A DNA stretch of 64,000 nucleotides. Source: Oceanobacillus iheyensis HTE831. Lineage in GTDB: Bacteria; Bacillota; Bacilli; Bacillales; Amphibacillaceae. The stretch is from assembly GCF_000011245.1 (NCBI RefSeq), contig NC_004193.1, positions 1,032,501 through 1,096,500 on the forward strand, in the 5' to 3' direction. Position 1 is the stretch's first letter, and every line of letters begins with the position of its first letter. The notes beneath the pieces are model-generated. The model saw only the letters and a list, made by a program, of their open reading frames with translations. It did not search any database and was not told the DNA's origin. The translations under genes were made by a program, and so were the position numbers. Positions 1 to 64,000 of the stretch are shown one piece after another.

Positions 1-374
1 AAGGAATGACTCTCAATCTTGTCGGTATAGATGATGTGTCTACCAATCATGAGGATATGAAAAAGGCATTTAACAATGTCAATACTAAAGAATATACAGT
101 GTTGTTGTCTCATTCTCCAGGTGTTACCGATAAATATGTTGAAATAGATGCTGATTTAATCCTGAGTGGTCATACTCACGGAGGGCAAGTAAGGTTGCCA
201 TTGATTGGTCCGATAGTAGCACCTGATGAAGGTTTATTTCCTAAAAAAGATAAAGGTGTTTATCAACTGAAAGAGAATCAACATTTGTATATCGATAGTG
301 GTTTAGGTACGAGTTTATTACCAGTTCGATTTTTAAATCAGAGTCAGCTCAGTGTCATTGAAATTACAAACTAA
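1..374 (+). CDS. Metallophosphoesterase, C-terminal part
   Basis: The gene enters from the left edge; codons run from base 3 and the stop is TAA at 372-374. About 123 residues are visible. They carry the C-terminal metal-binding blocks of calcineurin-like phosphoesterases: SHSPG and then GHTHGGQ, whose His residues bind the second metal. The order SHxP ... GHTHGGQ ... YIDSGLGTS is typical of the YkuE/YaeI-type membrane-associated phosphodiesterases. The N-terminal DxH and GNHE blocks lie outside the window, so the substrate and any membrane anchor cannot be judged. Confidence 0.85.
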   Translation, partial: GMTLNLVGIDDVSTNHEDMKKAFNNVNTKEYTVLLSHSPGVTDKYVEIDADLILSGHTHGGQVRLPLIGPIVAPDEGLFPKKDKGVYQLKENQHLYIDSGLGTSLLPVRFLNQSQLSVIEITN

Positions 375-517
375 CATGTAGTAATGTTTTAGTGTACTTT
401 AGTGAATTGGTAAAAACGTAATAAAGTAAGTTCGATGTGAAAATTTTAATATTTGAAACATTTCCGGTGAGATAGTCGTAGAATAGTTATATTTTTATAT
501 AAAAGGGAGAGTAAATA

Positions 518-700
518 TTGAGAGAATGGTGGGAAACAAAAAAAGCTAAAACGAGAAAGCAAAGAAAAGATAAAGAAGATTATACGAAAAAAGATCTTGT
601 ATTAGATATTTTGTTTTGGGTTCCTGATATTATTATTTTGCCTATTCGCTTAATTATTTGGCTGATAAGAGGTATTTTTAGATGGATGGATCTGATTTGA
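518..700 (+). CDS. Small membrane protein, 60 aa
   Basis: A 60-residue protein with a TTG start, chosen because AAAGGGAGA at 502-510 lies seven bases upstream. Residues 1-25 are strongly charged (Lys/Arg/Glu/Asp) and residues 28-55 form a hydrophobic stretch broken by Pro and Arg, probably one membrane span or a hairpin with positive charges inside. It stands alone between the phosphoesterase and the Nudix gene. I recognise no family; function unknown. Confidence 0.6.
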   Translation: MREWWETKKAKTRKQRKDKEDYTKKDLVLDILFWVPDIIILPIRLIIWLIRGIFRWMDLI

Positions 701-749
701 AATCTAAGATTGTTTGCATAACGATGTTATAGCTAAGGAGCTGACATAA

Positions 750-1175
750 ATGGGAAATAACCAATCATACTCACCACCAAAGCATTTTATATCAGCAGCA
801 ACGATTGTCATCAATGAGCATGATGAAATATTATTAATCAAAGGTCCCAGGAGAGGATGGGAAATGCCTGGCGGTCAAGTTGAAGAAGGAGAATCTTTGA
901 AAGTAGCCGCTATTCGAGAAACGAAAGAAGAATCTGGTGTGGATGTTGAAATTATAAAGTTCTGTGGTGTATTTCAAAATGTTCAACAGTCGATAACCAA
1001 CACCTTATTTTTAGCGAAACCAATTGGAGGGACGCCCTCTATTACATCAGAGAGTCTAGAAACAGGATACTTCCCTATTAAAGTAGCATTAGATATGGTA
1101 ACGTTACCTAATTTTAAACAAAGAATCAAATATTGCTTAGATGAGAATACGCATCCTTTTTGCATAGAGTTCTAA
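750..1175 (+). CDS. Nudix hydrolase
   Basis: A 141-residue Nudix-fold protein. The Nudix box lies at about residues 42-64: Gly, then Glu five residues on, then RETKEESGV, matching GX5EX7REUXEEXGU with all metal-binding Glu residues present. AAGGAG at 736-741 precedes the ATG. Family members hydrolyse nucleoside diphosphates linked to another group (damaged dNTPs, ADP-sugars, NADH, caps). Nothing in the sequence fixes the substrate; the single-domain size fits a house-cleaning MutT-like enzyme. Confidence 0.85.
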   Translation: MGNNQSYSPPKHFISAATIVINEHDEILLIKGPRRGWEMPGGQVEEGESLKVAAIRETKEESGVDVEIIKFCGVFQNVQQSITNTLFLAKPIGGTPSITSESLETGYFPIKVALDMVTLPNFKQRIKYCLDENTHPFCIEF

Positions 1176-1182
1176 ATGGTTG

Positions 1183-1530
1183 TTAGTCATTTGTGCTACT
1201 TAAGTTGTTTTCTTCTGAAGTATATACAGATATATCATCTGTGTCTATATTTCTTACAATGATGTGGTTCGAGCTTTCTTTTGTAGAATAAATTTCAGAT
1301 CCCTTAGGTTCAGAATTGGAGCGTAAATGTCTAACGGGCATAACATCAGGTGGAGTCTGTTCCTTAATTTCACCAATTTTTACAGATTGGCTGTAGTTTG
1401 TTGCATCATCCAAATAATAGTAATTAGTATTATGAATTCTGATCATGCTTTGATAGGATTCGCTTTCTGTTGCAGTATTACATGCTCCGAGAAAGAATAT
1501 AAAGAAAAGAAACATTGATCGTTTTTTCAT
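1183..1530 (-). CDS. Small lipoprotein, 115 aa
   Basis: The product begins MKKRSMFLFFIFFLGAC: positive N-terminus, hydrophobic core and lipobox LGAC, so the Cys is probably lipidated and the protein anchored outside the membrane. The ATG at 1530 is preferred over the in-frame ATG at 1545 because GGGGG (complement of 1539-1543) sits eight bases before it. The mature part is about 100 residues, polar, Ser/Thr/Asp-rich, without a domain I know. It converges on the Nudix gene with only seven bases between the stops. Confidence 0.7.
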   Translation of the reverse strand: MKKRSMFLFFIFFLGACNTATESESYQSMIRIHNTNYYYLDDATNYSQSVKIGEIKEQTPPDVMPVRHLRSNSEPKGSEIYSTKESSNHIIVRNIDTDDISVYTSEENNLSSTND

Positions 1531-1586
1531 CGTCATAACCCCCATTTTTTAATTATATTATAGGGAGAACTAAAAATGAATCAACA

Positions 1587-1883
1587 TTGGTTAAAAAGAA
1601 GCATGGAACAGTAAGCTACATTTCACTTGCACTAGGTATCACCTGTTTTTTTATCGTGTTTGTGCAACCCACTAGAATTGCAAACATAGGCAGTTTAATT
1701 GGAGATTCTATTACTATGATATTATCTGCGGTAGGTATCATTCTTTCTCTGTTTGGTAGATTAAAAAAGTCAGAGAAGAATGTAATTCCAACAATTTCGT
1801 TGATACTATCTGGGTCCTTCATTATTTATTGGGTCATGATTTTTATTCTCTTGATTACAGGAATCATTGATTTTGCACCATAA
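1587..1883 (+). CDS. Small membrane protein with doubtful start (possible frameshift)
   Basis: The open frame, from a TTG at 1587, encodes 98 residues with three hydrophobic segments (about 8-28, 34-54 and 70-93). The TTG has no ribosome binding site at normal distance. A good AGGGAG at 1562-1567 instead serves an ATG at 1576, eight bases on, but that frame stops after 12 codons. One extra A in the A5 run at 1593-1597 would join the ATG to the long frame (MNQHWLKKKHGT...). So either the gene carries a one-base deletion, the reference has an error, or ribosomes slip here. Function unknown. Confidence 0.55.
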   Translation: MVKKKHGTVSYISLALGITCFFIVFVQPTRIANIGSLIGDSITMILSAVGIILSLFGRLKKSEKNVIPTISLILSGSFIIYWVMIFILLITGIIDFAP

Positions 1884-1905
1884 AATGAAAGGTGTGAGGA
1901 TATAG

Positions 1906-2196
1906 TTGAAAATAACATTGATGATTACTAATTTAATTGTTTGTGGATTTCTTGCTTTTGCTATTACGTTATTTTTTGCTAGCGGAACAATTGCTGAGAA
2001 TTATACTGATAAAACTTTTGTGGCACCTGAATATTTTTTCATTTTACCTATTTGGTTTCTTGGTGTTATATTGTCATGGTTTTATGTTTATAAGCGCAAG
2101 ATCGAACATATTTCTTATCTAGAAATGATATTCATTAATATTTTTCCATGGCTCTCTCTGTTTGTTGGGATTTTTATTATACATTTTATTTTATAG
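1906..2196 (+). CDS. Small integral membrane protein, 96 aa
   Basis: TTG start with a GGTGTGAGG-type site about seven bases upstream. The 96-residue product has three predicted membrane spans (about 4-25, 43-62, 73-95), with a short KRKIEH loop likely cytoplasmic. It lies 22 bases after the previous membrane gene and 44 before the next, so the three may be one transcript. I recognise no family. Confidence 0.6.
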   Translation: MKITLMITNLIVCGFLAFAITLFFASGTIAENYTDKTFVAPEYFFILPIWFLGVILSWFYVYKRKIEHISYLEMIFINIFPWLSLFVGIFIIHFIL

Positions 2197-2240
2197 TTGA
2201 TAAGTCTATTGAGCATTTTTAAAACGAGAGGAGTTAGTAC

Positions 2241-2639
2241 ATGATGAATAAGCTTTTATCTTATTTATGGAAAATACTACTTTTCGCCTTATTCATCGTA
2301 CCAATCTTCTACCTACTGATTATGAATGTGGACACAAATGACCAAGTACAGGTAGATGATGATTATCAATTTACTTCAGAGGGGTACGTCGTCTCTAAAA
2401 GATTAACAAATACAATATGGATAGCAGATGAGCCTACTTCTTTGATCAATAGAATTACAGGGCATCTTTTTTCTGAACATAAAGGGCTTATCATCGTTTC
2501 GGAACATCGAGCTGTCAAAGGTAACAATCTGTTTCATAATATTAGTGTAAATCAAAAAGTGCGTGTCTATAGCGATAAATTATTGGAGTCCTCACCTGCG
2601 AGAACAAATGCTTATTTTGTTGAAGTAATCGACGAATGA
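2241..2639 (+). CDS. Membrane-anchored hypothetical protein, 132 aa
   Basis: Start ATG at 2241 (or 2244) follows GAGAGGAG at 2226-2233. Residues 8-27 form one membrane span after a short charged head; the remaining 105 residues are polar and probably extracytoplasmic. The block EGYVVSKRLTNTIWIADEP followed by an extended beta-rich tail resembles the small Bacillus secreted DUF3221-type proteins, but I hold that only weakly. No catalytic motif is visible. It is the last of the small membrane genes in this tract. Confidence 0.6.
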   Translation: MMNKLLSYLWKILLFALFIVPIFYLLIMNVDTNDQVQVDDDYQFTSEGYVVSKRLTNTIWIADEPTSLINRITGHLFSEHKGLIIVSEHRAVKGNNLFHNISVNQKVRVYSDKLLESSPARTNAYFVEVIDE

Positions 2640-2647
2640 AATTAGGT

Positions 2648-3457
2648 CTATGCTAAAAATTCCTTTAATAGCGCATTAAACCTCTCAGGGTATTCCCAAA
2701 ACATCATGTGTCCACCGAGTATCTCTATGTCTGCTTTTGAAGCTAATTGTTTCAAATAAGGCTTCGCTACATCGGACCAATGTTTGGCAATAATAAATAA
2801 AGTAGGTATTTCTGTACTAAGCTGTTGTGCTTCTGTACGATAATCAGAAAATAACCCAGAAGCAAATAAGCTTGCAGCAACATGTGGAGGAGTAAGTAAT
2901 GATTGGCCAATAATCCAATCTAACTCACTATTGGTTAGGTTACGCTGAATCATTACATTTTCACTGTAACTCTTAATAAATTCCTTTTGACCCTTTTCAT
3001 CTCGTAAACTGGCATGATATACGTGTGCCATATCATCCAGATTCCCTTCAACCCAATCATTTTCATTTACGGATAATGATTTAGGTGGCATATCAATGAA
3101 AGTGGTTGATTTAAGATGATCACTTCCAAATTGTTTGACGTATTCCCATACCGTTAGACAACCAAAAGACCATCCAACTAAATGGACATTTGTTAATCCT
3201 AAGCTTTGTAGAACCATGTGTAAATCCATTCCATGGGTAACGTAATCATTCCCATGAACAGTTGTAGTTGATTTTCCATGACTTCTAGGATCGATTATAA
3301 TCACTCGATAATTAGACGAAAAATAATTTACTTGGTGTTGAAACACTTCAGATGTAAAAGTGAACCCAGGTATAAAAACAAGAACATCCTCTTTACCGCC
3401 ACTATCCCTAACATAGAGTTTTACATTTTCTTCTACCTCTATAAATAATTCTTGCAT
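2648..3457 (-). CDS. Alpha/beta hydrolase
   Basis: A 269-residue alpha/beta-hydrolase-fold enzyme. The oxyanion region is FIPGFTF (28-34), the nucleophile elbow is GWSFG with Ser about 97, and the catalytic His is in GGHMMFWEYP near residue 250. The Asp position is unclear (HWSD near 225). ATG at 3457 is chosen because GGAGG (complement of 3468-3472) is ten bases upstream; a GTG at 3463 would be only four bases from it. The fold covers esterases, haloperoxidase-like enzymes and others, so the substrate is open. It is transcribed towards the small membrane genes. Confidence 0.85.
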   Translation of the reverse strand: MQELFIEVEENVKLYVRDSGGKEDVLVFIPGFTFTSEVFQHQVNYFSSNYRVIIIDPRSHGKSTTTVHGNDYVTHGMDLHMVLQSLGLTNVHLVGWSFGCLTVWEYVKQFGSDHLKSTTFIDMPPKSLSVNENDWVEGNLDDMAHVYHASLRDEKGQKEFIKSYSENVMIQRNLTNSELDWIIGQSLLTPPHVAASLFASGLFSDYRTEAQQLSTEIPTLFIIAKHWSDVAKPYLKQLASKADIEILGGHMMFWEYPERFNALLKEFLA

Positions 3458-3644
3458 CTTCACCTAACCTCCATCATTTTTATTTTCTATAAGTATACTT
3501 CAATAAAAATTGAAAAAGACCTGCTGAAGTTTAGTTTATATGGAAATGTCGAACAATTCTATTTCAAAAAAGGAACTGTTCTATTAGGATTAGTATTGTA
3601 AACTAGTATATATAATTCGATACAGCGAGAAAAGAGGCATATTT

Positions 3645-4391
3645 ATGTTTGATTTTTCATTATTAGATTGGGTTATTGTTATTATTTGTGCATTATTTGT
3701 TGGGTTTTCGAAGTCTGGATTACCAAATCTAGTCATTCTAGTTGTAACGTTGATAATGTTTGTATTTCCCGCGCGAGAATCAGTTGGATTATTACTTCCT
3801 ATGTTGTTAATTGGCGATTTATTTGCAGTTACATATTATCGTAGAAATGTAGTTTGGAAGTATCTTACTAATTTGATACCTTGGGTTTTAATGGGGATTT
3901 TGGCAGGCTTTTTTGTACTACAATATGTCAATGATGAACAATTAAAACCTATTATCGGTGTAATTGTTTTAATCATGATAGCATTAAATGTAGTTAGAGA
4001 GAGGCTTGGGAGTAAGTTTAATGAGATGCTACCTACTTCACTGACATTTACAATTTTGATGGGAGTTCTAGGTGGCTTTACTACGATGGTTGGTAATGCA
4101 GCTGGTGCTATTATGACAATATACTTGCTTGTAAAAGGACTTCCGAAGAAAGAGTTCGTTGGTACAGGTGCTTGGTTTTTCCTATCAGTTAATGTAATTA
4201 AATTTCCTTTTTACATGTACTTAGGTTTAATTACAACGGAATCATTAACATTCAATTTAACGATGGCACCAGTCATCATACTGGGAGCTATAATAGGAGT
4301 AAAAGTATTGCCACTGATCCCGCAACATGTATTTACTATGCTTATACTAGTTTTAGCAACGGTTGGCGGAATTAATTTACTCTTTAATTAG
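3645..4391 (+). CDS. TauE/SafE-family sulfite or organosulfur anion exporter
   Basis: A 248-residue polytopic membrane protein with about eight hydrophobic segments and the internal duplication of the TauE/SafE (formerly DUF81) family. The half-repeats begin GFSKSGLPN (about 21-29) and GFTTMVGNAAG (about 144-154), the conserved small-residue loops of this family. Members export sulfite, sulfoacetate or related anions, or take up sulfur compounds. A TATAAT at 3611-3616 could be the -10. The gene stands alone and ends in a hairpin shared with the convergent SDR. Confidence 0.85.
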   Translation: MFDFSLLDWVIVIICALFVGFSKSGLPNLVILVVTLIMFVFPARESVGLLLPMLLIGDLFAVTYYRRNVVWKYLTNLIPWVLMGILAGFFVLQYVNDEQLKPIIGVIVLIMIALNVVRERLGSKFNEMLPTSLTFTILMGVLGGFTTMVGNAAGAIMTIYLLVKGLPKKEFVGTGAWFFLSVNVIKFPFYMYLGLITTESLTFNLTMAPVIILGAIIGVKVLPLIPQHVFTMLILVLATVGGINLLFN

Positions 4392-4408
4392 GTAGAGCAA
4401 ATAAAAAC

Positions 4409-4452
4409 AACCGAACTTTCATCCAGTTAATTTAATGGAGAAAAGTTCGGTT
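4409..4452. terminator. Bidirectional intrinsic terminator
   Basis: Inverted arms AACCGAACTTTC (4409-4420) and GAAAAGTTCGGTT (4440-4452) lie between two convergent genes. A-rich DNA on the left and a T-rich right flank let it end both the exporter and the SDR transcript. Confidence 0.75.
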
Positions 4453-4471
4453 ATCTTGGATTATGCTTATA

Positions 4472-5233
4472 TTAAAATGCAGCTGTCCATCCGCCATCTG
4501 CTGTTACAACGGTTCCGTTAACGAAGCTTGCGTCATCAGATGCTAAGAAAAGCGCCACTTGTGCAATCTCTTCAGGTTGTCCAACACGTGGCATTACACC
4601 TTGAACTGCTTTTGTACGTCCAAAACCAAACTCATTGAATCCTTTTAACGAAGAGGTAATATTAGTAGCAACACCACCTGGAGCAATGGCATTACAACGA
4701 ATGCCGCTATTTGCATACATATAACCTGTATTTTTGGTTAAACCAATTACAGCATGCTTAGAAGCGCCATATGCAGCACCAGCGTGTGCACCATTTAAAC
4801 CTCCGGTAGAAGCAGTATTTACAATAACACCGCTTTCTTTTTCAAGGAAAATTGGTATAGCTTTACGCATTGCACGCATAACACCTTTTGTGTTTATATC
4901 AAAAATAAGGTCCCAACGGTCATCCTCAACATCACCAACTGCTTCAAAACCATCCATGATTCCTGCATTATTCACTAGAATATCTAATGTTCCGTAAGTA
5001 TCAACAGCAGTATCAATCATCTTATCAATATCCTCTTTTTGAGCAATATTAACTTTGATTGCAGTTGCAACTCCGTTATTGCTTGTAATTTCTTCAACAA
5101 CACTTTGTGCGCCTTCTTCATTCAAATCAGCGACAATTACTTTTGCTCCTTCACTAGCATATAGAGTAGCAATGGCTTTCCCCATACCAGATGCCGCCCC
5201 AGTAACAATAGCTACTTTGTCTTTTAATTTCAT
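4472..5233 (-). CDS. SDR-family oxidoreductase
   Basis: A 253-residue classical short-chain dehydrogenase/reductase. Cofactor motif TGAASGMG at 11-18, NNAG at 86-89, catalytic Tyr153 and Lys157 in YGASK, and a C-terminal NGTVVTADGGW. Asp at the end of beta-2 (IVADLNEEG) suggests NAD(H) rather than NADP(H). The substrate is unknown; the family covers glucose, 3-hydroxyacyl and many other dehydrogenases. A TetR gene is divergently transcribed, with a 22-bp palindrome between them that overlaps the probable promoter of this gene. Confidence 0.88.
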   Translation of the reverse strand: MKLKDKVAIVTGAASGMGKAIATLYASEGAKVIVADLNEEGAQSVVEEITSNNGVATAIKVNIAQKEDIDKMIDTAVDTYGTLDILVNNAGIMDGFEAVGDVEDDRWDLIFDINTKGVMRAMRKAIPIFLEKESGVIVNTASTGGLNGAHAGAAYGASKHAVIGLTKNTGYMYANSGIRCNAIAPGGVATNITSSLKGFNEFGFGRTKAVQGVMPRVGQPEEIAQVALFLASDDASFVNGTVVTADGGWTAAF

Positions 5234-5254
5234 TTCAACATCCCCTTTATCAAT

Positions 5255-5276
5255 TTATTGTACATCTGTTCAATAA
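5255..5276. promoter_or_regulatory. Palindromic operator between SDR and TetR genes
   Basis: TTATTGTACA-TC-TGTTCAATAA is a 22-bp inverted repeat with 9 of 10 arm positions matching. It lies a few bases downstream of a minus-strand TATAAT (complement of 5279-5284), where RNA polymerase would start the SDR message. A TetR dimer bound here would block it. The link to the neighbouring TetR gene is inference from position. Confidence 0.6.
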
Positions 5277-5380
5277 AAATTATACTGTAAGATAGAGATG
5301 GTTCCTATAAAAATAAGTTATGGTTTTTGATTAATCGACAGTTCTTCTTAAACATGTCTAATAAAAGGGGGATGAATAAA

Positions 5381-5941
5381 TTGAAAAAAGATCTTCGTAT
5401 CATAAAGACAGAAAAAAACATCCGAACTGCATTGTTTTCTTTACTAAAGTCCAAGTCATTAGAAGATATAACGGTATCTGAACTCTGTCGTAAGGCTCAT
5501 GTAAATAGAGGAACATTTTATTTGCATTACGGAAATATTCAAGATGTATTTAAACAAACTTTTGAAGAAATAGTGGAGGATTTAAAAATATCGTACGATG
5601 AACCATATAAACAGACAAACGATAATATTAATCAACTAGACGCAAATATGATACGAATATTTGATCATGTGAAAAGACATCAAAATTTTTATGAAATCGT
5701 ATTCAATGAGCGTATTCCAATGACGTATTATTACTCTGTTTTTGATCGAATTCGTTTGTTGATGTCTTATTCCATTGAAAAAGCGTTGACGACAACTACT
5801 AATATAGATAAGGATTATTTATTAAGCTATCAAACGAATGCAATTCTTGGTTTGTTAATTCAATGGCATCGAAAAAATTATGGAACACCTGTAATGGAAT
5901 TGAATAAACACTTATTAAAAATTATAAATTTCAATAGTTGA
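5381..5941 (+). CDS. TetR/AcrR-family transcriptional regulator
   Basis: TTG at 5381 is the likely start: GGGGG at 5367-5371 lies nine bases upstream, while the in-frame ATGs at 5354 and 5372 lack a spaced site. The 186-residue product has an N-terminal helix-turn-helix (about 8-52) with the TetR signature ITVSELCRKAHVNRGTFYLHY, followed by a helical ligand-binding domain of the DhaS/YsiA-like type. It is divergent from the SDR, with a palindrome in the gap, so it probably represses that gene and perhaps itself. Confidence 0.87.
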   Translation: MKKDLRIIKTEKNIRTALFSLLKSKSLEDITVSELCRKAHVNRGTFYLHYGNIQDVFKQTFEEIVEDLKISYDEPYKQTNDNINQLDANMIRIFDHVKRHQNFYEIVFNERIPMTYYYSVFDRIRLLMSYSIEKALTTTTNIDKDYLLSYQTNAILGLLIQWHRKNYGTPVMELNKHLLKIINFNS

Positions 5942-6099
5942 ATCAATTTCATGATTGTTACATTGGCAAAAGGAGAGAATACTAAAGGAACCCATTAATT
6001 ATGTAACTTTTTACCACATTAAATTGTTAAATAGTATAGACTTTATTATCAGATTATTGTTATTATAATGAGAATACAAACAGATTGGAGGAAGATGTC

Positions 6100-7074
6100 T
6101 TGAAATCTTTAGAGAAAGTAAGCATTTTTGCAGGTAATACCTTTGCGATATGGGTGTTGTTATTTGGGGTGATTAGTTTTATTTTTCCAAGTGGATTCTC
6201 TTGGATCGCTCCACATATTTCGCTACTTCTTGGAATTATTATGTTTGGAATGGGGTTGACACTTACTCCAAATGACTTCAAAGGGGTAATAAAGACACCG
6301 AAAAGTGTATTAATTGCTGTAATATTGCAATATACCATTATGCCAATTATTGCATATTGTCTTGCTGTAGTTTTTCAACTTCCTCCAGCAATTGCGGTGG
6401 GAGTCATACTAGTAGGGTGTTGTCCGGGTGGCACTGCGTCTAATGTTATGACATATTTAGCTAAGGGTAATACTGCGTTATCCGTATCCGTGACAACAAT
6501 ATCTACATTAATTGCACCAATTATGACACCTACATTAACATTGTTATTAGCGAGTGAATGGATGGCTGTCTCATTTATGAGTATGTTTATATCCATTATA
6601 CAGGTAGTATTACTACCAATAGTGCTAGGTGTAGGGGTACGTATGTTATTCCGTAATCAAGTGGAAAAAAGCGTATCGGTTCTACCGCTTGTATCTGTAA
6701 TCGGAATTGTTGCAGTAGCAAGTGCGGTTGTTGCCGTAAATACTGAAGCAATTGCAACATCAGGTTTATTGATTTTTGGAGTTGTTATGCTACATAATTT
6801 ATTAGGTTTATTCTTAGGATTTCTCATTGCAAAATTAGCTAAACTCGATTTTTCCGATCGAAAAGCAATATCGATTGAAGTAGGTATGCAAAATTCTGGC
6901 CTCGCTTCAACGCTTGCATTAACAGCTTTTGCAACAACACCAGTTGCCGCTGTACCAAGCGCGATTTTCAGTGTATGGCATAATATATCTGGGCCATTAT
7001 TAGCAACATATTGGTCAAAAAAGGGCGATAAAGATATTTCCATTATCCAAGAAAAAGTTGAAAATCTAGGATAA
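6100..7074 (+). CDS. Bile acid:sodium symporter-family transporter
   Basis: A 324-residue membrane protein of the BASS/SBF superfamily with about ten hydrophobic segments. Diagnostic blocks are GMGLTLTPNDF (about 47-57), the unwound GCCPGGTASNVMTYLAKGN (about 107-125) and EVGMQNSGLASTLA (about 257-270), which build the two Na+ sites. TTG at 6100 is chosen because TTGGAGG at 6085-6091 is the ribosome binding site. Bacterial relatives carry pantoate, pyruvate or other organic anions with Na+. A monocistronic gene; the substrate is not evident. Confidence 0.87.
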   Translation: MKSLEKVSIFAGNTFAIWVLLFGVISFIFPSGFSWIAPHISLLLGIIMFGMGLTLTPNDFKGVIKTPKSVLIAVILQYTIMPIIAYCLAVVFQLPPAIAVGVILVGCCPGGTASNVMTYLAKGNTALSVSVTTISTLIAPIMTPTLTLLLASEWMAVSFMSMFISIIQVVLLPIVLGVGVRMLFRNQVEKSVSVLPLVSVIGIVAVASAVVAVNTEAIATSGLLIFGVVMLHNLLGLFLGFLIAKLAKLDFSDRKAISIEVGMQNSGLASTLALTAFATTPVAAVPSAIFSVWHNISGPLLATYWSKKGDKDISIIQEKVENLG

Positions 7075-7167
7075 AAGCAATATCTAGAATTTATCATCTT
7101 TATCTCACACAATAAAAATACTGTGTAATAATTTATACAGTATTAGAAAATCCTAGATAATAATATA

Positions 7168-7197
7168 TTGAAAATAAACCGTCTGGGTAGTATAGTG
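7168..7197 (+). promoter_or_regulatory. Promoter and operator O1 of the TetR regulator gene
   Basis: TTGAAA (7168-7173), 17-bp spacer and TATAGT (7191-7196) form a sigma-A promoter. The spacer and -10 carry AACCGTCTGGGTAGTATAGT (7177-7196), the same motif found twice before the next gene, which indicates autoregulation by the TetR protein encoded just downstream. Confidence 0.75.
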
Positions 7198-7238
7198 AAA
7201 TTAATTAAAAAATATCAATTGTGCTGAGGATGATGAAT

Positions 7239-7814
7239 TTGTCAAAACAATCACGTAAAATCACAATCCTGAATGCAGCATCAGGAATCGTAAGTGAAAA
7301 AGGGATTTTCAATTTAACATTAGAGGCTGTAGCGAAAGAGGCAGGAATTAGTAAAGGCGGGTTGTTATATCATTTCCCTTCTAAGGAAGCTCTTGTAAAA
7401 GGGATGGTGGAACACTTAGCACAAAACTATCAAAATAAAATAAGTGATAATGTTGAGAGAGATCCATTGGAGAGAGGTAAGTGGACGAGATCATTTTTAA
7501 ATGTAACTTTCAACCAAGGATATCCGAATAAAGATATGCATGCTGGACTATTAGCAGCCAAAGCGGTTAATCCTAAATTGATGGCTCCGCTTCATGATGC
7601 GTATGAAAAATGGCAAGGTAATATTGAAAATGATGGGTTAGACCCGATTGATGCAACAATCATTCGTTTAGCAGCAGATGGTATTTGGTTAGCTGAACTT
7701 TTAGAACATTATAATATAGATAATGAAAAGAAGAAAGAAGTATATAAAAGGCTCCACGAATGGATTCAGGATTTATATATGAAAGCAGAAAAGAAAGAGA
7801 AAGATAGCGATTAA
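7239..7814 (+). CDS. TetR-family regulator of the carnitine module
   Basis: The start is TTG at 7239, eight bases after GAGGA; GTG 7221 and the ATGs at 7230/7233 are too close to or upstream of that site. The 191-residue protein has a TetR helix-turn-helix (about 7-52, with VAKEAGISKGGLLYHFPSKEALV) and a C-terminal ligand domain of the TetR_C type seen in DUF849-linked regulators. Operators with the same sequence lie on its own promoter and on the promoter of the downstream catabolic operon, so it probably represses both until carnitine or an intermediate binds. A hairpin terminator follows directly. Confidence 0.87.
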   Translation: MSKQSRKITILNAASGIVSEKGIFNLTLEAVAKEAGISKGGLLYHFPSKEALVKGMVEHLAQNYQNKISDNVERDPLERGKWTRSFLNVTFNQGYPNKDMHAGLLAAKAVNPKLMAPLHDAYEKWQGNIENDGLDPIDATIIRLAADGIWLAELLEHYNIDNEKKKEVYKRLHEWIQDLYMKAEKKEKDSD

Positions 7815-7844
7815 AACTACCTAAGTGATTAGGTAGTTTTTTTT
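7814..7844 (+). terminator. Intrinsic terminator of the TetR gene
   Basis: Arms AAACTACCT (7814-7822) and AGGTAGTTT (7831-7839) with an eight-base loop, followed by a T run, starting at the TetR stop codon. Confidence 0.85.
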
Positions 7845-7882
7845 ATGAGAAATAACGAACAATAAAAAAGTGAAAAAGGGTG

Positions 7883-7950
7883 TTGATATAAAACCGTCCA
7901 GATGGTATAGTAACACTTGTGAATAATTAACCGTCTGAACGGTACAGTAT
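7883..7950 (+). promoter_or_regulatory. Carnitine operon promoter with operators O2 and O3
   Basis: TTGATA (7883-7888), 17-bp spacer and TATAGT (7906-7911) form a sigma-A promoter with operator O2, AACCGTCCAGATGGTATAGT, at 7892-7911. Operator O3, AACCGTCTGAACGGTACAGT, follows at 7929-7948 inside the leader. O3 contains a perfect ACCGT-CTGA-ACGGT palindrome. Starts of O2 and O3 are 37 bp apart. The sites match O1 at 7177. Confidence 0.78.
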
Positions 7951-7989
7951 TTGAATATATATAGATCAAAATTTATAGGAGGGGATAAG

Positions 7990-8868
7990 ATGGCTAAAAA
8001 AGTTATGTTAACTGCTGCTGTTACAGGAGCAGGAGATACTATTCAAAAAAATCCTAATGTTCCGGTTACACCGAAGGAAATTGCCGAATCTGCGATTGCT
8101 TCTGCAAAAGCAGGTGCCACAGTTGCACATGTTCATGCAAGAGATCCAAAAACAGGTGGAATTAGTCATGATGTAGAACATTATCGTGAAATCGTAGATC
8201 GAATTCGTGATTCAGAAACAGATGTAATTATAAACATTACTTCTGGTGGTGGTGGAGATTTTATTCCAAGTTTAGATACACCATCAGCTGGAGGAAATGG
8301 TACAGATATCCAGATTCCATCCGAACGACATAAACCTGTTGGCGAATTACTGCCAGAGATGTGTACATTGGATTGTGGTTCAACCAATTTTGGCGACATG
8401 ATCTACATGAGTCCAACTGATTGGTTACGTGAACAGGCGGCACTCGTGCGAAAAAGTGGAGTGAAGCCAGAACTTGAATGTTTTGATACTGGACATATTC
8501 ATTTTGCAAATCAGCTAATTAAAGAGGGATTAATTGATAATGATCCGATGTTCCAATTTTGCCTCGGAATTCCATGGGGAGCAGATGCTGAATTAGACAC
8601 ATTGCTGTATATGAAGGGACGTATTCCGGAAAATGCTCACTGGTCTGCATTTAGTATTGGACGAAATCAATTACCAATGGTAACTCAGGCTGCCCAACTT
8701 GGAGGAAATGTAAGAGTTGGACTAGAAGATAACATTTATTTAAAAAAAGGTGTATTAGCAACAAATGAAGCCTTAGTAGATCAAGCGGTAAATCAATTAC
8801 ATGCAAATAATATAGAAATAATGACTCCTCAAGAAGCAAGAGAGGCTTATAACTTAAGAGGTAAATAA
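7990..8868 (+). CDS. 3-dehydrocarnitine cleavage enzyme (BKACE / DUF849)
   Basis: ATG at 7990 follows AGGAGGGG by six bases; 292 residues. It belongs to the beta-keto acid cleavage enzymes, which condense a beta-keto acid with acetyl-CoA to give acetoacetate and a new CoA ester on a Zn-dependent TIM barrel. The zinc-ligand block HVHARD (about 47-52) and the C-terminal VRVGLEDN are present. In its context before L-carnitine dehydrogenase and a thioesterase, the likely reaction is 3-dehydrocarnitine plus acetyl-CoA to betainyl-CoA plus acetoacetate, as for Pseudomonas CdhB. First gene of a six-gene operon. Confidence 0.85.
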   Translation: MAKKVMLTAAVTGAGDTIQKNPNVPVTPKEIAESAIASAKAGATVAHVHARDPKTGGISHDVEHYREIVDRIRDSETDVIINITSGGGGDFIPSLDTPSAGGNGTDIQIPSERHKPVGELLPEMCTLDCGSTNFGDMIYMSPTDWLREQAALVRKSGVKPELECFDTGHIHFANQLIKEGLIDNDPMFQFCLGIPWGADAELDTLLYMKGRIPENAHWSAFSIGRNQLPMVTQAAQLGGNVRVGLEDNIYLKKGVLATNEALVDQAVNQLHANNIEIMTPQEAREAYNLRGK

Positions 8869-8882
8869 AGGGGAAATCCAAA

Positions 8883-9806
8883 ATGAAGAAAGTAGCTGTT
8901 ATTGGTACAGGAGTAATTGGTAATGGATGGATTACTCGTTTTCTTGCAAACGGGTGTGAAGTTGTAGCTCATGATCCTGCACCAGGGGCAAAAGAAAGAA
9001 CAATACAAGCAATCGAGAATGCTTGGGAATCAGTAGAACAATTAGGATTAAAAGAAGGTGCATCCAAAGATTCTCTTACTTTTGTGGATAGTATTGAAGA
9101 AGCGGTTAAAGATGCAGATTTAATTCAAGAAAGTGTACCAGAACGATATGAATTAAAACACGGCGTACTTAAAGAAATTGATCGTTTTGCACATTCGAAT
9201 ACAATTATTGGATCTAGTACTTCTGGAATTAAGCCAACAGACTTACAAATAGGCTTAAATCATCCGGAACGTTTAGTAGTAGCTCATCCATTCAATCCAG
9301 TTTATCTACTTCCACTCGTAGAAATCGTTGGTGGAGAGGCAACAACAAAAGAAATTACGAATAGGGCATCGGTATATTATGAATCTTTACAAATGAAACC
9401 TATGGTAATTGAAAAAGAAATTGAAGGATTTGTAGCAGACCGTTTAATGGAGGCACTTTGGCGTGAAGCATTGCATCTGGTAAATGACGGTATCGCGACA
9501 ACCGAAGAAGTAGATAAAGCAATTACTTATGGCGCTGGTTTACGTTGGGCGCAAATGGGACCATTTATGACGTTCCATTTAGCTGGAGGAAATGCAGGCA
9601 TGAGACATATGCTAGAACAATTCGGACCAGCATTAAAATTACCTTGGACGAAACTAGAAGCACCGGAGTTAACAGATGAATTAAAAGAACGTGTTATTCA
9701 AGGCTGTGAAACACATGCTAATGATCGGTCTGTCGAAGAGTTAGAGAAAAAGAGAAATGAATTTTTAGTAAAACTTATTGATCTTGTCGAAGATTATTGG
9801 CCATAA
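8883..9806 (+). CDS. lcdH: L-carnitine dehydrogenase
   Basis: A 307-residue NAD-dependent enzyme of the 3-hydroxyacyl-CoA dehydrogenase superfamily. Rossmann motif GTGVIGNG at 8-15, Asp31 at the end of beta-2 for NAD+, and the catalytic region VVAHPFNPVYLLPLVEIV. The C-terminal domain block GAGLRWAQMGPFMTFHLAGG is characteristic of L-carnitine dehydrogenases as opposed to fatty acid enzymes. It oxidises L-carnitine to 3-dehydrocarnitine. It lies 14 bases after the cleavage enzyme gene. The Pseudomonas equivalent is CdhA. Confidence 0.88.
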   Translation: MKKVAVIGTGVIGNGWITRFLANGCEVVAHDPAPGAKERTIQAIENAWESVEQLGLKEGASKDSLTFVDSIEEAVKDADLIQESVPERYELKHGVLKEIDRFAHSNTIIGSSTSGIKPTDLQIGLNHPERLVVAHPFNPVYLLPLVEIVGGEATTKEITNRASVYYESLQMKPMVIEKEIEGFVADRLMEALWREALHLVNDGIATTEEVDKAITYGAGLRWAQMGPFMTFHLAGGNAGMRHMLEQFGPALKLPWTKLEAPELTDELKERVIQGCETHANDRSVEELEKKRNEFLVKLIDLVEDYWP

Positions 9807-9822
9807 GAGGTGACATGAAAAG

Positions 9823-10293
9823 ATGGATAGAATGTTTAACTTCAAATCAGAAGTAAAACCAGAATGGGTAGATTATAACGGTCATATGAATGATGCCGCA
9901 TATGCTGCTGTTTTCAGTTATGCAGTGGATTCTTTAATGGAGTTTTTTGGCCTGACGAAAGAAGTCATCGAGAATGAAAAATACACACTGTTTACTTTGG
10001 AAACGCATCTTTGTTACTTAAATGAAGCTTATTTAGGTGAAGAACTTCACGTAGATTTGCAATTGTTGGATGTAGATTCCAAACGATTACATGCATTTTT
10101 TACGATGAAAAATGCAAAAGAAGTTGTTATTGCAACCAGTGAGCAAATGCTTATGGGGATGGATCAAGAAATAGGAAAGCCAGCACCGTTTCTACCTCAT
10201 GTAAAAGAAAATATTGATCATGTTTGGAATAACCATCAATGGATAGAGAAACCGAAACAAGCAGGAAGAGTAATAGGAATAAAGAAAAAATAA
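9823..10293 (+). CDS. Hotdog-fold thioesterase, probable betainyl-CoA thioesterase
   Basis: A 156-residue 4HBT-type thioesterase. The N-terminal WVDYNGHMNDAAYAAVF carries the usual Asp/Asn-Gly-His-Met block with the catalytic acidic residue and helix start. AGAGGTGA at 9806-9813 provides the ribosome binding site. After 3-dehydrocarnitine cleavage it would hydrolyse betainyl-CoA to glycine betaine and CoA (CdhC role in Pseudomonas); this substrate is inferred from operon position. In some genomes the same domain is fused to carnitine dehydrogenase; here it is separate. Confidence 0.8.
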   Translation: MDRMFNFKSEVKPEWVDYNGHMNDAAYAAVFSYAVDSLMEFFGLTKEVIENEKYTLFTLETHLCYLNEAYLGEELHVDLQLLDVDSKRLHAFFTMKNAKEVVIATSEQMLMGMDQEIGKPAPFLPHVKENIDHVWNNHQWIEKPKQAGRVIGIKKK

Positions 10294-10325
10294 TAATTTA
10301 TTGTGAAATTTGAAGGAGAGTATAC

Positions 10326-11522
10326 ATGAATAAGATTGAAGTAAATCAATTAACGAAGATTTTTGGCTCTCATTCAAAAAAAGGATTACAACTACTTGAA
10401 GAGGGTTATACAAAAGATGAAATTTTAAAGAAATCTGGTAATACTGTCGGTGTTAATAATGTATCTTTTGATGTAAAAAGTGGTGAATTCTTCGTGATTA
10501 TGGGACTTTCTGGTAGTGGTAAATCTACCTTGATTCGATTAATTAATCGATTAATTGAACCGACTAATGGCTCCATTAATATTGATGGAGATGATATCAC
10601 GAAGATGAATAAGGAACAGTTGATCGAGACAAGAAGAAATAAGTTAGGAATGGTATTTCAAAATTTTGGATTGTTTCCTCATCGAACTGTTATTAATAAT
10701 GTATCTTACGGTCTTGAGATTCAAGGCGTTTCTAAAGAAGAAAGAAATAAGAAAGCTTACAAATCAATTGAAGATGTTGGTCTGAAAGGCTATGAAAATA
10801 GCTATCCGAACGAACTTAGTGGTGGAATGCAGCAACGAGTTGGTCTCGCAAGAGCATTAGCCAATGATACTGATATTCTACTAATGGATGAGGCTTTTAG
10901 CGCACTTGATCCACTTATTAGAAAAGAAATGCAAGATGAGTTATTAAAACTTCAAAATACATTAAATAAAACTATTCTTTTTATTACGCATGATTTGGAT
11001 GAAGCATTGAAATTAGGCGACCGAATTGCAATTATGAAAGATGGCGAAATTGTTCAAGTCGGTACCTCAGAAGAGATTCTTGAGAATCCTGCAAACGAAT
11101 ATGTAAGTAATTTCGTGAAAGATGTTGATCGTTCCAAAGTATTGGATGCTGGAACGGTTATGCGGAAACCAGAAGTACTGACCACGTATAAAGATGGACC
11201 GCGAATGGCAGTACGAAAAATGGAAGAAGTAGGGGCGTCTAGTATTTTCGTTGTTGACCGTCAAGATCATTACAAAGGTTTACTAACAATTGATGATGCC
11301 ATTCGTTCTTATAAAGAAGATATCCCTATGGAAGATGTATTACAAACAGAAATTTATCAAACAACTCCAAGTACTCCTTTAAGTGATTTAATTGGAATAG
11401 CTGCGGATACAAAATACCCAATCGCCGTTGTTGAAGAAGACAAGTTAGTTGGGATTGTATCACGAGTATCCATTCTATCAGGTCTAGTTCTAGGAAAGGA
11501 AAACGCGGAGGTGAATGAATAA
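10326..11522 (+). CDS. Quaternary-amine ABC importer, ATPase subunit with CBS domains
   Basis: A 398-residue ATPase of the ProV/OpuAA/OpuCA class. Walker A GLSGSGKST (about 60-68), Q-loop FQNFGLFPHRT, signature LSGGMQQR, Walker B DILLMDEAFSALDP and switch His in FITHDLDEA. Two CBS motifs follow from about residue 275, a feature of osmotically or c-di-AMP-regulated betaine/carnitine transporters. It precedes the permease with a one-base TAATG overlap. Being in the carnitine catabolic operon, it most likely drives carnitine (or choline-like) uptake. Confidence 0.9.
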   Translation: MNKIEVNQLTKIFGSHSKKGLQLLEEGYTKDEILKKSGNTVGVNNVSFDVKSGEFFVIMGLSGSGKSTLIRLINRLIEPTNGSINIDGDDITKMNKEQLIETRRNKLGMVFQNFGLFPHRTVINNVSYGLEIQGVSKEERNKKAYKSIEDVGLKGYENSYPNELSGGMQQRVGLARALANDTDILLMDEAFSALDPLIRKEMQDELLKLQNTLNKTILFITHDLDEALKLGDRIAIMKDGEIVQVGTSEEILENPANEYVSNFVKDVDRSKVLDAGTVMRKPEVLTTYKDGPRMAVRKMEEVGASSIFVVDRQDHYKGLLTIDDAIRSYKEDIPMEDVLQTEIYQTTPSTPLSDLIGIAADTKYPIAVVEEDKLVGIVSRVSILSGLVLGKENAEVNE

Positions 11523-12352
11523 TGGATTATTTTTATTTACCACTAGAACAGTGGATGAATGAATTCGTTAATGGATGGTTTCTACCAACGTTTAGTGGTA
11601 TATTCAACGTCATTAGTGAAGTTTTTAACATATTTATCGGTGGAGTTACAGATTTATTATTATTGATCCCAGCAGAACTATTTACTATTATTCTAGCATT
11701 AATAGCTTGGAAGGTATCTGGCATTGGTTTAGCTGTTTTTACTATAATAGGATTTTTATTTATTGGTTCTGTGGATATGTGGGAAGGAGCTATGCAGACA
11801 CTTGCAATTATTATTGTAGCAACCCTTGTCTCTCTCGTTATAGGTATACCTGTGGGAATATTAAGCGCCATGAATGATGGAGTACAACGAATCGTGCGAC
11901 CAATCCTAGATTTCATGCAAACTTTACCGAGTTTTGTGTACCTAATTCCTGCAGTCTTATTATTTGGTCTAGGCGGTGTCCCAGCAGTGATGGCTACATT
12001 TATATTTGCTGCTCCTCCAGCTGTTCGCATGACTAATTTAGGTATTCGAAGTGTACCAAAAGAGATTGTTGAAGCTTCTCGAGCATTTGGTTCTACAAAT
12101 AAGCAACTATTATATAAAGTTCAAATTCCATTAGCGATACCAAGTATCATGGCAGGAGTAAATCAAACAATTATGCTTTCCCTGTCAATGGCTGTTGTGG
12201 CTTCTATGATCGGAGCACCAGGATTAGGTGCATCTGTATTAACAGCTATTTCTCAAGTGAATATTGGATTAGGTTTGGTAGCTGGTTTGGGAATTGTTGT
12301 CTTAGCAATTGTTCTTGATCGGATTACACAAGGAATTGGTAAAGGAAAATAA
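11522..12352 (+). CDS. Quaternary-amine ABC importer, permease subunit
   Basis: A 276-residue permease of the OpuAB/ProW type with an N-terminal amphipathic lead, about six to seven hydrophobic segments and the BPD-transporter EAA-like loop EIVEASRAFGSTNKQLLYKVQIPLA split across about 178-203. Its start codon shares one base with the ATPase stop, and the binding-protein gene begins after only three bases, so the three subunits are translated together. Confidence 0.9.
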   Translation: MDYFYLPLEQWMNEFVNGWFLPTFSGIFNVISEVFNIFIGGVTDLLLLIPAELFTIILALIAWKVSGIGLAVFTIIGFLFIGSVDMWEGAMQTLAIIIVATLVSLVIGIPVGILSAMNDGVQRIVRPILDFMQTLPSFVYLIPAVLLFGLGGVPAVMATFIFAAPPAVRMTNLGIRSVPKEIVEASRAFGSTNKQLLYKVQIPLAIPSIMAGVNQTIMLSLSMAVVASMIGAPGLGASVLTAISQVNIGLGLVAGLGIVVLAIVLDRITQGIGKGK

Positions 12353-12355
12353 TCG

Positions 12356-13243
12356 ATGAAAGGATTGTTTAACATAATGAAGAAGTTTACTATTGTTTTA
12401 TCACTGTTTACATTACTATTTTTAGCAGCCTGTGGATCTAGTAATGAAGAATCAACGGATGCTAGCGAAAGTAAGGGAACGATTAATTTAGCTGTAACTC
12501 CATGGACGAGTACAGTGCCTCCAACAAAAATTGCACGTATTATCATTGAAGACATGGGTTATGAAGTGGAAGAAACACAGGCAGATGTGAGTTCGACCTT
12601 TGTTGGTCTTTCTCGCGGGGACTTAGACGCATATATGGATTCATGGATGCCAGCGCATGAAAATCAGATGGAAAAGTATTCAGATTCAGTTGAAAAAGTA
12701 ACTACAAGTTACGATAATGCAAATACTGGATTAACAATTCCTTCGAATTTAGAGGGAATAAATAAAGTAAGTGATCTAAAAGGAAAAGAAGATCAATTTG
12801 GTAATAAGATTTATGGAATTGAAGAAGGCGCTGGTGCAACAGAAATGATGCGCGAGTTAATTGAAGAAGCAGATTTAGACTTAGAATTAGTTCCGTCCTC
12901 AGAAGGTGGAATGCTAGCTCAAGTACAACGAAAAATATCTAGCGATGAGCCAGTGATATTCTATGGCTGGAGACCACACTCTATGTTTAATAAGTTTGAT
13001 ATTAAAGTATTAGAAGATGACTATAAAGTATTTACACCATCAACTGTAAATGTACTTGCGAATAATGGTTTGAAAGAAAAAGCACCGGATGTCTATGCAT
13101 TTCTACAAAACTGGAATATTTCTATTGATGAAGTAGAAGAGATGATTACGAAGATTGAAGATGGTGCAGATGAGCGTGAAGTTGCCCAAGAATGGATCGA
13201 TAATAATCAAGATAAAGTAAATAAAATGTTAGAAAACGAATAA
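12356..13243 (+). CDS. Quaternary-amine ABC importer, substrate-binding lipoprotein
   Basis: A 295-residue ProX/OpuAC-type lipoprotein. The signal runs to the lipobox LAAC; a second in-frame ATG at 12377 gives a more typical MKKF signal peptide and may be the true start. Trp residues in TPWTSTVPP, YMDSWMPAH and FYGWRPHSMF correspond to the aromatic cage that holds trimethylammonium groups. It closes the operon for carnitine import and conversion. The conserved cage fits betaine or carnitine; context favours carnitine. Confidence 0.88.
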   Translation: MKGLFNIMKKFTIVLSLFTLLFLAACGSSNEESTDASESKGTINLAVTPWTSTVPPTKIARIIIEDMGYEVEETQADVSSTFVGLSRGDLDAYMDSWMPAHENQMEKYSDSVEKVTTSYDNANTGLTIPSNLEGINKVSDLKGKEDQFGNKIYGIEEGAGATEMMRELIEEADLDLELVPSSEGGMLAQVQRKISSDEPVIFYGWRPHSMFNKFDIKVLEDDYKVFTPSTVNVLANNGLKEKAPDVYAFLQNWNISIDEVEEMITKIEDGADEREVAQEWIDNNQDKVNKMLENE

Positions 13244-13258
13244 AAGATAAACAATAGC

Positions 13259-13427
13259 ACGTTGGGACAAAACGATTTTTAACAAAAAAGCTTATAAACA
13301 ATACTTAGGAAATAAACTCGTTTATCTAGAGGTTGATTGAAAATCTTCCTCAATCTGATTGCTAGTTTATTTCAGAAAGCGTAAGTATTTTACTTTTGAG
13401 TTAAAATCAACTATTTTGTCCCAGCCT
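13259..13427. repeat. Long imperfect palindromic element with GGGACAAAA ends
   Basis: About 169 bp of non-coding DNA. The left end reads GTTGGGACAAAACGATTTT and the right end, read backwards on the other strand, GGCTGGGACAAAATAGTTGA. The inner parts also pair: AATACTTAGGAAATAAACT on the left against AATACTTACGCTTTCTGAAA on the right complement. The whole can fold as one long cruciform or RNA hairpin. It lies between two convergent genes and may also serve as their terminator. Its size and terminal symmetry suggest a dispersed MITE-like repeat; copy number cannot be seen here. Confidence 0.6.
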
Positions 13428-13430
13428 GTT

Positions 13431-13766
13431 TTATTTATTTTCTAATAGTTGAATATCTTTGTTGGCTAGTGACTCTTGATTAATTTGGATGTTTCCAGAT
13501 TTTATATGATCCAAGTTAATTTTGCCATTAATGAAGAATTTGTCAGGTAATATAGAAGGAATCGGATAGGATACACGTTTTCCAGCTATATCGTAAAATA
13601 AATATCCTTCATTGTCATCGTGTATTACGGAGTTTATTTTCATATTTGGGACAAGAAGCAGTGTCATTTTTTCTTGATCATTCCAGAGCATTTTGATAAT
13701 TAACTTCTTGTTTATTTTTTCTTCTACAAAAGCTTTCCATTGCTGCAAGGTTATTTCGTTATTCAT
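13431..13766 (-). CDS. Hypothetical cytoplasmic protein, 111 aa
   Basis: The ATG at 13766 is preceded by AGGAGGAACAAT, an excellent ribosome binding site, which is the main reason to accept the gene. The product is soluble, mixed alpha/beta by eye, begins MNNEITLQQWKAFVEEKINK and has no signal, membrane span or metal motif. The stop abuts the palindromic element. I recognise no family. Confidence 0.6.
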   Translation of the reverse strand: MNNEITLQQWKAFVEEKINKKLIIKMLWNDQEKMTLLLVPNMKINSVIHDDNEGYLFYDIAGKRVSYPIPSILPDKFFINGKINLDHIKSGNIQINQESLANKDIQLLENK

Positions 13767-13953
13767 ATTGTTCCTCCTGATTTCGCGTATGAGACGGGTA
13801 GTGAAGCAGTATGGTTTTTAGCCGGCTTTCAAATGCTATTCATTCGAATGTTTTTAAGTAAATACTTTTTCCAAAACCTCATAATTTTTCTTTTATTGAA
13901 GTGAATAAATTTCATAATTAATATAATTGGTGTAAAATCCGTATATTGCGTTG

Positions 13954-14085
13954 TTTGATTTTCATTGCAGACGGTGCTTTGCGCAAGCACCGGTTTTTAG
14001 CTAACATGAAAAGAAGAACACTTTTCAAGTGGATCTTCAGCTCGTGCGGTTCCTGCAGGAGTCGCCATCTTCCATTGCAATCAAA
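13954..14085. repeat. GC-richer intergenic element with terminal inverted repeats
   Basis: The segment starts TTTGATTTTCATTGCAGACG and ends, on the complementary strand, TTTGATTGCAATGGAAGATG, imperfect inverted ends of about 22 bases. Inside are a perfect hairpin CGGTGCTT-TGCGC-AAGCACCG (13972-13992) followed by TTTTT, and a TTCCTGCAGGAGTCGCCATC block. The base composition differs from the AT-rich flanks. It looks like a degraded dispersed Bacillaceae repeat (inference). A 61-codon open frame across it has no ribosome binding site. Confidence 0.5.
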
Positions 14086-14154
14086 GCCAAATTATTGCTA
14101 TAATCCGAACATTAAATATAATAACATCTAAAACGTTCGTTTTTTAAACTGGAT

Positions 14155-14724
14155 TTAGCAATTATGAAATGGACTCAAGTAGCTGTTTATTTCTATTTTG
14201 TCCAATCCTAATTCGGATAATCCTTTACGAATGATGTTTTGATAAGGAATGGCAGGGGAGTATTTCTCCATTTCAGTTATTCCATTGCTATTTGTAAATG
14301 TGAAGATAGGAGAGCCATCCTCTTCACCTAAATAGATAATACGATCATACCAGCCCAATTCTAAATCAGCAAAACCTCGTTTCTTCACTCCAGATAAATC
14401 AATATAAATATCCTCCAATTGATTTTCTTGAGCAACAACTTCTAAAAATTGTTCTTCTGTGATTCGATACATACGCCCGATAGTTGATTGGGATATGTCA
14501 TATTCGTGATGTATAAATGCAACTCCACCCTTACCCCATTTACTTCTTTCTTTAGCAAAATAGAGCTGATATGGGAGGATAATCTTTTTATTATCTCTTG
14601 GTAGGGTTTTATTACGACAACCCCTCTCAACTTTGTTAGAGCCATATGGTTGTAACCCAAGGATGTAACAATAAAAACGCTCTTCACATAAATTTGATCC
14701 ATAACTTGAATACCAAACTTCCAT
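14155..14724 (-). CDS. Gamma-glutamylcyclotransferase-like protein
   Basis: A 189-residue protein with the YGSNL motif at 8-12, the nucleotide/ligand-binding loop of the gamma-glutamylcyclotransferase (GGCT, BtrG-like) fold, and a GGVAFIHHE segment where that fold has its next strand. GGGGTTGAG lies five bases upstream of the ATG. GGCT-like enzymes cyclise gamma-glutamyl amines to 5-oxoproline. The catalytic Glu is not obvious to me and the sequence is divergent, so only the fold is proposed. It converges on the palindromic elements. Confidence 0.55.
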   Translation of the reverse strand: MEVWYSSYGSNLCEERFYCYILGLQPYGSNKVERGCRNKTLPRDNKKIILPYQLYFAKERSKWGKGGVAFIHHEYDISQSTIGRMYRITEEQFLEVVAQENQLEDIYIDLSGVKKRGFADLELGWYDRIIYLGEEDGSPIFTFTNSNGITEMEKYSPAIPYQNIIRKGLSELGLDKIEINSYLSPFHNC

Positions 14725-15032
14725 TTACACTCAACCCCATATAAAGAAATAGTATGGTCATTGTAACGAAACAATTTCTATATTTCTATTGAAAAGGCAG
14801 TGTTAATTGGAAAATATTAGCTTATTTTGAACTGGAAATCTAGAAAAATTAAGGATATGCGATTATTTCGTATCTTATATAAGCATTTAGCTAATTTTAT
14901 TATTTATAGAATCATATTTAATGTATTTTTCTGAAATATAAGTTAAAAGAGAAATTTCTTAATATGTAATTATTTGATACCATTAAATATGTCAGTTTTT
15001 GTAGAAATCAAACTATTTAGGGGGCAGAAAGA

Positions 15033-15851
15033 ATGAAAAAGAATAAGTGGAGTTTGCTGATTGTATTGTCGGCGTTATTAATTTTCCTTGCGGCTTGCGG
15101 ATCCGGTGAAGAGGATTTAGCATCAGGTGAAGGAGAGGATGAAAGTAATAATGAGAGTTCTTATGATTTAGAGGAATCTTATACAGTAGTTAGTGATAAT
15201 TCTTTCGTTCCTTTTGAATTTGTAGAAGATGGGGAGTTAACAGGATTTGATATCGAACTAATTAAAGCTATTGCAGATGAAGCGGGATTTGAAATAGAAG
15301 GTGGAGAAATTCAAACAACCAATTTTGATGGAATCATCCCTGGACTTCAGACACAACAATTTGATATTGCTATTGCTGGAATAAGTATTACTGAAGACCG
15401 TAAGCAGGTTATCGATTACAGTGAACCTTATTATGAGTCCGGTTTGAAAATTGGGGTTTCAGCAGATAATGAAGATATTAATAGTATAGAAGATTTAGAA
15501 GGTAAAACAGTTGCTACTCGTATGGGTTCTACTAGTGCAGATTTTCTTGAAGAAAATACGGAAGATGCGACTATTAATCAATTCGAACAACTGGATCAGG
15601 TTTATTTAGCAGTGGAAAACGGAAGTGCTGATGCAGTGGTTTACGATGCTCCAAATGTTGATTATTATATATCCACAACAGGAGATGGATTAAAAACTGT
15701 TGGGGAATTATATCAAGCTGAAAATTATGGGATTGCCATTGCAAAAGGAAATGAAGACTTAGTTGCTGCGGTTGACGATGCGCTGGCAACGTTAAAAGAA
15801 AATGGTAAGTATGATGAAATTTATAATAAGTGGTTTGGTTCAGAAGAATAA
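15033..15851 (+). CDS. Polar amino acid ABC importer, substrate-binding lipoprotein
   Basis: A 272-residue family-3 solute-binding lipoprotein: signal with lipobox LAAC, an acidic Gly/Glu/Asp/Ser linker (about 23-44), then SDNSFVPFEF and GFDIELIKAIADEAGF, the N-lobe ligand motif, and YDAPNVDYYIS in the second lobe. Arg in the RMGSTSADF block would bind the ligand carboxylate. AGGGGG precedes the start. The family includes glutamine, arginine and cystine binders; the ligand is not certain. A hairpin terminator separates it from the permease gene, so it can be made in excess. Confidence 0.88.
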   Translation: MKKNKWSLLIVLSALLIFLAACGSGEEDLASGEGEDESNNESSYDLEESYTVVSDNSFVPFEFVEDGELTGFDIELIKAIADEAGFEIEGGEIQTTNFDGIIPGLQTQQFDIAIAGISITEDRKQVIDYSEPYYESGLKIGVSADNEDINSIEDLEGKTVATRMGSTSADFLEENTEDATINQFEQLDQVYLAVENGSADAVVYDAPNVDYYISTTGDGLKTVGELYQAENYGIAIAKGNEDLVAAVDDALATLKENGKYDEIYNKWFGSEE

Positions 15852-15900
15852 TTTAGTCAGCATTAAGTTTGAGGTAGCTATATAAAATTTTAAAGCTTAT

Positions 15901-15936
15901 AAGGCTTATCCAAAGAAGATAAGCCTTATTTTATTT
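15901..15936 (+). terminator. Attenuating terminator between binding protein and permease genes
   Basis: Perfect arms AAGGCTTATC (15901-15910) and GATAAGCCTT (15918-15927) with a seven-base loop, then ATTTTATTT. It lies within an operon, so partial read-through would set binding protein above permease. Confidence 0.8.
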
Positions 15937-15950
15937 AATGAGGTGAAAGA

Positions 15951-16625
15951 ATGGATGCTATTGGAAGAATATTAGAATTTGATTGGTTTCGTGTGTTTGA
16001 ATTTTTACCTGAGCTAGGAAAAGGCTTGTATTACACACTCTTAATTTCGATTGTTGGTTTACTCATTGGTTTTGTTCTTGGAGCGATATTTGGACTTGGA
16101 CGAATCTCTAAAAATAAATTTTTATTTGTATTGGCGTCTATCTATGTAGAAGTAGTAAGAGGTACGCCTGTACTTGTACAAGCAATTTGGATATTCTTTG
16201 CCTTACCAATAATAATTCAATATAATTTTGACCCTATTGTAGCGGGGATTATTGTTATTGCAATTAATTCAGGTGCGTATATCGCGGAAGTTGTTCGAGG
16301 ATCAGTAGATTCTATTGATAAAGGTCAAATTGAAGCTGGGCGTTCACTCGGACTGACTAAAAATCAAACCATGAGGTATATTATTTGGCCACAGGCTTTT
16401 AAACGAATGATACCTCCATTAGGAAATCAATTTATCATTAGTATCAAGGATACTTCATTACTATCTGTTATCCTGGTGCCAGAGTTAATGTTTCAAGGTA
16501 GATTAATAGTATCCAATCAATTTATTGCAGTTGAAATATATACTGCTGTGGCATTATTTTATCTAGCAATCACATTAACACTATCGTTAATATTACGATT
16601 AATTGAAAGAAGGTTGAATTACTAA
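15951..16625 (+). CDS. Polar amino acid ABC importer, permease
   Basis: A 224-residue HisM/GlnP-type permease with five to six membrane spans. The EAA loop is [29 protein letters not shown] (about 127-155, quoted in part: conserved Glu-Ala, Gly-Leu and Pro-Gln-Ala). Typical block [15 protein letters not shown] (62-76) is present. The start is served by GAGGTGA at about 15940-15946, and the stop shares a base with the ATPase start. Confidence 0.9.
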
Positions 16626-17347
16626 TGATAACTGTAAATGATCTACACAAACGATTTGGAAAAAATGAAGTATTAAAAGGGATAAATTGTGAAGTTGAAG
16701 AGACAGAAGTTGTGTGTGTTATAGGTCCCAGTGGATCAGGGAAGAGTACATTTTTACGTTGTTTAAATCTATTAGAAGATGTTTCCGCCGGTAAGGTGGT
16801 TATTGATGGACATGATTTAACGGATAAAAAAACGAATATTAATACTGTGCGAACAGAAGTTGGAATGGTATTCCAGCAATTTAATTTATTCCCACATAAA
16901 ACAGTAATACAAAATGTAATGTTAGCTCCACAAAAAGTAAGAAAAATTACAAGCGAAGAGGCGAGAAAACGTGGGGAGATATTGCTAGAAAAGGTTGGCT
17001 TATCAGATAAAGCAAATCAATATCCTGCTCAGTTATCTGGAGGACAACAGCAACGGGTTGCGATAGCAAGAGCATTGGCGATGGAACCGAAGCTTATGCT
17101 ATTTGATGAGCCCACTTCGGCTCTTGACCCAGAATTAGTGGGAGAAGTATTAGAAGTTATGAAACAATTGGCTAAAGAGGGTATGACAATGGTAGTGGTT
17201 ACACATGAAATGGGTTTTGCTAAGGAAGTAGCGGATCGTGTTTTATTCATGGACGAAGGAATTATCATGGAGGAAAATACGCCAGATAAGATTTTTACCA
17301 ACCCTGATTCCGAAAGAACAAAGGAATTTCTAAATAAAGTATTATAG
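16625..17347 (+). CDS. Polar amino acid ABC importer, ATPase
   Basis: A 240-residue GlnQ-type ATPase. Walker [10 protein letters not shown] (34-42), Q-loop [11 protein letters not shown], signature LSGGQQQR, Walker [14 protein letters not shown] and switch His in VVTHEMGFA. No extra domain. It is the last gene of the binding protein-permease-ATPase set and is followed by an intrinsic terminator. Confidence 0.92.
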
Positions 17348-17355
17348 ATAAGCGT

Positions 17356-17391
17356 AAATCTCCAACCTTTTGTAGGTGGGGATTTATTTTT
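17356..17391 (+). terminator. Terminator of the amino acid importer operon
   Basis: AAATCTCCAACC (17356-17367) pairs imperfectly with GGTGGGGATTT (17375-17385), followed by ATTTTTG, nine bases after the ATPase stop. Confidence 0.75.
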
Positions 17392-17460
17392 GCATTGGAA
17401 TGGAAACTGGCCTAGCTATTTTAGCAAATTCAGACTAAGAAGTTAGCAGAATCTTGGTGT

Positions 17461-17740
17461 GGTAAATAGAGTAGCTCTCTAAACCAAAAAAAGCCGAGAA
17501 ACCGGAGAAAATGGTGAATAGAGCAGCTCTCTAAACCAAAAGAAGCAGAGAAGTCGGGGAAAGTGGTCAATAGAATGGTTCTCTAAGACAAAAAAACGCC
17601 AGAAAACGGAAGAAGTAGTCAATAGAGCAGCTCTCTAAGACAAAAAAAGCCGAGAAGCCGGAGAAAGTGGTCAATACAACGGCTCTCTAAACCAAATAAA
17701 CATGAGAAACTAGAAAAATGGTGAATAGAGCGTTTCTAAA
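17461..17740. repeat. 52-bp tandem repeat array 1, about 5.4 copies
   Basis: Units beginning GGT(C/G/A)AATAGAGCAGCTCTCTAA start at 17461, 17513, 17565, 17617, 17669 and 17720, a period of 52 (last 51). Each unit has a near-palindrome AGAGCAGCTCT and a purine-rich tail (CCGAGAAACCGGAGAAAGT type). Copies are 75-90% alike by eye. There are no unique spacers, so it is not CRISPR. The same unit recurs at 30023-30400. Confidence 0.85.
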
Positions 17741-18030
17741 ATTTATTTCCATATTATTGCGTAAAAAGAAAGGAGTCATTTTAGTTTCTTTCGGTTACAA
17801 TGTAATCAATCACAAAAAAGATAGATAGAAGAGTATTAAAATACTGAGTACAAACAAAACAATCAACAGAGGTTTGAAATCAAGGTAATAAGGAAAAACA
17901 TGATTTATGGTTTATAGAAGTTTGGTTCACCAGAGAAATTCATAAGAAATCATGGAACACGATACATCAGGGCCGTAGCATAGATAAACCAGCAATTGAA
18001 ATATGTTTAAAAGGAAAAGGAGTTCGAGTA
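17741..18030. other. Non-coding gap after repeat array 1
   Basis: About 290 bp with no supported gene, hairpin or operator. It must hold the promoter of the next gene; no clear -35/-10 pair stands out. Confidence 0.4.
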
Positions 18031-18498
18031 ATGCAGTTATTTCGAGTAAGTGCTAATCACCAAATATCTGCTCAATTTCTTGATAATAGGAGATTGTCTA
18101 AACAAGTACTGGAAACATATCAAATTATCCGAGTTTGTTTAGCAGAGTTACAACTTATTGAAGGTAATACAAAATATCTTCAGCATCCTATTGTAAAGCA
18201 CGTATTTAATAACGGTTCACCATATTTATTAGATGCATGGTGTTATTTACAGGCATGTAATGAAGAGCATATTTTGCGAGGAGGTACTCGTAATATAGAA
18301 TTTCGCAATCAATTATTCGATTTAGGTCAACTAATTGAGGATCATAAATATTTATTTTCAGATGAATCCTTACCACCGTATTTTGTGTATGGAGACAAAA
18401 AGGTTTATGGGAAACAGGCATACGAACTATATCAGTCCCTTTTATATGATAAATGGAGTAATGATAAGATAGCACCTCGATGTGGAATACATAGATAG
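18031..18498 (+). CDS. Pyrimidine-dimer glycosylase/MSMEG_6728-like protein
   Basis: A 155-residue protein starting MQLFRVSANHQISAQFLDNRRLSKQ. The opening strand, FLDNRRLSKQ...TYQIIR helix, QHPIVKHVFNNG block and LPPYFVYGD segment follow the layout of the MSMEG_6728 / Pyr_excise group, distantly related to T4 endonuclease V, in which an N-terminal residue and LDxxRLxKxxxE helix shape the active site. Whether it acts on DNA is not shown. AAGGAG lies upstream of the ATG. It forms a unit with the next gene, 11 bases on. Confidence 0.5.
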   Translation: MQLFRVSANHQISAQFLDNRRLSKQVLETYQIIRVCLAELQLIEGNTKYLQHPIVKHVFNNGSPYLLDAWCYLQACNEEHILRGGTRNIEFRNQLFDLGQLIEDHKYLFSDESLPPYFVYGDKKVYGKQAYELYQSLLYDKWSNDKIAPRCGIHR

Positions 18499-18509
18499 GG
18501 TGGTGTAAT

Positions 18510-19241
18510 ATGTATAATTTATTAACCATAACACATGATCCAGATGGAAAGAATTTGGAACTATGGATAAAGTGTAAAGAAATAATCGAAAAATATTATC
18601 ATGAAATATATATGTGTGTAAGCCATGAAACGAGCAATGAGCTACTCAGCGCTTTAAACGATAGTCGAGTAAATATTAAAGTGATACCGAAAAAAGGTGT
18701 CTCCCACGCTAGAAGGAGTGTGGTTCAATTTTGTAGTGAACATTCGACAACGACTGCAGATTATCATTATTGTGATTTTGATAGATTGCTAACTTGGGTT
18801 GATAAGTTCCCTAATGAATTAAAGAGTATATTAGATACTCCCTTAGATTGTGATTATCTAATTTTAGGAAGATCAGAGCAGGCGATGGAAACACACCCCG
18901 TGGAATGGAAAAAAACAGAAGAAATAACGAATTACATATTTTCTGAAGTGTTTGGTCAGCAAGTAGACATAACAGCAGGATCTTGTATGTTTTGTCATCA
19001 ATTATCATCAATAATCCTTCTTTATTCAAAAGGATCAATGACTGATGCTGAGTGGCCAGCTATTGTACAACGAATAAAGAAAAGTGTAATCGGCTATCGA
19101 GCAGTTGATGGTCTAATGTATATTGAGGAAGTGAATGGGATACGAAAAGAACTAGCCGATATTGAAAAATGGATAAGCAGATTAAAGTTATGCGTAAAAA
19201 TTGCAGAGAGTGCTGAACAAATTACTATTTCTAAGGAATAG
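18510..19241 (+). CDS. Putative GT-A-fold glycosyltransferase-like protein
   Basis: A 243-residue soluble protein. GVSHARRSVVQFC (about 63-75) followed by ADYHYCDFDRLL (about 83-94) mirrors the GT2 pattern GxxxARNxG...GDYIxFxDxDD, with CDFD in the place of the metal-binding DxD. A later YLILGRS and WPAIVQR fit a Rossmann-like nucleotide-sugar fold. No membrane segment. AGGGTGGTG precedes the ATG. Paired with the DNA-glycosylase-like gene before it, it could be a sugar transferase or only share the fold; the pairing is unusual. Confidence 0.45.
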   Translation: MYNLLTITHDPDGKNLELWIKCKEIIEKYYHEIYMCVSHETSNELLSALNDSRVNIKVIPKKGVSHARRSVVQFCSEHSTTTADYHYCDFDRLLTWVDKFPNELKSILDTPLDCDYLILGRSEQAMETHPVEWKKTEEITNYIFSEVFGQQVDITAGSCMFCHQLSSIILLYSKGSMTDAEWPAIVQRIKKSVIGYRAVDGLMYIEEVNGIRKELADIEKWISRLKLCVKIAESAEQITISKE

Positions 19242-19336
19242 AAGTAAATGCTCTTTCCCCACTAGTCTAAAAAGCGTATACTATCTATATTCATTTTTTT
19301 TGAAAAATTTTGTTGCTTGAAAGAAGGTAGTTAAGG

Positions 19337-19984
19337 TTGAACTATGCATTTAGATGGCCATTTTTTGTTGTTGGGATTATGGTCTTTAGTTTAGGGATTG
19401 CATTGACTATAAATATGCAACATCTTGGCATTCATCCTTGGGATGTACTTAATGTGGCATTCTTTGATAAGTTCGGACTTTCCATTGGTTCATGGAATAT
19501 TATAATTTCCTGTATATTAATTATCGTTTCGTTTTGTTTGGATCGAACATACATAAAAGTTGGTACGTTTTTTAACGCTATCCTTGTGGGTGCTTTTGTA
19601 GATTTTTATCATTGGTCTGGAATTCTCCCTAACGCAACGGACACTTGGATTGATATCGTATTTATATTGCTTGGAATTGTTATTATGGGCTTTGGTGGTG
19701 GAATGTATAATGCTGCAGGAGTTGGTTCAGGTCCAAGAGATGGTTTTATGTTATCTTTGTCAGATAAATTAGGTGCACCAATTGGTAGAGTAAGAATTAT
19801 GACAGAATGTACGGTTTTAGTAATTGGCTTACTAATTGGAGGTCCAGTATTTGTTTTTACATTTATTTTTACGTTTATACAGAGCCCGATATTTCAGTGG
19901 ACCTATTTGAAGTTAGGTACGCTTGTGGTGAAATTGGATTATAAAAGAAGTAATCGTTTAAAGCGAGACACACATGCATCTTAA
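19337..19984 (+). CDS. yczE: YczE/YitT-family integral membrane protein
   Basis: A 215-residue protein with five to six membrane spans. The opening FFVVGIMVFSLGIALTINMQHLGIHPWDVL and the loop GGGMYNAAGVGSGPRDGFMLSLS are the hallmarks of the YczE branch of the YitT-like family. TTG at 19337 is used, with AGAAGG about ten bases upstream. In Bacillus subtilis YczE affects surfactin production, but no transport substrate is established. Single gene. Confidence 0.75.
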   Translation: MNYAFRWPFFVVGIMVFSLGIALTINMQHLGIHPWDVLNVAFFDKFGLSIGSWNIIISCILIIVSFCLDRTYIKVGTFFNAILVGAFVDFYHWSGILPNATDTWIDIVFILLGIVIMGFGGGMYNAAGVGSGPRDGFMLSLSDKLGAPIGRVRIMTECTVLVIGLLIGGPVFVFTFIFTFIQSPIFQWTYLKLGTLVVKLDYKRSNRLKRDTHAS

Positions 19985-20121
19985 GAATTATTGAACAGTG
20001 TGCAAAGCGGTTTCTTAAAAAGAACGAATAAGCGGTAAATTCCATGAAAAGCAGTTCTTTAGAATAAGTTTTTTCGGATCTATGTTTCACGTCGTTATAG
20101 TATACATTATTTGTTAACCAT

Positions 20122-20173
20122 TTGCATGAGCCCACAAAAGTATGGCATAATAGTGTTGTTGAAAAATGCAACA
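20122..20173 (+). promoter_or_regulatory. Promoter and possible operator of the PrpR-type regulator
   Basis: TTGCAT (20122-20127), 18-bp spacer and CATAAT (20146-20151) make a sigma-A promoter. Just downstream an inverted repeat TGTTG (20154-20158) ... CAACA (20169-20173) covers the start of transcription. The TGCAACA half-site also occurs, as TGTTGC, upstream of the following permease operon. Confidence 0.55.
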
Positions 20174-20188
20174 TAAGTAGGTGTAGAA

Positions 20189-21943
20189 ATGATTAAAACA
20201 ATGTTAATTGCCCCATATTCTGGTATGGCTGAGTCTGTAAAACAACTTAAACTTCCTGAAGATTTCCAAGTAGATATTGAAATTGCTAACTTAGAAGACG
20301 CAATTCAACTAGCTAAGAGTGTTGAAGATCAAGGGTATGATTTGATTATCAGTCGTGGTGGTACCGCAGCTATGATTCAAGAAAAAGTTTCGATACCAGT
20401 TATTCATATAGATATTAGCGGGTATGATATGCTTCGTGTATTTACTTTAATTCAAGACACACACCATCGTGTTGCGCTTGTAGGATTTGAGAATATTAGT
20501 AGAGGCGCAAAGACGTTGAGCAGCATATTAGAATATGAAATTGAAATGTTTACGATAAGCCATCGAGATCAAGTTCGTTCTCAATTAGAAGAGTTAAAAA
20601 GACTTGGTTATACTATCGTTATTGGAGACGTTGTAACGGTTGAAGAAGCTCAAAAATTAGGAATAAGAGGTATTTTAATCACTTCAGGTAAAGAAGCTAT
20701 TCTTGACGCTTTTGACGAAGGAAGAAGACAGTATCAATTATTAAAGCGGGCACATGCGAGGGTATCCCGCTATCATCAGATTCTTCAATCGATTCCATCG
20801 AATATTATCTTGGTAAATAAAGAGTCAAAAATAGAATTCTCAAATCTCTCTAGTGAATACGATGAATTAGTAAATGAAATTATCGAATCCAAGGAAATAA
20901 ATCAACTAGTAGTAAAAGTGTTTAAAGAAAAGAGATCTTATTGGAAAACCATAGAAACTAAAAAATTTAACATAGATATGCAAATTTTTCCGATTAAACA
21001 AGATAATTCTTTAATCGGAATATATATACAAGCACTCAATAAGTTAGAGGATATAAGCTCGATTAAAATGACGAGCAAAGTAGTTCATGTGCCTATTATA
21101 GGCGATAGTCCTTATGCGGAAACTTTAAGAGAGACTGTACACCAATTTGCCCAAGCTAATGAAAACATTCTTATAACCGGTGAACAATCTACGGGCAAAA
21201 TGACCATCGCAAAAGCTATACATTTTGCAACATTTGGTCAGGATGCTCCAATGCTTGTTGTAGATTGCAGTTCAATTAAAGAGGGCATCCAAAATTTAGT
21301 TGAAAAAGTACAAATGATTCAACATGGTACAATTGTATTTAAAGAAATAGATCGTCTCTCCATTAAAGAGCAAGAGCTATTAGTTAATCTTGTTCAAAAC
21401 ACACCTAGTAGTTTTCAAATTATTTCACTATCAGAGCAGGATTTAGATTCTATGCTTGAGGCCGAGCTATTTAATTCGGACTTATACCATTTAATTTCTG
21501 AACTATCATTCTATACGAAGCCATTAAGAGAACGAAAAGAAGATATAGCTGCATTTATCTCTTATTTCTTATCGGAATTTCATACGCACAGTGGAAATGA
21601 AACACTGGGTATAAGAAAATCGTCAATCGATATGTTAAAAGAGTTTGAGTGGCATGGGAATCTAGGTGAATTGCAGAGAAGGGTAAAAGAATTAAGTATA
21701 AAAGCAACAGGGTATTATATTAATGAAGATCATATTATTGAACTATCAGAAAGAAAAGATAAACAAAAAAAGAATGATTTGATGGATCGAGATAATTATA
21801 TTTCAATCAAAGGAACTTTAGAAGAAATAGAACAAGCAATTATTCATAAAGTCTATGAAGATGAAAATAGAAATCAAACCAAAACAGCAAAAAGATTAGG
21901 AATTAATCGTACAACCCTTTGGAGAAAACTGAATAATACGTAA
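20189..21943 (+). CDS. PrpR-N / AAA+ / Fis-type regulator lacking the GAFTGA loop
   Basis: A 584-residue regulator. Residues 1-185 match the PrpR N-terminal sensor (ISRGGTAAMIQ and GDVVTVEEAQKLG), which binds organic acids. About 190-290 is a PAS-like segment (HQILQSIPSNIILV). About 305-530 is an AAA+ module: Walker A GEQSTGKM, Walker B GTIVFKEID and a C-terminal W-x-GN-x-GEL block. About 535-584 is a Fis-type helix-turn-helix (TAKRLGINRTTLWRKL). The GAFTGA loop that contacts sigma-54 is absent and the module is shortened, so it should act, TyrR-like, on sigma-A promoters. The downstream sugar-acid operon is the obvious target. Confidence 0.82.
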   Translation: MIKTMLIAPYSGMAESVKQLKLPEDFQVDIEIANLEDAIQLAKSVEDQGYDLIISRGGTAAMIQEKVSIPVIHIDISGYDMLRVFTLIQDTHHRVALVGFENISRGAKTLSSILEYEIEMFTISHRDQVRSQLEELKRLGYTIVIGDVVTVEEAQKLGIRGILITSGKEAILDAFDEGRRQYQLLKRAHARVSRYHQILQSIPSNIILVNKESKIEFSNLSSEYDELVNEIIESKEINQLVVKVFKEKRSYWKTIETKKFNIDMQIFPIKQDNSLIGIYIQALNKLEDISSIKMTSKVVHVPIIGDSPYAETLRETVHQFAQANENILITGEQSTGKMTIAKAIHFATFGQDAPMLVVDCSSIKEGIQNLVEKVQMIQHGTIVFKEIDRLSIKEQELLVNLVQNTPSSFQIISLSEQDLDSMLEAELFNSDLYHLISELSFYTKPLRERKEDIAAFISYFLSEFHTHSGNETLGIRKSSIDMLKEFEWHGNLGELQRRVKELSIKATGYYINEDHIIELSERKDKQKKNDLMDRDNYISIKGTLEEIEQAIIHKVYEDENRNQTKTAKRLGINRTTLWRKLNNT

Positions 21944-21946
21944 AAC

Positions 21947-21982
21947 AAAGAGAGCCTATTCATATTTGAAGGCTCTCTTTTG
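21947..21982 (+). terminator. Terminator of the PrpR-type regulator gene
   Basis: AAAGAGAGCCT (21947-21957) and AGGCTCTCTTT (21970-21980) form a perfect 11-bp stem with a 12-base loop, followed by TG and an AT-rich tract. Confidence 0.8.
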
Positions 21983-22073
21983 TTGCATTATTAAACAAAT
22001 AATTACATTAATAAATAAATTTCTGCTGTTTTTTCAAAAAAATGTTGCAAAAAAGTTCTGTTAGTTGTACTAT
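21982..22073 (+). promoter_or_regulatory. Promoter of the sugar-acid operon with paired TGTTGC sites
   Basis: TTGCAA (22045-22050), a 17-bp spacer and TACTAT (22068-22073) form a sigma-A promoter. TGTTGC occurs at about 21981 and again at 22044, overlapping the -35. The spacing of 63 bp is six helical turns, so an oligomeric regulator could bind both on one DNA face. The same half-site lies at the promoter of the regulator gene itself. Confidence 0.55.
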
Positions 22074-22149
22074 TATTATTGAAAACGCTTTATATATCAA
22101 AAGAGTTGTTTAAAAATTAAACAATCTATATAATTGAGGAGGATTTGAT

Positions 22150-23145
22150 ATGAAAATTAAAGCTACGATTGAACGAATTCCAGGAGGTATGATGGTTGTA
22201 CCATTGTTACTTGCTGCAACAATTAATACGATAGCTCCAGATTTACTTCGTATTGGGAATTTCACACAAGCCTTGTTCGTAGATGGAGCAAGCACGTTAA
22301 TTGCACTATTTCTTTTATTTACAGGTGCACAAATTAATCTACGTAATGTTGGGGTTAGTTTAGGTAAAGGAGCAACACTACTTGCTACTAAATGGTTCGC
22401 GGGTGCGCTCGTTGGTTTAATTGCTTTTATGATGATGGGAGATAATGGGTTGTGGCTTGGATTAGCACCTATTGCCATTATTGCAGCCATGACAAATAGT
22501 AATGGTGGATTGTACGTGGCGCTTGTCGGACAATATGGAGATAAAACAGATCGTGCTGCGTATTCACTTTTAGCATTAAATGATGGTCCATTTCTAACTA
22601 TGATTGCATTATCGATTTTCGGAGCAATGGGATTTGTTGAAGGAATGTTCTCATTTGTTTCCTTCATATCAGTATTACTACCGATTGTAGTTGGTATGGT
22701 ACTTGGTAATTTAGATGAAGATTTAAGAAGTTTCTTCAGCACGGGAAGTTCTGTGTTAATTCCTTTCTTCGCATTTGCATTAGGTATGGGAATTGATTTT
22801 TCAAGTATTATTGAAGGTGGACTTGGTGGAATTATATTAGGATTACTAACTGTATTCTTCACTGGTACGGTTGGATACTTTGTATTTAAAGCAATGAAAT
22901 GGAATCCTATTGTTGGTGCTGCAGAAGGTTCAACTGCTGGTAATGCAGTAGCAACACCAGCTGCTATAGCTGCTGCAAGTCCGGCATTTGCAGCGAATGT
23001 AGAATTAGCTACGGTCCAAGTAGCGGCAGCAGTAGTTACGACGGCAATATTACTACCAATATATATTGGTTTTCTTGTTAAACGCCTAGAGAAAAAAGGT
23101 GTAAACATACCAGATGACTACGTTGTTCAAGATAATAAGAAATAA
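22150..23145 (+). CDS. kdgT: 2-keto-3-deoxygluconate permease-family transporter
   Basis: A 331-residue KdgT-family protein with about ten membrane segments. Family blocks: IPGGMMVVPLLLAATINT (10-27), LFTGAQINL (about 57-65), IAAMTNSNGGLYVALVGQYGD (about 114-134) and EGSTAGNAVATPAAIAAA near 258-275. These exporters/importers carry 2-keto-3-deoxygluconate by H+ symport; here the neighbours are kinase and dehydrogenase for four-carbon acids, so D-threonate, D-erythronate or a similar sugar acid is a better guess for the cargo. GAGGAGG precedes the ATG. Confidence 0.85.
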   Translation: MKIKATIERIPGGMMVVPLLLAATINTIAPDLLRIGNFTQALFVDGASTLIALFLLFTGAQINLRNVGVSLGKGATLLATKWFAGALVGLIAFMMMGDNGLWLGLAPIAIIAAMTNSNGGLYVALVGQYGDKTDRAAYSLLALNDGPFLTMIALSIFGAMGFVEGMFSFVSFISVLLPIVVGMVLGNLDEDLRSFFSTGSSVLIPFFAFALGMGIDFSSIIEGGLGGIILGLLTVFFTGTVGYFVFKAMKWNPIVGAAEGSTAGNAVATPAAIAAASPAFAANVELATVQVAAAVVTTAILLPIYIGFLVKRLEKKGVNIPDDYVVQDNKK

Positions 23146-23173
23146 AATGGTTTATTAAAGTGGGTGGTACAAC

Positions 23174-24469
23174 ATGGCAAAACAGATTGCAATTATAGCG
23201 GATGATTTGACCGGAGCGAATGACAGTGGGGTACAATTGACTGAAAAAGGAATGGATACCTCGGTATTATTTGAAATTCCGGATGAAATAGAATTCTTAA
23301 GTGAAGGATTGGTAATTGATACAAATTCAAGAGCGCTTAATAAAGCTGATGCAATTTCAATTACTTCACAAGCTACGAATTTTATTAAAAAATTAGGTTA
23401 TCAGCATGTCTATAAAAAAATGGATTCTACTTTACGTGGCCATATCGGATATGAATTAAAAGTGATGGAGTTTGAATTAGATGCAGATTTAGTTTTAATT
23501 GCTCCAGCCTTCCCAAGTATGGGACGTATTACAAAAAACGGGTATCACTATGTATATGGTGAATTAATTTCTGAGACTGAGATATCAAAAGATCCCAAAC
23601 ATCCCGTAACAGAATCTCATATTCCAACGTTGATTAAAAATCAGATAGGGGAAGACGTTGGATTAATTACGAAGAAGGAGTATGAAGACGAGCTCTTACT
23701 TCGGAGCAAGCTCGACTCCTTTCAAAAAGAGAATATAAAAATGGTAGTCTTTGATGCAGAATCAGAAGAAGACTTAAGAACGATAGCTTTACGTATAGCT
23801 TCTATAAATCAAAATGTTGTTTGGGCAGGATCTGCTGGACTGGCAGAGGTTGTTCCGGAAGTACTGCATTTGGAAAAAGAAAAGCAAGTAGCTACCTATA
23901 ATAATTCAAATATAACAATGACGGTATGCGGTAGTTTATCCCAAATGACACAAAAACAAGTACAGTATGCAATGAAGCAAACTGGAGTGTTAGCGGTTGA
24001 ATTAGACCCAACAAAAATGTTTCAGCAGGATTGGGATACCTATAAAACTATTTATATGGAAAAATGTATATCGGGGTTTAAAGATGATAAAGATGTAGTC
24101 TTATATGTTCCATCTAATGAAGTAATTCGTAAAGATGTTCAAGAGATTGGAGTGACATTAGGACTTTCTAAAAATCAACTTGGAGAAACTATTTCTGAAA
24201 AAATAGCTGATTTAGTAAGTACTATAAAAGAAGAATTTCCTAAAATAGATCGATTTGTATTAACTGGTGGTGATACAGCCAAAGCAACTGCACAATCTTT
24301 AGGTGCAGTTGGTATACACCTAATTAAGCAACTTGAGGCAGGTATCCCGTTAGGTTCTTTAATAGGAAGTCATGAAAGTTTAGTTGTCACCAAAGCGGGA
24401 GCATTTGGTAAAGAAAATTCTATTTATAAAGCAATGCTCCAACTGAAAGGAGAAATTATCGATGAGTAA
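23174..24469 (+). CDS. Four-carbon acid sugar kinase
   Basis: A 431-residue member of the former DUF1537 family, now four-carbon acid sugar kinases (DtnK, OtnK, DenK). The N-terminal IADDLTGANDSGVQLTEKG (8-26) holds the acid substrate, KKMDSTLRGHIGYEL (about 79-93) and the C-terminal FVLTGGDTAKATAQSLG with GIPLGSL bind ATP. It phosphorylates threonate, erythronate or 3-oxo-tetronates at O4. Its end overlaps the next start by eight bases, which ties it to the PdxA-like enzyme. Exact stereochemistry cannot be read from the sequence. Confidence 0.88.
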   Translation: MAKQIAIIADDLTGANDSGVQLTEKGMDTSVLFEIPDEIEFLSEGLVIDTNSRALNKADAISITSQATNFIKKLGYQHVYKKMDSTLRGHIGYELKVMEFELDADLVLIAPAFPSMGRITKNGYHYVYGELISETEISKDPKHPVTESHIPTLIKNQIGEDVGLITKKEYEDELLLRSKLDSFQKENIKMVVFDAESEEDLRTIALRIASINQNVVWAGSAGLAEVVPEVLHLEKEKQVATYNNSNITMTVCGSLSQMTQKQVQYAMKQTGVLAVELDPTKMFQQDWDTYKTIYMEKCISGFKDDKDVVLYVPSNEVIRKDVQEIGVTLGLSKNQLGETISEKIADLVSTIKEEFPKIDRFVLTGGDTAKATAQSLGAVGIHLIKQLEAGIPLGSLIGSHESLVVTKAGAFGKENSIYKAMLQLKGEIIDE

Positions 24470-25460
24470 GAAACCAATTATCGGAATAACTATGGGAGAT
24501 GCAGCTGGGGTAGGACCAGAAATTATCATCAAAAGCTTACGTAATCGCGAGTTATATGAACAAGCTCATCCGATTGTAATTGGTGATACAAAAATGCTAG
24601 AAAGAGCTGCAAAAATATTAGATGTCGATGTATCTTTTGACAAGAAAACAAAAGATGAAGAATTGATGGATACGGAGTTTGGGAAAATTACTTGTATTGA
24701 TTTGGATATACTTCCCGAAGACTTAGCATACGGAGAGGTCTCCCCTGTATCTGGAAATGCCGCTTTTGAGTATTTACGAATGGCAATAGAACTTGCTAAT
24801 GAAGGAAAAATTCAAGCGATATGTACAGCACCTTTAAATAAAGAAGCGCTACAAAAAGGCGGTCATATGTATCCAGGGCATACAGAGATTCTTGCTGAAT
24901 TAACAAATACCGAAGAATTTTCTATGATGCTGTCCTCGCCTAAGTTAAAGGTTATTCATGTTACGACACATGTTGGTCTTATTCAAGCGATACAGATGAT
25001 TAAACCAGAACGAGTGCATAAAGTAATTCAATTAGCGCATGAAACACTATCAAATTCAGGTATTAAAAATCCTAAAATTGGCGTTTGTGGTATTAATCCT
25101 CATGCTGGAGAGAATGGTTTATTTGGTAATGGTGAAGAAGAAGAAAAAATTATTCCAGCCATTCAACAAGCGGTAAAAGAAGGAATCAATGTAGAGGGAC
25201 CTTTACCTGCTGACACTTTATTTTTCCGAGCGCAACGTGGAGATTTCGATATTGTTGTAGCGATGTATCATGATCAAGGTCATGGTCCAATTAAGGTATT
25301 GGGACTGGAAGCCGGCGTAAATATAACCGTAGGCTTACCAATTATTCGTACAAGTGTTGACCACGGAACAGCATTTGATATTGCTGGTAAAGGGATTGTG
25401 GATGAAAGAAGCATGTTAGAAGCACTTCACCAAGCAATTGAGTTAGCCCCGACAAAATAA
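24462..25460 (+). CDS. pdxA2: PdxA2-type 4-phospho-D-threonate/erythronate dehydrogenase
   Basis: A 332-residue PdxA-fold NAD-dependent oxidative decarboxylase. Metal-ligand blocks are conserved: TTHVGLIQA (His about 168), NPHAGENGLFG (His about 211) and MYHDQGHGPIK (His about 268). True vitamin-B6 PdxA enzymes are not found in Bacillaceae, which use PdxST, and this gene follows a four-carbon acid kinase, so it should oxidise 4-phospho-D-threonate (or erythronate) to an unstable keto acid that loses CO2 to give dihydroxyacetone phosphate. Confidence 0.88.
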   Translation: MSKKPIIGITMGDAAGVGPEIIIKSLRNRELYEQAHPIVIGDTKMLERAAKILDVDVSFDKKTKDEELMDTEFGKITCIDLDILPEDLAYGEVSPVSGNAAFEYLRMAIELANEGKIQAICTAPLNKEALQKGGHMYPGHTEILAELTNTEEFSMMLSSPKLKVIHVTTHVGLIQAIQMIKPERVHKVIQLAHETLSNSGIKNPKIGVCGINPHAGENGLFGNGEEEEKIIPAIQQAVKEGINVEGPLPADTLFFRAQRGDFDIVVAMYHDQGHGPIKVLGLEAGVNITVGLPIIRTSVDHGTAFDIAGKGIVDERSMLEALHQAIELAPTK

Positions 25461-25461
25461 T

Positions 25462-25511
25462 AAAAAACCTTAAGGAAAACAGAATTATCCGTTCTCCTTA
25501 AGGTTTTTTAT
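25462..25511. terminator. Bidirectional terminator
   Basis: AAAAAACCTTAAGGA (25462-25476) and TCCTTAAGGTTTTTT (25495-25509) form a perfect 15-bp stem. It ends the pdxA2 transcript and, read on the other strand, the convergent small membrane gene, whose stop codon lies inside it. Confidence 0.9.
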
Positions 25512-25651
25512 TTGTTGATATTATTTACTATGGAAAAAATAGAGGAGATGGATTCCTCATTTTGTGTGAAATTTTGTAACCATAGCCAAGTTAAAAAACC
25601 GGTTAATAATATAACGACAATGATGATAAAGACAATATGTGAACCTTTCAT
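25508..25651 (-). CDS. Small single-span membrane protein, 47 aa
   Basis: A 47-codon gene that begins MKGSHIVFIIIVVILLTGFL and ends in NNINK. Residues 6-25 form one membrane span, followed by an aromatic patch (TWLWLQNF) and a polar tail. GAGGTG lies six bases before the ATG. It starts 21 bases after the oxidase gene on the same strand and ends in the shared terminator, so it is probably co-transcribed with the oxidase. No known family. Confidence 0.6.
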   Translation of the reverse strand: MKGSHIVFIIIVVILLTGFLTWLWLQNFTQNEESISSIFSIVNNINK

Positions 25652-25672
25652 CCTAGCACCTCTTCAATCATA

Positions 25673-26800
25673 TTATTGTGAAGCTATCGCTTTAGATACA
25701 TCATAATTTTCCAGCTCGATATCCGGTAACTCACCAAGTGCTATCTTCGCAAGTTGCTGACCCACAAACGGACCCATTGTTAACCCTGTTCCACCCAATC
25801 CGTTAGCCAAATATACACCTTTAATTTGATGTAGTGGGCCGACAATTGGGAGGGAGCCAGGGGTGAATGGCCTAAATCCAACTTTTGTTTCAACTACTGT
25901 GCTATTTTCTAATTCTGGAGCGATATTAAATGCTTTATCTAATATTTCATGCACTTTTCCAGCTGTAATTCGATAATCAAAGCCAACATTATCTTCATAA
26001 GTCGAACCTAAGACAATTCGGTTATCTGGCAAAGAGAGCATATACTGATTTCCGGGTGGCATAATGACAGGCCATTTTGTCGTATCGACCCCAGGTAATT
26101 TTACATGTGTAATTTGTGCTCGTTGAGGAAACACTTGTAAATCAATCCCGAAAGGTTTAACTAGTTCGGACATCCATGCCCCGTTTGCAAGTATCACTTT
26201 GTCGGCAGGGAGGGTATACTGATTATCCACATGGACTCCCTTGATTTGATTATCCTCGATACTTAAGCTTGCGTCGCCTTCTATAATTTTTACGCCTTTT
26301 AATTTTCCAGCTCTTTTAAGTGCTTGAAGTAACTCTTGCCCATTTACTCGAGCAGCTCCACTTATATAGACAGATCGATATCCCTCTTTAAGAATAGGCA
26401 CGCGGTTTAAAGTTTCTGATTCGTTTAACGTAGAAATTTCACCAATTTCAGGAGCCGTTTCTTTTCTTTTTGTTGCTCGTTCTACCATACCCTCTAATTT
26501 CTTTGTTTCAGTATGTAGACTAATTGCGCCGACTTTTTCATACCCGGTATTTGTCTCTCCTAAGGATTTTAATTCAGCAATCAGTTTTGTATATAATGCA
26601 GCGCCACTTTTGGCTAGTTGATACCAATCTTTATTACGGCGTTGTGAAATCCAGGGGCATATGATACCTGCCGCAGCATCAGTAGCTTGTCCTTGATCAT
26701 TACGATCGATTAGTGTAACGGCAGCTCCTTGTTTAGCAAGGTAATAAGCAGTACTCGCTCCTACAATTCCGCCACCTATAACAATTACTTTTTTACTCAT
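25673..26800 (-). CDS. FAD-dependent amino-acid oxidase/dehydrogenase (DadA/ThiO-like)
   Basis: A 375-residue DAO-family flavoprotein. The FAD dinucleotide motif GGGIVGASTAYYLAKQG lies at 8-24 with the acidic end of beta-2 in LIDRND; the C-terminal GLGGTGLTMGPFVGQQLA closes the FAD site. It oxidises the CN bond of glycine, sarcosine or D-amino acids; the DAO subtype is not resolved. The start ATG has no clear ribosome binding site, but it cannot move inward without losing the FAD motif. It is divergent from the membrane protein pair at 27004. Confidence 0.83.
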   Translation of the reverse strand: MSKKVIVIGGGIVGASTAYYLAKQGAAVTLIDRNDQGQATDAAAGIICPWISQRRNKDWYQLAKSGAALYTKLIAELKSLGETNTGYEKVGAISLHTETKKLEGMVERATKRKETAPEIGEISTLNESETLNRVPILKEGYRSVYISGAARVNGQELLQALKRAGKLKGVKIIEGDASLSIEDNQIKGVHVDNQYTLPADKVILANGAWMSELVKPFGIDLQVFPQRAQITHVKLPGVDTTKWPVIMPPGNQYMLSLPDNRIVLGSTYEDNVGFDYRITAGKVHEILDKAFNIAPELENSTVVETKVGFRPFTPGSLPIVGPLHQIKGVYLANGLGGTGLTMGPFVGQQLAKIALGELPDIELENYDVSKAIASQ

Positions 26801-27003
26801 TTGTTCGATGAGAAATCAGATTGTTGATTAATTATTTCGTTCAATAATACAATGCGTTTTAGATTAAATTGTTTATTTCTCACCATAACCCTCCAATAGT
26901 AATGATTATAATGGAAGTCAATAAACTTTTACAGTATTTACCCAGGAGACAGGAGAATTTAATGAAATGTAGAATCTATACTATTAGGGAAGGAGGGACA
27001 AAA

Positions 27004-27576
27004 GTGCATCAAAAGATAAATTATCTAAGCTATGTGATTATGGTGTTAGGATTATTAATTATTTTATTTGGTATATTTACCTCTATCGAAATGGCTACTA
27101 TTGATGATTATTATGAACCAAGTGGTTTCTCAGGAGAGGATGAAGAGATAAGATTTGAATGGACACAATTTTATTATTCTTTTATACAATCTTTAGAAGC
27201 TGGAATAATTATGATCGGAATCGGTTTTATCGGTTTAATACTCAACCAAGGAAATCGGTTACGGCATAAACAAACGGAAGAATTGACGAAGCTTTCATTA
27301 CCAGTTAGCAAACAAGAATCAGTATATAAAGTGGAAGAAACGTGGGAGTTAAAAGAAGATGATGAACGAAAAATTGATGAATTATATCAGGATAAAGCGA
27401 TCTTAGAAATACATCCTACATTGGAAGAAGGATATGTTGTTGTTACTTTAAAGGATTTTGATAATGAAGGTAATTCCTATCAAAGCGTAGTATACATAAG
27501 TTCGCAGAAAGCGGAAGAGATAAAGCAACCTGCTCTAGTTGAAAAGTATACGAAGCAACTGAATAATGTAGGTTAA
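27004..27576 (+). CDS. Two-span membrane protein, 190 aa
   Basis: GTG at 27004 is chosen because AGGAGGG at 26991-26997 is six bases upstream; an ATG at 26962 with AGGAGA is a weaker alternative. Spans are at about 10-30 and 60-83, separated by an acidic loop; the C-terminal 100 residues are charged and probably cytoplasmic. No domain recognised. The next membrane gene starts 19 bases later, so they likely form an operon and may be partners. Confidence 0.65.
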   Translation: MHQKINYLSYVIMVLGLLIILFGIFTSIEMATIDDYYEPSGFSGEDEEIRFEWTQFYYSFIQSLEAGIIMIGIGFIGLILNQGNRLRHKQTEELTKLSLPVSKQESVYKVEETWELKEDDERKIDELYQDKAILEIHPTLEEGYVVVTLKDFDNEGNSYQSVVYISSQKAEEIKQPALVEKYTKQLNNVG

Positions 27577-27595
27577 CTTTAACGGAGGATTGATG

Positions 27596-28150
27596 ATGGG
27601 AAAAAATCAGAAAAAGAAAGGTAACAAGCGATTTTGGTGGGTTCTTATTAGTGTAATTATAATCGTTGGTGTAGGATCCAGTATATTTTTCTTTAATTTT
27701 TTTGGAATCGGGTTAGATGCTGTGAATAATAGCAATACAGCAGGTTCTGTTGAACAAAAGGATTTGTCTGCAGAAGAAGAGGAAAAAATTAATACTGTTC
27801 GTTCTACATTAGGAGAATCTCATCAAGAATTAGGAGCTTTCGTTTCAACGATCCATGAATTTTATAATGATACAACAGGTTATGGGGGTATTAGTAACCT
27901 TAATTGGGAAGAACAGAGAAATACCTCCGAACGAGTGATAAATGAGATAGAGGGGTTATTAGGTGATGTTACAGATGAATCTTTAAGAAATGACTTAGAG
28001 TCAATAATAACTTTAAGTAAACAGACTATGAAAGAAGAGGATGTTGAACTTGTACGCTTACTTCATCGATATTTTCATGATTTAGATATCGCATTGAACG
28101 ACTATGCGACTTATGATAGAATTTGGAATGTTACTGAGACGTTAAAATAG
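27596..28150 (+). CDS. Single-span membrane-anchored protein, 184 aa
   Basis: The ATG at 27596 is seven bases from GGAGG; TTG 27590 and ATG 27593 are too close. A Lys-rich head is followed by a span at about 14-37, then an acidic helical outer domain of about 140 residues, including HQELGAFVSTIHEFYNDTT and LVRLLHRYFHDLDIALNDY, which looks like a helical bundle. Function unknown. It is probably co-expressed with the preceding two-span protein. Confidence 0.65.
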   Translation: MGKNQKKKGNKRFWWVLISVIIIVGVGSSIFFFNFFGIGLDAVNNSNTAGSVEQKDLSAEEEEKINTVRSTLGESHQELGAFVSTIHEFYNDTTGYGGISNLNWEEQRNTSERVINEIEGLLGDVTDESLRNDLESIITLSKQTMKEEDVELVRLLHRYFHDLDIALNDYATYDRIWNVTETLK

Positions 28151-28324
28151 AATACTGTAAAGTGCAGAAGAGGCGTTTATATTATTTCTCAATTTGATAA
28201 AGTAAACAACGTAGATTTTATTTTCCAACTGTGATGAGGTGGGTTGGGAGTCTTTTAGTAGAGATGGATAACAAACTTATGGTAATCTAATAAAGGAATA
28301 ATTGATGGAAGGGGAAGTTGTTAG

Positions 28325-29251
28325 ATGGTGAAAACAGTAATTTTTGGACATAAAAATCCAGATACAGATACTATTTGCTCAAGTATTGCTTATGCAGATT
28401 TAAAAACAAAGCTAGGTCATGAAGTAGCACCTGTACGTTTAGGTGAGGTAAACTTAGAAACTCAATTTGCTTTAGACAAATTTAACATACATGCACCTGA
28501 ACTTATAGAACGTGTAGAAGATGGTGCTGAGGTTATACTAGTAGATCATAATGAATTTCAACAAAGCGTAGATAATATTGAAAATGCAACTATACGTGAA
28601 GTCATAGATCATCATCGTATTTCTAACTTTGAAACAAAAGAACCATTATATTTTCGTGCTGAACCAGTTGGTTGCACTGCAACCATCTTAAATAAAATGT
28701 ACAAAGAAAATGACATTTCTGTAGATAAGAACATTGCTGGAATATTACTTTCTGCCATTATATCAGACTCACTATTGTTGAAATCTCCGACTTGCACAGA
28801 GGAAGACGTACAAGCAGCACACGAACTTGCAGAAATCGCAGGTGTAGATTTAGAAAGCTATGGTCTTGATATGCTAAAAGCTGGTGCTGATTTAAGTGAT
28901 AAAACAGTAAAAGATCTAATTACTATGGATGCAAAAGAATTTGCAATGGGTAATGCTAAAGTTGAAATAGCTCAGGTAAATGCTGTCGATACAAATGAAA
29001 TCTACAAACTTCATGATAAATTAGTTGAAGTGATAACCAGTCGCATCAACGATAATGATCTAGATTTATTCTTGTTCGTTGTTACTGATATTCTTAACAA
29101 TGATTCAGAAGTATTAGCTATTGGGAATGGAAAAGATAAAGTGAATGCAGCATTTAATGTGACATTGGATTCAACTAATCGTGCATTGTTAAAAGGTGTT
29201 GTATCTCGTAAAAAGCAAATTGTTACTGTATTAACGGAACAATTTAAGTAA
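28325..29251 (+). CDS. ppaC: Manganese-dependent inorganic pyrophosphatase
   Basis: A 308-residue family II pyrophosphatase of the DHH/DHHA2 class. Metal ligands: His and Asp in [10 protein letters not shown] (7-16), VDHNE (about 75-79), and the DHHR motif near 97-100. The C-terminal domain has SRKKQ, whose Arg and Lys bind pyrophosphate. It hydrolyses PPi to phosphate and drives biosynthetic reactions forward. Length matches the family. A strong hairpin terminator follows. Confidence 0.95.
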
Positions 29252-29255
29252 TATG

Positions 29256-29289
29256 AAAAAATCTCCTTTACTAGTAAAGGAGATTTTTT
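29256..29289 (+). terminator. Terminator of ppaC
   Basis: AAAAATCTCCTTTAC pairs with GTAAAGGAGATTTTT around the CTA(G) loop, followed by TTTT; it begins a few bases after the ppaC stop. Confidence 0.88.
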
Positions 29290-29295
29290 TGCACT

Positions 29296-29326
29296 AAAAA
29301 ACCATCGATAAAAATCGATGGTTTTA
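29296..29326 (-). terminator. Terminator of the cold-shock gene
   Basis: AAAAACCATCGAT and ATCGATGGTTTT form a perfect stem with an A-rich loop. On the minus strand it ends in a T run just after the cold-shock gene. Confidence 0.82.
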
Positions 29327-29340
29327 AATCAGCAAACTAA

Positions 29341-29541
29341 TTAGTTTTTAACAACGTTAGCTGCTTGAGGTCCACGGTTACCTTCTTCGATATCGAAAGA
29401 AACTGATTGACCTTCTTCTAATGTTTTGAAACCTTCGCCTTGGATTGCTGAGAAGTGTACGAATACATCGTCTCCACCTTCAACTTCGATGAAACCGAAG
29501 CCTTTTTCTGCGTTAAACCATTTTACTGAACCTGTGTTCAT
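29341..29541 (-). CDS. cspB: Cold-shock protein, CspA/CspB family
   Basis: A 66-residue OB-fold protein beginning [21 protein letters not shown]1 (KGFGFI) and RNP2 (VFVHF) single-strand nucleic-acid motifs are intact. GGAGG (complement of 29550-29554) fixes the ATG at 29541; an upstream ATG at 29562 has no ribosome binding site. It acts as an RNA chaperone. The leader of about 120 nt, with a small hairpin at the ribosome binding site, is typical of cold-shock messages. Whether it is cspB or a paralogue cannot be told. Confidence 0.93.
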
Positions 29542-29674
29542 ATTGAAAACCTCCATGTGCATAATGCACGATATATTACTATTTAGTTCAAGTTTACAAT
29601 CAAGACAAAAGCTCGTTACATTGAAACATTCTATCCTGTATTTCTACCGAACATAAATAATTAATCTTAGTATA
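29542..29674 (-). promoter_or_regulatory. Promoter and long leader of the cold-shock gene
   Basis: A minus-strand TATACT (complement of 29669-29674) gives a start near 29662 and an untranslated leader of about 120 nt. A perfect palindrome GTGCAT-A-ATGCAC (29557-29569) lies two bases from the ribosome binding site and could gate it with temperature. Confidence 0.45.
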
Positions 29675-29779
29675 ACACATATAACAAAAAAATATCCACC
29701 CTTTTAGAAAATTGTCTTCGAATAATTGATTGCAATTGCTAAACACTATGTATATAGGAAAAGGAAGGAGGATACGTCT

Positions 29780-29932
29780 ATGTCAAAAAGAAAGATGGGG
29801 CCAAAACAACAAAAAAATCCAGAACTGCCAAAAAGTCCCGAACAACCATATGGTGAACCATTAAGCGGATCAAAAAAAGAAAAAAAGGCAAATCATTCAG
29901 GACAAAAACATAATCCACACCATGGTTTATAA
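29780..29932 (+). CDS. sspP: Small acid-soluble spore protein P (SspP-like)
   Basis: A 50-residue Lys/Pro/Gln/His-rich protein beginning MSKRKMGPKQQKN. The tail, EPLSGSKKEKKANHSGQKHN then PHHGL, parallels the SspP tail (EPLSGSKKVKNRNH...QKHN). AGGAGGAT lies eight bases before the ATG. SspP is a minor spore-core protein made in the forespore under sigma-G. It marks the host as a spore former. The gene stands alone before the second 52-bp repeat array. Confidence 0.8.
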   Translation: MSKRKMGPKQQKNPELPKSPEQPYGEPLSGSKKEKKANHSGQKHNPHHGL

Positions 29933-30022
29933 AGGAAGACATACAGAGAGTGGAGCGGCAGAGAAGGAATCTGAAAGTAATAAATAAATCTAAAACCCAA
30001 AAGGCTTTGTAAATGGAAAAAG

Positions 30023-30400
30023 TGATGACTAGAGCTGCGCTCTAAACCAAGAATCTTGAGGAATCGAAAGAAGTGGTCAATAGAGCTGCTCTCTAAACCA
30101 AATAACCATGAGAAATCGAAAAAAGTGGTCAATAGAGCAGCTCTCTAACCCAAATAAACATGAGAAATCGAAAAAAGTGGTCAATAGAGCAGCTCTCTAA
30201 CCCCAAATAAACATGAGAAATCGAAAAAAGTGGTCAATAGACGTGCTCTCTAAACCAAATAAAGATGAGAAATCGGAAAAAGTGGTCAATAGAGTAGCTC
30301 TCTAAACCAAATAACCATGAGAAATCGAAAAAAGTAGTCAATAGACGTGCTCTCTAACCCCAAATAAACATGAGAAATCGAAAAAATAGTCAATAGACCT
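30023..30400. repeat. 52-bp tandem repeat array 2, about 7 copies
   Basis: Units GTGGTCAATAGAGCAGCTCT plus CTAA(A/C)CC, AAATAAACATGAGAAATCGA and AAAA begin at about 30023, 30075, 30127, 30179, 30232, 30284, 30336 and 30388. The period is 52, once 53 where an extra C was gained. Copies are more alike than in array 1, and the unit is clearly the same. Short near-palindrome AGAGCAGCTCT in most units; some carry TAGACGTGCTCT instead. No gene is supported inside. Confidence 0.88.
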
Positions 30401-30567
30401 AAGAAATTGTATAGTGCTTTTACGAAATATAATGCCTGTTGAAAAATCTCTTAATAGTATTAGATATTGTTACTTTCTTCATTCGGAGTAAATTTAAAAT
30501 AGAATTTACTCCATTAAGTTCTCTCGTAGCAATTCATATAATTTATATTATATATTTTGGGAGTCTC

Positions 30568-30596
30568 TTGACGGGATAAAACCTTCCTTTTATTCT
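30568..30596 (+). promoter_or_regulatory. Promoter of mscL
   Basis: TTGACG (30568-30573), 17-bp spacer and TATTCT (30591-30596) form a good sigma-A promoter 37 bases before the mscL start. Confidence 0.6.
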
Positions 30597-30632
30597 GTTA
30601 ATATACTGAATTAGATTGAGAGGTGAATGAAG

Positions 30633-31025
30633 GTGTGGAAAGAGTTTAAAGAATTTGCTTTTAAAGGAAATATAATAGACTTAGCCGTAGCCGTTGTCAT
30701 CGGTGGTGCATTTGGAGCCATTGTGACGTCATTTGTGGAAAATATAATTACTCCGTTAATGGGTGTGATAGTTGGAGGAGTGGATTTTACAACTTTAAAA
30801 GTAACAGTTGGAGAAGCAGAGATATTATATGGTAACTTCATTCAATCATTTGTTGATTTTATTATTATTGCTTTTTCTATATTTTTAGCTATCAAATTCC
30901 TCGTTAAATTCAAACGCCAGAAAGAAGAAGAGGAAGTTGAAGCGGTAGTAGAAGAATTAAGTAAACAAGAAGAGTTACTTACAGAAATTAGAGATCTACT
31001 TAAAGAACAATCAAATAAAAATTAA
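30633..31025 (+). CDS. mscL: Large-conductance mechanosensitive channel
   Basis: A 130-residue MscL. GTG at 30633 gives [20 protein letters not shown], the family N-terminus, seven bases after AGGTG; ATG at 30627 overlaps that site. Two membrane spans (about 15-42 and 70-95) with the Gly/Ala-rich pore helix [15 protein letters not shown], and an acidic C-terminal helix ending [13 protein letters not shown]. It opens on hypo-osmotic shock to release solutes, which suits an organism handling betaine and carnitine. Confidence 0.95.
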
Positions 31026-31029
31026 TTTT

Positions 31030-31068
31030 GAGGTTGTCCTATTAAAAAAATGGGGTAACCTTTTTTAT
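31030..31068 (+). terminator. Terminator of mscL
   Basis: AGGTTGTCC pairs with GGGGTAACCT (one bulge/mismatch) over an A-rich loop, followed by TTTTTT. Confidence 0.7.
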
Positions 31069-31159
31069 TTAGGTATGCAGAAGGAGATAATTTCCGTCAA
31101 GAGAAACAGGATAAATAATCTGATATTTGATAATATTTTGTCACGAAGGAGGAGTAAAT

Positions 31160-32134
31160 GTGAAAAAAATTATTGAAGTGAGAAATTTAACTAAGGTGTA
31201 TAAGAAACGAAAAACAAAGGAAGTGATTGAAGCGTTAAAGGGAATCGATTTTGATGTATTCAAAGGCGAAATTTTAGGATTACTAGGTCCCAATGGTGCA
31301 GGGAAGACAACAACAATTAAATTAATTTGCGGGTTATTGCAACCAGATAATGGGATAGTAAAGATTAACGGAATCTCAAATAAACAATATCGACTCGAAT
31401 CATTACAACATATTAGTGCAGTTCTAGAAGGAAACCGAAATTTATATTGGCGGTTTAGCGTAAGAGAAAATATGGAGTATTTCGCTGGTAATCGTGGAGA
31501 ATCCCCCAAAAAAATATTTAAAGAAATTGATAATCTATTAACTATGTTTAGTTTGAAAGATAAGGAAAATGAACTAGTTAATCGTCTGTCTCGAGGTATG
31601 CAGCAAAAATTAGCAATTGCTGTGGCTATGTTAGCTGATACAGAAGTGTTGTTACTCGATGAGCCAACATTAGGTTTAGATGTAGAAACAAGCCTTGAGG
31701 TACGGGGAATATTAAAGAAGATAATAAGTGAATATGGGAGAACAATTATAATTAGTTCCCATGATATGGATGTAATTCAAGATATATGCGACCGCACAGT
31801 TATTATTAATCAAGGGAAAGTAATAATGGATGAACGAATAGATCACTTAATGGATTTATTTGAGGTAAGATCATATAAGATATCCATTGGTCAACCATTA
31901 ACGTTAAAACAGATTAAATCGCTAAAGGAACAATTTCCACTTTATAAATATGACGAAGATGGCAATTATGCGTATATTACCATCGAATTGGAAAAAAGTG
32001 AACACATTTATCAATTATTTGCGATTCTACAATTGAATCAAACTCAGATCGATTCAATCGATAGAAAAGCAATCCGGTTCGATGAAGTATTCATGGAAAT
32101 CATTAAGGGGGAACATGAATATGAAATGGCTTAA
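31160..32134 (+). CDS. ABC-2 exporter, ATPase subunit
   Basis: GTG at 31160 lies seven bases after AGGAGG. The 324-residue ATPase has Walker A GPNGAGKTT (about 43-51), a variant signature LSRGMQQK in place of LSGGQ, Walker B VLLLDEPTLGLD and switch His in SSHDMDVI. The C-terminal 90 residues (about 235-324) are the regulatory tail of NatA/BcrA-type ATPases. It overlaps the permease start by 14 bases. Substrate unknown: antibiotic, lipid or Na+ efflux are all known for the type. Confidence 0.88.
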   Translation: MKKIIEVRNLTKVYKKRKTKEVIEALKGIDFDVFKGEILGLLGPNGAGKTTTIKLICGLLQPDNGIVKINGISNKQYRLESLQHISAVLEGNRNLYWRFSVRENMEYFAGNRGESPKKIFKEIDNLLTMFSLKDKENELVNRLSRGMQQKLAIAVAMLADTEVLLLDEPTLGLDVETSLEVRGILKKIISEYGRTIIISSHDMDVIQDICDRTVIINQGKVIMDERIDHLMDLFEVRSYKISIGQPLTLKQIKSLKEQFPLYKYDEDGNYAYITIELEKSEHIYQLFAILQLNQTQIDSIDRKAIRFDEVFMEIIKGEHEYEMA

Positions 32135-32894
32135 TTTATTTCGAGCAAATTTGAAAAAAGAATATGTTGAACTAAAGCGATACTTACCAAATACAATTGC
32201 AATGATTTTAACTTTTTATTTTATTTTTTTAGGTTTATTTGGTGTTATACACTTCTTCGGAAATCCTTCTACCCAAGACACCAATATTCAGTTTGTAATT
32301 GTTAATTATGTATTTTGGTTCTTGTCACTGATGGTCATTCAACAAATAGGATATGATATTGTCAATGAAGGAATGCGAGGAACACTAGAGCAATTATCAA
32401 TGTCACCGATGGGAATATTAAAAATTCTTATGACAAGATTAATAGCTAATAACATTATATATGGAATTATTGTTCTCATCCTATTGTATGTGTCCATGTT
32501 AACAGCGGGTCAGTGGTTGAATGTAGACATTATATCTATTCTACCCATATTTATTTTTACTGTTATCGGAATGATGGGAGTTGGATTAATTATTGGTGGA
32601 ATTTCCATTATCTTAAAGCAAGTTCAAGCAATTTTACAGATTTTGCAATTTTTGTTAGCAGCCTTGGCGTTTATTCCGATTGTTGCATCGCCAATTATGT
32701 ATTTTTTACCTTTTGTTATTGGAATTGACCTTGTTCGAGAAATTATGATTGATGGAGCTACACTGATGGAACTTGGTTGGATCAATATGATTATCATCAT
32801 TATCAATGCATTGGTTTACTTTGCAATCGGAATATTTGTTTTTCGATGTTGTGAGCGATTTGCTATGAAGAGAGGATTGCTTGGTCAATATTAA
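32121..32894 (+). CDS. ABC-2 exporter, permease subunit
   Basis: ATG at 32121 lies nine bases after GGGGG and is preferred over ATG 32115, three bases away. The 257-residue protein has six membrane spans of the ABC-2 permease type, with the amphipathic N-terminus LNLFRANLKKEYVELKRYLP and the GTLEQLSMSPMGILKILMTR coupling helix after span 2. It is translationally linked to the ATPase, giving a two-gene half-transporter pair. Confidence 0.87.
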   Translation: MKWLNLFRANLKKEYVELKRYLPNTIAMILTFYFIFLGLFGVIHFFGNPSTQDTNIQFVIVNYVFWFLSLMVIQQIGYDIVNEGMRGTLEQLSMSPMGILKILMTRLIANNIIYGIIVLILLYVSMLTAGQWLNVDIISILPIFIFTVIGMMGVGLIIGGISIILKQVQAILQILQFLLAALAFIPIVASPIMYFLPFVIGIDLVREIMIDGATLMELGWINMIIIIINALVYFAIGIFVFRCCERFAMKRGLLGQY

Positions 32895-32943
32895 TGATGG
32901 AATTTATCCCATGAAATCTGAACAAAATAGGTAACTGTCTCTT

Positions 32944-32971
32944 ACCATCATAAGCAAAATAACATAGGTTA
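32944..32971 (+). promoter_or_regulatory. Probable sigma-K promoter of the coat gene
   Basis: AC (32944-32945), 17-bp gap, CATAGGTTA (32963-32971), matching the mother-cell sigma-K pattern AC-N16/17-CATANNNTA. It lies 34 bases before the CotD-like start, as expected for a late coat gene. Confidence 0.6.
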
Positions 32972-33004
32972 ATAGTGAACCTAAAACAGAAAGGGGCTTA
33001 TTTT

Positions 33005-33424
33005 ATGCGCAGACATCATGGGAGACATTGTGGTTGCGAGAAAACAGTTGTACATCCTACAAAACACAACTGTGTAAACACATGTTCAGAAAGTGTTGTG
33101 AATCACGTTCATCCAAGCCATACGACAGTGATGAATCATCACACAGTAAAAAACAAACATTTCTATCCGCATTCTACTTCATATCAAAATCAAACAAACA
33201 ATGTAAATGAATATGGTGGTTCTTTTAATGTTCCTAATAATGGCCAAGTAGCAGGAGCTATGTCACCAGGTTATGGTAATGGTCAAGTAGCAGGAGCGAT
33301 GTCACCAGGCTATGGTAATGGTCAAGTAGCGGGGGCAATGAACGGACATTGTAAAGGAAATCAAGTTGGCGGAGCAATGCATCCAGGTCATCATCACTGG
33401 AATAAACCAAATAAATGGTGTTAA
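33005..33424 (+). CDS. cotD: CotD-like inner spore coat protein
   Basis: A 139-residue His/Cys/Asn/Gly-rich protein. The N-terminal GRHCGCEKTVVHPTKHNC and VNHVHPSHTTVMNHHTVKN are typical of CotD, and the gene lies before ypsA as in Bacillus subtilis. From about residue 76 a 13-residue unit, (S/N)PGYGNGQVAGAM, is repeated about three times with a fourth degenerate copy ending NQVGGAMHPG. AAGGGG lies eight bases before ATG 33005. The product joins the inner coat under sigma-K control. Confidence 0.85.
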   Translation: MRRHHGRHCGCEKTVVHPTKHNCVNTCSESVVNHVHPSHTTVMNHHTVKNKHFYPHSTSYQNQTNNVNEYGGSFNVPNNGQVAGAMSPGYGNGQVAGAMSPGYGNGQVAGAMNGHCKGNQVGGAMHPGHHHWNKPNKWC

Positions 33425-33428
33425 TCTA

Positions 33429-33458
33429 AAAGAGGTAGCGAATGCTACCTCTTTCCTT
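33429..33458 (+). terminator. Terminator of cotD-like gene
   Basis: AAAGAGGTAGC (33429-33439) and GCTACCTCTTT (33444-33454) form a perfect stem with a four-base loop. Confidence 0.85.
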
Positions 33459-33580
33459 ATCTTTATATTAAAGTAGAAGGGTATATAGATTAAACACGTA
33501 TCGTTGAAAAAAGTAAATTTTTTTAATCATGAAGAGTAGCTAAAATTATGACACGTAATACATAAGAAAGTTGGTAAAGT

Positions 33581-34135
33581 ATGAAAATTTTAATGGTAAC
33601 AGGTTACAAACCAATGGAATTAAATATCTTTAAAGAAGATGACTCTAGGATTCAATTTATAAAAGCTTCTATAGAAAAGCGGGTACGTGAATTTTTAGAA
33701 GAAGGGTTAGAATGGGTCATTATTTCTGGACAAATGGGAGTGGAGTTATGGGCTGCGGATGTTGTCATGGAATTAAAAGAAGAGTACCCTGTTCAACTGG
33801 GTGTGTTTCCTCCTTTTGAGAATCAAGATGGTCGCTGGCCAGATGCGCTAAAAGAAAAATATGAGGAACTGACGATGACAGCTGATTTCTTTAAACCGAT
33901 TTATAAAGGTGATTATCAAGGTCCTTATCAATTTCGAACAAAAGACATGTGGTTAATTGATAAAAGTGACGCTTGTTTGTTACTAATGGATGAAGAGTTT
34001 CCTGGAAGTACCAAATATTTTTATGATACGTTACAAAAAACAGCTAAAGATTACCCTGTATTTACCATAACTCCCCAAGATATAGATGATGTTGTGGAAG
34101 ATCTACGTATGCAGGATCCACATTATTGGGATTAA
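33581..34135 (+). CDS. ypsA: YpsA, SLOG-family protein (DUF1273)
   Basis: A 184-residue protein of the YpsA/SLOG superfamily, a Rossmann-like fold thought to bind nucleotide-type ligands. Motifs: VTGYKPMELNIF (6-17), VIISGQMGVELWAAD (about 46-60) with the SGxxxGxE loop, and FPGSTKYFYDTL. In firmicutes YpsA suppresses or modulates cell division and is encoded next to gpsB. Here cotD precedes it as in Bacillus subtilis, but a SIMPL protein, not gpsB, follows. Confidence 0.92.
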   Translation: MKILMVTGYKPMELNIFKEDDSRIQFIKASIEKRVREFLEEGLEWVIISGQMGVELWAADVVMELKEEYPVQLGVFPPFENQDGRWPDALKEKYEELTMTADFFKPIYKGDYQGPYQFRTKDMWLIDKSDACLLLMDEEFPGSTKYFYDTLQKTAKDYPVFTITPQDIDDVVEDLRMQDPHYWD

Positions 34136-34187
34136 TAATGTACCTGTTATATTTACCTAGCATAGGATGGTACAGAGGAGGAATGTT

Positions 34188-34844
34188 ATGTATTATAATT
34201 ATGTACCATCACCAATGCGTCAGTCAGGCCCTATAAGGCAAACAAACTCTACAATAACAGTTACTGGAACGGGATCGGTCTTAGTTATACCGAGTATCGC
34301 ACATGTTCGTTTAGCGGTAGTGACAAGAAATGCTTCATTAGAAGAAGCGCAACAGCAAAATAGTGATTCGATGACCAATGTTATTCGTGCAATTGTTAAT
34401 GAAGGAGTACCTAGAGAATCTATTCAAACAACAAGTTTTTCAGCTCGTCCAATATATGACTATGTAGATGGAAAACAGATCTTTGAAACTTTTGAAGTTA
34501 GAAATGAAATTACCATAACTTTAGAAGATTTAGATCGGTTAGGTGAAATTATAGATTTAGCAATTAGTCAGGGAGCAAACGAAGTAGTTTCGGTAACTTT
34601 TTCTGTCGATGATCCAGAAAATTTTTACGAAGAGGCACTAACATTAGCAATTCGAAACGCTGAAAGTAAAGCTGAAGTAATGGCTCAGGAATTAGGGGCT
34701 CCACTTAATTTAATACCAATTAAAATTACTGAAATTGACTCAGGCGGTAATGGAGTTAAGTTATTTGCAGCGTCTACACCAGTGGAGCCAGGTACACAGA
34801 GAATAGAAGCCTCCATTAGAGCTGAATATCAATTACAAGGTTAG
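34188..34844 (+). CDS. SIMPL domain protein (DUF541)
   Basis: ATG at 34188 is six bases from GAGGAGG. The 218-residue product has a short N-terminal Tyr/Pro-rich lead and then the SIMPL domain: ITVTGTGSVLVIPSIAHVRL, a repeated beta-alpha pattern with SLEEAQQQNS, and the C-terminal half EEALTLAIRNAESKAEVMAQELG. SIMPL proteins are usually extracytoplasmic, but no signal peptide is seen here, so it may be cytoplasmic or on the spore. Function of the family is poorly known. Confidence 0.85.
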   Translation: MYYNYVPSPMRQSGPIRQTNSTITVTGTGSVLVIPSIAHVRLAVVTRNASLEEAQQQNSDSMTNVIRAIVNEGVPRESIQTTSFSARPIYDYVDGKQIFETFEVRNEITITLEDLDRLGEIIDLAISQGANEVVSVTFSVDDPENFYEEALTLAIRNAESKAEVMAQELGAPLNLIPIKITEIDSGGNGVKLFAASTPVEPGTQRIEASIRAEYQLQG

Positions 34845-34933
34845 GTTCTATTACATTAGCAGCGCCTTCTTTATAGCGAAGTAATTATTTCCTGTATATA
34901 ATTGGAGTATGTAGCTATAAGGGGGCGAAATTT

Positions 34934-35089
34934 GTGGAGTCATTTTTAATTATAATATCCTATATTATTCCATTCGCTATTTTATATTTTGTTATTGTAA
35001 CAGCAGTGAAACGTGGAATTGATCAATCTGAAGCTGGGCGGATAATAATTGAGAACAAATTACGAATTAAAGAGCAAGATAAGAAATAA
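34934..35089 (+). CDS. Small membrane protein, 51 aa
   Basis: GTG start at 34934, eight bases after AAGGGGG. The product, starting MESFLIIISYIIPFAILYFV, has one membrane span (about 4-25) and a charged tail ending NKLRIKEQDKK, presumably cytoplasmic. A good ribosome binding site and the terminator 30 bases after the stop support it as a real gene. No family known. Confidence 0.6.
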   Translation: MESFLIIISYIIPFAILYFVIVTAVKRGIDQSEAGRIIIENKLRIKEQDKK

Positions 35090-35118
35090 GAACACATTCA
35101 TAATAAAACATGTGTAAG

Positions 35119-35149
35119 AAGCATCCCTAAACTAATGGATGCTTTTTTT
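35119..35149 (+). terminator. Terminator after the 51-aa membrane protein
   Basis: AAGCATCC (35119-35126) and GGATGCTT (35137-35144), ten-base loop, then TTTTT. Confidence 0.85.
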
Positions 35150-35230
35150 ATGTACTTAATTATAGAATGGGAATAGTGATATAATAAAAAAAATTGAAAA
35201 TTAACTAATTATATGGAGAGGAGTGAAAAC

Positions 35231-35716
35231 ATGGACTTTATCATTCGGCCTATGAAAAGAAAAGATATTTCTAATGTACAAGACATTGCTAAAACAAGTT
35301 GGCATGATACATATAATGGAATAATTCCTATTGAAATACAGGATAAGTTTTTAGAAGGAGCTTATAGTGTTAAAAATATGAAATTCAGATGGAAGAAATC
35401 CTATATATATATCGCTGAAAAAGAAGATGAGGCAGTCGGGTTTGCTAATTTCTCACCGGTATCGCAAGAAGGATATGTTGAACTGGGAGCAATATATTTA
35501 TACCCGTCACATCAAGGGATAGGAATTGGTTCAGCACTTTTACATTATGGAGTTAATCAATTGCGTCCCAGAGAAATACAATTGAATGTTGAACAAAATA
35601 ATATAAAAGCGCTGGATTTTTATACGTCTAAGGGATTTGAAATAATCAAAGATTTTCAGGAAAATTTTGATGGTCACCTTTTAGACACTTATCGCATGTC
35701 ATGGAAATTAGATTAA
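35231..35716 (+). CDS. GNAT-family N-acetyltransferase
   Basis: ATG at 35231 is seven bases from AGGAG. The 161-residue protein has the GNAT fold: beta-4 VELGAIYLYPSHQGIGIGSALL with the acetyl-CoA loop Q/HQGIGIG, and motif B NVEQNNIKALDFYTSKGFE. The N-terminal MDFIIRPMKRKDISNVQDIA resembles small-molecule acetyltransferases. Acceptor unknown. It has its own transcript, bounded by the terminator upstream. Confidence 0.88.
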   Translation: MDFIIRPMKRKDISNVQDIAKTSWHDTYNGIIPIEIQDKFLEGAYSVKNMKFRWKKSYIYIAEKEDEAVGFANFSPVSQEGYVELGAIYLYPSHQGIGIGSALLHYGVNQLRPREIQLNVEQNNIKALDFYTSKGFEIIKDFQENFDGHLLDTYRMSWKLD

Positions 35717-35941
35717 ACTATTAAATTCATAATCAATGATAGAAGAATTGGGGTTGGTAATATATACTAATTCTAACTTTTTATTATATACCTTTAAATA
35801 AAGAAACGTGACTTTTTAATTGGATAAAAAGCCGTGGGAAATAAGGGTGTACTTTCTTCATTTGTTTTTAACTTTAGATTTATATTGAGTTAAACTTCCT
35901 TCGTTATGGTTGAAGTAGATAAAAAAGAAGGAGGAATAGAT

Positions 35942-37273
35942 GTGTTAAAGAAGGTAGGATGGATTTCAGTAATAAGTCTATTAATCTTTGCAGGAATTAT
36001 GGGAGCATCTTTTGGTAACGAAGAAGATGCAACATCAGCAAAGGGTAATAATAAAAAAGTAGAGAATGTAATATATATGATTCCAGATGGATTTAGTTCA
36101 GATTATGCTTCTAATTACCGTGCCTATAAAGGAGAAGAAGTAGTATGGGATTCTCACTTAAAAGGTCTTTTTACAACACATTCAGCAGATTCAGATGTTA
36201 CTGATTCGGCAGCAGCCGGCACAGCAATGGCTACGGGTGAGAAAACAAACAATGGTGTTATTGGTAAAGATACGAATGGGAATAATTTAGAAACTATTTT
36301 AGAAAAATCCAAACAACATCATAAAGCAACCGGATTAGTAGCTACATCAACAATTACACACGCAACTCCAGCTGCATTTGCAACCCATGTAGAAGATAGA
36401 AATAATGAAACGGAGATTGCACGACAATTAATTAAATCTGAAGTGGATGTTTTACTTGGTGGAGGAATGAACAAATTTATTGGCGAAGAAGAAGGCGGTA
36501 ATCAAGAAGATGGTGAGCTAATGCAAAAGGCTCAAGATACGGGCTATATCTTAGCTGAAAATAAACAGGAAATGCTAGAACAAAATATAGATATCAAGAA
36601 AGACGAAAAATTACTTGGCTTGTTTGCAGATGAAGCGTTATCTCCAGAACTTCATAGAAAAGATACGGAAGAACCAAGTTTAGAGGACATGACTACACAT
36701 GCGATTGATCAACTGAATCAGAATAAAAAAGGATTTTTCTTAATGGTGGAAGGTAGTCAAATTGATTGGGCTGGTCATGATAATGATTCTGCCTATGCGA
36801 TGAGTGATACTGAAGCATTTGAAAAAGCAGTTCAAGCTGCAATTGATTTTGCTGAAGAGGATGGAGAAACATTAGTTGTAGTTGCGGCTGATCATGATAC
36901 AGGAGGAATGACAACTGGTGGATATGACCAGATGGAATTAAATGCAAACATTCTTAATGATGTAACAGCAACTGGAGAATATATGGCTAATCAACTAGAT
37001 GAAGAGCGTTCTAATGTCCATGAAGTCGTAAATACGTATACAGGATTTAAATTGACAGAAGAAGAAATAGAATCTATTGAAACAGCAGAAGATCCAAAAC
37101 TTGCTATCAATCATGTCGTTAGTGCACGATCTACCATTGGTTGGACAAGTACTGGTCACACTGCTGCAGATATTCCGATTTATGCATATGGTCCAAGTGC
37201 AGAATCATTTTCTGGCAAATTGGATAACACTGATATTCCAAAGTTAATAGAAAAGGCGATGAAATTAAAATAA
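35942..37273 (+). CDS. Secreted alkaline phosphatase
   Basis: GTG at 35942 follows AAGGAGG by seven bases and gives a clean N-terminal signal (MLKKVGWISVISLLIFAGIM). 443 residues. The metal and catalytic residues of the alkaline phosphatase superfamily are visible: Asp49 in MIPDGF, nucleophile Ser89 in TDSAAAG, WAGHDND (about 280), VVAADHDTGG (about 318-327) and TGHTAADIP (about 402). It releases phosphate from organic esters outside the cell. I found no convincing PhoP box upstream. PhoA/PhoB naming within bacilli is not decided. Confidence 0.92.
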   Translation: MLKKVGWISVISLLIFAGIMGASFGNEEDATSAKGNNKKVENVIYMIPDGFSSDYASNYRAYKGEEVVWDSHLKGLFTTHSADSDVTDSAAAGTAMATGEKTNNGVIGKDTNGNNLETILEKSKQHHKATGLVATSTITHATPAAFATHVEDRNNETEIARQLIKSEVDVLLGGGMNKFIGEEEGGNQEDGELMQKAQDTGYILAENKQEMLEQNIDIKKDEKLLGLFADEALSPELHRKDTEEPSLEDMTTHAIDQLNQNKKGFFLMVEGSQIDWAGHDNDSAYAMSDTEAFEKAVQAAIDFAEEDGETLVVVAADHDTGGMTTGGYDQMELNANILNDVTATGEYMANQLDEERSNVHEVVNTYTGFKLTEEEIESIETAEDPKLAINHVVSARSTIGWTSTGHTAADIPIYAYGPSAESFSGKLDNTDIPKLIEKAMKLK

Positions 37274-37442
37274 TAGTAGAAGGATTTAATCACTTTCATC
37301 AAAATGCTGTAAGTCCCCCAAAACTTATCGGTTTGATGTTCATTCCAGTCAATCTCTTTTAGTAGATTTTGCCTTTTGATTAACTAGAAAATTCATGCAA
37401 TGTCACTGTATATCACTATTTATTAATAAATATATATTCGTG

Positions 37443-37501
37443 AAATCCTGATCTATAATCTGAAATTATCTAGTTTCGGAAGTATAGATCAGGATTTTTA
37501 T
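37443..37501 (+). terminator. Long hairpin terminator upstream of adenine deaminase
   Basis: AAATCCTGATCTATA (37443-37457) pairs with TATAGATCAGGATTT (37483-37497); the interior CTGAAA/TTTCGG pairs too, so the whole makes one long stem, followed by TTTTA. It lies 170 bases after the phosphatase and 100 before the deaminase: either a distant phosphatase terminator or a leader attenuator. Confidence 0.7.
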
Positions 37502-37598
37502 TGATTAGGAATGCTATTAAAAGACATCTAGACTTGTGAGGAGGCTGTATTCATGCGTATAATATACAACAAGTTATAAGAAGGTGAGTGGTTCAAAG

Positions 37599-39347
37599 GT
37601 GAACAGTACAATTGAACAGTTGAAACATAGAATTGCTGTAGCTAGTAAACGTAAACCAGCTGAACTTGTCATAAAAAATGCAGAAGTGTTAAATGTATTT
37701 ACTGGAGATTGGAAGAAGACGGATGTAGCTATTGCGGATGGTTACATCGCGGGGCTAGGTAATTATGAAGGTTTGCAAACGGTTGATGCTACAGGCAAAA
37801 AAATCGTTCCTGGGCTTATAAATGGACATATACATATTGAAAGTACCATGTTGACGCCTAGAGAATTTTCAAAAGTAATGTTAAAACATGGGGTAACGAC
37901 AGCTATTACAGATCCTCATGAAATTGCGAATGTCGCAGGAACAGATGGTCTAGAATATATGCTAAATGCTTCCGATGCTTTGCCAATGAACATCTTTGTT
38001 AATATGCCTTCAAGTGTACCCGCGACACAATTTGAACATAATGGCGCACAACTTGATGCAAAAGATATATCTTCTTACTTTCAAAATCCAAATGTTCTTG
38101 GACTGGCTGAAGTGATGGATTTTCCTTCCGTTGCGAATGCTGATCAAAAAATGTTGGAAAAGATAGTTAGTACAATTCAACATGGTGGTATTATTGATGG
38201 TCATGCGGCTGGATTATCGAAAGAAGATTTAAATATTTACATGGCTGCTGGCATTCGAAATGACCATGAATCAGTTTCTGCACAGGAAGGGAAAGATAGA
38301 CTTGAAGCAGGAATGTATCTGATGATACGAGAAGGAACTGTAGCCAAAGATTTGGAAGCTTTATTACCAATTATTAACGATAAAAACGCAAGACGTTGTA
38401 TATTTGTTACTGATGATATGTTATTAGATGATTTAGTAGAGAATGGAGATATCGATCACATTATACGTAAAGCCATTCAATTAGGATTAGATCCGGTTAT
38501 GGCCTACCAGATGGCTACATTAAATACAGCTGAATGTTTTGGTTTAAGAGAACTTGGAGCAGTTGCACCCGGATATATAGCAGATTTTTTAATTTTGAAT
38601 GATGAAAACCAAGTGGATATTCATCAAGTATATAAAAATGGGAAGTGTGTAGTGGACGAAGGAGAAATAAATCAGTCGTATTTTGCTGCTTCTCTCACTT
38701 ATGATGCTACTACATTACCAAAACCCCGTATTCAGCAATTGAAAGCAAGTGATTTCTCCATTGATCTTACAGATGATTATTGTAATATCATCGAGATTGT
38801 ACCAAATAAAATTATTACCAACCATGTTTGTGAGAGAGTAGAGGTCAAAGAAGGGAAGTTCGTACCATCTGTAGATAAAGACCAATTACTGATAGCGGTA
38901 GTGGAGAGACATAAAGGTCTTGGATATATTGGAAAAGGAATAGTGAAAGGTTTTAAAATGAAAGAAGGAGCCATAGCAACATCTGTGGCACATGATTCAC
39001 ATAATTTTGTCGTAGTAGGTACTTCTGAAGAAGAAATGCTTTCAGCAATAAAAAAAGTAGAACAACTTGATGGTGGTTTAGTAGTAACAAAGCGGAAACA
39101 GGTTAAAGCTCACCTAGCACTCCCGATTGGGGGATTAATGTCAGATAAAGATTACCTGGATGCTTATGAAGAAGTTTTAAAGTTAAATCATGTAGCAGTA
39201 GAAAATGGTATACCATCGAACTTTAATCCATTTTTAACGTTATCCTTTTTGACTCTACCTGTAATACCGACACTTAAAGTTACAGATCAAGGGTTATTTG
39301 ATTTTAAGACCTTTTCTCACATTAATGTAGAAGTAGAAGAGAAATAG
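37599..39347 (+). CDS. ade: Adenine deaminase
   Basis: About 582 residues of the amidohydrolase superfamily AdeC type. GTG at 37599 is preferred because AAGGTGAG lies ten bases upstream; GTG at 37584 overlaps that site. Metal ligands: NGHIHIEST (about 75-83), with later IIDGHAAGL, GIRNDHESVSAQEG and VTDD. The C-terminal domain ALPIGGLMSDK is specific to adenine deaminase. It converts adenine to hypoxanthine and ammonia for purine salvage. No purine riboswitch is seen in the leader. Confidence 0.93.
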   Translation: MNSTIEQLKHRIAVASKRKPAELVIKNAEVLNVFTGDWKKTDVAIADGYIAGLGNYEGLQTVDATGKKIVPGLINGHIHIESTMLTPREFSKVMLKHGVTTAITDPHEIANVAGTDGLEYMLNASDALPMNIFVNMPSSVPATQFEHNGAQLDAKDISSYFQNPNVLGLAEVMDFPSVANADQKMLEKIVSTIQHGGIIDGHAAGLSKEDLNIYMAAGIRNDHESVSAQEGKDRLEAGMYLMIREGTVAKDLEALLPIINDKNARRCIFVTDDMLLDDLVENGDIDHIIRKAIQLGLDPVMAYQMATLNTAECFGLRELGAVAPGYIADFLILNDENQVDIHQVYKNGKCVVDEGEINQSYFAASLTYDATTLPKPRIQQLKASDFSIDLTDDYCNIIEIVPNKIITNHVCERVEVKEGKFVPSVDKDQLLIAVVERHKGLGYIGKGIVKGFKMKEGAIATSVAHDSHNFVVVGTSEEEMLSAIKKVEQLDGGLVVTKRKQVKAHLALPIGGLMSDKDYLDAYEEVLKLNHVAVENGIPSNFNPFLTLSFLTLPVIPTLKVTDQGLFDFKTFSHINVEVEEK

Positions 39348-39391
39348 TTTTAAATAAATTAAGGGAAAAGTGTTCATAAATTTTGTACGGA

Positions 39392-39446
39392 GAAGGTCTC
39401 TTTTAGACAACAATCTATAAGAGTCTTTCTTGTTCTTTTTTTAAAG
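39392..39446 (+). terminator. Terminator of adenine deaminase gene
   Basis: GAAGGTCTCTTTTAG pairs imperfectly with CTATAAGAGTCTTTC over an eight-base loop, followed by a TTTTTTT tract. Confidence 0.7.
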
Positions 39447-39560
39447 AAGTTTACATCTACTATATCAATTGATTTGAATTCCATCGTAAGAATTTATATG
39501 TGATAATAGAGATTGAAAAGTACGTTTATCGTAAAGTCTTAATCTGAATGGGGAAGGAAA

Positions 39561-40037
39561 ATGGATATACAAATTATACGTATGAACCAAAAATACGCAG
39601 TCGAAGCACTTTGTTGGAAATATGAAAAACCGTATGATTTTTATAATCATGTTCTTACCACAGGTGCAATTGCAGAACTTCTAGGAAATCGTTATTTTGC
39701 GATTATTAATAACGAAAGGGATTTAATAGGTTTTTTTTGTTTAGGTCGTTCTGCGCAGGTTCCTGCTGGAGATCGGTTTGGTGTTTACATTAATGATTGT
39801 ATTGATCTTGGCCTGGGAATAAAACCAGAATATACAGGTAAAGGATATGGAACGATATTTTTAAGTCACATCCTAAATTATGTCTATGATACTTGCCCAT
39901 CAAAAGATATCCGACTCACCGTGGCAACATTTAATCGTCGTGCCATCTGTTTGTATGAAAATCATGGTTTTATTAAACAACAGAAATTCTCACATAAAAA
40001 TACAGATTTTATAACGATGATAAAATACGTTTCCTGA
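39561..40037 (+). CDS. GNAT-family N-acetyltransferase
   Basis: A 158-residue GNAT protein: LGLGIKPEYTGKGYGTIFLSHI holds the acetyl-CoA loop (TGKGYG), and LTVATFNRRAICLYENHGF is motif B. The N-terminal YEKPYDFYNH is found in ribosomal or small-molecule acetyltransferases of bacilli. GGGGAAGG precedes the ATG. Substrate unknown. It has an independent promoter region and lies after the adenine deaminase terminator. Confidence 0.86.
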   Translation: MDIQIIRMNQKYAVEALCWKYEKPYDFYNHVLTTGAIAELLGNRYFAIINNERDLIGFFCLGRSAQVPAGDRFGVYINDCIDLGLGIKPEYTGKGYGTIFLSHILNYVYDTCPSKDIRLTVATFNRRAICLYENHGFIKQQKFSHKNTDFITMIKYVS

Positions 40038-40374
40038 TAAGTATGTTGTAATCAAAATGAATTGCTTTGTGCATGACTTCATCAAAAAATAATCCTTTGC
40101 TTAACCGATGGCGGCTGGTGAGTATCTGTATGCTTATGCATTGATGTATCCCGATGCCTTGGCCCCTTGCGCTTCTCTGATCTTCGTCTGGATGAATAAC
40201 CTATTATGAATGATCCAGTTTTTAAATGGATTTTGGCAAAAATGAAATAGACTAAAATTAGTTTATATGAGATAGTTTGACGATTTGTACGTGTAAACAT
40301 TACAATATAATAATGTTGAATTTAGATAGTAATATCTATACATGAATAAAAGAATTAAAAAGGTGAATATAATT
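40038..40374. other. Non-coding gap with a GC-richer block
   Basis: The 337 bp hold no convincing gene. At about 40105-40195 composition shifts to GC-richer sequence (CGATGGCGGCTGGTGAG and GATGCCTTGGCCCCTTGCGC), unlike the AT-rich flanks, with a small palindrome ATGCTTATGCAT. It could be a decayed repeat or gene fragment. The minus-strand frame here has no ribosome binding site. Confidence 0.4.
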
Positions 40375-41496
40375 ATGATAGAGAATGCAGAAATACTAAG
40401 TTATATACAAGAGCTAAAGCAATATTCAAAAGTAAAACTAGATAAATTGCGACGCCTTCATGCAATTCCTAATGCAAGTCAGCTTAATAAAGCAAAACTA
40501 GCGGAGCGATTGGCAACAGAGATTCCAGGTAGCTTTGAAGTTACACTTACGTACTTGAATAAACCTATAATTGATTTATTCAATGACTTCCAGCGAAACA
40601 ATGGTGTTATTCCAGTACGTGTTAAAACGGAAGAACTGCTCTTTTTACAAGTGCTTGGACTAATATTTATTAAAGAAGTAGATGACGACGAGATAGCTAT
40701 TATGCCAAGAGAGTTACTCCAAGTATATGATAAAATACAATCTAATGAGTTGCAGAAGACAGCAATTCGAAATACGAAATGGCATAAATTGACGGAAGGT
40801 ATGTTGTATTATTACGGCGTGATGCAGCAAGAAATCTTGATTGCTCAAGTTGAAAAATTTACAAATGAAAAAATTGATTCATTTGAATTTCTACATGTCA
40901 TGAAGATTGCCGAAACAATGTATCAATCATTTGAAATACAAGTAGATAAAAGAATATATATAGATTTTCGAGTGGATGATCCAGACTTTATTTTAGTTGA
41001 ACAATCGAAACGAAAACAAATACCTTATTATCCTTTTACAGAACAAGAACTTTTACAAAGTAGTGAAGATGGATTTATTCCATTAACTCAAGGGTTTAAA
41101 AAACTTCGTAAGTATATATTACGTAATTTTGATATCGAAGAAAGTGATGTTTTAGATATCCTTGATAATGTGATTGTTATAAGTAATATGGATCAAAAGC
41201 CGACCGCACCACTTCAGTATTTAAATGAAGTATTTGAGTTTAATTCAGAAAAACAATTACAAGAATTTATACCACTAGTAATGAATGCAACAAACGACGT
41301 TCGGTTATGGATGTTGAAAGGCCATACACCTAGTGAAATCACTCAAATGAATAATTCGAACTTCAAAGAGCTACCAAAAGGCGAATTTGTACTTCAAAAT
41401 GAAGATACAAGTCCCATAAAAAAATCAAAAATTGGCAGAAATGATCCTTGCCCTTGTGGTAGCGGGAAGAAATACAAAAAATGTTGTATAGCATAA
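40375..41496 (+). CDS. SEC-C zinc-motif protein with SAP/Rho-N-like N-terminus
   Basis: ATG at 40375 is ten bases after AAGGTGA. The 373-residue protein ends in a SEC-C motif, [17 protein letters not shown], a zinc-binding tail like that of SecA. The start, [15 protein letters not shown] then [13 protein letters not shown], resembles SAP/Rho-N helix-extended-helix folds that bind nucleic acid. The middle 270 residues are helical and unrecognised. A role in nucleic-acid or ribosome contact is possible but not shown. Confidence 0.75.
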
Positions 41497-41777
41497 TTTG
41501 TGGACAAAATTAAAAAATGATTTTTCCCGTACGGACTATAACCCTTACGTTAATCTTATGAAGTTTAAAGAGGAAAAAGGGAATACGCTTTAAGAATAAC
41601 TTAAATTAACAGCCTATTATATTATGGATTTTATCATAGTTTAATAGGCTATAATAAGAAAATCTAGTTAAAGACATTAGTATAAAGGTACATTTTATAT
41701 CTTTCATGGTCACTAGCTTAAGACATCCTCATTTTTTTTCATATAGTGAAGTATGAAATCAGAAAGGGGGATGTACA

Positions 41778-42212
41778 ATGGGAAAATATAACGGACATCA
41801 TGGTTGTGGTTGCAGTAAATGTCGTAATAACAATAACAATGATAATGTTGAAACAATTACTAACCCAACTCGACAAGTAGTTCGTACCACAACAGACCAT
41901 AGAACAGTTAGAAATATTCATCCAACTAATATTAGAAATGTCCATCGCACTATTGTTCGTAACGAAAACTATTATCCAGTAAGCGAATCAGATTACGAAG
42001 AGACAGTTGTAGAGAACTATAACTGTGGTAGCAATGTAAATGATTCAAGTAATTGTCGTAGAGTAGGCAGCGAGAGTAATGGCAACAATAATGGCAATAA
42101 TAATGGTAACAGCAATGGGAATGGGTGTCACAAAAAAAGACACGACGATGATAGTGACCGTGGTGGAAGAAGACATGGTAAATGTTGTCGACGTAAAAAC
42201 TGGTTTATCTAA
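41778..42212 (+). CDS. CotD-like spore coat protein, second copy
   Basis: A 144-residue Asn/Gly/His/Arg/Cys-rich protein: GHHGCGCSKCRNN at the start, TTTDHRTVRNIHPTNIRNVH in the middle (the CotD-type His-Pro-x-x-x/Arg-Thr-Val block), an (NGN)n linker near 100-112 and a basic Cys tail RRHGKCCRRKNWF. GAAAGGGGG precedes the ATG. CATATAGTG at 41740-41748 is a possible sigma-K -10, though its AC partner is one base closer than usual. Probable coat component, paralogous to the protein at 33005. Confidence 0.72.
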   Translation: MGKYNGHHGCGCSKCRNNNNNDNVETITNPTRQVVRTTTDHRTVRNIHPTNIRNVHRTIVRNENYYPVSESDYEETVVENYNCGSNVNDSSNCRRVGSESNGNNNGNNNGNSNGNGCHKKRHDDDSDRGGRRHGKCCRRKNWFI

Positions 42213-42220
42213 TTAGTAAA

Positions 42221-42276
42221 AAAGATGATTATTTGTTTGAGGTAGGCAATACCTCTACAATAATCATCTTTTTCTT
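42221..42276. terminator. Long bidirectional terminator
   Basis: AAAGATGATTATT (42221-42233) pairs with AATAATCATCTTT (42259-42271), with an inner GAGGTA-GGCAA-TACCTC hairpin, then a T tract. It serves the coat gene and the convergent SDR. Confidence 0.85.
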
Positions 42277-42342
42277 TTTTTTTAAAGTTATAATGTAGAA
42301 TTCTGTGGATAACGAGATAAAACATCCATGCGCTTTTGCTAT

Positions 42343-43125
42343 TTAGTATTTATACGATTGTCCACCGTCAATTGGGACGACAGCAGCATTGATAAACCCT
42401 GCATGATCTGAAAGTAAGAAAGCAACCAAATACCCTACTTCTTCAGGTTTTCCAAATCGTTTCATTGGATTTACACTTACAAATTCTTTTCCTGCTTCTT
42501 CCCAGTTTTCTCCACCCATCTGTTTTAGAGAACCTTCTACCATAGGTGTTAATATAGCTCCTGGAGCAATTGCTTTAATACTAACACCATATTGTCCATA
42601 CTCAATACCAGAATTCCTAGTTAGACCTACAACCCCATGCTTACTTGCCGCATAACCTGATTGGTTTCCTACTCCACGGATACCTCCTACAGAAGCTGTA
42701 TTAACAATAGAACCACTACCTTGCTCTTTCATTACTTTTAGTACATGCTTCATTCCGTAGAAAACACCATTTAAATTAATATCGACGACTTTTTCGAATT
42801 CATCAGAACCAAAGTCCTCCGTAAGATTTTGTTTTCCTTCTATACCAGCATTATTAAAGAAACCATCTATTTTTCCAAATTGATTAATCGTTTCTTGTAC
42901 ATATGCTTTTACTTCTTCTTCATTTGCTACATTAGCTTTTATTAAAGCAATTTTAGCATTAGGTACAATCTCAAGTATTTCTTTTTTTGTTTCTTCCAAG
43001 CCTTGTTCATTTAAGTCAACTAATGAAAGAATTGCACCTTCCTTTGCTACTTGTAGAGCAGTTGCTTTTCCTAATCCTGAGCCACCACCAGTTATAAGTA
43101 TAACTTTATCTTGAAAACGTTCCAT
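42343..43125 (-). CDS. SDR-family oxidoreductase
   Basis: A 260-residue classical SDR. ATG at 43125 is eight bases from AAGGGG; the GTG at 43134 overlaps it. Cofactor motif TGGGSGLG at about 12-19 with LVDLNEQG favouring NAD(H); NNAG near 90; catalytic YAASK; the C-terminal AAVVPIDGGQSYKY. It resembles glucose 1-dehydrogenase-like and 3-alpha-hydroxysteroid-type SDRs, substrate unknown. It is divergent from the ring-cleaving dioxygenase gene. Confidence 0.87.
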   Translation of the reverse strand: MERFQDKVILITGGGSGLGKATALQVAKEGAILSLVDLNEQGLEETKKEILEIVPNAKIALIKANVANEEEVKAYVQETINQFGKIDGFFNNAGIEGKQNLTEDFGSDEFEKVVDINLNGVFYGMKHVLKVMKEQGSGSIVNTASVGGIRGVGNQSGYAASKHGVVGLTRNSGIEYGQYGVSIKAIAPGAILTPMVEGSLKQMGGENWEEAGKEFVSVNPMKRFGKPEEVGYLVAFLLSDHAGFINAAVVPIDGGQSYKY

Positions 43126-43266
43126 TTTGTTCACCCCTTCAATATATTCATTCTTACTATGGTAATATTTGTGGAATCTATACTTACGTATTGTTGATTG
43201 AAAGTTATTTTTGGTATCTATTTTTTACTAACCGTTAACTTTACATTCATCATTAAAAACATATGT

Positions 43267-43299
43267 TATAATTAATTAAATATATTTTAATTAATTATA
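43267..43299. promoter_or_regulatory. 33-bp perfect palindromic operator
   Basis: TATAATTAATTAAA (43267-43280), TATAT, TTTAATTAATTATA (43286-43299): 14-bp perfect arms with a 5-bp spacer. The left arm contains TATAAT, a likely -10, and the right arm ends four bases before the AGGAGG. A MarR-type repressor site is the natural reading. Confidence 0.6.
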
Positions 43300-43316
43300 A
43301 ATAGGAGGGATATTTT

Positions 43317-44255
43317 ATGAAGAGAACTGCTGGAATCCACCATATCTCGACCATTGTTGGTCACCCTCAAGAAAATGTAGATTTCTATGCAAGTATATTA
43401 GGATTAAGATTGGTGAAGAAAACAATTAATTTTGATGATCCTGGGACCTATCATCTTTATTTAGGAAATAATAAGGGAGAACCCGGAACAATCATTACTT
43501 TCTTTCCATGGGCGAATGCATATCAAGGTAGAATAGGGTCTGGTCAAGTTGGTGTTACGAGTTATGCAATTCCTTTAGGAACGATGAATTTCTGGGAAGA
43601 GCGGCTTGCTAAATTTAATATATCAACAGAGAAGATAACCCGTTTTGGTGAAACGTATCTTGCATTTAAAGATATTCATGGCTTGAATTTAGAATTAGTT
43701 GAAACAGAGAATGGAGAAATAAATGATTTTTCATTTGGTGATATTACACCTGAAGTTTCGATTAAAGGATTTGGCGGGGCAATATTACTATCCTCTCAAC
43801 CAGAAAAGACTGGAGAGACATTAGTTGATACATTAGGATTTGAAAAAGTTGCAGAAGAAGGAGAGTTTATTCGATATCAATCTTATGGAGATATTGGAAA
43901 TACGATTGATATTAAACAAACTGCTTCACCAAGAGGTCAAATGGGGGTTGGTACAGTTCATCATATCGCTTTTAGGGCAAAAGATAATCAAGAGCATTTC
44001 GAATGGCAACAGCATGTAGCTAACCATGGATTACATGTAACAGAAGTTAAAGATCGCAACTATTTTAATGCTATTTATTTTAAAGAGCATGGTGAGATTT
44101 TATTTGAGATAGCTACAGACCCGCCTGAATTTGCTCACGATGAATCAGAAAAAACGATGGGGGAAACGTTAAAATTATCTAACCAATATGAAGTCTATAG
44201 AGGAAGATTAGAGAAGAAACTAATTCCTATTGAGATAAGAGATTTGGATAACTAG
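43317..44255 (+). CDS. Ring-cleaving dioxygenase of the MhqO/MhqE type
   Basis: A 312-residue two-module vicinal-oxygen-chelate protein. Metal ligands lie in TAGIHHISTIVG (His8 region) and GVGTVHHIAFRA (His about 219), with Glu in ILFEIATDPPEF. The N-terminal MKRTAGIHHISTIVGHPQEN is typical of Bacillus MhqO/MhqE, ring-cleaving dioxygenases induced by quinones and controlled by the MarR protein MhqR. A strong palindrome covers its promoter, but no MarR gene lies nearby. Likely role: detoxifying hydroquinones. Confidence 0.87.
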   Translation: MKRTAGIHHISTIVGHPQENVDFYASILGLRLVKKTINFDDPGTYHLYLGNNKGEPGTIITFFPWANAYQGRIGSGQVGVTSYAIPLGTMNFWEERLAKFNISTEKITRFGETYLAFKDIHGLNLELVETENGEINDFSFGDITPEVSIKGFGGAILLSSQPEKTGETLVDTLGFEKVAEEGEFIRYQSYGDIGNTIDIKQTASPRGQMGVGTVHHIAFRAKDNQEHFEWQQHVANHGLHVTEVKDRNYFNAIYFKEHGEILFEIATDPPEFAHDESEKTMGETLKLSNQYEVYRGRLEKKLIPIEIRDLDN

Positions 44256-44305
44256 AGGATAAGGCTATTTGGAATAAAGTAATAAAGGATAGATAAAGTA
44301 GATAG

Positions 44306-44350
44306 AACCAGAACTAGAATGAGAAAATTACATTCTAGTTCCGGTTTGTT
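44306..44350 (+). terminator. Terminator of the ring-cleaving dioxygenase gene
   Basis: AACCAGAACTAGAATG (44306-44321) and CATTCTAGTTCCGGTT (44331-44346), one mismatch in 16, then TGTT. Confidence 0.8.
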
Positions 44351-44404
44351 ATAAAAGTACAAATTTTCGTATGATAAGGTATAGGTTAAAAGGAGGGATC
44401 AATT

Positions 44405-45013
44405 TTGGGATCAAGAATAATGCATTTAATAATTGCAAAGAGAATTACAGAGCATTTTCCTATAGAGGATGTTCATCCATTTCTAATTGGGGGTATTGCG
44501 GCAGATGCAATAACACCAAAGGATTCATCGCATTTTTATAAAGGATCTTTAGAAAATTATACAAGAACGATTGATTATATGGGATTTATAGAAAAGTATG
44601 CAGAATATAAAACTAATCCCTATGTGTTAGGGTATTTTAGTCATTTAGTAGCAGATGATCTATGGCTACAAGGTTTTTACTTACCTTGGTTGAAGAATAG
44701 AATGGAATCGAATAAAGAAATTTTTCAATTATACCATCAAGATTTTAGAATTTTAAATGCTAAATTATTGGAATTTTATGATTATAAGAATGAGTTGAAC
44801 GCTCATCTTAAATCGAATATAGAAATAAAGGATTTAGATGAAGTAAAGTCACAGGATGTTAAAAACTTTATAGATTGTGTTCTGGATGATATGCGATATA
44901 GCAATAAGGAGTTAGAAGCTATATTAAATGTATTTACATTACAACAAATTATTGGATACATAGAAACATCTGTAGAAAGAGCAATTTATTTTATGAAAAA
45001 ACTATCAAAATAG
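44405..45013 (+). CDS. Zinc-dependent phospholipase C-like protein
   Basis: A 202-residue all-helical protein. TTG at 44405 is eight bases from AGGAGG. SRIMHLIIAKRITEHF, GGIAADAITPKDSSHFYKG and VLGYFSHLVADDLW place His and Asp as in the zinc-dependent phospholipase C / S1-P1 nuclease-like fold (Zn_dep_PLPC). No signal peptide, so it would act inside the cell. The substrate is unknown; small hydrolases of this type occur widely in bacilli. Confidence 0.7.
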   Translation: MGSRIMHLIIAKRITEHFPIEDVHPFLIGGIAADAITPKDSSHFYKGSLENYTRTIDYMGFIEKYAEYKTNPYVLGYFSHLVADDLWLQGFYLPWLKNRMESNKEIFQLYHQDFRILNAKLLEFYDYKNELNAHLKSNIEIKDLDEVKSQDVKNFIDCVLDDMRYSNKELEAILNVFTLQQIIGYIETSVERAIYFMKKLSK

Positions 45014-45028
45014 AACTGTACGAAATAT

Positions 45029-45814
45029 TTAGTTACTGTCTTTCTTATGGGCTATCCATATTGTCCAACGATCTTTTTCAATAATCTCCGTATCATTAGG
45101 AAGACGATTTTCTAGCTTTTGAATCCATAATTTTATTTCAGCGTCCGAAAGTTCATGTAAAATAGATCTACCTTTTCTTGATTGAATGTCTTTTCGTAAT
45201 TCTTGAAAGGAAGCATAATGTTTTCTGACTTCCCATAAATTCATCTGTTTTATTTCAGTAAAACCTGCAGTTTTTAATTGTCCTATCGTTTCTGAAATAG
45301 TTGGTCTTCTCTGTTTTTCAATTTCAATAAGTTCTGGAAAATCATAATATAAATAACCTCGGAGATGACTGGTGGATCCAGGGATTAGGCAATCTTCCAT
45401 CGTGCGGTCTTGAATATATATAATTCCTTCCTGTCGTAGAATTCGGGCAGCCTCGATAAATGCGGCTTCTGGATCTGTTAAGTGATGCAATACTGCACGT
45501 TGTAAGTAAAAATCAACAGAATCTGATTCTAAACCACTGTTGTAAGCATTTCCTTTAAGAAATTGGGCCTGATGAAGATGGTGGTAATTATTGGAGGCGG
45601 AAGTAAGCATTGCATCAGAAAAATCAATTCCGTATATTTCTTTAAATCCTAAGTCGGCTAATACTTTTGTATATAATCCTCCGCCACACCCCATATCTAC
45701 AGCTGTCTTTTGTTGAGGGTTACCGATGAAGGTCTGTAATTTTTCGACCCATGTTAAATCAATGTTTCTATTGCTATAAGAATTTGTATTTTCAAATGAG
45801 TGAAAATCAATCAT
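45029..45814 (-). CDS. Class I SAM-dependent methyltransferase
   Basis: A 261-residue methyltransferase. Motif I VDMGCGGGLYTKVL (about 39-52), acidic residue in YGIDFSDAML, and LQRAVLHHLTDPEAAF (motif IV region). AGGAGG lies seven bases before the ATG. The pattern resembles UbiE/BioC-like small-molecule methyltransferases; the C-terminal third is family-specific. The acceptor is unknown. It converges on the phospholipase-like gene with 15 bases between stops. Confidence 0.88.
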   Translation of the reverse strand: MIDFHSFENTNSYSNRNIDLTWVEKLQTFIGNPQQKTAVDMGCGGGLYTKVLADLGFKEIYGIDFSDAMLTSASNNYHHLHQAQFLKGNAYNSGLESDSVDFYLQRAVLHHLTDPEAAFIEAARILRQEGIIYIQDRTMEDCLIPGSTSHLRGYLYYDFPELIEIEKQRRPTISETIGQLKTAGFTEIKQMNLWEVRKHYASFQELRKDIQSRKGRSILHELSDAEIKLWIQKLENRLPNDTEIIEKDRWTIWIAHKKDSN

Positions 45815-46003
45815 GTTACTACCTCCTTTCCTATATTATATCGATTCATGGTAAGAATATATAATATTGTTTTATTATAAAAAGTGATTGGAAATAATTA
45901 TCTAATCATTTTATAAACAGATTTCTTGAGATGAATGTAACGATATGTTTATATTATACTGTTGTAATTTAAAGAATAGAATATTATGGAGGGAATTTTA
46001 CAG

Positions 46004-46549
46004 ATGAAAATAGCAGCATTGGTAGGAAGTAACAGAAAAGATTCTTACAACAAACTTCTTGTGAAATATATGAAAGAAAAATATGCGGGAAAGCTAGATA
46101 TCGATATTTTACCAATCGATGAGCTTCCGTTTTATAATCAGGATAAAGAGATGGATCCACCTGCAATTGTGGAAGATTTAAGAGAAAGAATTAAAAATAG
46201 CGATGGCATCCTATTTGCGACTCCAGAATACAATGCTTCTATTTCTGGGATGTTAAAAAATGCAATCGATTGGTTCTCACGTGTTGACTTAGTAATGGTA
46301 AATAAACCAGCTATGATTGTTGGTGCATCAATGGGAGCTATGGGTACGGTTAAAGCACAAATACAATTGCGTCAGATTTTGAATGCACCTGGTGTTGGGA
46401 CATTAACATTACCAGGAAATGAAGTATTTGTAGGTTCTGTTCAAAATAAAATGGACGAGCAAGGTAATTTAACGGATGAGCAAACCGTGCAATTTATAGA
46501 TAATGTTGTTGATAATTATGTACAATGGATTAAACGAGTAGAAGCATAA
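46004..46549 (+). CDS. NADPH-dependent FMN reductase / azoreductase-like
   Basis: ATG at 46004 follows GGAGGG by ten bases. The 181-residue flavodoxin-like protein has the FMN phosphate loop GSNRKDSYN (about 8-16), the ATPEYNASISGMLKNAIDW block (about 73-91) that holds the isoalloxazine ring, and a GASMGAMGTVKA segment. Relatives (YhdA, SsuE-like) reduce FMN, azo dyes or quinones with NADPH, which fits the quinone-detox flavour of the dioxygenase nearby. Confidence 0.88.
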   Translation: MKIAALVGSNRKDSYNKLLVKYMKEKYAGKLDIDILPIDELPFYNQDKEMDPPAIVEDLRERIKNSDGILFATPEYNASISGMLKNAIDWFSRVDLVMVNKPAMIVGASMGAMGTVKAQIQLRQILNAPGVGTLTLPGNEVFVGSVQNKMDEQGNLTDEQTVQFIDNVVDNYVQWIKRVEA

Positions 46550-46559
46550 GTAGTTGAAG

Positions 46560-46590
46560 TAAAACCTGGTATTGATTTACCGGGTTTTAT
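46560..46590 (+). terminator. Terminator of the FMN reductase gene
   Basis: TAAAACCTGG and CCGGGTTTTA (one wobble) over a ten-base loop, then TTATG. Confidence 0.75.
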
Positions 46591-46806
46591 TATGTTTAGC
46601 CATCAGGTAATTGGCGTTGGCACCTATAATTTATGAAAATGAGATCTGTTCAATTGTGTTAAACTAACATTCAACAGGGGAAGAACGAATTTATAACTGA
46701 ATACAGTTGTATTATATCTAAATAAAAATTTATTGAATAATACGTAATGACATGCTAAAATTGTTTATTTGCTAAAATTTTATAGTTACAAGAAAGAAGG
46801 ATTATT

Positions 46807-48219
46807 ATGAGTGAGAGCCATGTAGGTGGGTCTACAGAGAAAATGAGTCGTGTACCAATATTAGTGGTATTGTTATCGGGTGCGTTTGTTGCAATTTTGA
46901 ATCAAACTTTACTTGGAACAGCATTACCTCATATAATGAGTGACCTGGAATTAGAAGCTAATACTGCACAATGGTTGCAGTCTGCGTTTATGCTTGTGAA
47001 TGGTATTATGATTCCAATTACTGCGTTCCTTATAGGAACATTTACCACGCGCAGTTTATTTCTAGCCGCTATGTCATCGTTTGCCATAGGAACATTAATA
47101 TGCGGAATTGCTCCTAATTTCGAATTGCTTTTAACAGGTAGGATCCTACAAGCTGCAGGAGCTGGTATTATCATGCCTTTAATGCAAACAATTATGATGT
47201 TAATTTATCCTAGAGAGCAAAGAGGTAGCGCAATGGGGATGTTCGGACTCATCATTTCATTTGCACCTGCCATCGGTCCGTCACTATCTGGTTATATTGT
47301 GGAACATTCCCCTTGGAGAACCTTATTCTTTATGGTTCTACCTATTGCAATCATAAATATTGGAATAGCCTATTTCCTACTAAAAAATGTAACAAAGCGT
47401 ACATTTCCACAATTGGATAAGTTATCCATTATTTTATCTACATTAGGTTTCGGTGGATTGTTGTACGGATTTAGTATTGCTGGCAGCGCTGGATGGTTAA
47501 GCAATCAAGTAATTATATCGATGATTGTAGGAATTATAGCGCTGGCTTGGTTTATATTGAGACAATTAAATTTAAAAACACCAATTTTAGAATTTCGTGT
47601 ATTTCAATACAAAATATTTACGATCACAACCATATTAGGAATGGTCACTTTCATGACGATGATAGGTGCTGCGGTAATTCTTCCGTTATATATGCAGGAT
47701 ATGTTAGGATTTTCTGCATTTGAATCAGGACTTGCACTACTAGCTGGTGCTGTCTTGCAAGGGATAATGAACCCGGTCACTGGAAGATTATTTGATAGAT
47801 ATGGCTCACGTTATTTAGCTATTATTGGACTTGGTCTAATAGTGGTAACCACCTTTATGTTTGGAATGCTGACAGCCGAAACAAGCTTCACATATATTGC
47901 AACGATACATGCGATACGTATGTTAGGTGTCGCAATGGCAATGATGCCTGTAACTACTGCTGGTTTAAATTCTTTGCCCGATGAGTTTATAGCTCATGGA
48001 ACAGCAGTAAATAACACATTAAGGCAGGTTTCCGGTGCTATTGGAACGGCATTGCCAATTACGATCATGTCAACTGCAGCAATTCCTAGCGAGGGATTGC
48101 AAGGGTTAATACACGGAGTGAATGTTTCCTTTATTGTTACGGCTATTATCTCTATTGTGGGACTAATCCTTGCATTTTTCATTCATGACGAAAAGAAAAA
48201 AAGAATTTCATCACGTTAA
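46807..48219 (+). CDS. DHA2-family MFS multidrug exporter
   Basis: A 470-residue protein with 14 membrane segments. DHA2 markers: motif A-like loop after span 2, LNQTLLGTALPHIMSDLELE in span 1 (D1-type, quoted in part), motif C GLIISFAPAIGPSLSGYI (about 147-164) typical of drug:H+ antiporters. Closest in layout to LmrB/MdrL-type exporters of bacilli. No regulator is adjacent. GAAAGAAGGA precedes the ATG. It ends in a strong hairpin terminator. Confidence 0.9.
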   Translation: MSESHVGGSTEKMSRVPILVVLLSGAFVAILNQTLLGTALPHIMSDLELEANTAQWLQSAFMLVNGIMIPITAFLIGTFTTRSLFLAAMSSFAIGTLICGIAPNFELLLTGRILQAAGAGIIMPLMQTIMMLIYPREQRGSAMGMFGLIISFAPAIGPSLSGYIVEHSPWRTLFFMVLPIAIINIGIAYFLLKNVTKRTFPQLDKLSIILSTLGFGGLLYGFSIAGSAGWLSNQVIISMIVGIIALAWFILRQLNLKTPILEFRVFQYKIFTITTILGMVTFMTMIGAAVILPLYMQDMLGFSAFESGLALLAGAVLQGIMNPVTGRLFDRYGSRYLAIIGLGLIVVTTFMFGMLTAETSFTYIATIHAIRMLGVAMAMMPVTTAGLNSLPDEFIAHGTAVNNTLRQVSGAIGTALPITIMSTAAIPSEGLQGLIHGVNVSFIVTAIISIVGLILAFFIHDEKKKRISSR

Positions 48220-48222
48220 CTA

Positions 48223-48256
48223 AAAAAGCTTGGACACGCTGTCCAAGCTTTTTTTA
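48223..48256. terminator. Terminator of the MFS gene
   Basis: AAAAAGCTTGGACA and TGTCCAAGCTTTTT form a perfect stem with a CGC loop; the flanking A and T runs would allow use in both directions. Confidence 0.9.
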
Positions 48257-48318
48257 CGATCTATGAAAATTTTGCATCCGTGAATAGACGTACTAAATTA
48301 TTCGCTTACGTTTTGTTC

Positions 48319-49149
48319 CTAAATAGAAGACATTTCTACTTTAGTGCTATCTATTCGATTATAAGCACCATGCATAACTGGTCCTACGTATTGATTTAAC
48401 TTCCAACCATTTGCGATTGCAGATGTAACAAATGATTTAGCAGTTTTAACAGCTTCTAAAACATCCATACCATGAGCTAGATTAGCTGTAATAGCAGCTG
48501 CAAATGTACAACCTGCACCATGGTTATAGGTAGTGTCGATTTTTTCACTTTCCAATAACTCAAAGCGAGTTCCATCATAGAAAAGGTCTACTGCCTTATC
48601 ATGTTCTAAATCTTTGCCGCCTTTGATTACAACATTTTTGGCGCCTAATTCATGGATTTTTATTGCAGCATCTTTCATTTGCTCCAACGTTTTAATCGGT
48701 TTTGTTTTAGCTAATTGTGCTGCTTCAAAAAGATTTGGTGTAGTAACTAGGGAACGTGGTAATAACTCCTCACGCATCGCATCTGTATTTTCTGGTTGCA
48801 ATACTTCATCGTCTCCCTTACAAACCATTACAGGGTCTAAAACATATTGTTTTATATTAAATTCATCAATTTTTCTTGCCCCTAAATTGATAATATCTAC
48901 AGATCCAAGCATACCGGATTTCATAGCATCTACGCCTACTGATAATATGGTATCTAGTTGCTTTTCTACTACTTCCACATCAATTGGTGTAACATGATGA
49001 TTCCATCCTTGTGGATTCATGGAAACGATAGAAGTTAACGCAGTCATGCCGTATACATTTAATTCCTGGAAAGTCTTTAAATCAGCTGCTATACCTGCAC
49101 CACCACTAGAATCTGATCCAGCGAGTGTTAATGTCTTTTTCATCGTCAT
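48319..49149 (-). CDS. pdxK: Pyridoxine/pyridoxal/HMP kinase (ThiD2-like PdxK)
   Basis: A 276-residue ribokinase-fold kinase. ATG at 49149 is nine bases from AGGAGG. LTLAGSDSSGGAGIAADLKT (about 6-25) is the substrate loop of ThiD/PdxK enzymes; the C-terminal THNHGAGCTFAAAI region, here TYNHGAGCTFAAAI, has the Cys-Thr/Ala and anion-hole Gly of the pyridoxal-kinase branch found in bacilli. It phosphorylates pyridoxal/pyridoxine and possibly HMP. A salvage role is expected. Single gene, convergent with the MFS exporter. Confidence 0.9.
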   Translation of the reverse strand: MTMKKTLTLAGSDSSGGAGIAADLKTFQELNVYGMTALTSIVSMNPQGWNHHVTPIDVEVVEKQLDTILSVGVDAMKSGMLGSVDIINLGARKIDEFNIKQYVLDPVMVCKGDDEVLQPENTDAMREELLPRSLVTTPNLFEAAQLAKTKPIKTLEQMKDAAIKIHELGAKNVVIKGGKDLEHDKAVDLFYDGTRFELLESEKIDTTYNHGAGCTFAAAITANLAHGMDVLEAVKTAKSFVTSAIANGWKLNQYVGPVMHGAYNRIDSTKVEMSSI

Positions 49150-49258
49150 CGTTTGTTTCCTCCTTTGTTGCTCTGCTCTAAATTCGCACTTCAATAAATA
49201 TTTGATAGTTAAAGAATAATCCTTTATGAACTAGTTGTAAAGTCATAGCGGTTATATA

Positions 49259-50296
49259 TTAGACATTGACAAATTGTTCATCTGTATCCAATACTCCTTT
49301 AATTTTTGTAGCATGGAATGGCTGTCCATTCAACCATTTTTGAAAATCAAAAATGAGGGGAGGGCGATTTGCTCCTAATGCGATCCAAGCCTTCATTTCT
49401 TTTGGTAAATACGCTGCTGTGTGTAAAGTGCCAGCCCACGCATCATACTTTTTTGAGAAGACTCCTTTTTCCAGATTATTTAATAATTGATAAGCTTCAT
49501 ATGGATTTTCTACTGATGATTGTTGAGAGGATATTTTGTTTAGCCGCTCCATCGATTCGTCAGTTCGGTATCTATTTTCTTCTGTTAGTTCTTCAAAGTG
49601 ATTCGTACACATATTTGCTTCACGGAATTTGACATTTCGAGGCGATACTTCAGCTACTACCGAATATCCATTTTTATCTAGTAATACATAACTAAATGTA
49701 TGCCTATGTGGCAGCTCTTGTAATAATTGCTTTGCTTCCTCGACCGAAGCACAGTTTTCAAGAAGAAGTCTACCTATCATATTACATACAAAACCATCAT
49801 CTGATTTTATTCTGTTCACAAAGTTATACCCCATAGCAAATCCTTTTTCATTTATCCCATCAGTTCTACCGGTGATTTGCATGGTTGGACCGACAGTCGC
49901 ATAACCTGCATCAGTAGGTTTATATATTACATATCTTCCCTCATAGGAACGAGGTGCATTGTCATAATTTCGAATTAAGAAATCAGCTTCTGTGTAGATA
50001 GAGCAGCCGCTACGTCCATATTCGTAGTAGTAACCACCGAATTCACGTATGGCATCTTTTATAGGCATTTGCAATGCATCGGCCAAACCTTCTAACTCCT
50101 CCCATATTGCTGGTGAGAAAGTTTGAAAAGCATCTCTAACTTCATCAATATCAACTAGAAAGTTTCGCCAGCGGCTACCTTTTTGTAAGTTACGATGTTT
50201 AAGAATAGGTGAATTCTGAAGAAGTTCTCCTTGTCTATATCCGAATTGATAGTGATTTCCTTTAAATTGTATAATATCACTATAAACATTAATCAT
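49259..50296 (-). CDS. C45-family autoproteolytic acyltransferase/hydrolase
   Basis: A 345-residue Ntn-hydrolase of the penicillin-acyltransferase/choloylglycine type. ATG at 50296 is seven bases after GGAG. After a helical prodomain the nucleophile is Cys98 in GRSGCSIY, exposed by self-cleavage in the family; then FLIRNYDNAPRS holds the conserved Arg-Asn-Asp. GFAMGYNFV and FSYVLLDKNG follow the Ntn core. Family members split or form amide bonds (isopenicillin N acyltransferase, acid ceramidase-like). No signal peptide; substrate unknown. Confidence 0.82.
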   Translation of the reverse strand: MINVYSDIIQFKGNHYQFGYRQGELLQNSPILKHRNLQKGSRWRNFLVDIDEVRDAFQTFSPAIWEELEGLADALQMPIKDAIREFGGYYYEYGRSGCSIYTEADFLIRNYDNAPRSYEGRYVIYKPTDAGYATVGPTMQITGRTDGINEKGFAMGYNFVNRIKSDDGFVCNMIGRLLLENCASVEEAKQLLQELPHRHTFSYVLLDKNGYSVVAEVSPRNVKFREANMCTNHFEELTEENRYRTDESMERLNKISSQQSSVENPYEAYQLLNNLEKGVFSKKYDAWAGTLHTAAYLPKEMKAWIALGANRPPLIFDFQKWLNGQPFHATKIKGVLDTDEQFVNV

Positions 50297-50392
50297 ATTC
50301 ATTTCTCCATTCTAATGCAGAGTAATTTGAGTGTAGTTGATTTTTGTTTAGAAGGAAAAGAAATTGCTTGGAATTAGAAAGGGGACGTGAAA

Positions 50393-51061
50393 ATGAATAT
50401 TCCAGATTATCTTGAAATCTACTATAAACTATATAAATATTATGGTCCGCAATCATGGTGGCCAGCAAGATCAACATTAGAAATGCTCTTAGGATCGATA
50501 CTTGTCCAACGAACAAATTGGCGAAATGTAGAAAAAGCTCTAACTCGTTTAGGAGATCATGTGCATGATGCCGATTATTTTTATCAAATTGAAGAGAATG
50601 AGCTCGCGGAAAAAATACGTCCTAGTGGTTTTTATCGGATTAAAGCCGCAAGAATAAAAGCTTTTATCACTTGGTTCCGTAAATATAACTACGATGTATC
50701 AATCGTACAACAAATCCCGCATGATAAGCTACGGTCAGAGTTATTATCGATTAAAGGAATTGGGGATGAGACAGCTGACGTAATGTTGGTATACGCCTTT
50801 AAAAAACAGGCATTTATTGCTGATCAATATGCAAATAGAATATTTAATCGCATTGGCTTAAATGTACCATCTACATATCGTAGTCTGCAAAAAGTGGTGG
50901 AGAGAGATTTACCAAATGACAGCCTTCTTTACCAAGAATACCACGCATTATTAGTGGAACACGCGAAAATACATTGTAAGGTGAAGCCGATTTGTAATAC
51001 TTGTCCAGTCCAAACGATATGTGAATTTGGATTAAATAAACTAGGAGAATTCAGGGGCTGA
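50393..51061 (+). CDS. HhH-GPD DNA glycosylase with [4Fe-4S] cluster, endonuclease III-like
   Basis: ATG at 50393 is seven bases from AAAGGGGA. The 222-residue protein has the helix-hairpin-helix LLSIKGIGDETADVML (about 115-130), catalytic Asp in AFIADQYANRIFNR and the cluster Cys pattern C-x6-C-x2-C-x5-C (HCKVKPICNTCPVQTIC). The Lys used by Nth for strand cleavage (GxGRKTA) is Glu here, so it should be a monofunctional glycosylase, closer to MpgII-like alkylation-repair enzymes. Divergent from the C45 gene. Confidence 0.85.
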   Translation: MNIPDYLEIYYKLYKYYGPQSWWPARSTLEMLLGSILVQRTNWRNVEKALTRLGDHVHDADYFYQIEENELAEKIRPSGFYRIKAARIKAFITWFRKYNYDVSIVQQIPHDKLRSELLSIKGIGDETADVMLVYAFKKQAFIADQYANRIFNRIGLNVPSTYRSLQKVVERDLPNDSLLYQEYHALLVEHAKIHCKVKPICNTCPVQTICEFGLNKLGEFRG

Positions 51062-51072
51062 ACTTAATAGGG

Positions 51073-51363
51073 TTATCGCCCCTGATCCTGTTCTAATTGA
51101 TTAATCTTTCTTTGTAATAATTGAATTTGTTGTTGCATTTCCTGAAGCTGATGTTGATTAATTGAAGATTCTTGAGAATTTTCTTCTGATTCTTTAAGAT
51201 CTTCTTCATATACTATTGAGGATCCAATGAAGGCAATTACTGCTCCTACAGTAGATATCATGCCACCATAGTATATTAGTTTATCTCCAAATTTAATGTT
51301 TGTATTTGATGTGAAAGGAGTATTAGAGAAGTTATTTTGGTTATTTAGAAAAAATTGACTCAT
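51073..51363 (-). CDS. Small membrane protein with coiled coil, 96 aa
   Basis: GGTGGAGG five to six bases upstream of ATG 51363 supports the start. Asn/Phe-rich residues 1-24 are followed by one membrane span (about 30-52, with GGMISTVGAVIAFIGSSIV), an acidic linker and a heptad-patterned tail (about 68-94: HQLQEMQQQIQLLQRKINQL) that should form a coiled coil. The layout recalls small spore or envelope scaffold proteins. No family known. Converges on the glycosylase gene, 11 bases apart. Confidence 0.65.
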   Translation of the reverse strand: MSQFFLNNQNNFSNTPFTSNTNIKFGDKLIYYGGMISTVGAVIAFIGSSIVYEEDLKESEENSQESSINQHQLQEMQQQIQLLQRKINQLEQDQGR

Positions 51364-51454
51364 GAACCTCCACCCCTGAAAAAACGTTATAAGATAGCAT
51401 ATGTTCTTTTATAAAAAAATTGCCCCTTACGCACATATAGGTACAGGCTAATCT

Positions 51455-51922
51455 TTAACTTTCGTCTTGTCGAGTATAAGAATCTTTCTTTATATTCTTC
51501 TCCTCCGTATGTTGTTCTTCCGCAAATTCGGTCTGTACAGTCTGCATATTAGGACTTATTATCCTATTATTTTCCTCCTCAAGAACCTTTTCTTTCATAT
51601 AAATATGGAAGACAGATTCAGTAAGGCTAATTATTATGGCAATGTAGATAGAGGCTGTTGCGATTGGAAAAGAAGTTCCTAAAAAGATGTATAAAAGGAA
51701 CCAAACAGAAGCATAAGCAAAGAATAAGTCACCGATTGTAGCTGCCACATATCCCATTCTAGGCAGAATCCATAAATCTCCAATAACATAAGCAGCTAGT
51801 GTTAGTATGGCACTCATTACAATCATCTCCGCCACACTAACAAAATTAAATATACTTACAATTGATAAGAAAATGATGGCCATAATAATAAATTTAATTC
51901 CAATTGCTTTAAGATGTTTCAT
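51455..51922 (-). CDS. YndM-family membrane protein (DUF2512)
   Basis: A 155-residue protein with four membrane spans within residues 7-108. The pattern MKHLKAIGIKFIIMAII...VSVAEMIVMSAILTLAAYVIGDLWILPRMG, quoted in parts, is the DUF2512/YndM signature. The tail after about 115 is polar and acidic and would be cytoplasmic. YndM-type genes are found in spore formers, with no established function. AAAGGA precedes the ATG. Confidence 0.82.
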   Translation of the reverse strand: MKHLKAIGIKFIIMAIIFLSIVSIFNFVSVAEMIVMSAILTLAAYVIGDLWILPRMGYVAATIGDLFFAYASVWFLLYIFLGTSFPIATASIYIAIIISLTESVFHIYMKEKVLEEENNRIISPNMQTVQTEFAEEQHTEEKNIKKDSYTRQDES

Positions 51923-52177
51923 TTTTATCCATCCTTTAACACTTATATTTATAATTTAGTCTGGTTAATTTTCTAGTTCCTATGTATGTAAGAAGAATAA
52001 TCGTTGAATTGACAGTAAAATCAATCAATTCTATACTTAGTTTAATTTGTAGTATATAGGAATTCCTATTGGTATTACATTCGCAGGAAAACATGTACAG
52101 AAGCAATTTAACTGGAATTGTACACAGATGATTTTTGATTGGAAAGTCAATTTAAAATAAGAGGGGAAGCGTTATTC

Positions 52178-53035
52178 ATGTGGAGAGAAGAAAAAATTGA
52201 AACGGTAAAAGGAACATTTCAATATTTTTTTAAAGGAGATGGACCACCTCTTGCAGTAACTCATTTATTTAGTGAATTCAATGAAAGAGGAAATAATTTT
52301 GCAGATAAATTTACCGCACATTATTCTGTGTATTTAATTAATCTTCGAGGGTGTGGAGAGTCTGCGTCAGCAACATCTACCGATCAATTTAGTATGATAG
52401 AGGCAGTAAAAGATTTGGAAGCAATTCGCATAGCATTAAATGTTCCGATTTGGTCATTTGCAGGACATTCTACGGGCGGGATGCTGGCTTTGAAATATGC
52501 AATTGAATCTCCACAAAGCGTGAACAAGATTATTGCTGGAGGGTTGTCTGCTTCAAATGAATACATGAAACATCCGGATAGTATTTATTGTAAGAAGAAC
52601 AAGGACAACCCTCGTATACTGGAAATAATAGAGAAGTTGGGACAGAAAGAAACGCCAATTGAAGAAAGAAGAGCTCTAGTAAAAGAGTGGGGTCTTATGT
52701 ACGTATATAACAAACATCGATATGATGAAATGATAAAACGCCCCAATAGTGGGAAGGTAGTGAGCAACCGTCTCGATTATTATTCGTATGAAGAATTACC
52801 GTCTTATGATTTACGTCCTTACCTAGTAAATGTAAACGTTCCGGCTTATATTTATAGCGGACTACATGATAGACAGTGTCCCCATGTATTCTCAAAAGAA
52901 GCTGCAGACTTAATTCCGAATGCAACATTTACTACATTTAGTAATAGTAATCATAATCCTTTTATGGAGGAAGAGTCAGCGTTTGAAGATTTTGTTGTAC
53001 AAACAATACAGAAGGAGAATAATATTGATGATTGA
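52178..53035 (+). CDS. Alpha/beta hydrolase
   Basis: ATG at 52178 with GAGGGGAA upstream gives 285 residues. Core motifs: HLFSEFNERG (oxyanion region), NLRGCGESA (strand 4 turn), nucleophile GHSTGG (Ser about 107), SGLHDRQCPHV with the catalytic Asp, and SNHNPFMEE with the His near 268. The 'RGCGES' and lid layout resemble proline-iminopeptidase-like hydrolases. The end overlaps the phosphoesterase start by eight bases, so the two are translated together. Confidence 0.87.
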   Translation: MWREEKIETVKGTFQYFFKGDGPPLAVTHLFSEFNERGNNFADKFTAHYSVYLINLRGCGESASATSTDQFSMIEAVKDLEAIRIALNVPIWSFAGHSTGGMLALKYAIESPQSVNKIIAGGLSASNEYMKHPDSIYCKKNKDNPRILEIIEKLGQKETPIEERRALVKEWGLMYVYNKHRYDEMIKRPNSGKVVSNRLDYYSYEELPSYDLRPYLVNVNVPAYIYSGLHDRQCPHVFSKEAADLIPNATFTTFSNSNHNPFMEEESAFEDFVVQTIQKENNIDD

Positions 53036-54110
53036 CATACGTAATCTTTCACTCGATCCATTGAGAAGAGTAATAGTAATCTCCGATATACATGCAAGTT
53101 TAACTTTGTTCAAGGAATTGTTAAAAAAGCTCAATTATACCGAAGAAGATTACTTGTTTATTAATGGAGACCTCTGTGAAAAAGGTTTAAACAGCCTTGA
53201 TTTAGTTCATTATGTACAATGGATGGATAAGAATTTACAACGGGTATTTATAACAAAAGGTAATTGCGATGTGGTTTTTCGTCATGTGTTTCGGGGAAAT
53301 GATATAGGAAGACAGTACTTAAATACAAGGCCTCAATCAATGATGCATGAAATGATTGCTTCAACTGGACAATCTTTCTCAGACGGGATGTCGTTAACTA
53401 AAGCTTCTAGTATTTTTCAAGATAATTTTGAACAAGAAATTGAGTGGCTAGAATCATTGCCGATCGCTTATGAAACGGATGACTTCATTATTGTTCATGC
53501 TGCTGTTGATGAGTTGTGGCCAAATACCGAAGAAGCGGATGCTTTATATACTCCTGCCTTCTATGAAAAAGGTCACTCCGTAGATAAGCCAGTTATCGTC
53601 GGGCATTGGCCAGTAATTAATTACAGAACCGAAGAACTATCCACGCATAATCCGATTATCGATCTCGATAACAATATCATTGCAATAGATGGCGGAAATC
53701 AGATAAAAGCTAGCGGGCAACTAAATGCTCTTATCATTAATCAAGGTGAATATTCCTTTACATATGTGGATGAATTGAAAGATTCTATCACGATAAAACA
53801 GACTCATAATGATAGTTTAGGTTGGATGGGTTCTGTTAATTATCCGTATTATCAAATTGAACCTATTGAGAAAGAGCAATATTTTACACGCTGTAAAAAT
53901 ACTAACGCCAATATTCAACAGTGGGTGAAAAATGAATATATCCTAGAGAACAACGATGGGTATTATTGCAAAGAAGGAGTAAGTACTACAACAGTAAGTG
54001 TTAATCAGGGTGAGGAAGTTTACATATTAGATGATAATTGTGCGGGATATATCCTTATAAAGAGGTGCGATGGCATCATGGGTTGGATTCCAAAGTATTG
54101 TTTATATTAA
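53028..54110 (+). CDS. PPP-type metallophosphoesterase with C-terminal SH3-like domain
   Basis: A 360-residue protein. Phosphoesterase blocks: ISDIHAS (about 20-26), INGDLCEKG (about 49-57), GNCDV in place of GNHE (about 80-84) and GHWPVINYR (about 190-198). This matches the serine/threonine-phosphatase-like or Ap4A-hydrolase branch. From about residue 255 the tail is beta-rich, ending EEVYILDDNCAGYILIKRCD and GWIPKYCLY, an SH3b-like fold. ATG 53028 overlaps the hydrolase stop. A Cys replaces the usual His in GNHD/E; the metal site may be altered. Confidence 0.78.
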   Translation: MIDIRNLSLDPLRRVIVISDIHASLTLFKELLKKLNYTEEDYLFINGDLCEKGLNSLDLVHYVQWMDKNLQRVFITKGNCDVVFRHVFRGNDIGRQYLNTRPQSMMHEMIASTGQSFSDGMSLTKASSIFQDNFEQEIEWLESLPIAYETDDFIIVHAAVDELWPNTEEADALYTPAFYEKGHSVDKPVIVGHWPVINYRTEELSTHNPIIDLDNNIIAIDGGNQIKASGQLNALIINQGEYSFTYVDELKDSITIKQTHNDSLGWMGSVNYPYYQIEPIEKEQYFTRCKNTNANIQQWVKNEYILENNDGYYCKEGVSTTTVSVNQGEEVYILDDNCAGYILIKRCDGIMGWIPKYCLY

Positions 54111-54145
54111 CTATTTCAAAAAATTAACCAGAAGGAGGATGAATT

Positions 54146-55867
54146 ATGCTAAAACAACTTCAGCGACAACATCAGGTACAGATCCTTTGGATGGTTATAT
54201 GTTCTATTGGGTTAGGAATAACGATTATTTGGCAAAGTTATCTCATTGTCTCCATTATAGAACAGATATTTTTACAAGGGAAAACAGTAAATGCTATAGG
54301 TGATTTATTTTTATTATTATTAGCAATGCTATTATTACGAATGTTATTTTCTTTTATAAATAAGCGTAACGGTACTAGAATGTCAACAAGTGTTAAGCAA
54401 CAATTAAGGGAAGATGTATTAAATCATTTTACTGATCAAACTGTGTCTAATGCTGCAAAAGGGCAATCAGGAAATAAAACAAGCGTTTTTATGGATACTG
54501 TCGATGAGGTTGATGCATATTTCAGTCAGTATTTACCACAAATGATACAGTCATTTGTTGTCCCATTGCTAATTCTTGCGGTTATTTTTTGGACACATTG
54601 GACTACAGGAGTAATAATACTTGTCACTGCTCCATTTATTCCGATATTTATGATGATTATAGGGTTTAAGACAAAAGATAAATCCGAAGAGCAACTCTCA
54701 CAAATGGCAGCTTTCTCGGGGACATTTTTAGATGTTTTACAGGGATTACCAACGATTCGTTTATTTGGTAAAGCCAAACAGCAACGGGAAAAGATTGCAA
54801 ATAGTAGTGTTCGATTTCGTGATTCCACCATGGAAGTATTAAGAGTTGCTTTTACAAACTCTCTAGCCCTTGAATTTATTTCCATGTTAAGTATTGGGCT
54901 CATTGCTTTAGAAGTGGCGATTCGAATGATTATTTTTCAAGATATTTCTTTCTTCACTGGATTTCTAATGCTATTATTAGCTCCGGAATTTTTCAATCAA
55001 TTAAAGGCATTAGGTACTGCATTTCATTCTGGAAGATCCAGTATGGGAGCCGGTAGCAAACTAGAAGCAATTTTTGGTGAAACAAATAATCAAGTTAAAT
55101 GGGGAACGGAAGTGCTGCCTGCTACTAAGCCATCAAGATTAGAATTAAGAGATATGAATTTTAACTATGCTGATAGTAGTTTTCAATTACAATCTATTAA
55201 TTTGATTGTTAATCCAAAAGAGCAAGTTGCCATCATTGGTGCTACAGGGGCTGGAAAGTCTACGATGCTTCATCTTATTGCTGGATTATTACCAGTTACA
55301 GAAGGAAGTTATTATATCGATAAATATAAACAAGAAGATGTGGATGAGCATGCTTGGTTTAAACAAATCATCTATATATCGCAGAATCCGTATTTATTTT
55401 CAGGAACTATTACTGAAAATATTGCTTTAGGTAGTACAAAAGTACATGATCGCGATGAGATTAAGCAAGCAGCAATGGAAGCAGGAATTTGGGAATGGAT
55501 TGAGCAGCTTCCAGACGGGCTAGATACCAATATTGGTGAAGCTGGTAGAGGATTATCAGGTGGTGAAAAACAACGTGTTGTTTTAGCACGTACTTTCCTA
55601 AAAAGACCAAATATAATTCTATTTGATGAACCGACGACGGGATTAGATGTGCACACAGAAGAAGTTTTACAACAATCAATGGATAAACTGCGAGAACATG
55701 CAACAGTCATTACTGTCGCGCATCGTCTGCAAACTATCCGTTCTGCAGATAAAATAGTATTGATGGAACAGGGTTCTATTCGTGCAATCGGAACAGATAA
55801 AGAGTTGCTTCAAGAAGACGATTTATACCAGTCTATGATGAAATTGCAACAAGGAGGAGAGGCGTAA
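54146..55867 (+). CDS. cydD: CydD, thiol reductant ABC exporter subunit
   Basis: A 573-residue half-transporter: six membrane spans (1-310), then an ATPase domain with Walker A GATGAGKST (about 366-374), signature LSGGEKQR, and Walker B IILFDEPTTGLD. AFHSGRSSMGAGSKLEAIF joins the domains as in CydD. With CydC it exports cysteine and glutathione to the outer face, needed to mature cytochrome bd. The stop shares a base with the cydC start. Bacillus subtilis literature uses the reverse letter for this first subunit. Confidence 0.9.
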   Translation: MLKQLQRQHQVQILWMVICSIGLGITIIWQSYLIVSIIEQIFLQGKTVNAIGDLFLLLLAMLLLRMLFSFINKRNGTRMSTSVKQQLREDVLNHFTDQTVSNAAKGQSGNKTSVFMDTVDEVDAYFSQYLPQMIQSFVVPLLILAVIFWTHWTTGVIILVTAPFIPIFMMIIGFKTKDKSEEQLSQMAAFSGTFLDVLQGLPTIRLFGKAKQQREKIANSSVRFRDSTMEVLRVAFTNSLALEFISMLSIGLIALEVAIRMIIFQDISFFTGFLMLLLAPEFFNQLKALGTAFHSGRSSMGAGSKLEAIFGETNNQVKWGTEVLPATKPSRLELRDMNFNYADSSFQLQSINLIVNPKEQVAIIGATGAGKSTMLHLIAGLLPVTEGSYYIDKYKQEDVDEHAWFKQIIYISQNPYLFSGTITENIALGSTKVHDRDEIKQAAMEAGIWEWIEQLPDGLDTNIGEAGRGLSGGEKQRVVLARTFLKRPNIILFDEPTTGLDVHTEEVLQQSMDKLREHATVITVAHRLQTIRSADKIVLMEQGSIRAIGTDKELLQEDDLYQSMMKLQQGGEA

Positions 55868-57588
55868 TGCAAGAATTAAAACTCATCATGAAAATGACGC
55901 TGAAAGAAAGGAAAGACGTCCTCCTGTCTATTCTGTTTGGTTTCTTAGCTGGGGTTACGGCTGTTGCATTATTTGCATCCAGCGGATACTTAATATCAAA
56001 AGCTGCACTTACTCCACCAATATACACATTGATGATCATCGTTGCGATGGTAAAAATGTTAGGGATATCCTCGGCGCTCAGCCGTTATGGAGAAAGGTAT
56101 TTTTCTCATCGAGGGACATTTTCAATGCTTCGTAATTTGCGCGTATACGTATATGAGAAAATCGAACCACTTTCAACTACGATATTACAAAAATATAGAA
56201 GTGGTGACATTCTAGCGCGTATTGTGGGCGATGTAGAATCTCTTCAACATTTTTTCTTAAGAGTATTTTATCCACCAATTGTTTTAATGACCGTTTTTAT
56301 TGCGACGATTACATTTACAATGGTATTCTCCATACCAATAGCAATGGTAATTTTGATTGGGATGATCATCGTTGTGATCATTGTTCCTGGATTATTTTAT
56401 CTCTATCAAAGAAGGATAGCTAGTAATGTTCGTTCGTATCGTGGGCAACTGTCTTCGGAGGTTACAGAGTATTTATATGGATTTACAGATCTGAAAATAT
56501 ACGGGCAAGCAGAGTCAAAAAAAGATAATATTCTTGATAAAGTTAATCTATATGAGCAAGCAAATCAACAAGCAAATAACCAACAAGCTTTTCGTGAGTC
56601 TTTATTGACATTTGTTTCATTTATCGTATCGGTTGCGGTTTTAGGGTTAGCTGGTTATTTTGTATCGATTGGTAACTTAGAAGGAATATTATTAGCAATG
56701 TTATTCATGATTTCGTTGACAGTGTTTGAAGACACATCAAATATGGCATTATTTCCTGCCTATTTAGAGGAAACAAAACAATCGGCGAATCGATTAGAAG
56801 AAGTGTGGAATGTGAATGAAGAAACAAGTGAACGGAAAAAGCCATTTGAATTGGAATCGAATTTAGCGCCAATTATTACTTTGGAGAACGTAACAAAGAG
56901 GTATCCAAGTACTCCTCGCCCTGTTGCGCAAAATATCTCCCTTCATTTTGAAGCTGGGTCTAAAATAGCCATTGTAGGTGCTAGTGGATCTGGTAAGTCG
57001 ACAGTGTTACAGCTTATCCTTGGAATGATTCAGCCAACAGACGGTTTGATAAGGTGGAATAAAGATTCAATAGCTTATTTAGAAGAGGAAACATTATGGA
57101 AGCATGCGAACGTTTCATTGCAATCCAATCATTTTTTCTATGGAACAATTCGAGAAAATTTGCATTTAGCTAATTCTGAAGCAACAGATGACGAACTTCG
57201 TGAGGCTTTGGACAATGTGAATTTACATCAAATTCGATTGGATGATTTATTACAGGAACAAGGTTCCAACCTTTCAGGAGGAGAAAAACAACGACTAGCG
57301 TTAGCCCGACTCTTTATTCGAAGCGCTGCTATATGGGCATTAGATGAACCAACTTCTTCCTTAGATGCAGTGACTGAAAAACACATTTGGGATAAGATTG
57401 ACCAATACTCAGAGAAAAGTACTGTCATTGTGGTAACACATCGTTTAACAAGATTACAAAAAATGGATGAAATCATTGTTATGGACCATGGGAAAGTTGT
57501 AGAAAAAGGAACATACCATAACTTGATGCAACATAACGGATATTTTAAACGTATGAAGGATTTGGAGAACGAAAAATTAAATTTATAA
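55867..57588 (+). CDS. cydC: CydC, thiol reductant ABC exporter subunit
   Basis: A 573-residue partner of CydD: six spans (1-315) with SALSRYGERYFSHRGTFSMLRNLRVYVYEKIEP (about 60-93, quoted here to show the CydC loop is present in part SRYGERYFSHR), Walker A GASGSGKST (about 374-382), signature LSGGEKQR and Walker B IWALDEPTSSLD. The heterodimer needs both sites. The gene ends in a strong terminator and faces the cydABS operon head-on. Confidence 0.9.
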   Translation: MQELKLIMKMTLKERKDVLLSILFGFLAGVTAVALFASSGYLISKAALTPPIYTLMIIVAMVKMLGISSALSRYGERYFSHRGTFSMLRNLRVYVYEKIEPLSTTILQKYRSGDILARIVGDVESLQHFFLRVFYPPIVLMTVFIATITFTMVFSIPIAMVILIGMIIVVIIVPGLFYLYQRRIASNVRSYRGQLSSEVTEYLYGFTDLKIYGQAESKKDNILDKVNLYEQANQQANNQQAFRESLLTFVSFIVSVAVLGLAGYFVSIGNLEGILLAMLFMISLTVFEDTSNMALFPAYLEETKQSANRLEEVWNVNEETSERKKPFELESNLAPIITLENVTKRYPSTPRPVAQNISLHFEAGSKIAIVGASGSGKSTVLQLILGMIQPTDGLIRWNKDSIAYLEEETLWKHANVSLQSNHFFYGTIRENLHLANSEATDDELREALDNVNLHQIRLDDLLQEQGSNLSGGEKQRLALARLFIRSAAIWALDEPTSSLDAVTEKHIWDKIDQYSEKSTVIVVTHRLTRLQKMDEIIVMDHGKVVEKGTYHNLMQHNGYFKRMKDLENEKLNL

Positions 57589-57650
57589 TTGTACTGCCCG
57601 CTGAAAGGCTGAAATGAAACAAACCGCATTGGAATTGGAGTATAAACTAA

Positions 57651-57696
57651 ACTGTGTAAGTAAGAATGCGTATGGTTCTTACTTACACAGTTTTTA
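57651..57696 (+). terminator. Terminator of cydDC
   Basis: ACTGTGTAAGTAAGAA (57651-57666) and TTCTTACTTACACAGT (57676-57691) form a perfect 16-bp stem, then TTTTAT. Confidence 0.92.
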
Positions 57697-57913
57697 TATT
57701 TGGTAGAATAAAAGTAACGAAAAAGGAGCATTCCCCAACAAGAACGCTCTATTAAAAGTATTGTTTTTACGTGTAAAAGAACTCTAGACCAAATGGAAAG
57801 GTGGCCACATCCAAAACTGGGCAATGGTTATGAACCAACTTCTTTTACATGATGAGTTAAGAGATAGGGTGTTAAAGTACCTTGAGTAAACAGGGACTTA
57901 CACACTTTATTTG

Positions 57914-57961
57914 ACAAACCAAACCGCATTGGATTTTAATATCCGATGCGGTTTGGTTTGT
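57914..57961. terminator. Long hairpin after cydS
   Basis: ACAAACCAAACCGCAT (57914-57929) and ATGCGGTTTGGTTTGT (57945-57960) form a perfect 16-bp stem, with GGAT/ATCC pairing inside the loop. It would end the cydABS message. The AAACCGCATTGGA part is also present at about 57621, 300 bp away. Confidence 0.8.
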
Positions 57962-57997
57962 CTCTACGTTTTTAAACGGCGCCCATCACTTTTCTTA

Positions 57998-58093
57998 TCA
58001 CGATCCATCTTTTAGTGCTACGTAGAATGATATTCCCATTGCGGCAAACAAAATAAGGAAGGGTGCGATAAAAATGAGAAAGTCATTAATCAT
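57998..58093 (-). CDS. cydS: CydS, small subunit of cytochrome bd oxidase
   Basis: A 31-codon gene, product MINDFLIFIAPFLILFAAMG then ISFYVALKDGS. One membrane span with the pattern of Geobacillus CydS and other CydX-class subunits (F-L-I-x-x-AP near the start and LKD at the end). It begins seven bases after the cydB stop, as cydS does in Geobacillus. These peptides pack against CydA near the haems and stabilise the oxidase. The ribosome binding site, AGAAGTGA, is modest and lies in the end of cydB. Confidence 0.8.
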   Translation of the reverse strand: MINDFLIFIAPFLILFAAMGISFYVALKDGS

Positions 58094-58099
58094 GTCTAA

Positions 58100-59113
58100 T
58101 CACTTCTTTCCTTTTTTATAATTTTCATCAAACAAGAATAACCTTAGCAGTAAATAAAGCGATGGTATTAATAATGCCATTCCTAGTATGAAGGCAATTA
58201 TTAAAGCTATTGCCATTGCTTCATTTGTAAAGCCTTCAGATATCGTAATATATGGATATAAAAGATATGGGTAATGAGAAATACCATATCCGAAAAAGGC
58301 AAAAGCAAATTGACCAACTAGTAGCCAGAATGCTGTGATGTAGTTCTTACGCTTCCAAATTAACCATACGGTACCAATCCATAGAAGAAAAGATATTCCG
58401 AACATCCACCATAGGTCAATAATGTTGTTAAAGTGTTCTTCGTTATGGAAGCGCAGTTCTACAATAATTCCGGAAGCTGCAATGATAAGTGGAACGGACC
58501 AAACTAATGCATATTTGCGCATTAAATTTGTTGCTCCTTCATCACCAGTCTCATTTGCATACCAGGTCAAAAATACGGCTGAAATATAGAGAACAGAGAT
58601 AATACTTAATACCACAATCGACCAAGTAAGTGGGCTCATAAATAAATCAAGATATTCAAGTTGTGGCTCTCCATTATTAAGGGTGATAAATCCACCTTCA
58701 GATATTGTCAATACAATAGAGAGGGAGGCTGGGAGTAATATTCCAGACGCTCCATACATAAATGCATATCCTTTATGCCCTTTCTTTCCATAAGATTCAA
58801 ATGCATAATAAGACCCGCGGATTGCGAGTAAAATCAATGCTAAACTTCCAGGAACCAAGAGTATGGTACCAAAGTAAAATGCAGTTTCTGGAAAGAATCC
58901 AACGATTCCTACGAAGAAAAATACAAAAAATACATTTGTGACTTCCCATACTGGTGAAAGATAACGTTGAATAACTTTAGAAACAATATGTTGCTTCCCG
59001 GTTAAAATGCTGTATGCATTAAAGAATCCTGCACCGTAATCAATGGAACCAACGATGACATAGCCAAACAGGAATAACCAAAGCACAGAAATACCGATGA
59101 TTTCTAATATCAT
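58100..59113 (-). CDS. cydB: Cytochrome bd ubiquinol/menaquinol oxidase subunit II
   Basis: A 337-residue membrane protein with eight to nine spans. The N-terminal LWLFLFGYVIVGSIDYGAGFF is the CydB signature, followed by SPVWEVTNVFFVFFFVGIVGFFP. CydB pairs with CydA and shapes proton access. Its start overlaps the cydA stop by four bases (ATGA), and a short C-terminal basic tail ends KKGKK. Length matches bacillus homologues. Confidence 0.94.
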   Translation of the reverse strand: MILEIIGISVLWLFLFGYVIVGSIDYGAGFFNAYSILTGKQHIVSKVIQRYLSPVWEVTNVFFVFFFVGIVGFFPETAFYFGTILLVPGSLALILLAIRGSYYAFESYGKKGHKGYAFMYGASGILLPASLSIVLTISEGGFITLNNGEPQLEYLDLFMSPLTWSIVVLSIISVLYISAVFLTWYANETGDEGATNLMRKYALVWSVPLIIAASGIIVELRFHNEEHFNNIIDLWWMFGISFLLWIGTVWLIWKRKNYITAFWLLVGQFAFAFFGYGISHYPYLLYPYITISEGFTNEAMAIALIIAFILGMALLIPSLYLLLRLFLFDENYKKGKK

Positions 59114-60450
59114 TTTTGGTCACCACCTTGATAATTCTCGATGTCTTTTTCTATCGGACTTCTTTGGAACATTTTTCTTAATACAACTACAGTTCCTACT
59201 CCTAAGATAAGATAAAGTAGTACGAATAAGTAGAACATTATTCCAACATAATCACTGGTTGTTGCTGCTTCGTCAATCGTCATAATCCCTCGTAAAATCC
59301 AAGGCTGTCTACCAACTTCAGCCATCCACCAGCCAGCTTCGATAGCTAGGAATGATAATGGGCCTCCTAGAACGATGAGCCAACGGTACCATTTTGATTC
59401 GACGAAGTTCCAGCGTTTACGGATACCAAGCCAATAAATAAATGATAGACCAAGCATAAATACCCCGATAGTCACCATCGTGTCAAAGAAATAATGAATG
59501 ATAAGTGGAGGTTGCTCGTCTTCAGGGAATTCATTTAGGCCAATAACTTCTGCGGTTGGCCAACTATGTGCTAATATACTTAGTGCGTAAGGGATTTCCA
59601 ATGCGTATTGCGGTTCATTGTTGTCATCAAGAACTCCCCACATTACTAATGGCGCCTCTGAAGATGTTTCAAAATGCCACTCCGCAGCTGCTAATTTTTC
59701 TGGTTGATATTCTGCTAAATATTTACCAGAAAGGTCTCCAATTAACGCAGTTGCTAGAGCAAAGACAAAACCTACTTTCATTAGCATGTTAAGTGATTTC
59801 TTATGATATTCCCGATTTGACCCTTGTAATAGACGAAAGGCTGCAATTGCCGCTAAAACAAAAGCAATCGTCATATAACCAGTTGATAACACGTGCGCTA
59901 CTTTTGTAGGCATGGATACCGTGAACATGGCAGCAAGTGGATTAGCATTAACAAGCTCGCCATTTACAATGTCAAAGCCGGCTGGAGAATTCATAAACGA
60001 GTTAACTACCGTAATAAAGTAAGCTGACATACCGCCACCTACAGCAACTGGTATGAGTAATAAGAAATGTTTTTTTTGATTATCGAAGCGGTCCCAAGTG
60101 TATAAGTAGATACCAAGAAAAATAGCTTCGAAAAAGAATGCAAATACTTCCATAAACAGAGGAAGTGCGATAATATTACCAGCTAACTCCATAAAACTTG
60201 GCCAAAGTAGGGAAAGCTGCAAACCAATAGCAGTACCAGTAACTACACCGACAGCTACTGTTACTATAAACCCTTTTGCCCAACGCCGGGCCATTAATAA
60301 GTAATGCATGTCATTTTTCTTAATTCCTATCCATTGAGCAATCATAATCATTAGTGGGACACCGACACCAATTGTGGCATAGATAATATGGAAAGAAAGC
60401 GTGAGTAAAGTCAGTAAGCGACTAGCATATACCGGATCATCGAATAACAT
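59110..60450 (-). CDS. cydA: Cytochrome bd oxidase subunit I
   Basis: A 446-residue subunit with nine spans that carries haems b558, b595 and d. Visible ligands: His in LSFHIIYATIG (about 20), His in TKVAHVLSTGY (about 186), the Met in GVFMLGLSF, and the GRQPW motif (EVGRQPWILRG). The Q-loop after GDLSGKYLAEYQPEKLAAAE is short, as in Geobacillus-type menaquinol enzymes. AAGGAGGTC precedes the ATG. Operon cydA-cydB-cydS; it oxidises menaquinol and reduces oxygen with high affinity. Confidence 0.95.
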   Translation of the reverse strand: MLFDDPVYASRLLTLLTLSFHIIYATIGVGVPLMIMIAQWIGIKKNDMHYLLMARRWAKGFIVTVAVGVVTGTAIGLQLSLLWPSFMELAGNIIALPLFMEVFAFFFEAIFLGIYLYTWDRFDNQKKHFLLLIPVAVGGGMSAYFITVVNSFMNSPAGFDIVNGELVNANPLAAMFTVSMPTKVAHVLSTGYMTIAFVLAAIAAFRLLQGSNREYHKKSLNMLMKVGFVFALATALIGDLSGKYLAEYQPEKLAAAEWHFETSSEAPLVMWGVLDDNNEPQYALEIPYALSILAHSWPTAEVIGLNEFPEDEQPPLIIHYFFDTMVTIGVFMLGLSFIYWLGIRKRWNFVESKWYRWLIVLGGPLSFLAIEAGWWMAEVGRQPWILRGIMTIDEAATTSDYVGIMFYLFVLLYLILGVGTVVVLRKMFQRSPIEKDIENYQGGDQK

Positions 60451-60508
60451 TTGTTGACCTCCTTATAAGACAACCATATTGTATTAATTTACCCGGTGAT
60501 GGTTAAAA

Positions 60509-61279
60509 TTAATCGGAAACAATCGAAAAATAGTAATTTTTATCTTCTATAACGTTGCCTTGATGATACGTACGTTCGATAAAGGTTGCGTCGTTATTCT
60601 TATCGATTAAGATAATTGTCGAAGCTCTTGTCCCATAATTACCAGTATCTATAAACATAGAAGATAAATTTCGTTCTAATTGTAATCCAATACCGGTGTC
60701 AGGAAGGTCTTGATCATTTGGTTTATCCGCATTTTGTAAGATACGGAATAATGCCTCGTTAGAAATATCTTGATTACTTTCAAGGTGGTTTTGTAATAAC
60801 CCCCTCGCTTTTACTACTTTTGGCCATGGAGTATTCAATTTATCGTTACTTAAGGAATGTATACCCGACACTAATTGTTCACTACTATTATAAATATTGT
60901 TGTACGTATAGAGGTTTTGGTAATTACCAAATAAAGCATTATATCCTGCATATAAGGATTTATTTTCTTCTAATCTGGATAAAAAATGTGATGCATCTAT
61001 TTCATTATTTAAAAAATCAACAGGAATTTTTCCTCTTGAATATGTACCTGTCTCAGGAAGTGAAGGATTTCTGTAATTGGTGATTGCTGCAATTTTTCCT
61101 TGCTTTGTTATACCCAACCATGTACCTTTTGATTTTAAATCTCTTCCTGCTAAAATAGCTGGAGCATCATCCCAAAATGATGCTTTTGCAGTGGGGCGGT
61201 CATAGAATTCATCACGATTGGCAATCAATATAAATGGATATTCTGAATGTTTTTGGATAGCGAATGTTATTAAGCACAT
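60509..61279 (-). CDS. NRDE/TANGO2-family protein
   Basis: A 256-residue protein starting MCLITFAIQKHSEYPFILIANRDEF: the Cys2 and NRDE motif that define the TANGO2/NRDE family, with a predicted Ntn-like fold. Later blocks are GRDLKSKGTWLGI, ITNYRNP, and the C-terminal GTRASTIILID. GGAGG lies six bases before the ATG. Eukaryotic TANGO2 is linked to lipid and haem handling; the bacterial function is not settled. It is divergent from proBA. Confidence 0.88.
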   Translation of the reverse strand: MCLITFAIQKHSEYPFILIANRDEFYDRPTAKASFWDDAPAILAGRDLKSKGTWLGITKQGKIAAITNYRNPSLPETGTYSRGKIPVDFLNNEIDASHFLSRLEENKSLYAGYNALFGNYQNLYTYNNIYNSSEQLVSGIHSLSNDKLNTPWPKVVKARGLLQNHLESNQDISNEALFRILQNADKPNDQDLPDTGIGLQLERNLSSMFIDTGNYGTRASTIILIDKNNDATFIERTYHQGNVIEDKNYYFSIVSD

Positions 61280-61356
61280 AATGATACCTCCTAGTCCATA
61301 TTATAGATGGAACTATTTGATTTGACTAAAAATCAGATTGAAACACAATTTAGTTG

Positions 61357-61385
61357 TTGACATTTAAGGAGAAACTGATAATAAT
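61357..61385 (+). promoter_or_regulatory. Promoter of the proBA leader
   Basis: TTGACA (61357-61362), 17-bp spacer, AATAAT (61380-61385). Transcription would start near 61392, about 250 nt before the leader terminator. Confidence 0.55.
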
Positions 61386-61391
61386 ATATAA

Positions 61392-61641
61392 CAATACAGT
61401 TGAACGTTTAACAGAGGAATAGTATGTAGATATCGAATGAAAGAGATCGGAATTTATTAGCTGAGAGATTCCGTCATTGCTGATTTATCAGAACCTACCT
61501 TTGGAGTCCCATGTAAACATGGGCGTTTAGCCAGCGTTAATGGTAGAAGTGAGATGCAAATCATTGCATCTAAGATGTGGTGGTACCGCGGAAGAAAACT
61601 CTTTCGTCCCTTTTATTGAATGGGGATGAAGGGGTTTTTTT
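61392..61641 (+). promoter_or_regulatory. Proline-specific T-box riboswitch
   Basis: The leader has all T-box parts. The specifier loop reads AGAA-CCT-ACCTTT, with CCT (61495-61497) a proline codon. The T-box sequence GATGTGGTGGTACCGCG (61574-61590) has the TGGT bulge for a tRNA ending ACCA. The terminator pairs ACTCTTTCGTCCC (61598-61610) with GGGGATGAAGGGGT (61622-61635), then TTTTTT. Uncharged tRNA-Pro stabilises the antiterminator and turns on proB and proA. Confidence 0.92.
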
Positions 61642-61707
61642 ATGTTCCAGGATATTATTAAATTTTGAAGCTGTGGAAAAAACGTACTAAGTTATAAAGT
61701 TATTTAG

Positions 61708-61751
61708 CCCGGTCCAGGACATGCGGTGATAAACGGGCGTTTGGGCTTTTG
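61708..61751 (+). terminator. Second leader hairpin between T-box and proB
   Basis: AGCCCGG at the left can pair with CGGGC or with GGGCT on the right (ACGGGCGTTTGGGCT), followed by TTTTG. Two alternative stems share one arm. It may be a second terminator or an additional switch; not part of the standard T-box. Confidence 0.45.
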
Positions 61752-61801
61752 TTCTTATACCTGAAAATAGACACTTAGAGAATATTGAGGAGGAGAAGAA
61801 T

Positions 61802-62920
61802 ATGAATAAGAAGAGGGTAGTTATAAAAATTGGAAGTAGCTCACTAACGAATGAAAAAGGTGAAATTGATCATAAGAAACTAGGAGACCATGTGAATGCG
61901 TTAGCTATGTTACATCAACATAACTTTGAAGTTATTTTAGTTTCCTCAGGAGCTGTTGCAGCGGGTTTTCGAAACTTAGGATATTCTTCTAGACCGGTTA
62001 CGTTAAAAGGAAAACAAGCATCCGCGGCGATTGGTCAAGGTCTACTTATTCATACTTATATGGATAAGTTTATGGAATACAATATTCGATCTGCTCAATT
62101 ATTATTAACGAGGTCTGATTTTTCGGTCCAAAAACGGTATAAGAATGCTACATCTACTATGCTTGAATTACTAGAACGAGGAGTTATACCGATTATTAAT
62201 GAAAACGACACAGTTGCTGTTGATGAGTTAACGTTCGGGGATAATGATATGCTTTCTGCTTTAGTTAGTGGTTCTATCCATGCAGCTCAATTAATAATAT
62301 TAACCGATATTGATGGGATTTATGATAAACATCCTGGTAAATATGCGAGTGCTATGCGGTACGATACAATTGATTTAATTACTAATGATATGATACAGGA
62401 AACGGATGTTTCAGGATCGAAATTAGGTACTGGTGGTATGAAATCGAAACTGATGGCAGCAAAGGTAGCAGCTTCTCTCGGAGTCCCAGTTTTTATTGGT
62501 AAAGGGGTAGGAGTATCTAAATTACTAGAAATAGTAAATGGACATGGACAGGGAACGTATGTTAGAAGTTTCCGCAATAAACAAATTCCGATTCGTAAGC
62601 AATGGATTTCTTTGCATTCGACATTAGAGGGGAAAGTATTTATTGATGATGGGGCTACTCAAGCACTTATGCATAACGGCGGTAGTTTGTTGTCAGCTGG
62701 TGTGATTAATACTCAGGGAGATTTTGAAGATGGAGATGTTGTAGAAGTTTATAATCGAAGAAATTTATTAGGAAGAGGGCAAGTGAGTTGTTCGTCTGAA
62801 GAGCTCAACGCAGCCAACACATTAAAAAAAGCAAAACAGATGACGCAAATCCCTGCTATTGAGGTGATTCACAGAGATTCATGGGTTATGGTTGATCAAA
62901 TAAAGGAGGAGTTCCAATGA
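61802..62920 (+). CDS. proB: Glutamate 5-kinase
   Basis: A 372-residue ProB: amino-acid kinase domain (1-255) with KIGSSSLTNEKGEIDHKKL, VSSGAVAAGFRNLG, IINENDTVAVDELTFGDND and GTGGMKSKLMAAK, then a C-terminal PUA domain (about 270-360). It phosphorylates glutamate, the first and feedback-controlled step of proline synthesis. GAGGAG precedes the ATG. It overlaps proA by four bases (ATGA). T-box control means this is the anabolic pair, not the osmotic proHJ pair. Confidence 0.95.
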   Translation: MNKKRVVIKIGSSSLTNEKGEIDHKKLGDHVNALAMLHQHNFEVILVSSGAVAAGFRNLGYSSRPVTLKGKQASAAIGQGLLIHTYMDKFMEYNIRSAQLLLTRSDFSVQKRYKNATSTMLELLERGVIPIINENDTVAVDELTFGDNDMLSALVSGSIHAAQLIILTDIDGIYDKHPGKYASAMRYDTIDLITNDMIQETDVSGSKLGTGGMKSKLMAAKVAASLGVPVFIGKGVGVSKLLEIVNGHGQGTYVRSFRNKQIPIRKQWISLHSTLEGKVFIDDGATQALMHNGGSLLSAGVINTQGDFEDGDVVEVYNRRNLLGRGQVSCSSEELNAANTLKKAKQMTQIPAIEVIHRDSWVMVDQIKEEFQ

Positions 62921-64000
62921 GTGAAGTAATAGAGAAAGCGAAGCGTGCAAAACAAGCAAGTTTTAAAATGGCTCTATCTACAACGGACGACAAGAATGAA
63001 GCATTGCAATTAATATCACAAGCAATTATAAATCACAAGCAAGAAATATTAACTGCAAATGCTTTAGATATAGAAGAAGGGAAGAAAAAAGGGTTATCTG
63101 AAGCGGTTATCGATCGAATAAGATTGAATGAGGAAAGGTTACAAGATATAGCTGATGCAATTTTACAGGTAACTATATTAACTGATCCGATTGGAGAAGC
63201 TCTAGAAATAATAGAGAAAGATAATGGCTTATTTATTACCAAAAAGCGTGTTCCAATTGGTGTTATTGGTATGGTTTATGAAGCTAGACCGAATGTCACT
63301 GTAGATGCAGCTTCTCTTGCAATAAAAACAGGGAACTCAGTAGTTTTGCGTGGTAGTTCTTCAGCCATAGAGTCTAATAAAGCGCTTATTCAAGTTATTC
63401 ATCAGTCATTGGCTTCCAGCTCTATACCAAAAGAAGCTGTGCAATTAATTGAGGATACTAGAAGAGAAGTAGCGAATCAATTTTTTCAATTAAATGAATA
63501 TCTAGATGTTTTAATACCAAGAGGAGGTAAACAATTAATAGATACAGTGATAAAACAATCAACTGTACCTGTAATTGAAACTGGTGCAGGAAATTGCCAT
63601 GTTTATCTAGATGAATCTGCTAAAGTAGAGATGGCAACGGAAATTGTTTTGAATGCAAAACTTCAGCGTCCATCTGTGTGTAATGCAATTGAGTCATTAA
63701 TTATTCATAGACAGTGGTTTGAGGATCATGGTTTAGAATTATTAAAAACAATGCAATCTCATGATATCAAAATTCACGGTGATTCAGTCGTTATGGAAAA
63801 ATTTCCACCAGCAATAAAAGCAGTGGAAAGGGACTGGGAAAAGGAATATTTATCAAGTGAAATAAGTGTAAAAATAGTTGATTCAGTATCAGAAGCTATC
63901 GATCACATCAATCGCTATGGTACACGTCATTCGGAAGCGATTATAACGGAAAACAAGATGAATGCTGAACAATTTCAGCTTCAAGTTGATGCTGCAGCAG
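62917..64000 (+). CDS. proA: Gamma-glutamyl phosphate reductase, 5' part
   Basis: The gene starts at ATG 62917 (GGAGGAGTT upstream) and runs off the window after about 361 codons; the family length is near 415. Aldehyde-dehydrogenase fold: RVPIGVIGMVYEARPNVTVD, SVVLRGSSSAIESNK and the catalytic Cys in NAKLQRPSVCNAIE. It reduces gamma-glutamyl phosphate with NADPH to glutamate 5-semialdehyde, which cyclises towards proline. No frame break is seen in the visible part. Confidence 0.95.
   Translation, partial: MSEVIEKAKRAKQASFKMALSTTDDKNEALQLISQAIINHKQEILTANALDIEEGKKKGLSEAVIDRIRLNEERLQDIADAILQVTILTDPIGEALEIIEKDNGLFITKKRVPIGVIGMVYEARPNVTVDAASLAIKTGNSVVLRGSSSAIESNKALIQVIHQSLASSSIPKEAVQLIEDTRREVANQFFQLNEYLDVLIPRGGKQLIDTVIKQSTVPVIETGAGNCHVYLDESAKVEMATEIVLNAKLQRPSVCNAIESLIIHRQWFEDHGLELLKTMQSHDIKIHGDSVVMEKFPPAIKAVERDWEKEYLSSEISVKIVDSVSEAIDHINRYGTRHSEAIITENKMNAEQFQLQVDAAA

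Follow-up and report, generated by a model that had tools for sequence, protein, structure and literature searches.

A predicted TetR-controlled carnitine-to-glycine betaine module with an OpuA-type importer in Oceanobacillus iheyensis HTE831

The locus at positions 7168–13243 of the window (the whole 64,000-nucleotide stretch of Oceanobacillus iheyensis HTE831 DNA analyzed here) encodes a TetR regulator, a BKACE enzyme, L-carnitine dehydrogenase, a thioesterase, and an OpuA-type ABC importer, which raises the question of whether these genes together convert carnitine to glycine betaine and what controls them. We consider it quite probable that they form a substrate-inducible module for scavenging carnitine and turning it into glycine betaine, controlled by the TetR protein of the cluster. 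The seven genes were recovered where an earlier sequence-only reading had placed them, with ORF positions and profile matches in agreement, and their identities are established (Table 1). The TTG at 7239 is the likelier start of the TetR gene, given the GAGG upstream.

Table 1. Genes and predicted control elements of the locus (window positions).
Feature	Position	Strand	Basis or remark
Predicted TetR-gene promoter, TTGAAA-17-TATAGT	7168..7196	+	consensus match only
Predicted operator O1, ACCGTCTGGGTAGT	7178..7191	+	inside TetR promoter
TetR-family repressor	7221..7814	+	TetR_N and TetR_C_28 matches
Terminator-like hairpin between TetR and BKACE	7813..7840	+	consensus match only
Predicted catabolic/import operon promoter, TTGATA-17-TATAGT, TG before second hexamer	7883..7911	+	consensus match only
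Predicted operator O2, ACCGTCCAGATGGT	7893..7906	+	between both promoter hexamers
Predicted operator O3, ACCGTCTGAACGGT	7930..7943	+	3' of second promoter hexamer
BKACE (CdhC-like)	7990..8868	+	PF05853, 333 bits
L-carnitine 3-dehydrogenase (LcdH/CdhA-like)	8883..9806	+	NF005471, 414 bits
Hotdog thioesterase (CdhB-like), 4HBT_2	9823..10293	+	NF005716 partial match
OpuA/ProV-type ATPase, two CBS stretches	10326..11522	+	TIGR01186 proV, 476 bits
OpuA/ProW-type permease	11522..12352	+	profile matches
OpuAC-domain binding lipoprotein	12356..13243	+	profile matches

The genes from BKACE to the binding protein are tightly packed, with spacing ranging from a 1-nt overlap to 32 nt, and to this extent the proposal of a single operon stands. 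The TetR gene, however, is set apart: because the terminator-like hairpin and the second promoter-like pair separate it from BKACE, the cluster probably consists of two transcription units, with TetR under its own promoter. The promoter scan was no better than chance (35 found versus 35.4 expected), and the predicted promoters carry weight here solely through the operator copies that sit on two of the pairs.

Three predicted operator copies resembling ACCGTCYRRRYGGT are located on the two predicted promoters. The position of O1 suggests autoregulation, such that TetR would repress its own gene via this one operator and the six-gene operon via O2 and O3, which are 37 bp apart. The pattern was initially derived by eye from this same locus. 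Its relaxed form, ACMGTCYRRRYRGT, has five matches genome-wide, namely O1–O3 and two others (997886 and 1230228); a wider TetR regulon has no support in this genome, as both extra matches lie inside ORFs. The looser pattern ACCGTYNNNNNGGT shows no genome-wide enrichment, with 22 matches versus 49 for the reversed control, and its palindromic match at 2277085, the only match elsewhere that was looked at, is also inside an ORF. The TetR regulator of the earlier reading is present and now has predicted operators.

Among relatives, represented by 111 distinct loci, the operator was sought upstream of BKACE with at most one mismatch, a criterion that 0.2% of letter-shuffled upstream regions satisfy. 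It occurs in 45 of the 47 TetR-linked loci, compared to 0/22 GbsR-linked and 1/42 other loci. Perfect sites also occur in three TetR loci (L068, L077, and L164) that group with GbsR loci in the LcdH tree. Independent tree pairs gave a mean of 3.6 for the TetR-site link, 0 against, and 1.4 undecided out of 5 (median p 0.125). The predicted sites follow the TetR gene across relatives.

The enzyme trio is the constant core of these loci, while the importer (OpuA, OpuC, or BCCT) and the regulator (TetR, GbsR-like, or AraC) vary. Within the order, the module is present in 42 of 299 genomes, and BKACE, LcdH, and the thioesterase are adjacent in all 42 LcdH loci. In the locus rows, an overlapping ORF stands in place of LcdH for L129, L145, and L178, and no thioesterase is shown beside LcdH in L134, L164, and L170. 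Of the 111 distinct loci, 66 have a linked OpuA-, OpuC-, or BCCT-type importer (BCCT linkage counted at ≥30% identity). Among the 42 loci that lack both TetR and GbsR, 29 have an AraC-type relative of the L141 regulator. Three Staphylococcus loci (L173, L177, and L180) have the gene order TetR-BKACE-LcdH-thioesterase-OpuC. CocE, counted as linked at ≥45% identity, accompanies OpuA in 15/23 loci and OpuC in 8/19, compared to 0/1 for OpuA plus BCCT, 0/23 for BCCT, and 0/45 with no linked importer, although this association is not significant among independent tree pairs (median p 0.5). A CocE component of the present operon was rejected, since the L040 CocE protein has no match in the O. iheyensis genome in a search that lacked a positive control.

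In the substrate-inducible module proposed here, carnitine or an early pathway product would release TetR from its DNA sites. Alternatively, osmoprotection may come first, with a salt-induced operon whose importer takes up betaine and carnitine alike and whose enzymes upgrade the weaker osmolyte carnitine. The ATPase carries CBS domains. Salt-related names are also frequent among the best 80 of 562 named hosts. In Staphylococcus xylosus, lcdH and opuC were upregulated 22.8- and 24.8-fold in salted meat, which the authors, in the available text, read as a salt response (PMC4742526). However, the comparison there was between a minimal-medium inoculum with 0.017 M NaCl and pork with 0.47 M NaCl, so carnitine and salt changed together, and the meat data may alternatively be read as carnitine induction. 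A cognate TetR whose predicted operators lie in the same locus also argues for a specific ligand and not for salt. We regard the osmoprotective explanation as rather unlikely.

The importer, which would perform the first step of the favored carnitine-scavenging pathway by taking up L-carnitine, lies in the same operon as the enzymes, with the ATPase, permease, and OpuAC lipoprotein downstream of the thioesterase, as had been proposed. It has the components of an OpuA-type system, including a ProV-type ATPase with tandem CBS domains (TIGR01186 proV, cut-off 327 bits), a ProW permease, and an OpuAC protein. As in other OpuA systems, the CBS ATPase would probably gate uptake by ionic strength or c-di-AMP. 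In the lipoprotein, W50, W97, W205, S52, Y119, and W253 are invariant among 24 linked proteins, and W50, W97, and W205 likely form the aromatic cage. The proposed cage is consistent with this conservation, but its residues do not separate carnitine from betaine: the three tryptophans are common to two paralogues in the same genome, so the ligand could be betaine. The best NCBIfam model of the lipoprotein is choline-binding, below its cut-off (187 versus 379 bits), and its best solved relative is the choline/betaine binding protein 2reg. Alternatively, the importer and TetR may answer to betaine or choline instead of carnitine, with the enzymes co-transcribed by history. On the other hand, S52 replaces an aspartate of 2reg that we take to have a role in choline binding, although the paralogues carry T and S at this position. 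The operon enzymes are also predicted to consume carnitine. In OpuA/OpuAR, which would be the model for such control, the OpuAR repressor reacts to both choline and betaine (PMC6207618, available text), but the TetR protein belongs to a family other than GbsR/OpuAR and scores far under the BetI equivalog cut-off (TIGR03384, 43.7 versus 201.3 bits). Overall, control and import by betaine or choline appear distinctly unlikely. The description of the importer as dedicated and the module as self-contained was nonetheless overstated, as the genome also encodes eight BCCT proteins and four further OpuAC-domain proteins (PF04069 occurs at six places, two of them within one ORF).

Family matches support the proposed enzyme set of BKACE, LcdH, and a separate thioesterase. 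LcdH scores 414 bits against NF005471, precisely the cut-off of that model, and the thioesterase matches positions 349–494 of NF005716, a model of fused carnitine dehydrogenases with 495 positions (E 6e-36), so that the dehydrogenase and thioesterase correspond to two halves of one fused model. BKACE is below every NCBIfam cut-off; the H-x-H and GLED-type patterns, which we take to be BKACE motifs, are found in 105/111 and 107/111 linked BKACEs, respectively. After uptake, LcdH with NAD would oxidize L-carnitine to 3-dehydrocarnitine, BKACE would convert this with acetyl-CoA to betainyl-CoA and acetoacetate, and the thioesterase would hydrolyze betainyl-CoA to release betaine. In Pseudomonas, CdhC is the BKACE and CdhB the thioesterase. 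Action on another beta-hydroxy acid, such as a different trimethylammonium or aminohexanoate compound, is highly improbable: BKACE enzymes have many substrates and the Kce equivalog model (NF052387) gives 267 bits, but this is far under its 382-bit cut-off, while LcdH reaches its equivalog cut-off, the thioesterase matches a carnitine dehydrogenase model, and the linked BCCT, OpuC, and OpuA partners are members of quaternary-amine carrier families.

In the carnitine pathway thus outlined, acetoacetate could be used by a CoA-transferase pair encoded elsewhere in the genome, and betaine would mostly be retained as an osmolyte. As had been noted, there is no betaine demethylase nearby. Genome-wide profile searches recovered no PF00848 protein, the family in which we place GbcA and CntA, no MttB-family protein, and one single GCV_T protein; these searches gave matches in some control genomes. 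Betaine is therefore probably kept rather than degraded, although a BHMT-like protein encoded elsewhere, which could demethylate betaine, weakens this part of the earlier reading.

More broadly, we see an even chance that an undescribed group of TetR carnitine-pathway repressors recognizing ACCGTCYRRRYGGT controls carnitine-to-betaine modules in Bacillaceae, Planococcaceae, and Staphylococcus, with a fixed enzyme core, an exchanged importer, regulator, and ester-cleaving enzyme, and, in relatives, a CocE-type hydrolase taking the role of Pseudomonas HocS. If true, nutrient sensing would be tied to osmolyte upgrading through a plug-in module, and CocE would open acylcarnitines as a feed. CocE/NonD is a candidate acylcarnitine esterase family in Bacillales. 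The regulator, operator, and inducer of Gram-positive carnitine use become testable, and a route from host-derived carnitine to betaine is suggested for salted-food or marine bacteria.

Several known systems resemble this locus, and each is compared by its description in the available text. The Pseudomonas aeruginosa caiX-cdhCAB-hocS operon, a carnitine dehydrogenase operon yielding glycine betaine, likewise includes a binding protein (CaiX), but CaiX works with the CbcWV importer, CdhR is a divergent AraC activator, and hocS provides short-chain acylcarnitine hydrolysis, whereas the present locus has a full OpuA-type importer, a TetR repressor in place of an AraC-type regulator, and no esterase (PMC5806209). 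In S. xylosus, opuCABCD and lcdH (SXYL_00486 and SXYL_00488-91) form a Gram-positive pairing of LcdH with an ABC carnitine importer and the same import-then-oxidize reading (PMC4742526; PMC5620643; PMC7698506). The importer is OpuC there and OpuA here, S. xylosus itself lies outside the relatives set, and the available portions of the three accounts name no regulator, BKACE, or operator. Bacillus infantis OpuA/OpuAR also combines an OpuA-type importer with an adjoining repressor gene, but OpuAR is of the GbsR family rather than TetR, and carnitine enzymes are not mentioned in the available text (PMC6207618). In an Arctic SAR11 island, carnitine dehydrogenase and BKACE are likewise encoded close to an ABC importer of the betaine type, but the host is Gram-negative and the island comprises 17–20 genes, among them those for gamma-butyrobetaine dioxygenases and a choline dehydrogenase (PMC12421898). 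The implied novelty of a Gram-positive LcdH with a transporter is not supported, given the published S. xylosus genes (PMC4742526; PMC5620643) and the spread of the module within the order. Novelty is smaller than claimed because the chemistry is that of the Pseudomonas CdhCAB route and the OpuC-lcdH pairing is published. What appears to be new is the TetR repressor together with its predicted operators, as well as the exchange of importers from one relative to another.

The carnitine gene set proposed by the sequence-only reading was borne out, with Pfam and NCBIfam assigning all seven families, in a host genome of 3,630,528 bases on a single contig of which the window is 1,032,501-1,096,500. 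The ProV-type ATPase carries two CBS stretches (Pfam, NCBIfam), and the dehydrogenase scores 414 bits, exactly the NCBIfam cut-off for L-carnitine dehydrogenase (LcdH). The dehydrogenase and the thioesterase are tied together because both match one fused model, NF005716, at positions 5-304 and 349-494, respectively. The same reading had described the set as one operon. The six genes from the CdhC-like enzyme (BKACE) to the binding protein stand as a predicted operon, but we read the TetR gene as a putatively separate unit because a terminator-like hairpin, a promoter-like pair and a good ribosome site lie between them. Promoter-like pairs are no commoner in the region than in shuffles (35 found versus 35.4 expected), and the predicted promoters therefore rest on their overlap with predicted operators.

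Coordinates of features in the window, elsewhere in the host genome (G000) and in loci of relatives carrying carnitine genes (L-numbers)
Feature	Position	Remarks
Upstream genes	4472-7074	SDR dehydrogenase, second TetR protein, PanS/bile-acid-symporter-like carrier
Predicted operator	7178	Inside TetR promoter
Seven co-directional genes	7221-13243	TetR, BKACE, LcdH, 4HBT_2 thioesterase, ProV-type ATPase, ProW-type permease, OpuAC binding protein
Terminator-like hairpin	7813-7840	Directly after TetR
Promoter-like pair	7883-7911	Downstream of hairpin; followed by ribosome site ahead of ATG 7990
Predicted operator	7893	Between hexamers of operon promoter
Predicted operator	7930	Just downstream of operon promoter; 37 bp from 7893 copy
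Perhaps a small repeat element	13258-13428	Directly after operon; about 170 bp, 15-nt inverted ends 87% complementary; single copy within window
Unrelated ABC importer, apparently polar amino-acid type	15033-17347	Downstream; binding protein, permease, ATPase (from translations)
BHMT-like protein	G000:C1:727315-728142; L100:1393-2442	349 residues; at 727 kb
CoA-transferase ORFs	2.70 Mb, G000	Two, adjacent
CocE/NonD hydrolase	L040:12177-13859	Matching places in L041-L046, L101, L104-L106, L108, L113, L116, L119; further loci L057, L066, L067, L136, L153, L160, L162, L174
PF00756 esterase	L173:9788-10549; L177; L180:13159-13923	After Staphylococcus carnitine-OpuC operon; same position, other family

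The predicted operators are three near-copies of one motif in the two intergenic stretches read. In an 18-letter form with at most two mismatches, the motif occurs three times in the window versus 0.09 expected in shuffles; the relatives are the better test because this pattern was taken from the same three sites. The host genome contains ACMGTCYRRRYRGT at five places, namely the window sites and two others, and the repressor looks local by this sequence count because both of the others lie inside ORFs.

For the relatives, 42 loci from a search of the order (window included) were pooled with 80 named loci, and 111 were kept after dropping 11 whose BKACE repeated an earlier locus. Sites were counted if they had no more than one mismatch and lay between 300 bases upstream of the BKACE ORF start and 90 downstream of it. 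Such a site is present in 45 of the 47 loci that carry this kind of TetR, in none of the 22 with a GbsR-like regulator (the L057 regulator resembles CudC most, below the CudC cut-off) and in one of the 42 with neither. In that one, L061, the TetR may be out of view because the locus stops at a contig end. The two TetR-linked misses are L048, which has sites ahead of its TetR gene, and L173, which has one site with two mismatches. Upstream regions with shuffled letters meet the criterion in 0.2% of cases. Fifteen TetR loci have at least two sites, with a spacing of 35-39 bp between the first two. Of the 59 sites, 48 have C and 11 have A as third base, and the other positions fit ACCGTCYRRRYGGT with few exceptions. 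Shared descent alone could explain the joint occurrence of TetR and site; yet in a quick-method tree of the 111 dehydrogenases, the TetR loci L068, L077 and L164 fall among GbsR loci and nevertheless carry perfect sites. Of independent pairs across well-supported branches, an average of 3.6 of 5 favour the link and none oppose it (median p 0.125, with 0.05 out of reach because the pairs are so few).

The enzyme core is conserved and its partners are exchanged. LcdH occurs in 42 of 299 genomes drawn from the order, the host included, and all 42 loci have BKACE, LcdH and thioesterase adjacent; a thioesterase-like ORF is present in 110 of the 111 loci, and L134, L164 and L170 show none beside LcdH. 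LcdH was absent at E 1e-50 from the single other same-genus genome among the 299, and is present in three named Oceanobacillus records (L113 with OpuA and TetR; L162 and L174 with OpuC and GbsR). The named loci are no census because they are the best 80 of 562 confirmed relatives. Linked importers are of the OpuA type in 24 loci (one also with BCCT), the OpuC type in 19 and the BCCT type alone in 23 (counted from 30% identity), and none was counted in 45, including L180, whose OpuC binding protein lies at the identity threshold. Across 72 Bacillota-type rows, leaving out rows without one, the tree requires at least four changes of regulator and eight of importer. Aquibacillus saliphilus has two carnitine modules in one genome (L105 and L112), and neither TetR nor operator was found in the second. 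Among the relatives, one locus, L067, showed an SBF match beside its carnitine genes, and a few loci showed weak SDR matches there.

The best solved relatives of the binding protein are the choline/betaine binding protein 2reg and OpuA-type betaine proteins. W50, W97 and W205 are identical in 24/24 linked binding proteins and present in both aligned paralogues. S52 is likewise found in 24/24, with T and S in the paralogues and aspartate in the choline protein, and Y119 and W253 are invariant in linked proteins and different in both paralogues. This pattern suggests a specialised pocket, with residues that do not by themselves specify the ligand. Carnitine may also enter by other routes because the host genome encodes eight BCCT proteins and has six PF04069 places, two within one ORF.

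Any acetoacetate formed could be activated, since CoA-transferase ORFs are encoded. As for betaine, the proposal that it is kept gains from the host genome having no PF00848 protein, no MttB-family protein and one GCV_T protein, but full retention is counted against by the BHMT-like protein encoded far from the operon, which aligns along most of its length with mammalian betaine-homocysteine methyltransferase (E 1e-44) and could use betaine as methyl donor. From these searches we conclude that betaine would be mostly retained, with a possible drain into methionine synthesis.

Hydrolases of differing families lie near many carnitine operons. In Bacillales the family is CocE/NonD, seen in 23 of the 111 loci, two of which were typed; three of the four Staphylococcus loci have a PF00756 esterase, typed in two of them and assigned by similarity in L177; and Halomonadaceae have Abhydrolase_3, typed in two cases. 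In Pseudomonas, passages of PMC5806209 place hocS in this slot, and part of PMC6562126 describes an acylcarnitine hydrolase gene beside the carrier of an unrelated Acinetobacter carnitine cluster. We infer that the relatives' hydrolases cleave acylcarnitines, with CocE/NonD as a candidate acylcarnitine esterase. The window's operon is without a hydrolase gene, and CocE had zero matches in the host genome in a search without a positive control.

Among the matches listed, no paper dealt with a TetR regulator or operator for Gram-positive carnitine use, most subscription journals being outside the search; the regulator-operator pair is absent from those matches, and the chemistry is already known. 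Sections of the S. xylosus literature report opuCABCD up 24.8-fold and lcdH up 22.8-fold in salted meat (first of the three columns, read as 24 h; PMC4742526), where carnitine and salt changed at once, and, in a dairy matrix, lcdH up 4.9- and 3.9-fold (PMC7698506); a genome review, in part, restates the carnitine-to-betaine reading (PMC5620643). P. aeruginosa has caiX-cdhCAB-hocS with CdhR, according to passages of PMC5806209; 29 of the 42 loci with neither TetR nor GbsR contain, somewhere in the locus, an AraC-type regulator resembling the L141 one, which recalls the Pseudomonas arrangement. The predicted mechanism in the window is thus this known CdhCAB chemistry, joined to a putative regulator-operator pair and a swapped importer.
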